Assembly: GCA_027625915.1 (NCBI GenBank)
Contig: JANTQA010000012.1
Span: forward strand, 6,222,501 to 6,286,500
Direction: 5' to 3'
Length of the DNA stretch: 64,000 nucleotides
Source of the DNA: Anaeramoeba flamelloides
Lineage: Eukaryota > Metamonada > Anaeramoebidae
How positions within the stretch are numbered: position 1 is the stretch's first letter; every line of letters begins with the position of its first letter. The position numbers were made by a program, and so were the translations under genes. The notes beneath the pieces are model-generated. The model saw only the letters and a program-made list of their open reading frames with translations, searched no databases and had not been told where the DNA came from. Positions 1 to 64,000 of this stretch are shown one piece after another.

Positions 1-642
1 GGCCATTTTGATCATTATTATACTTTAACAAGTCTTTTCTACCAGTAATATTAATATAAATATTTTTTTCTTTTTTAAGATAAAACTTTTGGTTAACCCA
101 AAAAATTGAAATATATTCATTGGATTAAAAAATAATTATATTTTTTTAAGAAGGATAGTTATAACCAAATTGTTAAAGTCATTTACAATTTCCAAGAAAA
201 TTTGTTTTTGTATTAAGACTAAATTCGATTTTTCAAAATAAAAATTTCTTGAAGATATTTGGGAATTAATTAATTTTATCCTCAAAATTCAAAATCAATT
301 TTTTTCTAACAAAAATGATTTGAATTGTTATAAGGGTTCTTGTGAATAAGACCAAATAATTTACTAAAAAATTTTTCAAAATTAAAAATTTTTTGTTAAT
401 TTTTTTTCATTTTTTGAATACCAGAAAACAACTTTATCAAAACTTTAAAGAATAAATTTTGTTTGCATAATAGATCACAATTTAATTGATAAATCGTAGT
501 TATTTTTCTACCAAATATTCATTTATTGAATCATCTATATCACAATTAGTTTTATTGGGCTGTGATTTGAATTGAGATATTTATCAAAGAAAAAGAAGCC
601 AAATAAAAAATTTACTTTTGAAATAAATATTTTATGGCATAA
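1..642. other. A+T-rich DNA, nothing recognised
   Basis: Very A+T-rich sequence with frequent stops in all frames. I see no exon, RNA gene or paired repeat here before the large palindrome that starts near 643. Confidence 0.6.
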
Positions 643-1006
643 CAGTCAAATCTAAAACCCGGAAATTTCTGAAACCCAGTAATTCCATTCTTCTGATCAA
701 TTGTAAATATTAGTAAAAAGTCAAAAATATACCCCCATTTTACAGACAAATAATCAAATTATCCAGCAACTTATAACCGTTCCAATTGGGGTATTAGTTA
801 AATATTCTGAATCCATTAATTTTAACTCTTTGGTAAATTCAGAATATTTAACCAATACCCCAATTGGAACGGTTATAAGTTACTGGATAATTTGATTATT
901 TGTCTGTAAAATGGGGGTATATTTTTGACTTTTTACTAATATTTACAATTGATCAGAAGAATGGAATTACTGGGTTTCAGAAATTTCCGGGTTTTAGATT
1001 TGACAG
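643..1006. repeat. Near-perfect 170-bp-arm palindrome (foldback transposon)
   Basis: Two arms of about 170 bp (643-812 and 837-1006) are inverted copies with only about three mismatches, around a 24-bp loop. The outer tip reads CTGTCAAATC or CAGTCAAATC, and TA lies at or within one base of both ends. The arms contain a CCCGG and a run of five C, unusual in this A+T-rich DNA. No reading frame is conserved, so this is a non-autonomous foldback/MITE-type DNA element. The high arm identity suggests a recent origin or arm-to-arm conversion. Confidence 0.85.
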
Positions 1007-1715
1007 TAAAACGAAAAATATGTTTTACCATTTTCAAGGATCAACTTAATTCTTAAACAAAATACTTTGTTATTTTTTTTCGGTTTATATTGAAAACATG
1101 CAAATTTTTAATTTCAAAAAAGAGACTCAAATCAACCAATTGTTTAAATGAGGTTAACTCATCCATTTCACAATTCGAAACACAAATTACAAAAAAAAAA
1201 ATTTCAAGATCTTGGCTAGATTTCTTTTTATTTTTAATAATGATTACTCCCTTAAAGAGTCTTAATCAAGATTTTGATTTTAGCTTTCTTGATTCTTTAA
1301 GAATTGGCCAAGAAAATAATTATTTATTTTATTCTGAAATAAGGATTTTCAAGAAACTTGAAAAATGTTTGTGTAATGTCAGAAAATTTGACTTTTTGAT
1401 CTTGCATTCAAAGAAATATAGATAGTTACATATACCCCACCCCCGAAATGAATTCTTCAGACACATTCCAAATTCTTCATTTTCCTATGATTAATGTGAA
1501 TATGTTTTTTTACTAGATCGATTAAAATGATTTTTTTTCAATGTAAAAATATAATTGTTTTGTATTTTATTTTTTGTTCTACTTTATAGTTTCATTTTCA
1601 AAATTATAAAAAATAATTCTAAGAAGATTTTTATTCATTTTGTTATTCATCTGAATCGTTTATTATAAAATTTTTACTAATAAATAAGTAAAAGTCTATT
1701 ATTTCTTTAGGAATC
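1007..1715. other. A+T-rich spacer
   Basis: No supported gene. A 111-codon open frame at 1090-1425 begins with TTG and resembles no family known to me; I treat it as chance. A short C-rich patch lies near 1434-1445. Confidence 0.5.
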
Positions 1716-1905
1716 CAGTCAGTTCCACTTTTAAGACACAAACTTCTAACGAAATTTATGGATCAAGAAAATCTCAAATTAAGGTACAAAATTAGTAATT
1801 TTTTACAATTTATTTTACTAAAATCTGAATATTGTGCTTTAATTTGAGATTTTTTTTGTGCCTTAAATTTCGTTGAAAGTTTGTGCCTTAATTGCGAAAC
1901 TGACC
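1716..1905. mobile_element. 197-bp MITE, copy 1 (decayed)
   Basis: Oldest-looking plus-side member of the nine-copy family whose tips read CAGTCAGTTTCAC. Both arms are present but with more substitutions than the other copies, and the TA flank is no longer clean. As in the others, each arm carries AAGGCACAAA-type decamers, here partly altered. Confidence 0.8.
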
Positions 1906-2400
1906 GAATTTAAAATTTTGATTTTTTTCAATTTATACTTGTGTACAACAAAACAAGGCGAAATTTATAAACCAAAAAAGAAAAAAAAAACACTCAACAC
2001 ATGCACTTAGATGGATAAATTAAAGTTCCCGGTAAATTGTATTTAAAATCATTAGTAATTTATATGATTTTTTTTTGTACTTTTCTTTTTTTTGTTGTGA
2101 TCGAACATAAAATATTATTTTTAAGAAATCTTTGATTCAATGTATTTAAATTTTTATTCAAAAATTTCCACTAATTTCTTTTTGGGTTACGGGACTGAAT
2201 TAAATATACGAAATAAATTTTTCTTCCCATTATTTTAATTATTTATATATTTTATATATGTTTTTATTTTCGTTTCAATTGTGAAGGATTTTTGAGCTAT
2301 TCTAAAAGATATATATAAATATTTAGTAAACTTAAATTTTCAAAAAAAAAAAATCTTTAATCTCTGATGTCAATATACAATGAATCCACCCTTTTAATTA

Positions 2401-2598
2401 CAGTCAGTTTCACTTTTAAGGCACAAACTTTCAACGAAATTTAAGACACAAAAAAATTCTCAAATTAAGGTACAAAATCCGGAATTTTTTTTTTTTACAA
2501 TTTATTTTCCTAGAATTTGAATTTTGTGCCTTAATTTAAGATTTTTATTGTGCTTTAAATTTTGTTGAAAGTTTGTGCCTTATAAGTGAAACTGACTG
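2401..2598. mobile_element. 197-bp MITE, copy 2
   Basis: Inverted-repeat element flanked by TA (2399-2400 and 2599-2600), with tips CAGTCAGTTTCAC. Each arm of about 80-90 bp has three spaced AAGGCACAAA-type decamers. It has no coding capacity. TA duplication and this size fit a Tc1/mariner-mobilised MITE, by inference. Confidence 0.93.
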
Positions 2599-2638
2599 TA
2601 TTATTCAAAAAAAATTCCTATATATAGATATATATATA

Positions 2639-2835
2639 CAGTCAGTTTCACTTTTAAGACACAAACTTTCAACGAAATTTAAGACACAAAAAAATCCCAA
2701 ATTAAGGCACAAAATTTAGATTTTTTTTTTTTTACAATTTATTTTTACTAGAATTTGAATTTTGTGCCTTAATTTGAGATTTTTTTGTGCCTTAAATTTG
2801 GTTGAAAGTTTGTGCCTTAAAAGTGAAACTGACTG
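2639..2835. mobile_element. 197-bp MITE, copy 3
   Basis: Same family as the element ending at 2598, only about 40 bp away and in a TA-rich target. TA flanks both ends (2637-2638 and 2836-2837). The arms are well conserved. Confidence 0.93.
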
Positions 2836-4171
2836 TATATATTATTCTTATTTTTTTTTTTTTTTGTGTTATTTATTCTTCAAAAGCAAATGATAAAAAA
2901 TAATTAATATTGGAAAAAAATGATCGGATATTTTGAACCAAACAAAGTTTAGTAATACAAAAAAATACAGAGAATGTAAACAACCCCTGGAAAGATTTTT
3001 AATTGGTAATATTATGAAAATTTTTATACAATTGGAAATATTCCAATTGAATCGTTTTTTTATGAATCAAACTTTGAAAAAAATAACTAATCTACTTATT
3101 ATTGAAAAATGAGTAATTATTTACACTTGTTCAAAATACTATTTAATTAGTCAAAAAATAAGAAAAAAAACTAACTTTTTTCCAAATTTCGGGAAAACCT
3201 TGATATAATTCTATTCTTTTTTAAATAAGTATGTCTACTTAGATTATCAGACAATTGGGTGGTGATTCTATAGATACCCAAATTAATGAAATTTACAAGG
3301 GTTTATTACCAATTTCGTAAAAAAATTGGTTATTTATAAAAAGGAATAGATATAAAATATCAGAAATTACATAACATTTTTCCTAATATTGGCCATTAAA
3401 AATCTTATCTGGGTTTTTTTTATGTTTGGTATTTGTTTACCTTATATAATTTCTTTTTTCAATTCTTGCATTCCAGGGTTTACCTAATAATTATAAACAA
3501 AAAAAAAGGCTAAAAATTGATAGAATTTGGTTTTCTTTCTTTAATCGAAGTTGTATTTTTAATATATTGATATTATGTTCAAATAAAAATACAAAAATAA
3601 TATCAGATCCAATGATTTAATTTTTTAAATATTGTTTTTGAAATACCTCATGTAGAATTGGTTAATTGCTATTTCAAATTTAAAGCTGTTTTTCTTTTTT
3701 CTTGAAGACTTCCACGTTAAAAGATCCAAGAAATTGGCAATAAATAAAAAGTAAACCATGAAATTAGTTTATTAAATTTCTTCAATTAAAAAATGAAATT
3801 CAAAAATTGGATGATTAAATGTGTAAAATTTTATATCAAAAAATTAGGTATTTTGAAAAATTTAAATTTGATTGAATAAACAAAAATTTCTAAAAATTAC
3901 GAAGAATTTGAAAAACACACAACTCATTATTTAAAATTTATAGAAAATACCAAATGATTTACTTTCAAAATTGATTTTGTATTAGGTAGACTGATGGATT
4001 ATAAATCCAGTGTTCTATTAAGAAGAAGAAATATATACCACGCATCATAATTCGAGGTACATTTTTTATTCACGAGTAACTAATCTGTTTGGTCTTCGTA
4101 ATGATAATTTTTTCACTCTAAACAAGATTTTGAAACAAATATTAGAAACCTAGATATTAACTTTGAAGACT
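2836..4171. other. A+T-rich spacer without genes
   Basis: More than 1.3 kb of low-complexity A/T sequence with many stops on both strands. No motif, splice-joined exon or inverted repeat convinced me. Confidence 0.5.
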
Positions 4172-4593
4172 TTAAGGACTATCTCAAATAAAGTTGCCAC
4201 GGGGGGTCTTACCAATTAAAACATCAGTGAATTAGACTCTTTATCTCATTAGATCCAGAAGAACTATAAAATTTCAAAAATTTAGGAATAGTTATTTTTA
4301 GCAAGATCAGATACATAATTGGAAGATGGTAGTAAAAATCACAACATGTTTCTTCTAATTGAAGTTTTGTCTCGTTTCCAATAAAAACCTCTGAAAAAAA
4401 AGGAATTTGAAGAAACATGTTGTGATTTTTACTACCATCTTCCAATTATGTATCTGATCTTGCTAAAAATAACTATTCCTAAATTTTTGAAATTTTATAG
4501 TTCTTCTGGATCTAATGAGATAAAGAGTCTAATTCACTGATGTTTTAATTGGTAAGACCCCCCGTGGTGACTTTATTTTAGTTAAATCCTTCA
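4172..4593. mobile_element. TTAA-flanked foldback element
   Basis: A large inverted repeat with arms of about 165-180 bp and a 58-bp loop near 4353-4411. The left end is TTAA followed by GGACTATCTCAAAT. The right end is the diverged mirror, with TTCA in place of TTAA. A six-C block and CCACGG lie in each arm. Open frames across the palindrome are mirror artefacts. The end pattern resembles the other TTAA-GG elements in this window. Confidence 0.75.
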
Positions 4594-5523
4594 ATTTGTT
4601 AAAAAGTTCTTACTTTTTGCAAACTTGGTAGTGAAATTTTTTTTTCTAAAACAAGAATCTTTTTACATTAATTAGATCACTTTTAGAAATATTAGAGGAT
4701 TAAATTGTTCGACAAATTAGAATCAAGATGATCACATAGAGCTTATCTACAATGTAAAAACACTTTATTGTTTGACTTATTCTTGGAAGAGGCTAATTAC
4801 TTTTGTTTCCAAAAAAACTATTATTTCCTGTTTCTGTTGCAGTTGTGAAAAAATATTCATGTAACCAAAGTTGCAATCTACTCAATCCAGAACTACCCAA
4901 TTAAGATTCTATTTCTCTTTAAAATTTAAAAAAAGAAAATTAATTCCCTTTTGATCACTACTTGTCATAAATTTTAACATAAAAAAGATCTTACGATGAG
5001 AGAAGTTAGTGAACTTTTTGAAGATATTTGGTTTGCGAAAAACCATTTTCTTGTATATTTTTATTTACGAATTCTTTTTGAGATTTATATGATCAACTCG
5101 AAAATCAAAAATCTCGATCGAAATCAAAAATAATTGTTTCTCGACTTGTTTTATTGAAAAATTAGAAATTGTTTTTCAACAACATATTTTTCGCAAAATA
5201 AATGTGATCTTTTTTCACTTTCTTTTATACCTGAAATATAACAGATCTTTACTCTAGGTTTACCAAAAATCATTATTAAATTTCTTGTTCTCAAAATAAG
5301 AAAGTTGGAAGAAATAAAGAATTCTACAAAAAAAAAAAAATAAAGAAATTTAATTCGCCAAGTGTTTAAGAAAGAAAATCTACAACTGATAAGTTTTGAT
5401 TGATTTTTGAATTTTTATAGTGTTTGGTAATAACCAAAAATTAAGTAAGTCATAATTTACAAATTTATTTTTAATTTTTTACTTCACAAATTATTACTTT
5501 TTATTTATTCAAAAAATTTTGAT
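4594..5523. other. Upstream region of the RXT3-like gene
   Basis: No gene seen. This is the putative 5' flank of the gene starting at 5524. It is A/T-rich with poly-A near 5330, and no promoter motif could be identified with confidence. Confidence 0.4.
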
Positions 5524-6036
5524 ATGGATATTTTAATACACAAACGAACACTTGACAGTCTAGATCCACTTAGTTCTGAGTTTTCTAATCATGTCCACCT
5601 ACTCCATAAAAAAAAAAAAGCACGACACCTTGCAAAATCCCAGCTTCCACAAACCAACTTGGGAACAGTTCTTTATAAAAAAAATCTTTTAGGGGAAATT
5701 AAAACAACTCTTGGAAACGAGCTCATGAAATCACTCAGTTCCCTTTCTTTAACTGTCTATGTACCACCTTCTTTGGCAACAAGAGAAAACACCGAAGTAA
5801 AGAATAGAAACGTGTACGGTGTAGATACGTATATGCTAAGATCAGATGTTTTTGCAAGTAAGTTTTCGGATTTTTCTTCTGAAGAAATTTGTTTTCCAAA
5901 AATAAAAAAAAAAAAAACTTTTAATATTTTTAGCAAACGTTGACAAAAAGAGGATTTGAAGAAAGAAATTGTTGACCACAATTAAATTTTCTAACTTAAG
6001 AATTAATCTCTTAAATTTTTAAAATAAAAAAAAAAA

Positions 6037-6067
<31 letters not shown>

Positions 6068-7080
6068 AAGTTGCCATTCATTCCGAACAATTCACACCAG
6101 AAACAGACAAAACAAATGGACTTGGTGTTTTCGTAAAATTAAGATTTTGTGAGGGTTACCATTCACCAGGAAACCAGTCCCTCAAAAAAAGAAATGGGAT
6201 CAGTCCAAAATTTTGCCTACCTGCGAAAGGGATTATGGTTCGTGTCGAAGGGTGTACTCCTGTTGAAAAGATCCAACAAATTGGGAACCTTGATCAAATT
6301 GGAAACATTAAGGAGAAACTTCTCCAGACCATTCAAAATTTAAAATTGAAAAAAAATCAAAGCAAAGAGGAGGAAAAAGAAAAAGATCGAATGATCGAAA
6401 TCGAAAGATCCACTGAAAATATAAAACAATTCCAAAACCCCAAGCCAAAAGTACAAGAGATTTATACTCAAAACCCAAAATTAAATGAAAAAAAATCACC
6501 AATTTCTGTTCACAAAGTCTGCTTCACATTATCGAATGACCCTTGGTAAATATTTTTTTTTTATTTTTTTTTCAAAATCACCCCCTTTATAAAAGTAATT
6601 CATCTTGTTGTACCAATTGTCCTCTTTTAATAAAGACGAAACAAACAAGCGGTGATAAGTTAAAAAAGAATTCCACACTAATAATTCTTCAACATTTTCT
6701 TAATAAATTCCATTTGCTTATTTCTTTTCTCAATTATTAATAGTCTGTCTTATGAGTTTGGTGAGGTTTTTCAACAAAAAGATCAACTTTCCAAAACACT
6801 CCAAACACAAGCGCTTTACTTAGAGACAAGTAGCCAAAGATTTGAGTTGACAAGCAATTTGAAGGGAGGATATCAAATTTCCAAAGTTAAAAACCCACTT
6901 TCACAACCACAAAGAAGAATGAAATTTCAAAAAAATGTACCAATGAGAAAAACACACACACAAAACATTTGTGACACTTTACAATGGGCGAGTATTAAGT
7001 TTGAAAAACAATTTGCCCATTTTGGCGAATTTAAAATTTCGCCTCAAAAATTTTTCTTTATGGACATTTTCAAGAAATAA
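5524..7080 (+). CDS. RXT3-like protein (Rpd3L/SIN3-type co-repressor subunit family)
   Basis: Three exons: 5524-5857, 6071-6545 and 6744-7080, joined in frame to 381 aa. Introns are 213 and 198 nt, with donors GTAAGT and GTAAAT and acceptors AAAG and AATAG. Splicing creates continuous text across both junctions. Residues 96-116 read like the RXT3 core: NVYGVDTYMLRSDVF, then AIHSEQFTPETD. A second family-like block, SNDPCLSYEF, spans residues 266-275 across intron 2. Between them is a charged Lys/Glu/Gln insertion. Yeast Rxt3 belongs to the nuclear Rpd3L histone-deacetylase complex, so a nuclear co-repressor role is inferred by family only. ATG 5524 is chosen because stops lie upstream. The assignment was made from memory of the motif, so the family call is moderately sure and the gene structure is strong. 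Confidence 0.72.
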
Positions 7081-7334
7081 TTTGATTTACTACAATTTGA
7101 TTTCTTTATTGAAATTTTGAATTTTTTCTGATTCAAATCTTTATTTTGATTTCAAAACTTGTGAATTTTTTTTATTTTTTTTAATTAATTTTTCTTTTGT
7201 TGTATAAAAACTTTCAAAAAAAAATTCATTATATTTTGAGTTTCGTTTAAAATAAAACACCTTTTTTTAAAAAAATGCTATTTTTTATTTTATTTTATTA
7301 TTTATTTTGAAGACGGAGGAGTTTTTAATTCCTC
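7081..7334. other. 3' flank of RXT3-like gene
   Basis: A/T-rich DNA after the TAA stop, probably the 3' UTR and terminator region. No polyadenylation site can be assigned among the many A/T-rich hexamers. Confidence 0.4.
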
Positions 7335-7815
7335 TTATTTGCCGTTAGATTTTTTATAATTTTTGAAATAAACAGAAAATTTAAATAATTTTCGGTTTAT
7401 TTCAAAAAGTAAAAAAAACATCCGTTAGCTTTTCCAGAGTTTAAAAGAATTGAGTAAAATCTTTGATTTTTCGATATTCTTTAGAATTCTGGAAAATCAC
7501 TGTTAGGTTTACTTGAGTTTTCTGTTTATTTGTGAAGTGTTCTAGGTTTTTTTTACTTTGGAAATAAACAGAAAATTTATTAAAATTTTAGATTTATTTC
7601 TAAAGTAAAAAAAACCTAACGAAAATCGGTAGATTTAACAAATGAAATTGAAAACCTCAAGAAAACTTAGGCACTCTAGGCACTCTACGGCACTTCACCG
7701 AATTCCTAAATTATGATTTAGGAATTTTGTTAAAGACTCAAAAATAAATTTATTATCCACCAAGGCTAATAAATATGATGAACCTTTTTTTCTTATAATA
7801 CCAAAAATAGCAATA
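7335..7815. repeat. Modular hairpin array related to LINE 3' ends
   Basis: Series of hairpins joined by GTTAG boundaries: one with GAAATAAACAGAAAATTT and its mirror, one around TTTTCCAGAATTTAAAAG and its mirror. The array is followed by a conserved tail beginning GAATTCCTAAAT (itself a short hairpin) that recurs at about 21034-21125. The same modules abut two LINE relics near 21.7 and 24.95 kb, so this is probably a solo LINE 3' end. Confidence 0.7.
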
Positions 7816-8215
7816 CAGTCAATCCAAAGCTACGGTGAAATTTTATTAATATCAAATTTTGATGTTGATATAAATTTTTAAAAAGTTCAATATGAGAATA
7901 ATAAAGCACATATTGAAAAAAAATAATCCTAAATGAGTCAATATTCAAGAATTTTTTCTGATTTTCAAAAAATAAATTTTCAGAACTCAAAATGAATCTA
8001 AACATCAAAAATTCATTAAGAAACTACATAAAATTTCCTCTAAAACAATGAATTTATTTTTCGATCACTTTAGAAGAATATTTTTCAAATGAGCTCATTT
8101 ATGAAAAAATATTTTCAATATAAGCTTTCTTATTCTTATATTCTTAGATTTAAAAATCTATATCAACATCAAAATTTGATATTGATAAAATTCCACGGTA
8201 GCCTTGGAACGGTTG
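7816..8215. mobile_element. 400-bp TA-flanked inverted-repeat element, nested insertion
   Basis: TA flanks both ends (7814-7815 and 8216-8217). Terminal inverted repeats of about 90 bp start CAGTCAATCCAAAGC on the left and the diverged CAACCGTTCCAAGGC on the right. The related repeat at about 21034-21230 lacks this block, so the empty site shows it inserted into an older repeat. Its size and TA target fit a Tc1/mariner-type MITE. Confidence 0.82.
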
Positions 8216-8532
8216 TAATATTATTTTTTAATATACTAGAAACAGTAAAATTTTTTAATTCAGTTATCCGGATTTTACGATTATTTTCATCGGCTGGGCA
8301 GTTCCCGAGAATATAAAAAAAATGCTATTTTTTTATTTTTTTTAATTTGAATTTTTGGTTTTTATCTTTTCACACAATTTTTTAAATTATTTTTCTTTTT
8401 GGAAAAAAAAATTTTTCAGCCATTCCAACACAAACTCGAAAATTTATAAGATGTAGATATTGATTTTCTGTTATATACACTTTTATCTTGTAAGAATATT
8501 TTTAAACAAAATTATTTTATTGTATCAACTAA
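8216..8532. other. Right part of the interrupted repeat
   Basis: Bases 8216-8305 continue the repeat seen at 21130-21230, with GGCTGGGCA shared in both. The remainder is A/T-rich spacer. Confidence 0.55.
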
Positions 8533-9748
8533 TTAAGGGAGTAAGTACATTTTTTATTTTTTGAGTGCTACCATTTATTTGAAACTGAATTATTCAAATC
8601 ATTTATTTAGCCAAATAGATTGATATTTTAATAAATACAAGATTGGAATATATCCTAGTATAAAATATTTTCATACCAACGAAAAAAAGGAAATCAAAAA
8701 AATGAAAAAATTGATCAAAAAAAAAAAAACAAAAATCATTTATTTCTTGATCTTATCTAAAAAATTTTGCAGAATTACTAATTCTTTATTTGGTTTTATT
8801 TTTAATTCTTGATGAAAATAATTTTGTTTGGAAGATGTTTGATAAACAAATTACTGTTTATTTCTAAAGAATTTCCAAAATGAATTTAAAAATCCTATCT
8901 TCATTTAATTCATCTAATTCTAGTTTGAGTTCAGAAAATGAGATATTTTTTTAATTCTTCTTGAGAATGAGGGTTTATTTGACAAATTGTATTGTTTTAG
9001 AATTATTTATTTTTCATTAAATTGAGAACACAAAATAATTCTGAATCTGATCGAAATTTTTTCTTGAATTTTTCAATTATTTGGATTTGAATCTTTTGTA
9101 ACTGTTTTTTGATTCCAAGAATTCAACCCCTTTATTTTAATTTTTGAAACAGTATTCTTTGTTTTGGCTTGGTTTGATAAAAATATTTGAAACAATAATT
9201 TTGAAAGCAAATTTGCCAAAAAATGTTTTTTCAAATAATCATAAATAGTAATGGGGATAGAAATTCAAGGTTATAAATTGTTTGGGTTCATATAAATTAA
9301 GTAGATAATGAAAAAAAATATTCGAAAACAGACTTTGGTTTTTTTTTTATATTCTTGATTTAAACAAATTTATTTGGAAAGGTGATCTTTTGTGTTTGAT
9401 CTTCTAAAAGATAACATTTGTTTCAAATGAACACATCTTTTGGTGTATATTTTTTTGGTTTTACTCTTTGATCAATTTTATTCGTTTGAATAAACAAATT
9501 TCTAGATCCAAAACCAAATTTAATAAAACAAAAAATTGAATCAAAAAAAAATGTTCAAAAAAATCGAAAAATGAAAGATTCAACTCTGAACTACTTTTGG
9601 TTCACTTAGTTCGCTTTCAATTCACAAATAGAGCGAAAGGAGTTTTGGTTTCACCATTACAATATCTGGTGACACTCAAAAAATATTTTTCAGTAATGTT
9701 CGCACAATTAAAATTTTTCAAAATGGTAAAATGTACTTACTTGCTTAA
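8533..9748. mobile_element. TTAA-flanked element, GGGAGTAAGTAC family, 1.2 kb
   Basis: TTAA at 8533-8536 is followed by GGGAGTAAGTACATTTT. The mirror of this sequence ends in TTAA at 9745-9748, giving a 1,216-bp element. A 188-bp relative lies at 18653. No intact or recognisable transposase frame is visible inside. TTAA targets are used by piggyBac and Kolobok-like transposons; which of these applies is unresolved. Confidence 0.65.
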
Positions 9749-9845
9749 CAAAAATCTGTAAAAATGAAAAAGAACGATAATAAAAAAATAAAATAAATAA
9801 ATGTTTTTTCGTTTTTTGATTCAGAAATAATTTGATTCTTGAATA

Positions 9846-10067
9846 CTATTTGTTTCAAAATAAATTGAACAAAATTTTCATTCAGCTTTCCAAAAAAAGA
9901 TTTTTAAAATCATGTAACATTTCAACTTTTAAATTCTTAAAACCAACTGAAATAATTAATTTCCATATTAGAGAATTGGGGTCTTGGATGATTTATTTTG
10001 GTTCCAGGTTGTGATTTTTTTGGAAAGCTGAATGAAAATTTTGATCTTTTTATTTTGCAATTAACAG
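9846..10067. mobile_element. 220-bp TA-flanked MITE, copy 1
   Basis: Flanked by TA at both ends, with tips CTATTTGTTTC and CTGTTAATTGC. The subterminal repeats contain CAAAATTTTCATTCAGC and its mirror. Two more copies, one inverted, occur at 59782-59999 and 60338-60558. It is non-coding and lies just past the 3' end of the kinase gene. Confidence 0.85.
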
Positions 10068-10266
10068 TAAAACGAGAGACTTTTAAAAAAGTGTAAATAT
10101 CAAGTTTTAAAAAGTGTTTAATATATTGCTTTATTTCACATTTGAAATCGTTTTTGAGTCACTTTTCAAAAATTTTTGCATTCATTTTTTTAAAAATGAA
10201 TGTTTTATATTAAAGAAACAATCTTTTAATTTAGGAATAATTTTAGTTTTTGATACTAATACTTAA

Positions 10267-18068
<7,802 letters not shown>

Positions 18069-18652
18069 CTATTATGTTTATGGTTATTATAGTTATTATT
18101 GATTAATTAACATTGAATGTGCATGTGTAATTATAGAAAATTGAATAAACTAGGATTTTATTTTGGAAAATCCATTATTTTTGAAAAATAATTTAATATA
18201 AGGATGAAATTATAATATATATATATATATATTAATTGTAAATAATAATTTTTTTGATCTTAAAGTTTCGCAGAGTAAGAAATCATTTTTATGATATATG
18301 CTTAAAAAATAAGGTAAAGAATCAGCGATTTGACACAACAAATAGTTTTGTTTTTAATAATACCAATTTTCCAAATAAATACTAAAAAATATCTGTGAAT
18401 TTTAAAAAAACGATATATTATTATAATTTTTTGATCATTTCCCAAAAGTAAGTATAAAAACAAATATGTTATTTGGTAACGAATAAGATAAATTTGATTT
18501 TTTTTTTTTAAAATAGAAAAAATCCCTATTTTTATGAAACTTTTGAGACCTCGATTCACAATTTTATTACTTTTAAATTCAAAATTGTGTTTGAAAAGAA
18601 ATTAATTTCTTCAGCCTTATAATTTTTTTGCCAATAAAAATTTGTAAATACC
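18069..18652. other. Region upstream of kinase exon A, including a TA tract
   Basis: Should contain, or lead to, the missing kinase 5' exon, but no glycine-loop coding exon with a good donor was found. A TA microsatellite lies at about 18216-18231. The open frame at 18302-18559 has no recognisable motif. Confidence 0.4.
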
Positions 18653-18840
18653 TTAAGAGGATAAGTACCCTTTTCAGCTTTGATTTACTTTGGTTATTTT
18701 CATCCGAGAGCAATTAACGATATTTTTTTTTTAAAAGTTTAAATAACTTGTGGCACTTAAAAAGTCTTTTTTCAGTAATGTTGTCAAAATTTAAAATTTC
18801 AAAAATTGGAAAATGTACTTATTTTCTTCAAAAACTATTG
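18653..18840. mobile_element. TTAA-type element, short relative of the 8.5-kb family
   Basis: TTAA then GAGGATAAGTACCCTTTTC on the left; the mirror AAAATGTACTTATTTTC then TTCA on the right. About 188 bp, a deletion derivative of the GGGAGTAAGTAC family at 8533-9748. Confidence 0.55.
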
Positions 18841-20860
18841 TTATTGGCCTTTGAAATAAAAATGACCATTTTCGTGAGAAGATGCGGATTTTGAATCTTA
18901 CATATTCTCGTAAAAATGTTCATTTTATCCATACTTCAACACATTTTTTTGTATTTAAAGCAAAAAAAAAAATATCATTGAAATAAATTCAAGAATGAAT
19001 TAGAACAAAAAGTACATTTTTACAATTTTCAAAAGGGAATTTCATTTTTTTATTTCTTTTGTTTAAGGGATATTTCAGATAAATTTAAAACAAAAAGAAA
19101 AAAAAATAAAAATGTGAATACATCCACAAAATTTCTATAATAAGTTGGTTAAAATATGAAAAAAAAACATTTTTGACTGAAACAAAAAAATATTATTTTG
19201 TACATACATATTTTGTGAATTTAGTAAATTGAATTTGTTTCAAAATTTTTTTTGAATTGAAAAGGTCTTCATGAAGTTGAAAAGATATTTCTCTTTAGTT
19301 TAATTTCTTCAAATCTTTTGTTGAAATTCCAAACAAAAATAACAAACAATGTAAATTTAGATCTTTCATTTGTTTTTTCAAATTGGTAATATTTAAATTA
19401 AAAAAATTGGGAGTTAAAAAAAATTGCTTTTAAAAAGAGATAATCATGTCCTTATGATATACAATACTATTAGATTACTTGGTGTATCGTTTATGCCCCC
19501 CCTTTTTTGTTGCGATAATATGACCAAATTAAACTTGTATACCTTATCGTGTAAATGGCCAATGGAAATTAAAATGTAATAATTATTTAAAAGTTTTTTT
19601 TTTTTTTTTTTTATTTTCATATTTCACCAATAGTACAGGAAAAAAAAAATATAAAGATTGAACTTCTATCTTAAAATACAAATATAGATTTCTTTTGAAT
19701 ATTATTTTTATTAAAAAAACTTTTTAAAAAATGAATACAACTTCTTATAAATAATATCTTACAGACAAATAATTAATTGCAACATCCACATTTTTAAAAC
19801 AAAAAAAAAATAGTAAAAGGTGATCAGATTTTTACTAGAAAATCTTTATAATAAATTCTCGTTTTATTCTCTCTCTCTCTATTGTTTTTATATTTTTTGA
19901 AAATTTTTACAATTTTTTTGCCGTAAATGGAAATATTCCTTAAACAAGTTTTTTGACATTTTTGGTTTAATCAGGGTTTTTTTCTAAAAATTGTATAATT
20001 ATGAAGGTTTTTAATTTCCTTACAAAAAAAAAATAAATATTTAGAATAAAATAATTAAATATACTTACTTCCATATTGGTTCCAATTTTGCTAATTTTGA
20101 TAAGAAATGCTATAAATATATTTAATAAATCGATGATTAAAATAATATATAAAATAAAATTTAGTTTCATTTTTGAAGTGAATAAAATAAAAAACTATAA
20201 AAACTAATTGCATTTGCTTTGTACTTTTCATTTTTTGAATTGTTTAAAGTAAGAATAATGTATATTACTCTAATTCTACATCAAGATCAAAACAATCTCA
20301 GCACCACAATTGAAGAAAGAAAAAAAATATTAACTATCTGTGACAATACTAAACCTTCAATTTCATGATTATTTTTATCATAATGCTTGTTTTACACTCA
20401 AGATCATAATAGAGGTTTTTTTATATTATTTTTAAAAAATCACAATCAAAATTTTTATTTTGATTTTTTAGTTTTGTTTGATTTTAACAGTAGGAAACTT
20501 TAGATTCACCCCCTTATGGAATTCCAATATAAGAATTTTTAAGATTAAAAAAGAATAATTAGGAAAAAAGAGTGATAAAAAATCTAAAATTTAATAGTCT
20601 TGATATCCTCCAATTTCTATTTTTTTTTTTTTTTTTAGAAAATTTAAAATGTTTGATTCTTTTGATTATCACTAAATAAAGATTCGTACGAAATAATAAA
20701 ATTGATTTATTACTATTAATAAAACCAAAATCGAATTATTATTGGCAAAGAAACGAAATGAAAATTAAATTAAATTTATTTCAGTTTGTTTTTAAAAAAA
20801 TTAAATATTTCTTAATTAGTAATAATACCAAAATAAAAAAATATTTTTTTTATTTTTTTT
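18841..20860. other. A+T-rich spacer or intron
   Basis: No recognised gene. A donor-like ATGGAA followed by GTAAGT occurs on the minus strand near 20068-20078, but the frame before it does not join sensibly to kinase exon A under a canonical splice. A long T-run lies near 19594-19612 and a CT repeat near 19868. Confidence 0.4.
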
Positions 20861-20879
20861 TTATTAAAGGGAGGTGGTT

Positions 20880-21690
20880 CAACATAATTACCTCTTGTTT
20901 ATCGTTAGATTTTTTTTAATTTTAGAAAGTAAAAAAAAAATTTTGAAATTTTCTTTTTATTTCTAAAATTAAAAAAAAAAACTAGTAAATCTACAGTACT
21001 CTACGGCAATTGATGACACTCTAAGTCACTCCCCGAATTCCTAAATAAAAATTTAGGAATTTTAATAAAGACTCAAAAATAAGTTTATTATCCACTAAGG
21101 CTAATAAGCACGTTGAATCTTTTTTTTGTTATAATATTAGAATTATTATTATTTTTTCATATATTCGATATATTAATTTTTTTTTAATTCAGATATCCAG
21201 ATTTTGTGATTATTTTCACAGGCTGGGCAATCGTTAGGTTTTCTTGAGTTTTCTGTTTATTTGTAAAATCGATATATTTTCGTTAGGTTTTTTTGAGTTT
21301 TCTATTTTATTTCGAAAATCTATTGATTTTCGTTAGGTTTTTTGAGTTTTATATTTTATTTCTGAAGTGTTCTAGGTTTTTTTACTTTTTGAAATAAACA
21401 GAAAATTTTAATAAAATTTCGGTTTATTTCGAAAAGTAAAAAAAAACCTAAAGAAAATCTATTGATTTTCTAAATTAATAGAAAACTCAAAAAAACCCAG
21501 AACACTTCATAAATAAACAGAAAACTCAAAAAATCCTAATGACGGTTTTCCATAATTTAAAAGAATGGTGAAAAATCAAAGAATTTACTCAATTCTTTTA
21601 AATGCTGGAAAAGCTAACAGCGGTTTTTTTATTTTAAGAAATAAACCGAAAATTTCAAAAAATTTCTTTTTATTTCTTAAATTAAAAAAA
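20880..21690. repeat. Modular hairpin array at the 3' end of LINE relic A
   Basis: Contains the GTTAG-bounded modules (AATAAACAGAAAATTT and mirror; TTTTCYRGAATTTAAAAG and mirror; GAAAATCTATTGATTTTC). The segment at about 21034-21235 matches the 7.7-8.3 kb repeat. The array abuts the LINE stop codon at 21693, so it reads as the LINE 3' UTR plus older solo tails. Confidence 0.7.
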
Positions 21691-21692
21691 AC

Positions 21693-22560
21693 CTAACGAC
21701 ATTTCCAACTTGGAATATTTTCTAAATTTTTAATTCTGAAATTTTCTAGTTCAATTTCAAGTTGTTTTAAATTTTTGGAATACCAATTTATATCTTCTGA
21801 TTCTTTTTTTCTAAAAGGGAGATAATTAATTAATTCATCAAAACGGAGGATTTTTAATTTTTGAATTAACTTGATTCTTCTTTTATATATCGTTATTCTG
21901 ACAGGATCATTTTTTGCTTCTGTTTTATAAATAAGCCCAGGGGAATATGGGCTGATTAATAAAAAAATTGTAATTTTTTTATTAATCCAAGTATCAATAT
22001 CTTTAAAATCCATTTTTGTCAAATCAACTATTTCTAATTAATATAATAATTGGCTATGTAATACAACTTTAAAAAACTGAATTATTAATCCATTCAAAAA
22101 TTTTTTTTGTTGTAAGATATTGATTAATTTTTTAAAATCGGTCTTAACTTTATCTCGGTTGTACTTTAAATGGAGTTTTTTTTTATCTGTCCAAATACCA
22201 AGGCATACAATTTTCTATGAAATAAATTTTTTTATAGTTTTCTCATTATTCGGATTTCTTCCAAAATCTCTTATTATTTTATATATTTTTTGTAATTGAA
22301 AAATGATTTCTATTAATGATCCTTTAATAAGTAAAATCAGATCATCTGCAAACATTTGAACATGTATTGCTAGTGATTTAATTTTTTCGAAGAGAAAATG
22401 AGTAATAAATCAAAATAATAAAGGAGATAATGGGTCTCCCTGATAAACACCAATTCCTTCTTTTGAGTAATAAGCAATTAGATATTTTATAATATTTTCA
22501 TTTTTTATAAAAGTTTTAAAAAAATATTTAGATATTAGATTTAATTAATTTAACAACTTT
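21693..22560 (-). mobile_element. LINE (non-LTR retrotransposon) relic A: reverse transcriptase
   Basis: Minus-strand RT signatures: YQGDPLSP near 22440 and the catalytic box MFADDLI with FADD at 22341-22352. A C-terminal frame ends IPSWKCR just before the stop at 21693. The frame between these parts is interrupted, so the copy is dead and 5'-truncated. The C-terminal paired-Cys ending is shared with relic B, and sequence divergence between the two shows separate subfamilies or age. The order, orientation and motifs fit a 3'-terminal LINE fragment. Confidence 0.85.
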
Positions 22561-23090
22561 TAATATTTACATCAAAAAAAAAAAAAAAAAATTACTTAAT
22601 TTATTATCTAAAATAGATTTATTATGATTATGATAATTTCAAAATAGTAAGATAAAAATAAAAAAATAAATTAATAATTACCTTATCAGATAACGGTTTG
22701 ATTAAATTTAAATCCTCGAAAAAAAATTGATATTCTATCATATAAACAAATAAAGAAAGAAAGAAAGAAAGAAATAGATAATTAATTAAATAAAACGATT
22801 ATTAATTTCTAAATGATTTTTTTTTTTTTTTTTATGTTTATGTGATTTTAGTTATTATATCCTTTTTGATTTAGAATTTACAAACAAGTTGGAGATATTA
22901 AATATTTTTTTTTAAAAGTTAAAATGTTTTAAATCTGAGGAGTACATTTTTTGCTTAAACAAGATTACGAAACATAAATTACGAAATTTCTGTTACGCAG
23001 AATTTGTCAAAAAATATTGACTGAAAAATTGGTCACAAAATTTTTAAGTCGAATTAAAAAAATTATTTTTTATTGACAAATACATTTTTC
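22561..23090. other. A+T-rich spacer with AAAG repeat
   Basis: Contains a short AAAG microsatellite at about 22755-22775. No gene or paired repeat is seen. Confidence 0.5.
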
Positions 23091-24140
23091 AAATAAAATC
23101 ATTGGCCTTACAGAAGAAGAATTTGATAATTTATTTGAAATTTACCAAAGGTCTTTCAGTCGAATTAGAAATTGTAGACAAATCAATACCCCAATTCGGC
23201 AAATATTTTACATCTTATTGGCTTGTGTAAGAAAAAATCGCACTTACGAAGAACTTGGTATTGTTTATAACCCGAGTTAGAGAAAAGTTTTTAATTTAAT
23301 CAATATTGCACTTGGTGATTGTTATGAACCTTTAATATATACTTTTATAAGGTGGTAAAGTAAAGAATAACTTGAACAAAATAACGTTCTGCCCACAAAA
23401 TTTCCAAATGTTTTAGCAATCATAGGCAATGCTACAGTGCAGTTAATCGAAAGAACTTTGAGAAATCAGCAGGATTGGTGTTCTGGATAGCACAGGTGGC
23501 ATGTAATTAAATCATAGACTATCAATAGTCCTGATGGGACGATTATGAATCTTTATTGTGGAGAAAACGGAAAAAGACCAGGGCATTACTCTTTGGAAAG
23601 ATTCTAATACAACACGTACCTCTTTTAAGGCACAAACCTTGAACGAAAATTAAGACACAATAAAATTTTCAAATTAAAACACAAAATTCGTATTCTAGGA
23701 AAATAAATTGTGTAAAAAAAAAAAATTAAAAAAATTGTTTCTTAATTTGAAATTATTTTGTACCTTAAATTTCGTTGAAAGTTTGTGCCTTAAAAGTGGA
23801 ACTGACTGTATGATCGAAAAAATCCAAGCCCCAACTTGTTATGGTAAATAAAGATTATGTTGGTATTCAACACGATTACAGTTGTATAATACCTTTTCAA
23901 AAAACACAAAATTTCATCCTTAATGCTGAATAGAAACTCTTTAATCAAAAATTGTCGAATGATAGAATTATTAAAAATTACTCTTGTCAATTCAAAAAAA
24001 AATTTAAAATTCTATCCGATCGATATAGAGGAGGATAGAGAACTTTTCAAAAATCTTTAAGATTTGTTGTAATTTAACTAATTCTGATCTCAGTTTACGC
24101 CTACTAAGAAAACCACAGAATGGAATCGAAATAGAAAATA
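23091..24140 (+). pseudogene. PIF/Harbinger-type (DDE_Tnp_4) transposase pseudogene
   Basis: Plus-strand translation gives recognisable segments of an IS5/Harbinger-like DDE transposase: an N-terminal helix-rich part with SRIRNCRQ and YEELGI, the first catalytic region as VLAIIGNATVQLIER (the acidic D position is replaced by N), and SPDGTIMNLYCGENG. After an inserted MITE, a C-terminal SDRYRGELRTF-like segment follows in shifted frames. Several in-frame stops and frame changes show it is dead. Family members cut and paste DNA, usually with a separate Myb-like partner gene, which I did not find here. No terminal inverted repeats were located. Confidence 0.8.
23610..23808. mobile_element. 197-bp MITE, copy 4, inside the transposase pseudogene
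   Basis: The right tip is canonical (CTGACTG then TA) and the left tip is diverged after TA at 23608-23609. It splits the Harbinger-type pseudogene, so the MITE arrived later than that transposase. Confidence 0.88.
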
Positions 24141-24904
24141 ATTCACTTTTTTTTTTTTTTTTTTTTTTGATACTTTGAGAGATTTGTTTGATCCATATAT
24201 TTAAAATAAATAAAAAACAACAATATATCTTCATTATAATCTCTGATTTAATGTTTTGTTTGGTGTTAAAAAGTCAATAAAAAAAATGAAAAAACAATTA
24301 CTTTTCTATTGATTTATATCCATAAAAAGGTTTTTTATTTGTTCTCAGAAATTTTAATTGGTTGATCTGGTCTTGCTTTTTTAGTGATAGTTAGATTTAT
24401 AATTTTCAAAAGGTTTATTTTGTTTCAAATTTCCTTTTTTTCTGAAAAATATTTTCAGTTTTTAAAAGAGTAATTTTTGGATCAAACCAAATTTGAGTTT
24501 TTTGAATAAAAGAAGTGTTTTTTTTTTTTTATTGAAGAGAAGTAAAGTACACTCTAAGTGCCCTTATTATTAAATTCCTTTTCAGAAATTTAAACGTAAA
24601 ATCATAGATTTCTACAATTATTAATTATCAACAATAATTTCAAAGAATCACGGTTTAAAATTATTTCATTAAGATTTATTTAATTTAATTTATTCTGAAA
24701 AATTAAAATATCTTTTTGATATAAAGAACATACCCAGAAAAAATGATCAATATTTTTCTATTATTTCCTTCTGTTCATATTTTAAACATAAATGACAAAA
24801 TCTGTTTGGATTTTTATTTATTACATAGTAATATCTATCTAAGCAGTTGGTAAATGCTCTGAATTTTAGAATTGTTGAACTTGATGGATAACTTCAATAT
24901 TTTT
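24141..24904. other. A+T-rich spacer
   Basis: No gene seen. A poly-T block at about 24148-24169 follows the transposase pseudogene. Confidence 0.45.
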
Positions 24905-25985
24905 GAGTTTTAAATAAAAAAATTTTCTTTTTATTTCTTAAATTAAAAAAAAACTAATGACACTTCCAACAGGTAGAATTCAACAAATCATTATAATTAT
25001 AATTATAAATTTCTTTTTTAAGAATCCTTAAACTCTCCAACTTCCAATTAATTTTATTGTTTATTCTTTGATTAAATTTTATTAAATTTTCCAGATAAGG
25101 TAGAGATAGATTTTTTAATTTATTTTTGAATTTGAATTTCTTTTTATTAATTGATATTACCAAATTTCCGAATTTAAATTCTGTTTTATAAATAAGAACT
25201 GGTGAGTTTCTGTTTATTTTACATATTTCAGTAATAAATGTATTAATCCAAGAGTTTAAATAGTTTAGTGTTGCTATTTTATAATTATATATTCCTAATC
25301 CATATGTTAATTGACTTAATATAGCGGATTTAAGGAACCTAATTTTTAAATTATTTGTTAGTAAATTATTATTGAATAATTGTTTAGATTTGCTATAAGT
25401 TTCTTTTGCCTTTTTCGGATTATATATTAAATGTGATATTTTTTCCAAATAAATTCCCAAATATTTAATTTTTGATAAATCTTGAGTAATTTCTGTTTTG
25501 TCTTTTTTAGGTTTTAATCCAAATTGGACAATTACTTGATATATTTAATATTAATTTTCGATTTATTTGATTTATATTCCCTTTTATGATTAAAATTAAA
25601 TCATCTGCAAACATTTGACAATGATCCGTTAATGGCATTATTTTTAGTAAAAGAAAATGTGAAATAAGAGCAAATATAATCGGTGATAAGAGATCTCCTT
25701 GGAATATACCAAGTCCTTCGCCTTGATAATATTTTAATAAAAAAAAAATTTTTGATAATTTTATTTAAAATAAATTTTTTTGATTGTTTTTCTAATTCTT
25801 TTAAAACTGATTGAGTCAAAAAAATTTACTCTATCAATCATTATAATATGTGTTATACCATTCTCATTTTCATTATTTGTTTTTATCTGATTATATATAT
25901 ATATATATATAAAGTTTAATACCGCGTTATGAGTATCAATTTTTTTCCGAAAACCAAAAAAGAAGTGTTTGTTACATATCTCCAA
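24905..25985 (-). mobile_element. LINE relic B: reverse transcriptase
   Basis: Minus-strand RT parts in order: YQGEGLGIFQGDLLSP near 25690-25730, then CQMFADDLI with FADD at 25600-25611, then a 168-codon open C-terminal frame (25460-24954) starting GIYLEK and ending TCWKCH with TAG. The QGDxLSP and FADD boxes are RT domains 4 and 5 and carry catalytic Asp residues. Frames before 25460 are broken, so it is dead and 5'-truncated. The TAG stop lies at the first bases of the hairpin module (24905-24960), as in relic A. Part of a 5' frame at 25761-25985 may also belong. Confidence 0.87.
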
Positions 25986-26436
25986 TATTAAAAAACATGA
26001 TTTGGAAATTGGTCCATTTCCGATTTAATCATATACTTATCAATCCTTTAATTAAAATTATTTGATTTCAATTTTTTTTGAAACCAAAAAGGATTTTATT
26101 AAAAAAAAAAAATAGAATGATGAAAAATAAATTTTTCAGAAAAGTCAAAAAACTCAGAAACCACATAAACGAAATAAAATACATCATTTTTTTTTTCTGG
26201 GAAATGGAACTTCAGTGCTTATCGGAATCAAAAGCGCTCAAAATATTGTTGGTGCGATTTGGATTTTTTTCGACTTTTCTGAAAAGGCCGTAGTATTCAC
26301 TGTATTAGCATTATCAACCCTTCTTCATTTTATTAAAAGAAACTAATTTAATATTTTTCGAAAATACTCATGTTGAAAAAAAAAGTTTTCATTTTTTGAA
26401 AATATCATTTTTTTTTTTCATTTTCAAATAAATCCC
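25986..26436. other. A+T-rich spacer
   Basis: An imperfect inverted pair (TTTTTCAGAAAAGTC at about 26131 and GACTTTTCTGAAAAG at about 26271) brackets a 71-codon open frame I do not believe in. Nothing else is recognised. Confidence 0.4.
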
Positions 26437-27812
26437 TTAAGAACTTCATTTCAACCTCCGAGGGTACCGAGTTGTTGTGCTATATTATTTTCGCTTCTCA
26501 AAAAGAATTTTTATTCCCAAGAAATTGGACAAAAAAATACTAAACTCCTTTTCAAAAAAAAGTGCACAAAAAATTTCAAGAATTATTCATAATTGAATCA
26601 AATTAATTGTAGTATCATTCTAAAATATAAAAAACACTTTAAAACATAAAAAAAGCAACAGAATATTTAAAACTCATTAAAAATAAACAATAAAAATAAA
26701 AATTAAATATTTTAAAAATTGATGTGCTCTTTTATTTGAAATGAGAAATCTCGTTTTGTAAATTGTAGGGAAGAAAAATTCTAAAACCAATAAAAACTGT
26801 TGTACATGGTGAATTGGAAAAAGCTCTTTACATTTTATTGATAACTGTTTACACGTCAAAAGCTCGTTCTTTAAAGTCTCCTTTTCAATATAAACCCGCA
26901 ATTCATCTGGGTATTTTGTTGGAATTGTTGTTTTTTTTTCAATATTTTCAATTTTCTTTGTTCCATTATCAATCCAATAATGGTCTTTCTTAATTCCTAT
27001 TTCTAGCTCATTCGAAAATCGAACTTAAACTGTTTCCATTTTTATACTGGCAGATTATTTCTTTATTGATTCTTCTTATCTTGCTTTTTCATTTCCCAAC
27101 TGTTCAATACCCATAAATAAAAAAAAACAAAGAATGAAAAAATGAATAATGAAAATGAAAATCACCAATACGTAATTATCTTATTAACAATCAAATTCAA
27201 TAGTATTGATGATTTGAGAGGTGTGCCCTTTTATTTGAAAAAGAGTTTAGTTTCAAAATTTCAACAAACCAAAAAATATAGATCTTTAAATCCAATTCCA
27301 ATATAAAGATTGAACCAAAATTTTAAAAAAGAAATGGATTTAAGGGTTTTTCAATTACCAGTCCAAAATTTAAAACATTTCCAACTTGTGAAAGCAACTC
27401 TAAAAAATATTTAGAGCAGGATTTATTGTTAAGAGCTTTATGTGAAATGGAAAAACACTTAATCTGTTGGAGGGAAGATTTTGAATTGACTAAATTTGTG
27501 TCTTCTAATTCAAAGACAATCTAGGCATTAGTGTCTCGAAACATTCATTATAAGAATTTTAAACTAAATATTTTGAACAGAAATAGGAATTGTTTTGTAT
27601 TTATGGATTTGAAATGGAAATGGTGAAATAATAAAATCAAATTTGTACAGGATCTATTTCACAGGGTAAAATTAAGAAAGCTGTGAAAATTTCGTATTTT
27701 TTTGTATAAAGAAATTATATGTGGGTAAATATTATCTGAGATTATAGAACTCTCTTTCAAGAGCGTTTTTAAACAACAATTTCTCCATTGTAGGCTGAAA
27801 ACTTCGTCCTTT
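26437..27812. mobile_element. TTAA-type element, GGACTAC family, with decayed frames (1.4 kb)
   Basis: The left end is TTAAGAACTTCATTTCAACC; the right end mirrors it as CTGAAAACTTCGTCCTTTAG. Its ends and parts of its interior match the 524-bp copy at 30256-30779. It retains coding-looking but interrupted frames: on the minus strand about 27040-26760 (VRFSNELEIGIKKDHYWID, then a stretch with DELRVYIEKETLKNELL) and on the plus strand about 27340-27690. One may be a former transposase; I could not assign a family. Confidence 0.6.
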
Positions 27813-28039
27813 AGAGACAAAGATCAAGATTCAATGAAAAATTCAAAAGTGTAAAAATGTTCTTCTTTCGTTAAATAAATTACAATGTGTATAAATAATC
27901 TGTTCAAAATGAAGCTATTCACTTACCTGGTTTTACTTTTCCATTGCTTGGCAAATTCAAACTTATAATTGCGCCATGATAAAGTAAATATTTTTCAGAT
28001 TTCAATATTTTCTAATTGTTGTGGTTTTAAAAGATAAAT
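27813..28039. other. Spacer before FHA gene 3' end
   Basis: A/T-rich; nothing recognised. Confidence 0.4.
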
Positions 28040-28789
28040 TTAGAATGAAAAGAAAAAGAATAAGAGATTGTAATTGAATTTAATGAACAGCAAATAAAAA
28101 ACTAATGAAATTAACAAAGGGGATTTGTTTGGGCTTTTCAAGCCCTTTCTTTGAAACAACTTTAATTTTGAATACGGGTTCCCAAATTTAGATTTGATCT
28201 GATTGGGCTTTTCTCGAAAAGTAAAGAAAGCTACACACCGTAAACCAAACAAATTTGTGTTTTTGGTAATTATTTTACTCGATCGCAAACAAAAAGAAAA
28301 AAGATCGGAAGTTGTTGATTGCTTGAACAGAATTCAAAGTAACAACCAAAAAAAGAAAAATATGTAACAAAGGAACAAATTGTACTATCGAGTCAACAAA
28401 TGTCCCATGGGTTGAAAAATCTTGGATGAAGGTTTTGTGGATCTCGATGCCATCTTCTCTTTTCATTTTTTCAATTGAGATGATACAGTGCTTACTTGAG
28501 ATTGACTTGTCTTTAATTACAAGATTACAGTGATGGTTTCTTCCAATTATAACTTTAGGTTTTGTGAGCACACAGCCAACAGGAGTGTTTGTTTTTTAGA
28601 AAGGAGATGATTATTATGGGCATTCGATATGTTGTCATTATAAAAGAAGGATCAATACTTACACAATGGCGACAGGAGATTAAATTGTGTTTGGTTTTCG
28701 CCAATTATTATCACCCTTCCCCATGGGTTGTTGTTTTGTAAAGTTGACTGACTAAAAGTTCGCTTAAGTGGGTTTGATCTATTTTCCAT
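28040..28789 (-). CDS. FHA-domain protein (possibly the N-terminus of a CHK2-like kinase)
   Basis: Exon 1 is 28789-28663 (ATG at 28789; donor GTAAGT). Exon 2 runs from 28552 (acceptor TAAAG), phase 1 on both sides, joining LLSPL to FIIGRNHHCNLVIKD. FHA hallmarks are GRNHHC, SISSKHC, and DFSTHGTFVD, the phosphothreonine-binding residues of the fold. The PWGR motif at residues 22-25 resembles the start of CHK2/Rad53 FHA domains. A weaker exon 3, 28321-28040 after a 64-nt intron (GTACAA donor), would add a last beta strand (VAFFTFREK) and close at a TAG/TAA stop, for 191 aa in total. Alternatively exons continue about 10 kb downstream to the kinase at 18.1 kb on the same strand. FHA domain sure; 3' structure unsure. 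Confidence 0.68.
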
Positions 28790-29029
28790 TGGCAAAATAG
28801 AAAAAAATGAAATAAATTGAGAATCGTTCAAAAATATCAAAAAATGATTGAAAAGATAAATTATTTGGTTGTATGTGAAAAAAAAACACTAGAGAAGTGT
28901 TCAAGAAGTGAGAGGTTTTTTTTTTTTTCTGCTTTATTTGCCCTTGTGATTAAAATGTGGGTACTTATAAAAAATTGGTTAATTCAAAAATTTGTTTTCG
29001 TTTTTTTAGAGTCAATATTGTTAAAATTA

Positions 29030-29722
29030 TTTTTGATCAAGTATCATTTTATGAACAAATCTTACATTTAAGAAAAACCAAAGTCACTGTCAATTAATAT
29101 TTGCAAGAAAAAATATTATTTCCTTTCACTTGAACCATTTGGAATTGCTTTGGAAGGCTAAAATTCCAAAAATTTAGTTTTAATTGTAAACTTTACTAAA
29201 AATAAGATAACTATTTATTAGGAAATATGCAAAATCTATTAATTCAATATGATATTTATCATTTTTAATGAAGACAAATTTATCAAAATTAATCTTAAAT
29301 ATATTATTAAACCAAATAGAATCAAATAATCTTATAAAAAAGATATTTTTTTTGAAAAGATATCGATTTTCACTAATGTTTAACAATCAAAACTTCAAAA
29401 TAAGGAAACAAAAAGCTTTTAAAAACCATTTAAATTCTAAAAATCCCCATAGAACAAACCTTAATTTAAAATAATTATTCATTTATGGTCTTCCAAAATA
29501 ATCACAAACTTGATCTTGTAATGTAATCTAATAAAAAAAAATTAACATTTTTCGAAAAAGTGTGTAATTAAAATTCAAATTTTTGTAATTTTAAGCTTTC
29601 CAAAGCATTCTAAAGGGTTAAAATGCAACAAGATAATATTGTCTTTGAAAATTATTATTAATAGTGACTTTGGTTTTTCTTAAATGGAAGGTTTGTTCAT
29701 AAAATGATACCTTTATCAATAA
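29030..29722. mobile_element. Long-TIR DNA element, about 670-690 bp
   Basis: Terminal inverted repeats longer than 60 bp: GTATCATTTTATGAACAAA at 29041 and its mirror ending at 29710, containing GAAAAACCAAAGTCACT on both sides. A second inner pair (GGAATTGCTTTGGAAGGC and mirror) follows. Open frames at 29180-29474 on both strands are in the loop and are not convincing. The target duplication is unclear. This is a single copy in the window. Confidence 0.75.
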
Positions 29723-30255
29723 TTGTTTTGCCAATATTTACTATTTAACATTATGGATAAAAAGTCAAACAGGTTTTTTTATTGGTAACATTCATAGAAC
29801 CTGAAATTTCAAACGTAAAATCTATTAATATTATAAAAGAATAAATAAATAAATAAATAAAGACAAAATGAAGGATTCAACACAATAATAGTTTTTTTTT
29901 AATACACTTTTTTACTATGGGCTTTTATTTGATTGATCAATTATTAAAAATTTGTTTAAAAAATTGACTATTTTTGAGATCTCCAAAACCACACCAAGAA
30001 TTCAATAAAAAAGTAGATTTATATTGTATTTTTTGATTGAAAATAATATAATGGATTATTATTTGAAGTTAATTGGTTTCTTCTTTGAATTGATTTTACT
30101 TTTCGTTTTCAGGTTTCTGGAATTTCGTTTTAAGGTTCTATTAAGGTTCTCAATGAAAAATGGAGTGTTTCACTTTTTTCCCCAACTTCGTTTTTAATCC
30201 ACAACTGTCAAGTGAAATTTTTAAATCATATTATTTTTCATAAAAACTTGAAAAT
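29723..30255. other. A+T-rich spacer
   Basis: An AAAT repeat lies at about 29844-29862. No gene was found. Confidence 0.45.
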
Positions 30256-30779
30256 TTAAGGACTACTTACCCACCCTTGAGGTGTTTGAGTAATTGTGTT
30301 ATTTTACTTTGACTTCTCAAAAAAATTTTCACACAGAAGAAATTGGACAAAAAAAAACATTTTTTTGTCATCTTTACCTTTTCATGAAGACTATTTTTCT
30401 TTGTTTTTCAATGAAAAGGAAAATGGAAAATAACAAAAAAAATAATTGCAAAAAATGGCTTTTGGGGATTTTCAAGTGCATTTCAAATTTTGGAACATTT
30501 GAAACTTGTAAAAGTAAATTTAAAAAAGATTTAGAACAGACCTAGAAAATAGTGTGAGTTCCGAAAGTTGAAATGGAAATTCTAAAATATTAAAATCAAA
30601 ATTTTGCATGATCTAACAAGGTAAAAATTCTGAAAATTGTTGAAATTGTGAAACTTTCACATTTTTTCTAAAAGAAATTCTCAGATAAATATTACTTGGA
30701 TTAAATAACTTATTCAAGGGTGATTTTATACATTATTTCACTGTTTTCACCTAAAAACGTAGTCCTTAAGAAATCAATT
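30256..30779. mobile_element. TTAA-flanked element, GGACTAC family, 524-bp copy
   Basis: Perfect TTAA flanks (30256-30259 and 30776-30779). Tips are GGACTACTTACC and the mirror of GGACTACGTTTTTAGG. Internal segments align with 26450-26545, 27345-27420 and 27640-27720 of the longer copy, so it is a deletion derivative. The 83-codon frame at 30294-30545 is part of the element. Confidence 0.8.
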
Positions 30780-31040
30780 TTTCCATAATTGTTAAAAATG
30801 AAAACAAATTTTTGAATTACCCATTTTTTTTTAAGGACCCAAATTTCATTCATAGTAGTTATTTTAGTTTCTATTAACTGTTAAAAGCAATTTATCCTAA
30901 CTAAAATTGTTTGTCAAAGTTCAATGGTATTAATTTCATAATAAAAAGATATAAATTTTCATTCAGCACACCAAAAAATCACATTCCGATAATTAAAATA
31001 AATCCTCAAAATCCCCATTTCTAAAAGGTAAATTAATAAT

Positions 31041-32415
31041 ACAAGGGAGTAGCCACGGTAAAGGAAAATTTTTCACTTTTAACCAATTTTCAAAAGGATC
31101 AGAAAATAACATTTTTTACTCTTGGGGTTCATCATTACTTTTTATTATTTAAAGTACTTCATCATTAGATTTTTTAAAATTTTTTTTCAAAGTCTCAAAG
31201 AAATTACCCCAATATATTGTTGAGTTGAATTGCTTTAAATAGTGTTTTGAATGTTAAATGACTTATCTTTTATCCTAATCTCAACATTCAATTATGGCAT
31301 TTAATTTTTTCATTTTTTAACTTTTCATCATTTTTGCTCTTTTTTTAATCATGACAACATAAAGCAATTTGAAAATGATTTTGTTACCAGTGACATTTAG
31401 GATTAATGGATTTTGTTTAAAATGAACAATAACATTACAATTGAGAGAATCTTAAAAGGAAACATAAATGGGACTTAAATAGTCAGAAGAATTCCAAAAA
31501 AATAATAATCAAATCAAAACATTACTTGTTTAGGATTTTAAATCGTTGGATTTCGTGGAATTGGAGAAGTGAATATGATTATATGTTATCAAAATGTAAA
31601 CTACAAAATAGCTATGAGTTTTATTCTAAGAATCTAAAATTATCTTCTCCCAAAAAAAAAAAACTAAACCCCATTCCAAAAATTTGGACACATATACTAA
31701 AATCAAAAATAGGTAAAAAAAAACCAATTTATTGTATTTTCCCAAACTTAATATAAAACAACATTTAAGTAACATAGTATTAATGTTTTTATAAAGTATT
31801 CATTTTCATCCAAATAAAAGAAAACAATATCAAACCAAAAAATCAAAACGAGTATGTCCAAAATAAGGAAACTAGCATAACAAAAAATTCATTGGTAAAT
31901 TTTTTAAAATTACACCAACAATTGTTGATCGATCAAATGATAAGATACCATCAACTAATTGTATGTGAATTTTTCAATTTAAGAAACTCAAAAGTAATCA
32001 TTCTATTAACCACCGATTAAAAAATTCCAGATCTAACGAAACAGATTACATAACTTGGAAAAAAGAAAATGAGAACAAAAACAAGAAAGACAATAAATGA
32101 AATAGTTTGTTAAATTAAAATTACTCCCCAATTGGATGTAAATCATTTTATTTTTATTCTTCCAACTGTTTAAACTGTATCTGAATTTTTGGAATTAAGT
32201 TTATTATAATTAAAAAAAAAAAAAAAATCAAAACTATTTTATCAATATAATCTCTTTTTTTTTATTGTTGAACATTACTAAAAAAAAAAAATATCAAATA
32301 ATTTTTTTAAAATAAATTTTTAGAGAATCTACGATCACTCACCACTAAAATAAAATATTCTTATCTCATCGCTCTTAAATTTTTATCAAGTCTTATGGTG
32401 TAGCTACTTCCTTAA
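31041..32415. mobile_element. TTAA-type element, GGGAGTAGC family, 1.37 kb, with nested insertion
   Basis: The left tip is GGGAGTAGCCAC (preceded by ACAA) and the right tip is the mirror of GGAAGTAGCTACACC followed by TTAA. Only about 12-15 bp of the ends match, so this is tentative. A mariner-like MITE at 31667-32201 lies inside it. Confidence 0.45.
31667..32201. mobile_element. Mariner-like MITE relative, 535 bp
   Basis: TA at 31665-31666 and 32202-32203. TIRs are AACCCCATTCCAAAAATTT and the mirror of AACTTAATTCCAAAAATTC. Its interior is the reverse complement of the 11.8-12.2 kb copy and matches 11.2-11.45 kb. Confidence 0.82.
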
Positions 32416-34221
32416 AATTATTTACTTTATTAAAAATTTTAAATATTAAATGATTTAATAAAAATCTTTATTTGGAAAGTTGAAGAAAAATATTGTACCT
32501 TTTATTTTTCACCAGAAAGTAAGGGAAGAACTAATTCTATCATTTAAAATACAATTCTAATTGATTTTGGGAGAATCTTTTATTTTTTTTTTTTGACCTT
32601 GAGCGTATAAAATGTGTGAGGACTTGAATGTGAAAATTTGTCATTTCATTAGTGGGGAAATTAACAAGTGTTATTTTCGTTAATTCAAAAAAATATACTG
32701 AGGATAATTCTTGATGGGTGATATTTTTAATATCACCTATTGAGAATTATAATCAGCTTATTTTTGAGATATGAACAAAATTACAAGAGGTATTTATTTG
32801 AAACGGGATATTTAATACCAATAATTATTCGTATTAAAATGCAAAGCAAACAAAAAACAAAAAAATCTATTTCTGATTTTATTCTAGAAAATAAATAACA
32901 AAAACTGTTTTAAATTCTACCAATTTTTGTAATAATTGTGAAAAATTTTCACTCATATAGAATTTCCCAAAATCAACGTTAATTACCCAATTCAAACGCA
33001 TTGATCAATTTGATCTAGAAATTTTCAATTGATATTTGTTGTGATTACTGTTTGTTAAAAACATTTGTATTGGATGAATCAGATGATTAAAAGACTCTTT
33101 TAATTTTCAATTTTTTTGAAAAGTGGTATAAGCTGCTAGACTTGAGCTATATAAAATTTACTAATTTGAATTTATCCCATGGCCCTTCCATTTTAATATT
33201 TAGAAACTCTTGCTATCATCCTAAACAGTTATTAAGAATAACAAAAAATAACAATTCACAATTTGAAAATACCCAAAATTGAAAGATTAAGCAAGCGGCA
33301 AGAAGTTGTTCTAAAGTATAAGACTAATTTAATCATTTTTGAAGATATGATATTTTTTGTCATTTTTTCACCTATCCCCAAATAAAATGATAACTGAATT
33401 TTTTAAAAAAAATGACACACAGCTGTTAAGCATGTATTTCAAAAAAAAAAAAAAATGGTTTTTAGTCAGAGTTGTAGAATCCAAATAAATGTTTTAGTGT
33501 TTGTGGGTCCAATTTTCAATTAACAAGAACTATCAAATACTTTGTCAAAATTTAAGGATGGAAGTTAGAAAGGAATGAATCTGTGACCCTACAAGTGTCG
33601 TCATATCATTTCATTTTGGTTAAAGTTATGATGATCCAATATTGAAAGATTAAAATGAAATAATTTTAAGTACAAAAGGTGTTTTATTGTTCTTTTGTTG
33701 TCCGGATTCAAAACATCACTAAAAAGCCCTTAGAAAGACACCTCAAAAGATACTAATTCTATTTGTTTTTCATTAAGACCAGTTATTAGTGTTTTTTAAA
33801 CTAATAACGCAATAAACATTGAATAATTTCCCCAATATATCGATACTACTCCTCATTACTTCGATGTGTTACCCGGCCTTTACAATCGAACTAAAAAAGG
33901 GAAAAAGCATCATTTTTAAGTAAAAAAAATATTTTATATCCTGAAGATAATAGATAAAATTCACCTGAACCAAAATGAAAGTAAACTCCCTTTCAAAATC
34001 ATTGGCTCATTAAAAATCAAATTTTAAAGAAAAATATTTTTAATAATTGAAGTTATCTATTATAATATAAAAATTTCGATTTTAATATTCAGTTCTATAC
34101 TCAAGAGATATTTATTTTTTGTCTAAAAATAAAAGAACAAGAAATAAAAAAAACAGTGAAAAAAAAATTGGGCCATTTATTTTGAAAGAAGTATTACATA
34201 AAAAATAAAAAATTTAAAAAA
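32416..34221. other. Spacer with one hairpin
   Basis: An imperfect hairpin of about 27-bp arms lies at 32698-32755 (CTGAGGATAATTCTTGAT and its mirror). No gene is recognised. A small GC-richer patch at about 33838-33900 gives no convincing exon. Confidence 0.45.
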
Positions 34222-34470
34222 TTAATAAAACCCATTTATCGATTCTCCTTCCATTTGAATAACATAATCTAATCTCTTTTTCATTTTTGAAACGAATTTT
34301 TTCATTAATTCACCTGTTACTTCCAAATTTTTCATTTTCATTTTCCATTTGAACAAAACACAATCGAAAAAATAAAAAAGAGAAAAAATGATTTATTTGT
34401 AAAATTTTCATTGTGGTGGAAAAACTTCTAAACGATACAAGTCAATTCTAAATTCAAATGTAACATGGGC
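34222..34470 (-). pseudogene. Small decayed coding frame of unknown identity
   Basis: Minus-strand frame from an ATG near 34470: MAHVTFEFRIDLYRLEVF, then about 40 codons on, MKNLEVTGELMKKFVSKM and VIQMEGESINGFY before a TAA at 34222. Composition looks protein-like at both ends, but the same frame is interrupted between them and no GT-AG intron bridges the gap. It may be a dead gene fragment or part of an unrecognised transcript next to the 379-aa gene. Confidence 0.3.
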
Positions 34471-34842
34471 CATTTATTATTAACTTTAGTTTATATTATC
34501 TATGAAGTATCTGAATAATTCGTTTTGATCCTAGTTCCTTAAAAAATTAATAATTTAATATATGTAATAAGTTCAAAATGAAAACACTTTTTTGTAAAAG
34601 ATCAAATTTGAAATTTATTATCAAATAATGTAAAAGGTAAAAGCAAAATTAAAAGTATCAGTAACAGTAAAAAAAAAGAAGAACTAAAAATAAAAATGAA
34701 AAATGATCTGCTAATTGGAAAGAATCGAAGCCCCAGGTTGTACAACTTTTCTTTTCTGAGCAATGTAGAGCCAACAAAAGTTTACAACTGAGAATTCATA
34801 TGGTGTTTCGTCTCAAAAAATAAGGTGTCTTCATTTTCGGAG

Positions 34843-35982
34843 CTAACACCAGCAATAGGGTTGATCTGGCCATTTCCCCCAAGAAAGTGTCGTCAGAGTT
34901 AAAGTCGTAGCTTCCTGGTACCTGGTGCTAAAGTCTTCTTCTTGGTTTTGCGATAGAATAGTGACAAACCCTTCTCCCAAATCATTCGTTTGATATTCTC
35001 TCAAGTAATTCAATCTTGGATAGGAATCGATAATGCATTTTTCAGAAAAATATAAACCTTCAGAATGAAGTTTTTCTTCTTTTACATTATTTACTTGAAT
35101 TCCAGATCCAGTTGAATTATTATTGGCTACACTTGACAAGTTATTATTGAGATTTTCTTCAAATTGAGAAAAATTCTTATCAAGTGGAAACTTTCGAAAA
35201 TTATCATCATGAAAATTAGGGGAAGAAGTTTTATTATCAAAGAACAATTCGTTGTTAGCTGAATTAACTTTAACTTTATTCTTTTGCTCTTCCAGTTTCT
35301 TCAATTCAAATTCCTTTTTCTTTCGATTTTTATTCGGCAGGACTTTGGTTTTCTTTTTTATAATAGCGATCACCTCTTTTTCAATGCTAGATGTGCCATT
35401 GGGATTTTTAATTCTGCGACTTCTTTTCAGTATAAGTTTCTTTGTTAAATTTTCAGTGCTTTGTTTACGTTTTCTTGATCCGCAATTAATGGTGTCAAAA
35501 ATATAGACCAAATCCTCATGTGTCTTTCTTCTTTCTTTTTTTTCCCCTTCCTTTTTTTCCCTGTTTTTGATTGTATACGAGTTTAACATCGATAAACCCC
35601 TAAAATGAATCCTAAGAGCATTCAGCACATTGTTAGATCCCTGATTTTTTGAAATTACAATTGCCTTTAATAATTTACTTTTAATAGTTACCTGAACTAG
35701 TTTCTCCTTGTTTTTTTGATCGTATTCTTCGATGTACCATTCACGAAAAAAAATTCGGTAAATTTGTATTCTAGCAACCATTTTTTTGTTAATCACCCCC
35801 AGCAATTCTGAGATTTGTGTATCAGTAAGCTCTAGGTTTTTTAGCTTTTGCTTGATTTTTTCTGGATTCCGCTCCTGGATTGGTTGTCGTGACTTTGTTC
35901 TTGGTGGTGGTGGTTTTGTTTTTGGTGGTGGTGGTTTTGTTCTTGGTGGTGATTTTTTTGTTTGTTTGGAATTGTTACTCAT
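34843..35982 (-). CDS. Hypothetical basic protein, 379 aa, intronless
   Basis: The longest uninterrupted frame in the window, with less biased composition than its surroundings. Residues 11-30 are a proline/lysine repeat (PPRTK, PPPPKTK, PPPPRTK). Residues 41-135 form a helix-rich block with hydrophobic spacing (LTDTQISELLGVINKK, RIFFREWYIEEYDQ). Residues 140-240 are very Lys/Arg-rich with nuclear-localisation-like SRKRKQ and KRSRR. Residues 240-379 are Asn/Ser-rich with an aromatic end (WPDQPYCWC). No signal peptide or membrane segment is seen. It could be a nuclear or nucleic-acid-binding protein, by composition only. I recognise no family. Start at 35982 is the first ATG after upstream stops and a long A-tract. 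Confidence 0.75.
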   Translation of the reverse strand: MSNNSKQTKKSPPRTKPPPPKTKPPPPRTKSRQPIQERNPEKIKQKLKNLELTDTQISELLGVINKKMVARIQIYRIFFREWYIEEYDQKNKEKLVQVTIKSKLLKAIVISKNQGSNNVLNALRIHFRGLSMLNSYTIKNREKKEGEKKERRKTHEDLVYIFDTINCGSRKRKQSTENLTKKLILKRSRRIKNPNGTSSIEKEVIAIIKKKTKVLPNKNRKKKEFELKKLEEQKNKVKVNSANNELFFDNKTSSPNFHDDNFRKFPLDKNFSQFEENLNNNLSSVANNNSTGSGIQVNNVKEEKLHSEGLYFSEKCIIDSYPRLNYLREYQTNDLGEGFVTILSQNQEEDFSTRYQEATTLTLTTLSWGKWPDQPYCWC

Positions 35983-36023
35983 AGAAGGGTATTAAAATAA
36001 CAAAAATTTGGTTTGTTTTGTAT

Positions 36024-36120
36024 TAAAAAAAAAAAATAAAATAAAAAAAAAAAAAAATAAAAAAAAAAATAAAATAAAAAAAAAAATAAAATAAAAAAAA
36101 AAAATAAAAAAAGAAAAGAA
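36024..36120. repeat. A-rich tract with AAAAT units
   Basis: About 95 bp of almost pure A broken by single T residues, immediately upstream (in gene orientation) of the 379-aa gene. Such tracts can act as nucleosome-free promoter DNA; that role here is inference. Confidence 0.85.
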
Positions 36121-37546
36121 AGATTTTTGTTAAACTTTGTAAAAAAATGATTTAAAAAAATGCTTGTAAATCTTTTAAAGGATTTCTCATGGTAAATCTT
36201 TTATAAAAGTTTGTTTTAGAGTTTTGTTTTGGTTTTTTTTTTTTTATATCTATTTTTTTTTGTTATCAACAGAAAAACAATTTGAGAAATTCGGTGGTTC
36301 TTTGATTTCGGAAATGAAACCTGTTTATTAAAGAGAAAAATTTTTATTTTCTCTTAAGAAATCAAGAAAAAGAGAAAACTGAAATTTTTTTTTTCTAAAA
36401 AGACTTGCGAAAAGTACTCAATTTTATCAAACAAGTTTAATATCTCAATCAAAAAATAAGAAAAACTTTTTTTTTCTAAATAAATTAAATCTTTATAATT
36501 TTGTTTTTTTTGAAAATGATTCATTAAAAACATTGTCTCAATTGAAACTTATGAACACTTTAATAAAAAGGGAGTTGTTGGTTCATTCGAGTGAAATTTT
36601 TTGGCAATTTCAAATCAAAATAGATTCAAAGTGATCAATAAAAAAAATTCTCAAAAGTTATTTTATTGCCATCTTAGTTCGAATTAGAAAACAACTATTG
36701 TTACTTGTTTGACTTAATTTTTCGTTTTGATTTATTAGAGATGAATGGTTTCTAAAAATGTTGCTCCACAAATTACTTTATATTTCCTAGATAAGGAAAA
36801 GTTTGTAATAGTATCAGCAATAAGAAAAAATTATCAATATTTAAAATTTTTTTGATTCGTTTCTTGAAAATGTCAATTGTTGACAATTTAATAGTATTGT
36901 TCTCTGAAATTCAAATTGAAGAGTGTAAGTCTAATATACAGTAAGGTAAGTTATAAAAAAATGTGGTTTGAGGGGTTGTTGATTCAAATTTTTATTTTAG
37001 GTTTGAATTTATTCTAGATCCTTTGATAAGAAATTTTTGTTTTTTGTTATTCGTTTAACGAATACGTTGGCAATTGAAAAATTAAAGAAGTGTGTATTCC
37101 AAAGAGTGGTTGGTTGTTGTTAAATCTTACAAATATTTATTCAGCTAGATCTAAGTAGCAAAAAATGAACTTTTTTACCAAAAATGTCATAATTTTGTTC
37201 TCCTCATATCTCAAAAATTAACAGAAGGATGGGAAAAATTGTCTTTTTTTGAAAATTTCTATTAAAGTGAAAGCGGAAAACAATTTGGACTTATTGGTAA
37301 CCACCGTCCATTATTTTACTATGTGGGAATGAAGTTTAACAATTTCTATTCAGTTTTCCATTTTCACCGAAAAGATCAAAAAGGTAAAAATGGAAATGTA
37401 TGCTTTGTTATTTTAAAACAAACAACAAATTGGAAAACAGTCACGATAGTGCGTTTGCTGTTGTCTCAAATCCACTAAAATCCTCTTTTCCTAAAAATCA
37501 AAAGATCAATTTTTCTCAACTTACACCATATTATATATTTTGTTTT
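36121..37546. other. A+T-rich spacer
   Basis: Nothing gene-like recognised. This is the presumed 5' flank of the gene ending at 35982. Confidence 0.45.
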
Positions 37547-38299
37547 TTAAGGGATTAGCGTCTACCAAGGGGAAGCCTAGGAACAAAGTATGTTGTTATT
37601 GGAGGTAACCACATTCGTGCTACATGGTTCAAAGGTTTCTAAAAAATCGATTGAAAAGTAGTAATATTTACTGATCTCAGCAATTAAAAATAGTCCATTG
37701 TATTAGTAAAACCCCCAACAATTTCAGAATAAAATCTGCATTTTGCCATAAATTTAAAGGTTGAATTATCAATATTCAGACTTCAAAGTCATAAAATATC
37801 TTTCTTAAATTTGTGGCGAAATGTAGATTAGTTACTAAAAAATTCATTTTTTTTTTTAAATTAAATAATTAACCAACAAATTTTTTTGACAAATTATTTC
37901 TCAAATCATGCAAATATATTGATGCTACAATTAGGTTTATCAAAAGTAAACAAAATTTATCATTTTTTGTGTTTTTATGTTGATGATTATTGAGTTAATC
38001 TTTGAAATTCAAAAATTGTAAAAATAGTTACTTTTGGAAGTTCTAAATCTAAATTATTCAATACCAGGATACTGTATTTTGGGTTTCTATTTTTAGATTT
38101 GGAAAAGGAATTAAAAAAAATTTTTCAAAATGAAACTTTTTTAATAGGATCATTAGTAAAAAATGTAATAATTTATTGTGCAATAAGATTTATAATAGAT
38201 TTTTTAGAGCGATTTGAGCCAAGGTGCACTAATATCATTTACACCCAATTACAACATACTTTGATTATAGAGAAATCTATGGTGACGCTAATCCCTTAA
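37547..38299. mobile_element. TTAA-flanked element, GGGATTAGCG family, copy 2 (753 bp)
   Basis: Perfect TTAA flanks at 37547-37550 and 38296-38299. Tips are GGGATTAGCG and CGCTAATCCC. Collinear with 13987-14746 and clearly the same element with moderate divergence. A 66-codon frame at its right end (38099-38299) runs into the TIR and is not a gene. Confidence 0.88.
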
Positions 38300-38485
38300 A
38301 ATAACAAAAACTGACTAATTTTCCCAAACTTAATTCCCTCGAAAAGATCCTTTGAATGAAAAATTCTTCAAAACCTATCCCACGCAACCCCTACCTAATT
38401 TTCATCGAAACAATAAATTATGTTTTGAGATAAACGATCCAATCAAAAAAAATTTTATCAAAGAAGCCCATTAAAACTGTTCAGT

Positions 38486-38755
38486 ATGTTTGACATAGAT
38501 CATTTTGTTCCACAAACAATTCGAGGAGTGTCTCTCCTCTTAGTCATGGGGGCTGAATTCAAATTAAAGGAAAAACAAAAAGAACCAAAAAAAATACAAA
38601 AGCCAAAATCACACTCCCTTTGTAATAATCGATACATTCGTTCTAATCCTACAGTGAAAATTTATAAGAAGACCCTTAAATTGATTTTCTATTCTGAAAT
38701 TTTATTTTGTACAACAAACCGTAGAAGAGTTATTAAAGCTCATCATAAACTGTAA
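38486..38755 (+). CDS. Doubtful small hypothetical frame, 89 aa
   Basis: ATG frame beginning MFDIDHFVPQTIRGVSLL, with a Lys/Pro-rich middle and ending RRVIKAHHKL. Its composition is a little more protein-like than random A/T frames, but there is no known motif and no splice partner. It lies 190 bp past a TTAA element and could be a fragment of dead coding DNA. Confidence 0.25.
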   Translation: MFDIDHFVPQTIRGVSLLLVMGAEFKLKEKQKEPKKIQKPKSHSLCNNRYIRSNPTVKIYKKTLKLIFYSEILFCTTNRRRVIKAHHKL

Positions 38756-40034
38756 AATTTATAATAGAAGATTAAAAATAAGTTATCTATTTTTTGTTTC
38801 CTTTGAATTGACAAACAAATCAATAAAAAAAACTTGTCTTAATGTGGATCTTCATTTTTCCAAAATTGAGATAATCTCAGATTTAAGCAAGTATCGAAAA
38901 ACCAGGATCGAAAAATACAATCAAGTTACTATGATTTCTGTGATTTCAATTCTTGAGAAAATTTTATTTTTGTCTTGGTTTTTACAAAAAAAAAATACTC
39001 TCAAATGAAGTAAGAGAAAGTTGAAAATTTAATCTTATAAACGAAATTGAATTTTCTCTTTCAAAAAACAAAATATTATAATATACCACCAATTTCTATT
39101 TATTATAATATTTCTCATTAGGGTTGGGACGAATTAATTGTTTGTGGTGGCAATGTAACAATTCAAAGTAACCCAATGGTCAAAAATAATTGAAAATACC
39201 ATCATTTTACTTTAAAGTTTATTATTGAGAAGTTTTTTTAATGTTAAAAAATTGTAATTATTTTTTTTTTTCATTTTTACCAATCCTTAGCAAGTGTTCG
39301 AGTTTACGTATCTCAAAATTTCAATTTCATTTTTCATAAAAAAAATTACTTAAAATGATTTTTTGAACCAAATTGGAGAATATTTCCAAGATCCTAACAA
39401 TCATTCACTTTTTAAATGAGATTGGGTCAAAAGGTGTTGAGGTAAATTGTTGAATTGCCAATTGAGTCTTTAATTGAATCGAATGAAAATCAAAATTTTC
39501 TTGTAAAACCCAAAAATCGAAATTTATTCTTAAATACCTACCAATCTATTAGCCTTCGGTCCTTAAATTCGGATTTCAGTGAAAAATAAAAAAATTGTCA
39601 AAAATTCATCATTTTTAAACTACTATTAAAATGTTTAAGAAGACAAATTTAGAACCATTAATAACAAAAATAACACATTAACAACAAGATCATGAAAAAA
39701 TTTTTTTCAAAAAAAATTAAATATTTGCTAATTTTACCCTTTTAAATAACCTCAAATAGAATAAACACTATTAGTTAATAAAATATCTTTGATAAAAAAA
39801 TATATTTAAAGATATTTTACAATTTAAGTTGAAAAATCTCCTTTTCAAGACTCTAGAAAGATTTTTTTCCAATTTAATAGTAAAAAAAATTGAAAACTTT
39901 ATTCTTCTAGTTGAATGGTCATTTTATTATATTTTAAAAGTGTTTTAAATCTGACGAATATCTTTCAAATAGGTTATCATTTTTTTTTCGACTATTACAT
40001 AATATTTGTTCTTTTAAATTAGAAAAAATCTATT
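38756..40034. other. A+T-rich spacer
   Basis: No gene or paired repeat identified. Confidence 0.45.
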
Positions 40035-40830
40035 TTTTAGATTATCCGTTAGGTTTTTTTTAATTTTTGTTATAAACTAAATTTTAAGAAATTTTCGGTT
40101 TATTTCAAAAAGTAAAAAAAAAAACCACCGTTGGCTTTTCCGGAATTTAAAAGAATTGAGTAAAATCTTTGATTTTCTCCATTATTTTGAATTCTGGACA
40201 ACTATCGTTAGCTTTTATTGGGTATTCTGTTTATTTGTGAAGTGTTCTAGGTTTTTTTGAAGTTTTCTATTTTATTTAGAAAATCAATAGATTTTAGTTA
40301 AGTTTTTATGAGTTGTCTCTTTATAACGAAAATCAATAGACTTTCATTAGGTTTTTTTTACTTTCCGATAATCCGAAAATTTTAATAAATTTTCTGTTTA
40401 TTTCCAAAGTAAAAAAAACCTAGAACACTTCACAAATAAACAGAAAACTCAAAAAAAAAAAACAAACACTTAACTAATAAAACAGAAAACCTCAAGAAAA
40501 GCTAGGCACTTGAACGTACTTTACAACTCTCGGTAGGCATTTCCGTTAGGCTTTTTTTTTTTTTTGAAATATACTGAAAATTTTCATACAGTCAGTTTCA
40601 CTTTTTAGGCACAAACTTTCAACGAAATTTAAGGCACAAAAAAATCTCAAATTAAGGCACAACATTTGGAATTTTTTTTTTTACAATTTTTTTTACTAGA
40701 ATTTGAATTTTGTGCTTTAATTTGAGATTTTTTTTGTGCCTTAAATTGTGATGAAAGTTTGTGCCTAAAAAGTGAAACTGACTGTAAATTTTCAGTATAT
40801 TTCATAAAGTAAAAAAAAAAAAAAACCTAT
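40035..40830. repeat. Modular hairpin array with MITE inserted
   Basis: Contains the same GTTAG-bounded modules as the LINE tails, including AATAAACAGAAAA and mirror, TTTTCCGGAATTTAAAAG, and GTGTTCTAGG. The last hairpin (CTGAAAATTTT and mirror) is split at its loop by the MITE at 40589-40784, which gives a precise empty-site reconstruction. Confidence 0.7.
40589..40784. mobile_element. 197-bp MITE, copy 5
   Basis: TA-flanked, with tips CAGTCAGTTTCAC. Inserted at the loop of a pre-existing hairpin (host arms on both sides pair with each other). Confidence 0.93.
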
Positions 40831-41039
40831 ACACAACACTACACTACACTACAAGGAAAGAAAAAAAAAAAAAAAAAAATTTTTTTTCAGAGCTAGTTTT
40901 TAACTTTTTCAAACACACATATTATGTGCTATAAAAATTTCTATTTTAAAATTATCTGCACCCAAAAAATAAAAAAAAAAAAATGAAAAATGAAAAAAGA
41001 TTACTATAAAAAAATTTTTTTTTACTAAAATTTTTAATA

Positions 41040-41235
41040 CAGTCGGTTTCACTTTTAAGGCACAAACTTACAACGAAATTTAAGGCACAAAAAAATCTCA
41101 AATTAAGGCACAAAATTTGGAATTTTTTTTTGACAATTTATTTTTACTAGAATTTGAATTTTGTGCTTTAATTTGAGATTTTAATTGTGCCTTAAATTTC
41201 GTTGAAAGTTTGTGCCTTAAAAGTGAAACTGACTG
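41040..41235. mobile_element. 197-bp MITE, copy 6
   Basis: TA-flanked, with the left tip CAGTCGGTTTCAC (one change) and the right tip canonical. Lies 255 bp from copy 5. Confidence 0.93.
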
Positions 41236-42187
41236 TAGTAATTTTTTTTTTTTTACTGAGATGTTTTTTTTTTTTTTGATTTAAAATCAATTTTTATGAA
41301 TTTTTTTTAAAAGTTTAGGTTAAATATACTGAGTTTAAGTGAAAATTAATTTGTTTAAAGAAAAATTAAAAACAATCAAATTAATGAATTTTTTGAATTT
41401 TTGAATTTTTGAACTTTTTTTGAAAAATTCAAAAATTTTATTAATATTATTTTTTTCAATGATGGCACTTGAATATCCGTTCCCGGTTTTTAATCAATAT
41501 TTACAACCAGGAAAATTCATTTTTCATCATAAAAAGCATTTTTTTAAAAAAATTGATTTCAACTTTTTAATTTTTTTTTTAGTCGAAAAATCATGATTTT
41601 TCTACTAAAAAAAAACGATTCAAACTTCTACACCTTTTACAGATAAAATTTCTAGAATTAGAGACCTGAGCCGAAGAAAAAGGAGTTTTATTAGAGTTAA
41701 ATTTTCATTTTTTCAATTTTATTTTGAAAATCGCAAGAATGCCTGGAGAGTTAAAAAAAAAAAAAACAGAAAAAAAAAAAAAATTAAAATTAATTAAAAA
41801 AATCAGTTAATATGTATTGAACTACGACTTCAAAACAAAAATATTGAATAAAAAAATTTCTAAAAAGATATTTAAATATATATTTTTTAATATAAATTTA
41901 AATCTAAACAATAAAAAAAAAATAAAAAAAAAAAAAAATTTTTTTTTGGATTTTTTATTTATTTATTTAATTAATTTATTGTTATATATTAGTAAATTAA
42001 AACAAGGCCCAGAAAAAAACATAAAAAATTTTTGATAAGAATTAATTGTATTAATAGAATCATTTTAAATCTACTCCAAATATAAATCATGTTATAATTC
42101 ACCTTTATTCTTTATTCACATTATCATCCGAATAGAAATATCTTGAATAACATCGTGTGCTACGATGGGTTTGTGTGGAGTTCATGT
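41236..42187. other. A+T-rich spacer
   Basis: Poly-A and poly-T runs. The frame at 41817-42035 is Lys/Asn/Ile low complexity and I do not call it a gene. Confidence 0.45.
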
Positions 42188-42624
42188 GCTGTGATTCCTT
42201 GGTTGTTGATGATCCAGGGTTGGGTTAGTCCCAACTCTGGAAGGCAGTAGCAGCATCAACAAAATAAACTGCCTAATTAGGCCAAATGCGGAAGTTTTTT
42301 AACATTAGGGACTAGTAAGTCCCTAATGTTTACCTGACCTTTTAGATCAGGATTTATTTTTTAAATTTTTTTTTTGTAATTTGCCTGTTTAAGCTTAAAC
42401 AGGGAAATATTGTGTTGTGTGTGTGTGTGAAGTGTAGCTGTGATTCCTTGGTCGTTGATGATCCAGAGTTGGGTTAGTCCCAACTCTGGAAGGCAGTAGC
42501 AACATCAACAAAATAAACTGCCTAATTAGGCCAAATGGTGAAGTTTTTTAACATTAGGGACTAGTAAGTCCCTAATATTTACCTGACCTTTTAGATCAGG
42601 ATTTATTTTTTAAATTTTTTTTTT
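42188..42624 (+). ncRNA. Candidate structured RNA, two tandem copies
   Basis: Two direct copies of about 188 bp (42188-42375 and 42437-42624, period 249). They are far less A+T-rich than the flanks. Each copy can fold into an outer stem GTTGATG/CATCAAC enclosing an 11-bp stem (42214-42240) with loop TTAGT, a self-complementary GCCTAATTAGGC, a 13-bp stem (AACATTAGGGACT with mirror, 42301-42330), and a CCTGA/TCAGG stem. Each copy then ends in a run of 10 or more T. In the 11-bp stem copy 1 has G:U where copy 2 has A:U, so pairing is kept. The 60-bp linker holds a perfect 20-bp palindrome (42384-42403) and a GT repeat. I matched it to no known RNA class. A structured repeat element is the main alternative. 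Strand is inferred from the T-runs. Confidence 0.5.
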
Positions 42625-43142
42625 AAAGGTTTAAAAAATCAAAAAAGGAAAAGGAATAATGATGAAAAAAAAGAAAAAAAAAAAGAAAAAGAAACAAAAG
42701 AATAAATAAAAAGGAAATTTTTACTTCAATTCGAGTTAAAAAAAATAAAAATAAATGCGCTGAAAATTAGTGTATTTTCCCTCCGCTTAGTAGACCCTTT
42801 TTTTTCTTTATATTGAAAATCATTGGTTGAGAATCTTCAAGCCAGAATCCAATATAGTCAATTACGAGCCTCTTTTCTATCTTTGTTCTATTTTTAATTA
42901 GAAAAATAAAAAAAGTTAAAAAAAAAGAAAAAGAAATAAGAAAATGAATAAACTTTAAAAAAAAAAAACATAAAGAAAAAAAAGGAGAAAATAAAAAAAA
43001 AAAAAAAAATAGGATAATTACCAAAAGATTATTTTATGAGTTGTAATAAAGTTAAATTGATTAAATTGACATTAATTTAATCATTTTTTTAACTTTATTC
43101 GTTTTTATTTCTCTTTATAAATTTTAAATCTTGAAAAGCCTT
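42625..43142. other. A-rich spacer upstream of small frame
   Basis: A-rich low-complexity DNA. The minus-strand frame at 42767-43024 is Phe/Lys low complexity and is not called. Confidence 0.4.
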
Positions 43143-43310
43143 ATGTCTACTCAGATTAGAGAATCGAGCAGCGTCACCAATTGTACCACTTTGGAAAATG
43201 ATATGCTTAGTGTCAATGCCATTGAGACCATAGAAGAAGAAGAAAAGAAGATGAACTGGGGAGATTTGATTATAGAAGAACTGGGGGGGAGACACCCTGA
43301 AATATCATAA
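43143..43310 (+). CDS. Possible small acidic protein, 55 aa
   Basis: ATG to TAA frame of 55 codons: starts MSTQIRESSSV, passes through an acidic TIEEEEKK segment and ends MNWGDLIIEELGG plus six residues. Base composition is clearly less A/T-rich than the flanks and codon choice is balanced, unlike chance frames here. The opposite-strand frame (43295-43095) is its shadow. No known domain. It might be a first exon, but no GT donor in it is good. No promoter motif could be assigned. Confidence 0.45.
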   Translation: MSTQIRESSSVTNCTTLENDMLSVNAIETIEEEEKKMNWGDLIIEELGGRHPEIS

Positions 43311-44382
43311 AGAAAACCCAAAAATTAAAACGTAATAATTTGTTCAATTTTTTTTCCAATTTTATTTTATTTTTTTTCAAATTTTTTAGCAATTTATTTT
43401 TTCAATTTCTATTTCAATTTTTATTTTGGATTTTTTTTCAGTTTTTTATTATTTTTTTTTTTAAATTTTTTTTATTTTATTATTTAAGGGACTATTCTAT
43501 CTTAATTGTTTAAGTAAATTTAATAGAGATTTAGAACTTTTTTTGCCAATTACTTAGATTTGAAATCAAAGTGAAAAACTTCTTAGTATAGTAATGAAAT
43601 CTCGATAAATGACATTCATTAAATTTAGTTATTGTTTTTCTAGAAATAAAAAAAAAAATTTTTTCCATTTTTTCACTTTTTTGAAAATTGATTTTTTTCA
43701 ACTTTTCTCAAAAATACAAAAAAAATGAGCAAGAAAGCAAAACCAAGTTGTGTCTGTGGTAGATCGACAAAAAAATAGTTTGAAAAATAGGCTGGAAAGG
43801 TTTTTTTTTGGATTTCCATGAAAAAACAGTTCGACTCGAAAAAAATATACAATTTATTCTTTACTTAAAATAAAAGATTTCCTTTTTTTTTCTTGTGCCA
43901 TTCTTTTTATTAATGAAATTACTTTTTAGTTTACATTCTTTTGTTTTTGTTGAATTTGAAGTTTTTTTAAGTGGTCCCAAATTACCATCCCAAAAGTTTT
44001 TGTCAGAGTCAAAAGAATAAAAGAAGAGAATTAGAACTATTTTTTTAAAAAAAGTAATTATCGAAAAAACAAATTGAGTTCTTTATAGAGACAAGTTGGA
44101 TGAACAGAAGAAAAAGAGAAAATATTCACTAGTTTTAAATTATTTTTTAATTTATAAAAAATGAGAATAAATATTATTTTTGAGAAAATAATTAAATCCA
44201 AAATTAATCAAAAAAAAACTCTTCTTCTGTTAGATATTTTTTTAAAATAAATATTTATAAAAGTCACTTTTTTTAGAATTGTAAAATTTAAAAAAAAAAA
44301 CAAGAACCACAAGTTCCAATATTTAAAAAACCCTGTCTATTTTCAATTCTAAACATATTTCAAGATTAGGATTACGTATTTA
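43311..44382. other. A+T-rich spacer
   Basis: A lone TTAAGGGACTATTC, resembling TTAA-type element tips, occurs at about 43484 without a visible partner. No gene is seen. Confidence 0.4.
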
Positions 44383-44578
44383 CAGTCAGTTTCACTTTTA
44401 AGGCACAAACTTTCAACGAAATTTAAGGCACAAAAAAAATCTCAAATTAAGGCACAAAATTCATATTCTAGGAAAATAATTTGTAAAAATTAAAAATCCA
44501 AATTTTGTTCTTTAATTTGAGATTTTTTTGTGCCTTAAATTTTGTTGAAAGTTTGTGCCTTAAACGTGAAATTGACTG
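44383..44578. mobile_element. 197-bp MITE, copy 7
   Basis: TA-flanked; canonical left tip, right tip ATTGACTG. The arms are intact and the internal loop differs from the other copies, having lost the usual central poly-T. Confidence 0.92.
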
Positions 44579-44654
44579 TATATCATATAGAAAGCAATTA
44601 TTTATTTTTTTCTCCGGGTTTGGTATCATATTTAAGGAGATTTCTTTTTTGAAA

Positions 44655-45010
44655 ATGATTCACAGAATCATTCACAATTGGGGGTGTGAATCACACGTTT
44701 ATTAACGGTGTGAAATATTTGTGAACGATTTTTCTCGACCACTATTTCTGAATTTGTGATGAATTCCAAGCAATATGAAAATTTATTTCTCCTTTTTGTT
44801 TTCACGCTTTTTTTTCACACTCTTCACACATCATTCACAATTTTGGTAACAAGGATTCACAAAGAAAAATAAATTTGAATCAAGGGTCGAAAGTGGGTAA
44901 TTTTTGTTAGTTATCATCCATGTAACAAATTATTTTTTGGATTTTTTATTTTTGTGAATTCACAATTCAAAATGTAACCGATTTTGTGAAATTTAATTTC
45001 TCGTGAAGAA
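44655..45010. repeat. Cluster of TTCACA/TGTGAA motifs
   Basis: More than a dozen occurrences of TTCACA or TGTGAA on both strands within about 350 bp, often as ATTCACAA. Spacing is irregular, so it is not a simple tandem repeat. It could be a decayed repeat or a binding-site cluster; no function is assigned. Confidence 0.5.
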
Positions 45011-45870
45011 TTCAATTTGAAAATGCTGTGTAAAAAAAAATTTTATTTTTTATTTTTTTTCTCTTTTATCTTTGTTAATTTTAAAAATACATAAGTGTCT
45101 GTGAATATTAGTTGAAAAAATGAAATATAAAAATCTATTTGATATAGACAAAAAAAAAATTTTTCAAAAATTTTTTATTTTTATAATTGTTGTCAAGTTT
45201 TTAAATTTAAACTTTATGAGGTTTAGAGGTTTCGAAAATATTTAGTATTTAAAATGGGTGTTTTTGACTTTTTTCAAAATTGAAAATTTCAAAAAATGTA
45301 TATAAAAATTTTTTTTCAAAATATTTTTTAAAGTACTAAAAATTGGTAACTTTGAAAAAAAAATTTTTTTTTTAAACATCTCAAAAAAATGATTTTTATT
45401 TTTATTTTAACTGAAAAAACAATGTTTAAAAAAAAATTTTTTTTTTAATAGGAAAAATCTAGTAATTTTTCATTTTTTTCTAATTTATCATAAAAAATTC
45501 ACATTACCGATATTTTGAAAAAAAAATTATTATATCTCATCTTATTTTATCTAAATATTCATTTTTTCAAATTTTTGATAGTGTAATCACTAGAAAAATA
45601 TTAAAAAAATGCTAAAAAATTAAAAAAAAAAATTTTTTTTTTACTAGAGTTTCCTATTAAAATGTAATTTTTTTCAAAAAAAACAAATTTAAATAACTTT
45701 TTTTCAATTCAATTTTAAATTTTTTAATTTTTTTACAATGAAAAAAAAAAATTAATCGAAAAAAACTTAGAGTTTTTTTTTTCAAAAAAAAAATATATTA
45801 GAAAAATTACTCAATAAAAAATTCAATTCGATTATCTTCAAATTTTGATAATTTTAAAATATCCAATAAT
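45011..45870. other. Extreme A/T low complexity
   Basis: Dominated by A and T homopolymers and no gene. Confidence 0.5.
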
Positions 45871-45975
45871 TACTCATTAGCTCAACGGTAGTGCACCGAG
45901 ATCTCAAAATTTGAAAAGTGTTTAACCTGAGTTCGATTACTGATAAGATAAACAAAATTAATAGTTTTTTTTTTA
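45871..45975 (+). ncRNA. tRNA-like sequence (decayed tRNA or SINE head) with Pol III boxes
   Basis: A-box TAGCTCAACGG at 45879 matches the Pol III consensus fully. A B-box-like AGTTCGATTAC lies about 50 bp later, the usual tRNA spacing, and a T10 run at about 45965 could terminate transcription. The acceptor ends do not pair and the anticodon arm is not canonical, so it is not a working tRNA by inspection. A tRNA relic or tRNA-derived SINE head is likeliest. Confidence 0.4.
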
Positions 45976-46524
45976 TTTTTTTTTAAATTTTTTATATATA
46001 ATTTGATCAATTAAAGTGTACATTTTTGCTACCTGAATTTACCTTTAAATCTTTTCATAAATTTTTTTTTCAAAAATTCAAATGCTCTTTAGGTACCAAA
46101 ATTCGGATAAATACTGGTAAATAAGTAGATTTTTCTATATGTGGATTAGAAGATTTTAAATTATTTATTATTACTAATATCTACAATTAAAAAAAAACTT
46201 TAAAATTCATTTTAACATATGGGGGTCACTATATAAAAAAAATAAAAAACAATCTCAATTTTTCATTTTTTGGGTGCTCTTGTATTTTTCGAATTATTAC
46301 CCAAAATAGTTGTGAAAAATCACTATTAAAAAATTTGTATATAAAAATCGATTTTGGGCCATATCTCGAAAAATAGACGTCTTAGAGACTTCTAAACACC
46401 AAAAATCGAAATTTAAGAAAAATTTGAATTTGTTGAGCAATAAAAAAATTTTTTGATCCCAATTTTATATTTGCTCTTGTGAAACACTTAAAGTTCAGAT
46501 TTTTTCAATTTTTCGAATATATCA

Positions 46525-47530
46525 AAAGTTTATAAAAAATTTCGGTATATTTCAAAAAGTAAGGTAACCACGGTTAGCTTTTCCATAATTTAAAAGGAAT
46601 TACAGTCAGTTTCACTTTTAAGGCACAAACTTTCAACAAAATTTAAGGCACAAAAAAATCTCAAATTAAGGCACAAAATTTGGAATTTTTTTTTTTTTAC
46701 AATTTATTTTTACTAGAATTTGAATTTTGTGCTTTAATTTGAGATTTTTATTGTGTCTTAAATTTCGTTGAAAGTTTGTGTCTTAAAAGTGAAACTGACT
46801 GTAAGCAAAATCAAAGATTGTAATCCATTCTTTTGAATTTTGGAAAAAACATCCTTAGCATTACTTGAGTTTTCTGTTTATTTGTGAAATTTTCTTGTTT
46901 TTTTTTTTTTGAGGTTTTATATTTTATTTAGAAAATCAATAGATTTCCTTTAGGTTTTATTGAGTTTTAGAAATAAACAGAAAATTTTAATAAATTTTTT
47001 CTTTATTTCTAAAGTAAAAAAACCTAGAATACTTCACAAATAAATAGACAGCTCAAAAAAACCTAGAAATTTTCACAAATAAAATAGAAAAAAACTCAAA
47101 AAAAGCATGAACACTTTACAAATAAATAGAAAACTCAAAAAAACTTAGAACACTTAACAAATAAAATAGTAAACCTCATTGATAATGCTGTTAGATTTTC
47201 GAGAATAAAAAAGAATTGAGTAAAATTTTTGATTTTTCTCTATTCATTTAAATTCTGGAAAATCACTGTTAGGTTTTTTTTTTTTTTAATTTAAGAAATA
47301 AAAAAACATAGGCATTCTAAATACTCTAAAGCTCTTGAAAGCACTTTTCAATGTGTTTTTTTTTTAATTTTTGAAAAAAAAAACAAAAAAATATTTAATT
47401 TTCGGTTTATTTTTAAAAAATAAAAAAATCACTGTTAGCTATTCCAGAATTTAAAAGAATTGAGAAAATCCTTAGATTTTACTCCTATCTTTTGAATTTT
47501 GGAAAAGCTGGACACTTAACAGCACTTGAT
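46525..47530. repeat. Modular hairpin array with MITE inserted
   Basis: Long run of the GTTAG-bounded hairpin modules (GAAATAAACAGAAAATTT and mirror; TTTTCCATAATTTAAAAG and mirror; GAAAATCAATAGATTT). The second module is split by the MITE at 46603-46801. No adjoining RT sequence is recognised, so this is a solo array. Confidence 0.7.
46603..46801. mobile_element. 197-bp MITE, copy 8
   Basis: TA-flanked, with canonical tips and full arms. Inserted in the loop half of a hairpin module. Confidence 0.93.
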
Positions 47531-47537
47531 AAAACTT

Positions 47538-47705
47538 GAAGTAAGTTCCACTTTAAAGACACAAACTTTCAACCGAAATTTAAGGCACAATAAAATATGA
47601 AATTTAAGGCACAACATTCAGATAATAGTAAAATAATTTGTGTGTAATAAAATTCCAAATTTTATGCGTTAATTTGAAGAATACATTTTGTAAAACCTAA
47701 ATTGA
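47538..47705. mobile_element. 197-bp MITE, copy 9 (badly decayed)
   Basis: The left arm (AAGTTCCACTTTAAAGACACA and onward) is recognisable with two of the three internal decamers. The right arm is heavily diverged and its tip is lost. Confidence 0.65.
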
Positions 47706-48760
47706 TTCAAAAAAATAAAAAATACAGATGAATAAAAGGGGAGATTTAATAATTTCTTAATCGGTCCAAAACTCTTTTTTTTTTTTTTTTTTTCACAATT
47801 TTCAAATTCTTTTGAAAATTATTGTTATTTTAAACTCTTTTAAGTAAGGGCTAAGGCACGCTAGAGTATGTTCGAATCCTGTAGAGTAGGCTTAGACAAT
47901 TTGGAAGGGTTGTTTAAGGATCTAGGATCGAATCTTTTTAAAATAATTAAGAAAGGAACCCAACTTGTGTGATTTTTTAGAAAAGGTAAAAAATTTTACT
48001 TCGGACCTTTGTGGTTAAAAATGTTTTTCAAGCAAAATTTTATAAATATTTCAGTATTGATGATTTCAACATTGTAGTTTTTCTACAATTTACGTCATAA
48101 AATAGTCTTTTTTGATTTTTTCCTCTCACAACCATTAAAAACCATTAAAAACCATTAAAAACCATTAAAAACGTTCACAATTATACCCATGAAATTAATC
48201 AAAAAACTTGTCAAAAATACGAAAAAATTCAATTTCAATTTGACGAATTTTGATAATTAATAATATGGCCCCAGAAAAAAAATCTAAGCAAAAAATTAAA
48301 ATATTTTAAAAGTTTAAAAGCAATGAAATTATATTGAAGATTTTGATTATCTTTTAGAGTTTTTCCATTTAATTTGTATAATCACTATATACTAATATCA
48401 AAAAAAAAAAAAAAAAATAAAGTTATATCAAAAAAATAAGAAATCAGATAGATAAAAAAAAAAAAAATAAAAAGAAAAAAGATTAGATATCTATATATAG
48501 ATAGATATATAAATATAAGAAAAGCAAAAAGTTGATCTTGGATTAATGACGAACAATCAATAGAAAAGAATAGAATAGAATAAAAAAGGAAGGGGAAAAG
48601 AGAAAGAAAAAGAAAAATAAAAATAAAAATAAAAAGAAAAATTCATCATTTGCACAACAATCTGTTTTTCTCAAAAATATTTAATAATAGTCGTCAATTA
48701 TAATAATGAAAAAAATTATTATTGTTATTTAAATTTATGAAGTCGAAGGATTTTCAAAGC
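47706..48760. other. 3' flank of the ORP gene, with short tandem repeat
   Basis: A 10-bp ACCATTAAAA unit is repeated about four times at 48129-48172. A TGTTCGAATCC sequence at about 47869 matches a Pol III B-box but has no A-box at the right distance. A-rich microsatellite-like DNA spans 48400-48640. Confidence 0.5.
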
Positions 48761-51700
48761 TTATTTTTTCTTATTTTTTTTGCTTTTTTTATTTTTTTCA
48801 GTTTTTTCATCTTGTGAATTGGAAGATTTTTCATTTGAACTTGATTTATTTTTTTTTGTTTTCTTTTTCTTTGAATTTTTCTTTTTTTTTTTGAGTCTTT
48901 GTTTTTCTTCCCAGATTGGTATTCCAGGCTTACCAAAAGGAGGGTCAATTTCCTCATTTTCTTGGTATTTTACTTTATTGATGTATTTGTATATCCAATT
49001 ACCGTTTTCATCTTCATCAAAGTATTTTGTTTCCCATACAGTTTCATCTTCCTTTCTGACTTTACGATCTTCTCTTTGTTTTGTTTCAAGTGCAAATTTA
49101 TATTTTGAAGCGTAATCAACGTCATCATTTTTGAGTCCCTTTGTTACTTCCTTCCATAATCTTCGACTTTCGAATTCATCTTGTTCTTCAATTGGTGGGA
49201 CATACATTTTGTTATATTTTAATTTTTTTAAATCGAAAAGAACTTGCTTATCATTTTTTTTCTTTTTTTTGAAATAATGGATTTTATCGTCCCAATAACC
49301 TGAGAAATTATAAATGAGCTTATTGTCCTTGTATATTTCACCTTTGATTTCATTCAAATTTCCTTTGAAAAATCCTTTAGCTAAAAATTCTACTTTGACT
49401 TTGATACCTGTCTCTTTACAGTAAATGACTGGTTTTCCTGCTACTTCGGCATACATTGAACCTTTTAGTTTGTGTTGGATTATTTGTTTGTTTATTTTAC
49501 AATTCAAAAAAGGTAAGTAAGAAAGAAAGATTGAAAGTAGGAAAAAAAGATTGGAAGATTGAAATTAATATCAGATTTTTAAGTTATTATTTAATCAATT
49601 TATTCTTTTAAAATTCTATTGATCAATGAAAAATTGGTATTTTTTTTTTTTTTACAGGTTCGGATTTTGTTTTAAAAACTATAGAAGAAAACTTACCAAT
49701 AACGACTCCTCTTGCATAATAATCAGGCAACTGAATAAAATAATGTTCATCAAAGGGCAATAGATGAAAATCCATTTTAGAAGAATCAGTTAATAAACTT
49801 GCTGCAGAGTTCCCTAAAAATTTACTTTTAGGATAAATGTGGCCAGTGATATAGTACTGTAATTTTCGATTTTCGGCATAGTATGCAGAGATAGGTCTAA
49901 TTTTAAATAGTAGAAATTTTTTATATAGAAAAATTCAAAAAAATTCAAAAGATTAGAGGAATGCAAAATTAAAAATTAGAAATTGTGAATTTTTGGGTTA
50001 AGGGTTGAACAAAGAAAGTATTGTATCTCTGACAGATAATTAAAGTATTAATCACATGTTCTGATTAACTGGATTAAACCCTTTACGGGGTAAGCCAATG
50101 TAAATATTAATTTCTCTACTTTTTAAAAGTTCCAATTTTCAGAATTTTGAAAAAAAAAAAAAAAATAATAAAATATAAAATCTCAACAGAGGTGGGGTTT
50201 TTTTTCCATTTAAGATTTAATTTTAAATAATATAAAATTATTGATGTTTTCTTGAGGTTTGAAATTAGTTGGAATGAATTCAAGATTATTGGTGTATTTA
50301 AACAATTTACATTTTAAATCATTTGAAATTAATATTTTTTGGCTATCTAATCAGTTATAATCTTGACTACATTATATCTAGGATAAAAAACTCTAAATTA
50401 ATTTAGAGTTTCAAAATGCAAAAAAAAACCTAACGGCGCTTTTCTTGAGGTTTTCTGTTTTATATGTTAAGTGTTCGAGGTTTTTTTGAGGTTTTCTTTT
50501 TATTTGGAAAATCTATTGATTTTCGTTAGGTTTTTTTGAGTTTTCTATTTATTTGTGAAGTGTTCTAGGTTTTTTTTACTTTAGAAATAAACAGAAAATT
50601 TTAATAAATTTTCTGTTTATTTCTAAAGTAAAAAAAAACCTAACGAAAATCAATAGATTTTCGAAATAAAATAGAAAACCTCAAAAAAACCTAGAACACT
50701 TCACAAATAAATAGAAAACTCTAGAAAAGCTAACGGTGCTTTTCCAAAATTCAAAAGAATAGAGAAAAATCCTTTGATTTTGCTCAATTCTTTTAAATTC
50801 TGGAAAACCTAACGGCAGGCAAATGGTAATTTTGTTGAATCATCTCTCTTCGATAATAATAAATAAAAAATAAAAAAGATTTTTTGTTTCACCAAAAGAA
50901 TTTAATCCAAAAAAAAAAAAAATAAAATAAAATAAAAATAAAAAAATTCACTTATTAATAATTAAAATATAAAAGATGTCTTCAAAAAAGGTTGGTTAAA
51001 TTTATTTTAAAATATCTTAATTAAACTCGATTCTAATATAACTATTAAAATATCCGAAATTGTTGTTCATCATTTAATTGATTCTGAATAGTAATTCAAT
51101 TTTTTTGTTATTATTGCGGTATTATTTGTGAATAAAAGAAATTTATCAAAGTTTCTGATCTCAATTTTAGATGACATTTTTCAAGTGAGAAAAATGGTGA
51201 GTATTTTTTTTTTTTTTTTTTTGATCGTAAAAATTGATTTCTAAAGAGGTTTGATCTTGACAAAATTCACAATTGAATAAAAAAATTATAAGTTTCTTTT
51301 ATTTTGTAAAAATTTGTTATGTATCTAAAATATTATCATATTTACCATTTTTTATTATACCTTGTTTTGTAATAAAAAAAGTATGGATTTTTATTTTTTC
51401 ATTATGTTTGAAATGTTTTGATGAACATATTTTGAAATACATCCAAATAGGCACTGATATAATCAGTATTAATATTTTACTTGTTTTGGTATTTTCAATT
51501 TACAAATAGATCAACTAACAAAGAGGTTTTTATGTAATGTAAAAAAAAAAAAAAAATGCCCCACTTTTATGAAAATACCTTATATGAAAATATATAATTA
51601 TGTTGTTTAAAAAGACTATACTAGAAATTAGTAAGATTCTATAGCATTATTCTTGCAAGATATTTTGTGCAGACTATAAATAAATTTTACTTTTTTTTTG

Positions 51701-53470
51701 TTACAGCCATTTTAAACAAGTGAAAACTTGGAAAAAATTTATTTAAGGTTTTCTATTTTGAAAAGGTTAGGACTCAACCTTTGAGTGTGGCGCAGAGGAT
51801 GGAGTAGGCTTTATTGGTAAGAGTTAAGTGCTCAAGAGCTCTTAATCTGTGAAAGAGAGAGTTTTGAAGTGGCTATATTTGTGTCTCCTAATTCAAAGAG
51901 TAGTCAAAAGAACCTTTGAATTACAGTTATTAGAAGTATTTTAAACACAATTTAGTTTTCTGGAAGGATGGAGTAGGAAAAAAAGCACTTTTTTTTATAA
52001 CTTTATTTTTTGAAAAAAGTTTTAATTTGTTCAATTTAAAAAAAAAAAAAAGATTACAAACTTTTTTTTTTACATCCTGTTTTTTTAATGATTAGAAAAA
52101 TTTTAAAAGTTTAAAAAAAAATAAAGTTCACTTATGTTGGACCCAAATTAAACACTTTTCATTCAAAAAAATTTCGAACAACGAAAGAGAAGTAAAGAAA
52201 AGAAAATAAACAATAAAAATAAATAACAAAAGTAATTTAAATCATTCCAATTTGAAAGTACATAAAAAGCTTGTTATTTGAAATCCAATGAGCTTAAGTG
52301 TTTTTACGAGATATTTTTTTGGACTTTTGTTTTTTGCTTGAGAAAATTGAGATGAAAATTAAAAAAATTTCGAAAGATCGAAAATATTTTTTGCTGAAAA
52401 GTCTAAAAAGTCGTTTCTTGAAAACCAGAACCTAACCAAAAAAAAAAAAAAAGAATTTTTTGGGCTTTTAAAGAGTTTTGAAACAAAAAATATAAAAGAA
52501 AAAACCCATTTTGTTTGATTTAAAAAAACACAAACGAAAAAAAAAAAAAAAAAGTTTGGGGGAAAAAAAAAATAAAAAATAACTTACGGATGATGAGAAA
52601 CTTGTTCTGTAATCAGCCTTGTGATACCATTACCGCTTTTCATATGATTAAAGCATGCTCTAAAAGTTTCACCATAAATTGGGTTATAAGGTTTTTTGAC
52701 ACCAGCTGGTGTTAAGTGCCAACCAGCAAAGTACCTAAATTAGGTTGAGTGTAATATATAAATAAAAAAAAAATAAAAAAAAAATTAGAATAGGGAATTA
52801 GAACCAAGAGAAAGAAAAAGAAAAAGAAAAAGAAAAAGAAAAAGAAAAGGCAAAGGTGAAGGAAAAGAAAAAATTAAGAGAAAAAAGTTTCAAGAGTAAT
52901 TACCAATCTAAAACTTTCAACATTCTCTCCATGGGATCCTCTGTGATGTGAAGGGTGTTTAAAGGGCCTGTGTGTATAAGAAAATCAGAAAATCTTTCCA
53001 AGAAGGATCTTGGTTCTAAAATAAAAGTAGGCTATAAGGTTAGGAGTTTTGAGAAAAAAAAAAGAAAAAAAAAAAGCAAAAAATTTTTATGAATATAATT
53101 CGTTAACGAAATATTTTTTTTTTTTTTTTTTTTTGTTTGGATTTCCAATTAAGAGAAAATAAAAAAGAATAGAAAAAAAAAAGAAAGAGAAGAAGAGAGT
53201 TATTACTAATGTAATTCTATTTAAATCCATTCCGATTCTCACTTGTTTAAGAAGCGCAAAAATAATATTTCCTTGTTTTCCTTTGATTTTTTGTTTCCTT
53301 TCGACTTTTCCTTCAATTTTTTTATTCAAGTATTCTGGATCGTTTTCACTGGGGAAATTGTATTGCCTTGACTCTTTTTCAATTCTTTCAATGGCTTCTT
53401 CTTGGCTTTCTTTTTTTTCGGTAGTCTTTTTGACTTTCTCTTTACTTTTTTTCTTGTTTTTTTTTGACAT
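48761..53470 (-). CDS. Oxysterol-binding protein-related protein (ORP/Osh), 479 aa
   Basis: Five exons on the minus strand: 53470-53207, 53031-52904, 52734-52588, 49896-49697 and 49461-48761. Introns are 175, 169, 2,691 and 235 nt. Phases agree at every junction and the frame stays open to TAA at 48761. Residues 1-60 are Lys/Glu-rich. The lipid-binding ORD begins at LLKQVRIGMDLNRITLP. KPYNPIYGETF is at residues 145-155 and the family signature EQVSHHPPISA at 174-184, including the two phosphoinositide-binding His (178-179). ESRRLWKEV follows near the C-terminus, then a Lys-rich tail. ORPs exchange sterol or phospholipid for PI4P at membrane contacts. With no PH domain or FFAT motif seen, this is a short Osh4-like type, cytosolic by inference. 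Intron 3 carries the hairpin array and transposon debris. Confidence 0.93.
50385..50820. repeat. Giant modular palindrome in ORP intron 3
   Basis: About 420 bp that folds on itself around a centre near 50603. Arms contain, from outside in, the CTAACGG edge, GTGTTCGAGG, GAAAATCTATTGATTTTC, GTTAGG, and AATAAACAGAAAATTT. Same modules as the LINE tails; no RT adjoining. Confidence 0.75.
51780..51965. mobile_element. Fragment of the GGACTAC-family transposon
   Basis: Bases about 51838-51960 align with 27450-27570 of the 1.4-kb TTAA element (shared AATCTGT, then TTTTGAA, then TTTGTGTCTYCTAATTCAAAGA). No ends are preserved. It lies in ORP intron 3. Confidence 0.55.
52808..52847. repeat. GAAAAA microsatellite
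   Basis: About seven hexamer units in ORP intron 2 (169 nt), making up a quarter of that intron. Confidence 0.9.
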
Positions 53471-53739
53471 GGATTGTTGTTTTCTTTAGAAGTATTGAAA
53501 CTTGTGAGTATTTTCAAAATAAAAAAATGATTACCTTTTTGTGTTTTTTTGTCTTTATTTTTATTTTTCAGAAAATTTCCAACTGGATCTTTTTTTATTT
53601 GAGAACCAAAACGCTTTGCATTTTATAATGAGGGTATTTCTTTTTGGTTTTTTGTCTTCAACTTGAAAATTTTTAAATTTTTTTTTGAAAAATTTTTAAA
53701 ATTTCTAATTACAAACATTTTGATGAAATGATTTTTTAT

Positions 53740-54460
53740 AAACATGGGTTTAATACTCTTGCTATAATTTTGAAAGAATGGAGAAAAATTTTGTTCTCCT
53801 TTTATTAGTTTTTTTCATTTGCATTGTTTGAACTTTTTGAATAAGAACTTGTTCAAAAACCCCAGCTAATTCACCCACTAAAATTGTAACTTGTCTTTTC
53901 CTAAAATAATACTAAAAATTTTACCAGAAACAATAACCCAAATTGTTTAAAAAGAGAAACTAACATTCTTCACTACATCTTTTCAAACCAGATCTCCCAC
54001 CCACCCTTTAAAAGGGCCGACTAAGAGACTCTCAGCAGGATTTAACTTATTTGATTTTCGTTAGCTTTTCCAAAATAATTCTATTTCAAGAAATAATTTT
54101 CAAAGAGAATGTTCAAGTCTTTCTATGTTATTTAGCTAAAAAACAGTAAAATTCTTGTGATCCACAATTATGTCAATCGAAAGAAACTCCAACTCACCCC
54201 TCCTTAATTTTTGAACTTGGTGATCTAACAAGATAGATTACAGTCTGTTCAATAACCCAAGTTTTTGTATTTTATTATTTTTCAAAGGGTTTAAAATGTT
54301 GTTTTGGAAAATTTGTTCAAATAAATGTTTTATTTTCGGATTTAGCTCTGTTTTTGGTGTTTGAAATAATTGTGGTTTATATTTTGGTTTTGATGATCTT
54401 CTTTCCTTGAACAATGGTATTTGAATATTAAACTTTCTTGTGGTTTTTAGCCTATTAAAA
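53740..54460 (-). pseudogene. Decayed coding region of unknown family
   Basis: On the minus strand a single frame shows protein-like text for about 240 codons with several interruptions. It begins after an AATAG acceptor-like site with a clean run of about 70 codons that contains TTRKFNIQIPLFKERR and KHLFEQIFQNN, and later shows GPFKGWVGDLV. Composition is Lys/Asn/Phe-rich like local genes. It could be a dead host gene, or dead mobile-element coding DNA. I recognise no family. Confidence 0.35.
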
Positions 54461-54686
54461 GGAAAATTTTTTTAAAAATAAAGAGTTTGTTCAAAGATAC
54501 AAGAAAATTTTGATAAAATTTTTCGATTTTTGTAGTTAAAGTTTTTTCTGATCTTTTTGAAAAAGTTCATTTTTCAAATAAAGGTTCACAAATTTATGAG
54601 TTGAATTTAAAGTTGATGCTTTTTAAAATACACAAAATCAATAATTATTGCACTACTGGTGTCAAAATAATGTGTGACAGAAAAGT

Positions 54687-55189
54687 TTAAGGACTATCTG
54701 AATTTTATGCTCAGTGAGCATTGAAATACAAAGTAGTAAATAGACCAAGACCTTTAAGTTATACAATGAATTGAGGGAAAGTCAAAATATTGCAAATTTT
54801 TATCAATTTAAGATTTTGACTAAAATCATTTATTGATCCAAAAACTTTTCGAAAAATACCAACAAAGCAAGGCAAAAATAAAAAGCTATTTTTTTGATAT
54901 TGGGAAAATTTCACTCCACTTTCTTTTCAAACGGGTGGCTACACCCACCACCAACTCTAACATACTTCAATATAAAGTGAAGTGACATTTTCCCAATATC
55001 ATTTTGGAAGTCGAAAATTTTGAGTGAAAAATTTTGGATTTGGAAAGTAAATTTTATTTGTCTTCCTCAAAAAAACCTAAATTTTATATTTTAACAAGAT
55101 CTATTAACTCAACACACTTTTGAGTTCATAATTCGTGTTGTGGGTATAAAAGTAATAACCACTGGGAATAAAATCCGAATAATCCTTAA
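54687..55189. mobile_element. TTAA-flanked element, GGACTATCTG family, 503 bp
   Basis: TTAA at 54687-54690 and 55186-55189. Tips are GGACTATCTGAATTTTATG and GGATTATTCGGATTTTATT (mirror). An internal hairpin at 54895-55003 has 27-bp arms (GATATTGGGAAAATTTCAC and mirror) and a loop containing GGGTGGCTACACCCACC, notably GC-rich for this DNA. No transposase. Confidence 0.8.
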
Positions 55190-55748
55190 ACCAAGTTTCA
55201 AAATAAATATCGTGTTTTTTTATTATAGAAAGACCTAAACATTAACCGATCAAAGAAACCAACAATAAACCCTAATTAAATATGTTACTGAATTCTTAAA
55301 GTTCTATTATTTGAAAAATAATTCTCAAAACAAAGGATCAAAAATAGAAAAATTTATCTCAAAAAAAAAGAGCAAATTTTAAGAAGAGAGATTTTTATTG
55401 TCAAATAAAACGATAAATTTCAAAAAAAACTTGATAAAATTTCAAAAAATTTTGAACAAATTGTATTCCTAATTTAAAATTTACCAAAAACATCAAGGAA
55501 AAAAGTTCAAAGTTATTTTTAATTGAAAAACTGAAACCTTAATAGAAGCCTTATTGAAAATTTAAAATAGCATCAATTAATAAAAGAAAAAATAAACAAT
55601 TAGATTCCAAAATGGAGGATTAAACCCAATCAACTTTTTTATTAACACTATCCTTTTCGAAATCATTTTTCCATGATTAGACTATTATGAATAATATATT
55701 GTAAAATTATGAATATTTTTGAGATTTTCTAAAAGAACTGTTTATATA

Positions 55749-56281
55749 AACCACAATTCAAAAATTTTAACGCACCAAAATTCAATTTGTGGAAAAAAAA
55801 ACTTATTTAATCAATTCAAGAAGATTTACCAAATTAGAACCATTCACCAATTGAAATGTTAACACTTGTTTATAAATTACCATACTCACAAAACAAAAAA
55901 TAAATAATTATCAATACTAATAAATCATGGGTGTGTTAAAAATTTTGGAGAGAGGAAAACAAAAAAAAATACATTGGTAAACTTGTAAAAATTCTATTAG
56001 GAATATTGATTGATCAAATTGTTAGATACTACCAACTGATTTTATTTGAGTTCTTCTATACGGAACAACTTGACTTTAACCTAATATCAATGGTTGAAAA
56101 AAAATTTGATCCAACGAAACAAGTTAAGTAATTCAAACAATGAAATGAAAACAAAAACTAAAAGATGAAAAAATTATTTTCATATTTTACAAAAATCAAA
56201 ATTATCTCCAATTTCAATAAAATTGTATTATTGTGATTGTTTGGAACGTTTTATCTATGTAGAAACTTTTGAATTTTAGTT
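55749..56281. mobile_element. Mariner-like MITE relative, 533 bp
   Basis: TA-flanked TIRs: AACCACAATTCAAAAATTT on the left; the right ends TTTGAATTTTAGTT then TA. The body is the reverse complement of the 11.15-11.78 kb copy. It lies about 240 bp left of the transposase-bearing element. Confidence 0.78.
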
Positions 56282-56518
56282 TATATCGATAAATTGTATA
56301 AACCTATTCCGTAGGCTGATCCCATCGAAAATAATTTAATGAATTATTCTTTGAAGCTAATTAATTTCTTTTTTAAATTGATTTAACTTTTTATTTTTTT
56401 TTTAAAGTAAGTTTTTAAAAAAGAGAGCTGTTTTTTTTTCTTCAATCCAATAATCGTGATCTCAAGTAAAATATTTGTCAAGATTAATTTTCGAATTAAA
56501 AAATTGGCACCTTAAATA

Positions 56519-57550
56519 AACTCAATTCCAAAAATTGGGGCATACCTTCAGAATTAATTTAAGACCAAGAAAAGTGATATTTGGCTCTTAAATAGAAACA
56601 TTAGATATTAACAATCAATGCAAATAATTTTAAAGTTAATTATTTATCATTTTTTTTTCATTATTTTTTGATTTTTGATTTTCAATAATTTTTTTGATTT
56701 TTTTTGGATTCTTTTTTTTTCAAAACTTTTCGAAAATCTCAAAATCGTTTTATAATGAAATTTAAAAGTTTTCATTCTGATCACAAAAAAAAAATTTTTT
56801 TTTCTCTCAAAAAGAAAAAAGATTCTTTTTTTATCGAGAAAAAAAATTTTTTGAAAAAAAAATCATGATATGGTGTGCTAGGGCACATGGCCTACAAACA
56901 GACCGTATTATCATTAATGGAAGCGTGAATACTGAATGTATTATTAATGATATTATCAAAAAAATCAAATGTAATTCAACTCGCTAATTCAGAATATAGT
57001 GAGTTGAAATGGATTTTCCAAAAGGATGGAGCTTGTCCACATACTTTAAAAAAAAACTCAAACTTACTTAAACCGTGGATGTAATGTTCTGGACCATTGA
57101 CCCCCAATTCCACAAATTTAAATCCAATTGGGAATTTATGGATACTAAACTGAAAAATTGTAATCAAAAAACGAAGAAGAATTTTTAAAATTTTCACTAA
57201 TGTATGGAATACTTTGAGTTGGGAAACTTAAGAAAATTAGTAAACTCTATATTTAAAAGGATAGATTTAGTTATCAAAGACAAGTTGAATCTATTAATAG
57301 TTTTTATTAATTTTTGTTTCAATAAAAATGGATTTTTTGGTAACCGTGTCCCAAAATAGGTACACACCTTTTTTTATTTTTTCTTTTTTATTTTTCGAAT
57401 TGAATTTTAAATTTACTATAAAAAATATGAATAGTATTAATTAAATATTTTCGGGTCTTTTATTATTTTAATGTTTAAGTATCATGTATTTTGTGGTATA
57501 TTTTTATTAATGTATTTTTTTTTTTGTGTCCCATTTTTTGGAATTGAGTT
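56519..57550 (+). mobile_element. Mariner/Tc1-type transposon with decayed transposase (1,032 bp)
   Basis: TA at 56517-56518 and 57551-57552. TIRs of about 25 bp are AACTCAATTCCAAAAATTG and AACTCAATTCCAAAAAATG (mirror). Plus-strand remnants at about 56866-57230 give MIWCARAHGLQTD, then INGSVNTECI, then WIFQKDGACPHT (the second catalytic Asp region), and NPIGNLW, where the third acidic residue is Gly. Frame changes and stops are present, so it is inactive. The TIRs identify it as the likely source family of the five shorter mariner-like relatives. Confidence 0.88.
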
Positions 57551-57988
57551 TACTTGATCCTTTGAATCAGTAATGAAAACTAGACCAATTTCTAAAAAAT
57601 CATTTACTTATCATAACATTTCTTTTTTTTCAATAAATAGGAAAGGATAGTTTTAAAATATTTTTTTATTACTTGTATTCGAATGATAAATGAGAATATT
57701 TTTGAAATTAGTTACAATTTGGTTTTTCAAACCCAGATCTCAAATTAAAACTTATTTCTCGTTAAACTCTCTTCTAAAAGAACAATACAGTAAAGGAAGT
57801 GAAAATTTTTTTCAGGTTCATCATTCAATTATCAGTAAAAAAAAAAGTTTTCAAAAGTAACATAAAACATTCAATAAACTTTTTAAAGACTTTTTTTTAG
57901 GGTATATTTTAACAACTTTGTGTTTCAAATTTTTTTACTAAAAAAATTAAGTTCAACGATTTTTGATAAGATTTCAATTTTCTATTTA
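57551..57988. other. A+T-rich spacer
   Basis: No gene seen. Confidence 0.45.
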
Positions 57989-58447
57989 CTGTTGAGAGAA
58001 AAATGTTGGACACAGAAAAATGGTTGGACACCATTTTTAATTGGGAACATTAGTAAAATTGAAAATCAAATCCTATTGATAACTAGGCGAATTTTATATA
58101 AATCCAGGTTTAAAGGTGTTACAAGTTCATTAATCTGTGGTGTGTGTAGAATACTCATTTGAATGGTTGACAACAAAAGTAGATCATGCTATTTTAACAA
58201 AAATCCAAGTTGTAGTAAAGTTTACTATTAATTATGAAAATGGTAATTTTTAAACTTGCTTTAGGCTATAAGAGATAAGCTTTTGAAAAAGTAGAATCAC
58301 ATTAATCGTTATTCTAATAAGTAGATTATTGTTATTTTCTTTAGTTATTTCACAAACGATTGAAATTAAAAAGCATTTTCAGTAATGTTCCCAATTAAAA
58401 TTGCTGTCCAACCATTTTTCTGTGTCCAACATTTTTCTCTTAACAGT
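57989..58447. mobile_element. Foldback-ended element, about 459 bp, upstream of the beta-ureidopropionase gene
   Basis: Inverted terminal repeats of about 65-70 bp: CTGTTGAGAGAAAAATGTTG and its mirror, each containing ACAGAAAAATGGTTGGACA. TA lies at or one base from each end, so the class is probably TA-targeting. The frame at 57920-58162 crosses its end and is discounted. It ends about 300 bp before the ATG at 58752. Confidence 0.82.
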
Positions 58448-58751
58448 TATAGTAATATTATGAAAAATAGAAATTTAAAGTATCTTTCAACCTGAGAACA
58501 TGATTTAGATTGCATTATAATGCCAGGGTATAGTAATTTTAGTTGTCTCTAAAAAAAGCTTCAACCTTATTTTGATCATTTTCAAAAAAAAAATGGGAAA
58601 GGAGAAAAAAATTCACTTTCTCAAAATGGATTTATATTTCAAATTAATACTTTTACAATGAGATCAACTCTTTTTGAAAAATACCTTATCCATCGACATT
58701 TCATTTTTTTTATTAATTGAAATAAAGAATATTTTCTTGGAATTAACTTCA

Positions 58752-61700
58752 ATGTCAGAAGAAATTAAAATGGAAAAAGAAGAAGGAGAACTTGAGTATC
58801 ATGATATTTTACTCGACTTGATCAAGGGCCAATCAAAGAAAAAAAAAGATGCACTTATGAAAATTCTGTATGGAGGGGAATGCCTCCCAATTAAAGTCAC
58901 AGAAGAAGCATCGAACCTCTCAAACAAACACGATTTTGAAATCAAAGCATTCAACCTCCCAGTTACGTATAAAGAAGAGCTTCGAAAACCAAGACGTGTT
59001 CGGATCGGTGCCATCCAAAATTCCATTGCAGTTAGCACAAGCGAATCGGTTGAAAAGCAAAGGAATGCACTTTGGGCCAAGATCGAGAAAATGTTGATCG
59101 CTGCGGGAGAAATGGGAACCAACGTTATCTGTTTACAAGAGGCATGGAATATGCCATTTGCATTTTGTACAAGAGAAAAAAAAAAATGGATGGAATTTGC
59201 TGAGCCAATTGATGGACCAACCACCCAGTTTTTAGCAAAGATCGCCAAGAAATACCAAATGGTTATTGTCAACCCCATCCTTGAAAGGGACATTAAACGC
59301 CAGGGACAAATTTGGAACACCGTTGTTGTGATTGATGCCAACGGAGAAGTATTGGGTTTCCATAGAAAGACACACATACCAAGAGTTGGGGATTTTAATG
59401 AGTCTACTTACTACATGGAAGTAAGAAATATTCTAGCACTCTTTTTCGATTGTTTTTTCTTATAATGCCTGTTCATTCATATTTTTTTTGTCAACCTTTT
59501 TTTCCTTTACTTTCCCTTCCGTTCCCTTTTTGGTAAGCTTATTGAGAGAGCTAATTTTATTTTCAAAATTTTTACACACAAGAATTACTCGTCTGGAATG
59601 GGAACAAAGATTGTCTTGTGTACCATGTAAAGCCTTTTTTTTTTTTTTTTTTTTTTTGATTCTTAGTTGATCGATCTGCAAAGTTGGGTGAATTTTAAAA
59701 GTTGTTCAAAAAATGAATTTTTTTTTCAAAATTGTCTTCCGAAATTATAACTTAAGTTTCTAACTAATAGGTTGGAAGATACTTTTAAATGCAAAATAAA
59801 ACGATCAAAATTTTCGTTCAGCTTTCCAAAAAACACATATTACCCAAGAATTCAAATAAATCATAGCCAATTCGAAAAGGGTAAAATCAATAACAAAAGT
59901 TAATTTTAAGAATTCAAAATTTTAAATGTTACATGATTTTTAAATCTTTTTTTGGAAATCCCAATGAAAATTGTGTTTTATTTATTTTCCAACAAACATT
60001 AAGTTATAAAAAGAATATTTTTTGTCCTGAATAAACAAGGTTTTAAAGTTGGAATGTTAAGATTTTTATTTTGTTTTATTTTACTTTTTGTAAAATTTCC
60101 AAAAGTTAATTTCTGAAATCAAGTAATTGGAGAAATTAACCATTATAATCATCTTCTTTTTTACTGGGGATTTAAAAATAAGAATAAACCAGTTAACACT
60201 TCAAAAATAAAAAATTTTTTTTCTCATTTCAAAAAGAATGTTAATGTGAAGTTAGACAACGAAAATATTTTTATTGGTGAAAAATATAACTTTTTTTTTA
60301 ATATTCAGAAAGGGGACATGAATAATTATCTATATTACTATTTGTTCCAAAATAAAGGAAACAAAATTTTTATTCGGTTTTCCATAAACAGATATTAAAA
60401 AACATATAATTTCAAAATTTATGATTCTTGAAACAAGCTTAAATTATTAATTTTCTCTTTTAGAATTGGGGAATTTGATGATTTATTTTCATTCTTGGAA
60501 TGTGATTTTTTTGGAAAGCTGAATCTAAATTTTGATCATTTTATTTTGCAATTAACAGTATAAAGCAAAATTTCCCTTTTGAAAATTCCACTTTAAAAAA
60601 TAATTTTTAAATTTAACAGGCATATAATTCATAAACAAATTAAAATTCAAACAGGACATTAAAAAAAAACAAAAAATTACAAATATTCATCAAAAAAAAG
60701 GTTTCATATGACTTTCATAATAATACAAAAACCCAATACACTGAAAAATGAAATAGAAAAAATATCAAGTAATGACAACCCAGTATTCAAACCTTCAAGG
60801 GGAAGAAGAAATTGTAATAATAACAACAAATAGGAATAATTTATTGGTCTTAAAAAAAAGAAAAAATGAACCAGATTCGCCCTTATAAAAAGGAATAGAA
60901 ATTTTAATAGAAACAAAAAAATTCACCAAACTTTCAGATTTGTCAAAAAATATGAAAATGATTCAAATTTCAAACTAAAGAGAAAATTTGATTCAAATAG
61001 AAATAATAATAAGTTCAGAATAATTGCAATTATAATTTTCATGCTAGGAACCTAATTTAGATAGTTTTCAATCATTTTTTGAATTTTTTTCTAAAGTTAA
61101 ATTGAAATAAAAAACAATTCTTTATTCTAATTAAAAATTTAATAAATTCTTTTTTTATTTTGGATTATTCAAAAATTTTTTTTAAAAATCATTATAGTTG
61201 TTTCTTTGTGGATTGATGAAAGTATCTATTGAAAATTCTATTATTTTGGTTAAAATCATTTAGAAACGAAAATAAATTAGTTTTTTATTTTGAAAAGATG
61301 AGAAAAATGAAAAAAAAAACGAAAATTTTGACTGATTTCTTCTTTTTTTAATATAATATTTTTTTTACATTTCGATACGCATGGTGACTTTGAAATCCAT
61401 CAATAGATTGGTAATTATCAGATAAAAAAAAACACCGCCCCCTTCAAAGTAAGTTATCCAGAGGGTTCTAGTCATTAAGGTGAAAAAATTTATTGAAATT
61501 GAAAAAATTTTTTTGGTAATTTTTCTCAAAATCTAATATAAATTTAAAACCAACCAAAATGTGATGTACAACAGATCTCTAAAAATAATGAACGAAAAAA
61601 GAGGAAATTTTAAGAACAAAGAGTCAAAGAGTGACACTCAATTTCCAATTCAAATTGCACTAAAAATTGTTTTTGAAAATAACTGTCTCAGTTTCTAAAT

Positions 61701-63878
61701 TTAGATCTTTGCGCTTTTAGGGATCCCCATTTGATTTTTTTTTATTTTTTTCATTTTCCAAATAGGTTATTTTTTACAGAAAGAATGTTACAAAATCATT
61801 AAATGTTAAATATTGAGGAAGTTATAAAACAAAAATTAGGTTAAATTAAATTGATTTCGTACTTTGAGAAAACAATTTGTTTCAAATCAAATGCATTTGT
61901 GCATTTAGAATTCTTAATAAGATAGGATTAAAAAATTTTTTCTAAATTTGGATTTTTGTTATTTGGGAATTCTTTGTTAATTTTTTGTGATTTGGATTTT
62001 TTGTTAATTTTCTGAATTTTTTTTCTGATAATTGCCCACGATTTACAATGAGATACTTTTAATTTTTTTTTTTAATGATTTGAATTTTACAGTCAAAATT
62101 AGATCACTTTTACAATATCATTATAAGAGTTTAATCGATTTCTTGAGCATGAATTAAATCCAAAAGAAGTGAATGGACATTTAAAGTACATCTAAACTTC
62201 CATCTAAAATTTTTGACTTAATAAAATTCAATTTTTAAAAAAAAAAAAATCTTATTTAATCAATTCTAGAACAAATACCAAATATAAATCAATATTAATT
62301 GTTAATATTAACAATTATTTCTAATTTACAATACAAATAATAAGAAAAAGAAATAAAAATCAAGAGTGTATCCAAAATTTTGGAGAAAACACAACAAAAA
62401 AAATATATTGATGAATGTGTTAAAATTTCATAAACAATTAGGATTCGATCAAAAGATTAGATGTCATCAAATAATTTTATTTGGTTTTTTTTTCTATTTT
62501 AAAGGAAACACAATTTTATATTAATAACAATCATTCTAAAAAAAAGTTTTATGGAACAAAAATTATTATGAGATAGAAAAAAAAGAAATGAAAACAAAAA
62601 AAAAATAATGATAATGATAAAAATATTTTGAAAAATCATAATTATTTCCAAATTTGATTAAAATTATATGGTTTTTATACTTTTTAACTGTTTTAAACTT
62701 GTAAAAACTTTAAATTTTAGGGTTTATTTCCTATATTTTGAAGACATTTTAAAACAAAAATAAAATCAAAAATTTAACATAAGAATTTTACCCTTTTAGA
62801 ATTTGAATACTAGTAATTGAATGAAAGTTGTATCATTTTTTTCTAATAAATTCAAAAAAATTCTAAAAATTTTTTAGTTCAATTTCAATTTTTATAAATC
62901 TTAGAACTAAACTTGTAAAAAATGTTTCATTTCAAATAATATTAAGAAGAGCAACTAATTTTACAAAGTTTCTTTATATTTGAATCAATAGAATTCTTTA
63001 TTCAAATCGTGTATAAAAAATTTTATAAATATGTAAAGGAGATAAAAGTTTTTGAACCTTTACCTTGAATTTATCAGTATTAGTAAAAAGATTCTAAAAG
63101 GGGTATCTTTTGTACCCTGGAAAAAAATAACTCTAAAAAAGTGTAAAATTTAAATAAAAATCTTTTTTTTTTTTTTTTGTTGAATACATGCTTGTCTTCA
63201 TAAAACAGAAATAGAAACCATTTATTTTTTTTTCTCTTCACCCCTTTTGAAATTATATTTATTAAAAATTTCTCTTTTTATATCATTTTAATCTATTTTA
63301 ATACTTAACAAAAAAAAAAGGGAAACACACCACATACCGTTTTTGAAACAAAATATGCAAAAATTGGAATTAATATTTGTTATGGAAGACATTTCCCTGA
63401 AAACTGGGCAGGTTATGGCCTTAAAGGGGCAGAAATTGTCTTTAACCCATCTGCTACTGTTGGCTTGCTATCTGAACCACTCTGGGGTGTAGAGGCGCGT
63501 AATGCTGCCATTGCCAATGGATATTTCACAGTTGCAATTAACCGGGTTGGAACAGAAACGTTCCCAAATGAATTCACCTCTGGAAACGGGCTCCCATCTC
63601 ATAAAGATTTTGGCCACTTTTATGGATCATCATTCCTCACTGCACCAAATGGTTTAAGAACACCATCACTATCAAGAATTAGAGATTCTCTTCTTGTAGC
63701 AGAAGTTGATTTAAATCAAATCAGACAAGTTCGAGATAAATGGTGCTTCCCAATGACTAGGAGACTCCCAGTTTATGCTAAACTTTTCAATGAGGCCTCT
63801 CAACTTGATTGGGAACCAGAAACAGTTTCAAAGTCGAACCCACAAAAAAAGAAAAAAATTATTCCAAAAAAAAAATAA
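58752..63878 (+). CDS. UPB1: Beta-ureidopropionase (N-carbamoyl-beta-alanine amidohydrolase)
   Basis: Exon 1 is 58752-59420 and exon 2 is 63321-63878, split by a 3,900-nt phase-0 intron (GTAAGA to AAAAG), giving 408 aa. The family is about 384 aa in animals. The nitrilase-fold triad is complete: Glu130 in CLQEAW, Lys206 in [11 protein letters not shown] and Cys243 in NICYGRH. Joining restores ESTYYMEGNTPH across the splice, as in homologues. It performs the last step of reductive pyrimidine degradation, hydrolysing N-carbamoyl-beta-alanine to beta-alanine, CO2 and ammonia, normally in cytosol. ATG 58752 is preferred to 58674 because the upstream 26 codons are hydrophobic A/T-type and absent from the family. 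The tail is a Lys-rich low-complexity addition. No other pyrimidine-pathway gene is nearby. Confidence 0.96.
59782..59999. mobile_element. 220-bp TA-flanked MITE, copy 2 (inverted, in UPB1 intron)
   Basis: TA at 59780-59781 and 60000-60001; 218 bp, opposite in orientation to the copies at 9846 and 60338. Contains CAAAATTTTCGTTCAGC near the left tip and TTACATGATTTTTAAAT near the right. Confidence 0.8.
60338..60558. mobile_element. 220-bp TA-flanked MITE, copy 3 (in UPB1 intron)
   Basis: TA at 60336-60337 and 60559-60560; same orientation as 9846-10067, sharing GAATTGGGG and TTTTTTTGGAAAGCTGAAT in the right half. Confidence 0.83.
60559..62194. other. UPB1 intron, middle part
   Basis: A/T-rich intron DNA. 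The minus-strand frame at 60704-60916 is hydrophobic low complexity and not called. A run of five C lies near 61438. Confidence 0.5.
62195..62724. mobile_element. Mariner-like MITE relative, 530 bp (in UPB1 intron)
   Basis: TA-flanked ends AACTTCCATCTAAAATTTT and mirror of AACCCTAAAATTTAAAG. The internal segment with GTGTATCCAAAATTTTGGAG and GATCAAAAGATTAGATG aligns with 55.93-56.04 kb. Strongly diverged, so old. Confidence 0.65.
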
Positions 63879-64000
63879 TAAATCAGAAAAATATTCAAGT
63901 AAAAAATCTCAACAAATTAAAGATCCTAACTTGGCAAAATAATAATAAAAAAAAAAAAAAAAAACATTTTTTATCGAATAAATTTAAATATTTAACCTAT
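63879..64000. other. 3' flank of UPB1
   Basis: Downstream of the TAA TAA stop pair; contains several AATAAA-like hexamers, so the true polyadenylation site cannot be chosen. Confidence 0.4.

Follow-up and report, generated by a model that had tools for sequence, protein, structure and literature searches.

A pair of strongly folded tandem units was found in the window, which here means the whole 64-kb stretch of DNA that was analysed. With a probability of about 0.85, this pair is not an RNA gene standing by itself and belongs to a large CACTA-type cut-and-paste transposon, in its left end region. In the window, one copy of the element is represented by its left 3.5 kb, and the right part is absent. 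Units with the same conserved fold recur in many places of the genome, and I lean somewhat towards reading them as a tandem stem-loop repeat of the non-coding left subterminal region that acts as a cis control region, a role to which some 0.5-0.6 of the 0.85 given to membership may be assigned. Literature searches on this unit or on similar transposon RNA found no description among the papers listed.

Structured units in the window

As shown in Table 1, the window contains two copies of the unit with a period of 249 bp. The GC content over 42150-42660 is 0.36 against 0.24 (23.8%) for the whole window, and the first-pass annotation had thus described a GC-richer tandem pair accurately. Its claim of strong structure also holds; each copy folds better than all of 200 dinucleotide shuffles (z = -5.1 for copy 1 and -5.9 for copy 2). 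When the whole window was scanned for perfect hairpins (perfect arm of at least 11 bp, loop of 3-8, at least 4 G/C in the arm), only one more was found outside the units, an A/T-rich one at 50570-50637. The array is absent from the Tandem Repeats Finder list for the window.

Each unit consists, in this order, of an outer stem enclosing a 12-bp hairpin, the GCCTAATTAGGC hairpin, a 13-bp hairpin built around ATTAGGGACT, the CCTGA/TCAGG hairpin and a T-rich tail. The possible pseudoknot was not among the predictions of the folding tool. It had been noted that a G:U pair of copy 1 is A:U in copy 2. This difference is real, the G of copy 1 being the exception among 19 close sequences, but the added statement that the only stem change keeps pairing is incorrect, since C42552 opposite A42577 breaks a pair in the 13-bp stem of copy 2. 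The T-runs said to end the copies do exist. They say little, because T-runs are common in the window and the genome: 59 runs of T10 or longer occur in the window, and a T9+ run lies within 40 nt at 5.0% of 20,000 random positions.

Table 1. Positions of the structured units, their hairpins and the surrounding transposon fragment in the window
Feature	Position	Strand	Basis or remark
Left-end fragment of the CACTA/EnSpm-like transposon	40837-44382	+	~92% homology to other copies
Left terminal repeat CACTACACTACACTACAAGGAAA	40837-40859	+	Matching end in other copies
Palindromic insertion of ~200 bp splitting the left end	~41040-41235		Gap in homology
Structured unit, copy 1	42191-42377	+	Repeat comparison and folding
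Outer stem of copy 1, GTTGATG/CATCAAC	42205-42211 with 42254-42260	+	Folding
Hairpin inside the outer stem of copy 1, TCCAGGGTTGGG/CCCAACTCTGGA	42213-42224 with 42230-42241	+	Folding
Arms of a possible pseudoknot, AGGCAGT/ACTGCCT	42242-42248, 42268-42274	+	Read from the sequence; group A only
GCCTAATTAGGC hairpin, where the core common to groups B and C begins	42271-42282	+	Alignment
13-bp hairpin AACATTAGGGACT-AGTA-AGTCCCTAATGTT	42301-42330	+	Inner stem nearly invariant in all groups
Hairpin CCTGA...TCAGG	42333-42351	+	Arms AAAGAGAT/ATCTCTTT instead in group C
T-rich tail of copy 1	42353-42375	+	Such tails are common in the genome
Spacer hairpin TTTGCCTGTTTAA/TTAAACAGGGAAA	42380-42407	+	Between units, absent after the last one
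Structured unit, copy 2	42439-42626	+	Repeat comparison and folding
Copy 2 form of the 13-bp hairpin	42550-42579	+	Mismatch C42552/A42577

Distribution of the units and their subfamilies

A search of the genome (254 Mb, 76 contigs) with the unit gave at least 76 matches; this and the other genome-wide search counts are lower bounds. With a two-copy profile, the fetched places yielded 82 rows of at least 28 bits, corresponding to 74 distinct units in 34 places (units up to 6 kb apart were joined, and three weaker profile rows were dropped). By score, 19 units resemble those of the window (group A), 20 belong to group B and 35 to group C. Group B units have ~75% identity, are preceded by a long TG tract and include a subgroup of three (L026, L027 and L037). 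Group C units consist only of a 3′ core of ~100 nt and the spacer hairpin. Judged by eye in the alignments, the outer 5′ stem GTTGATG/CATCAAC of group A is GGTTGGT/ACCAACC in group B and TTGGATTCCAG/CTGGAATCCAA in L026, while the fourth hairpin, CCTGA/TCAGG, is replaced by other complementary arms in group C (Table 1).

When the genome was searched for the 25-base core stem, with a loop of 2-6, at least 61 exact matches were obtained, compared with 0 for the reversed control. For the core, a covariance model was run over 43 sequences including the window (315,071 bases). The strong matches, every one of those above 35 bits, were confined to the known arrays in the expected orientation, and those below 35 bits were mostly known hairpins read on the opposite strand. 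Contigs longer than 4 Mb contain 24 unit places, and five of these fall within 50 kb of a contig end (C24:45.8-48.7 kb, C30:9.4 kb, C34:9.3 kb, C48:34.5 kb and C51:11.7 kb), which exceeds an even spread; these units could possibly be subtelomeric.

Several identities of the unit were considered and rejected. The likeness to C/D-box snoRNAs seen by the first-pass annotation comes from TGATGA and CTGA strings in group A. It did not survive the comparison of groups: TGATGA is part of a paired stem and does not occur in groups B and C, and CTGA is altered in L026, L027 and L037 and missing in group C. The Rfam search of the window gave 0 matches at the gathering score; the best one below it, AfaR (E = 0.32), lies on the other strand and is meaningless. 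The stem of the unit holds TTAGGG and CCCTAA, and a link to telomeres was rejected, as four TTAGGG repeats have 0 matches in the genome. A viral or prokaryotic origin was rejected as well, the exact 25-base core pattern in its group B/C form having 0 matches in viral_contigs and genome_contigs, and so was a ciliate code, since long frames, e.g. of 382 aa, are open under the standard code.

The transposon that carries the units

The distance from the left end of the element to the units is ~1.2-1.7 kb. Homology to other copies covers 40826/40836-41039 and 41236-44382 at ~92% identity, and the homology over 40836-44382 is present in all six group-A copies aligning to that end (L038-L043, 10-kb flanks). 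The other copies run on past 44382, where the window copy stops at another palindromic repeat; small dispersed repeats apart, the right part of the element was not matched in the window beyond this point. An element of ~11.4 kb is found in contig C9 (3608-15050 of the joined stretch). The ~200-bp palindromic repeats (CAGTCAGTTTCACTTTTAAG...) form a family of their own, which occurs in both orientations as many insertions in the window (40568-40790, 41039-41236, 44380-44580, 46598-46803 and 2399-2843) and in most fetched loci.

In the copies read, the element has CACTACACTACACTACAAGGAAA or a close form at its left end and TTTCCTTGTAGTG at its right end. These are terminal inverted repeats of the CACTA type, carried by the window left end as well as by the copies read. 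The terminal pattern CACTACAAGGAAAA occurs at no fewer than 1,002 exact places in the genome (504 + 498) against 1 for the reversed pattern. Short target-site duplications, within the range of 2-3 bp, were found in four of the five copies read at both ends, as 2-bp direct repeats (AT in C40, AG in C57, AG in C24B and GT in C33B). They were judged by eye; C9 is unclear, and C13, with tandem right ends, and C56, whose right end was not found, were excluded.

The ORFs of the element are on the same strand as the units and to their right, starting ~3.5 kb from the left end and ~2 kb beyond the units. One of them matches the Ulp1 protease family (E = 8e-8), and a second one scored E = 0.02, under the cut-off of that family. 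A 183-aa piece of a transposase-like protein has at least 32 matches in the genome, 11 of which fall in six copies of the A element (C13, C9, C40, C56, C57 and C30). This protein has ~15 relatives elsewhere in the genome at 29-33% identity and a CxxC in common with one distant relative. Since no Pfam transposase model, including the Tnp2-type Transposase_21, matched in the 10, 4 and 1 proteins scanned, CACTA membership rests on the ends, the duplications and the protease. The Ulp1 protease alone does not decide the class, because in grapevine, according to PMC2528002, Ulp1-bearing families occur among CACTA and also among Mutator-like elements.

The first-pass annotation had offered a structured non-autonomous element as one explanation. 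In part this was right, as the unit is carried by a dispersed transposon whose copy in the window has no coding part. However, the unit is not the mobile element itself, because homology extends far beyond it and the terminal repeats lie at the ends of the element. The unit resembles a MITE in being dispersed, non-coding and repeated, and it was rejected as a stand-alone one: its borders have neither terminal repeats nor target duplications, homology continues on both sides, and terminal inverted repeats are found only at the ends of the 11.4-kb element or of the B-type deletion derivative.

With the two-copy profile, the structured repeats were found neither in the rest of the C9 element nor in ~700-bp end derivatives. 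These derivatives of the right end form tandems at several right ends; in C13 they also adjoin the element on its left side. They are arranged head-to-tail, terminal repeat against terminal repeat (CCTTGTAGTGTACAAGG), at L039 3170-3866, from 15858 onward in the joined C13 stretch and at the right ends of L045-L048. Outside the C9 element, past its left end, L040 ~7544-9052 is repetitive, GC-richer and open in several frames on both strands. The window also contains host-like genes for a protein kinase (17483-18106, minus strand), an oxysterol-binding protein (48764-49564, minus strand) and a carbon-nitrogen hydrolase in two parts 3.8 kb apart (58662-59462 and 63309-63875, plus strand). A long TGC/TGT triplet run at 10391-10497, which reads as poly-Q on the minus strand, lies beside a kinase fragment.

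A common core in two repeat families

Over the first ~2.9 kb, the B elements (C24B and C33B) align to the A element, and the identity in bins of 150 bp is 0.56-0.90. The B elements seem to be deletion derivatives in which the left non-coding part with the unit was retained; at the B locus L048 there is no frame of at least 100 aa. The bins with the unit have 0.73-0.82 identity, no better than the neighbouring bins. When the C9 element is compared with C24B and C33B, the left 3 kb is ~73-74% identical against 93-94% for the right 1.3 kb, a contrast which suggests that ends were exchanged between element families.

Seven group-C arrays belong to a second repeat family (L030 with 9 units, L029 with 6, L032 with 5, L034 with 4, L031 with 3, L036 with 2 and L033 with 1). 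Their flanks align mutually at 88-99%, and against A or B nothing aligns beyond the core and small palindromic repeats. The flanks of L028, L035 and L009 gave no alignment to those of the second family at the length shown. In contig C1 the end of the family, ...CAATTTATACTTGTG, lies ~2.8 kb to the right of the array. A first look at the genome gave at least 253 candidates for this end, 40 of which were scored, and matches lie right of the arrays in C9, C18, C42, C24 and C64. The second family is read as a putative second DNA transposon with the end CACAAGTATAAATTG, known from this one end. Judging from these alignments, the 100-nt core is probably a module common to two mobile families with different ends. 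At L059 ~1842-2051, a LINE-like endonuclease frame (..IDIALIQETKL.., by eye) starts where the second-family element of C1 ends, as if this element had inserted into a LINE.

Folding and covariation

Is the unit an RNA gene? The first-pass annotation had suggested a pair of small Pol III-type RNA genes, which is conceivable. It is likewise conceivable, though rather doubtful, that the units are genes of an undescribed structured RNA family, housed in at least two DNA-transposon families and acting in trans for the transposons. Such a transposon-borne non-coding RNA, which I regard as unlikely, would run on the plus strand after the TG-rich leader, fold into 3-4 hairpins and end at the T-run, and it might serve, for example, as a silencing decoy or a transposase partner. 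Its fold would be under selection, to which the hairpin order, the invariant ATTAGGGACT stem and the swapped outer stems may point, and it would have been multiplied as arrays. In favour of this reading, some subfamilies have different complementary arms in place of those of the CCTGA hairpin and of the outer 5′ stem. The confinement of the covariance-model matches above 35 bits to the arrays, in the expected orientation, and the core common to two families favour it as well.

Covariation was tested with 26 core sequences and 500 shuffles. Pairing is kept in 94.1% of the cells against 90.0% in the shuffles, with covariation scores of 0.117 and 0.055, respectively. Two pairs changed on both sides account for 13 cells against 4.0, a value which none of the 500 shuffles reached, and this also speaks for an RNA. 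On the other hand, the number of two-sided pairs (2) and the number of pair types (10) are not above the shuffles (reached by 437/500 and 412/500), and slid structures give up to 3 two-sided pairs. A comparison of near copies gave 58 distinct stem changes, of which 16 lead to G·U and 13 to A·C; another 25 are transversions and 4 are double changes. In the group A spacer hairpin the count is meaningless where the last copy lacks this hairpin and the rows are misaligned; an A·C change in L013, counted among the 13, lies in it. For C2, no spacer hairpin was found. Pairing of a plus-strand RNA is expected to favour G·U, which is only slightly above A·C. The test by which the first-pass annotation proposed to refute its reading thus gave a mixed result: covariation is seen between subfamilies, where the partners in a few stem positions differ and still pair, but near copies change without clear compensation.

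All of the eight subfamily representatives examined fold strongly, which again fits an RNA, with z from -3.1 to -8.1 on the plus strand. However, folding of the minus strand is as strong or stronger (z from -5.4 to -8.5). In a background of 60 windows the median z is -0.08, with one window at -11.4. As both strands fold equally well and changes to G·U are about as numerous as those to A·C, the fold does not demonstrate an RNA function. Also counting against an RNA gene, copy 2 and later copies lack the sequence upstream of copy 1; only TG-rich DNA is found there, and therefore there is no fixed upstream promoter. The common T-runs likewise weaken the proposed 3′ end. In summary, a genuine fold of ancient origin is common to the subfamilies, and no RNA strand is singled out.

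Discussion

In PMC2613891, the subterminal repeats of plant CACTA elements are described as forming 2 left and 12 right stem-loops. TNPA, encoded by the element, binds these repeats, which are cis-determinants of excision, and this binding is reported to end transcripts there. The element analysed here resembles the plant ones (maize En/Spm and soybean Tgm/Tgmt*) in its large size and in its asymmetric stem-loop-forming repeats near one end (PMC2613891). Its CACTACAAG.. terminal repeats are like the CACTACAAGAAAA quoted for the En/Spm family in PMC7210773, and an Ulp1-type region is also found in grapevine CACTA families (PMC2528002). It differs from plant CACTA elements in its 2-bp duplications, which are 3-bp there, and in a transposase domain unmatched by Pfam. 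Animal CACTA elements, namely SmTRC1 of Schistosoma and relatives, likewise have target duplications of 2 bp (in 7 of 14 copies there) as well as a transposase CxxC, according to PMC1636069, a text in which "subterminal" and "stem" have 0 occurrences and subterminal stem-loop repeats are not mentioned.

In line with the role proposed for the plant repeats, the units may act as palindromes to which an element-encoded protein binds, or serve as a structured leader and terminator. In either form they would set the transcription of the element genes to their right on the same strand. Equal folding of both strands is expected of DNA palindromes. The bare movement of short derivatives would not need the units, because the ~700-bp derivatives lack them and the ends are so numerous. 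Some observations count against a cis role. Known subterminal repeats are short (motifs of 12-20 bp in plant CACTA elements) and near both ends, whereas the units are ~190 bp long, distant from the end and found on the left only. The core also occurs in the second family with different ends, which would not be predicted for a family-specific binding site. Between A and B the unit is no more conserved than its flanks, and no Pfam transposase domain was matched.

The equal conservation of unit and flanks would also fit units of no present function, namely a GC-richer satellite-like hitch-hiker that expands inside transposons and whose palindromes are kept by template-switch repair. The array size, which varies from 1 to 9, and the drift of the near-copy stems without clear compensation are consistent with this. 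But the 100-nt core and the hairpin order are kept between families that otherwise no longer align, and I consider a mere hitch-hiker improbable.

An array of terminators or insulators, whose hairpin and T-run units would halt host transcripts before the element genes, is about equally improbable: hairpins followed by T-runs do lie left of the genes on the gene strand, but a terminator scan of 40836-44382 gave 1 site against 0.8 expected, which is not a unit hairpin, and T-runs are common here. Termination at a hairpin and T-run is a bacterial device, and no eukaryotic polymerase is known to depend on it.

A cis control region in the left end of the element, as a larger and one-sided counterpart of the plant repeats, is thus the reading that I retain. 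Stem-loop repeats of the subterminal regions, known mostly from plants, are regarded as control sites of CACTA elements. With ~190-bp multi-hairpin units in two families of a protist-like genome, it could be asked whether repeats of this kind serve as DNA binding sites, as RNA leaders or as RNA genes. The common core would also allow the question whether the repeats pass between transposon families as modules.
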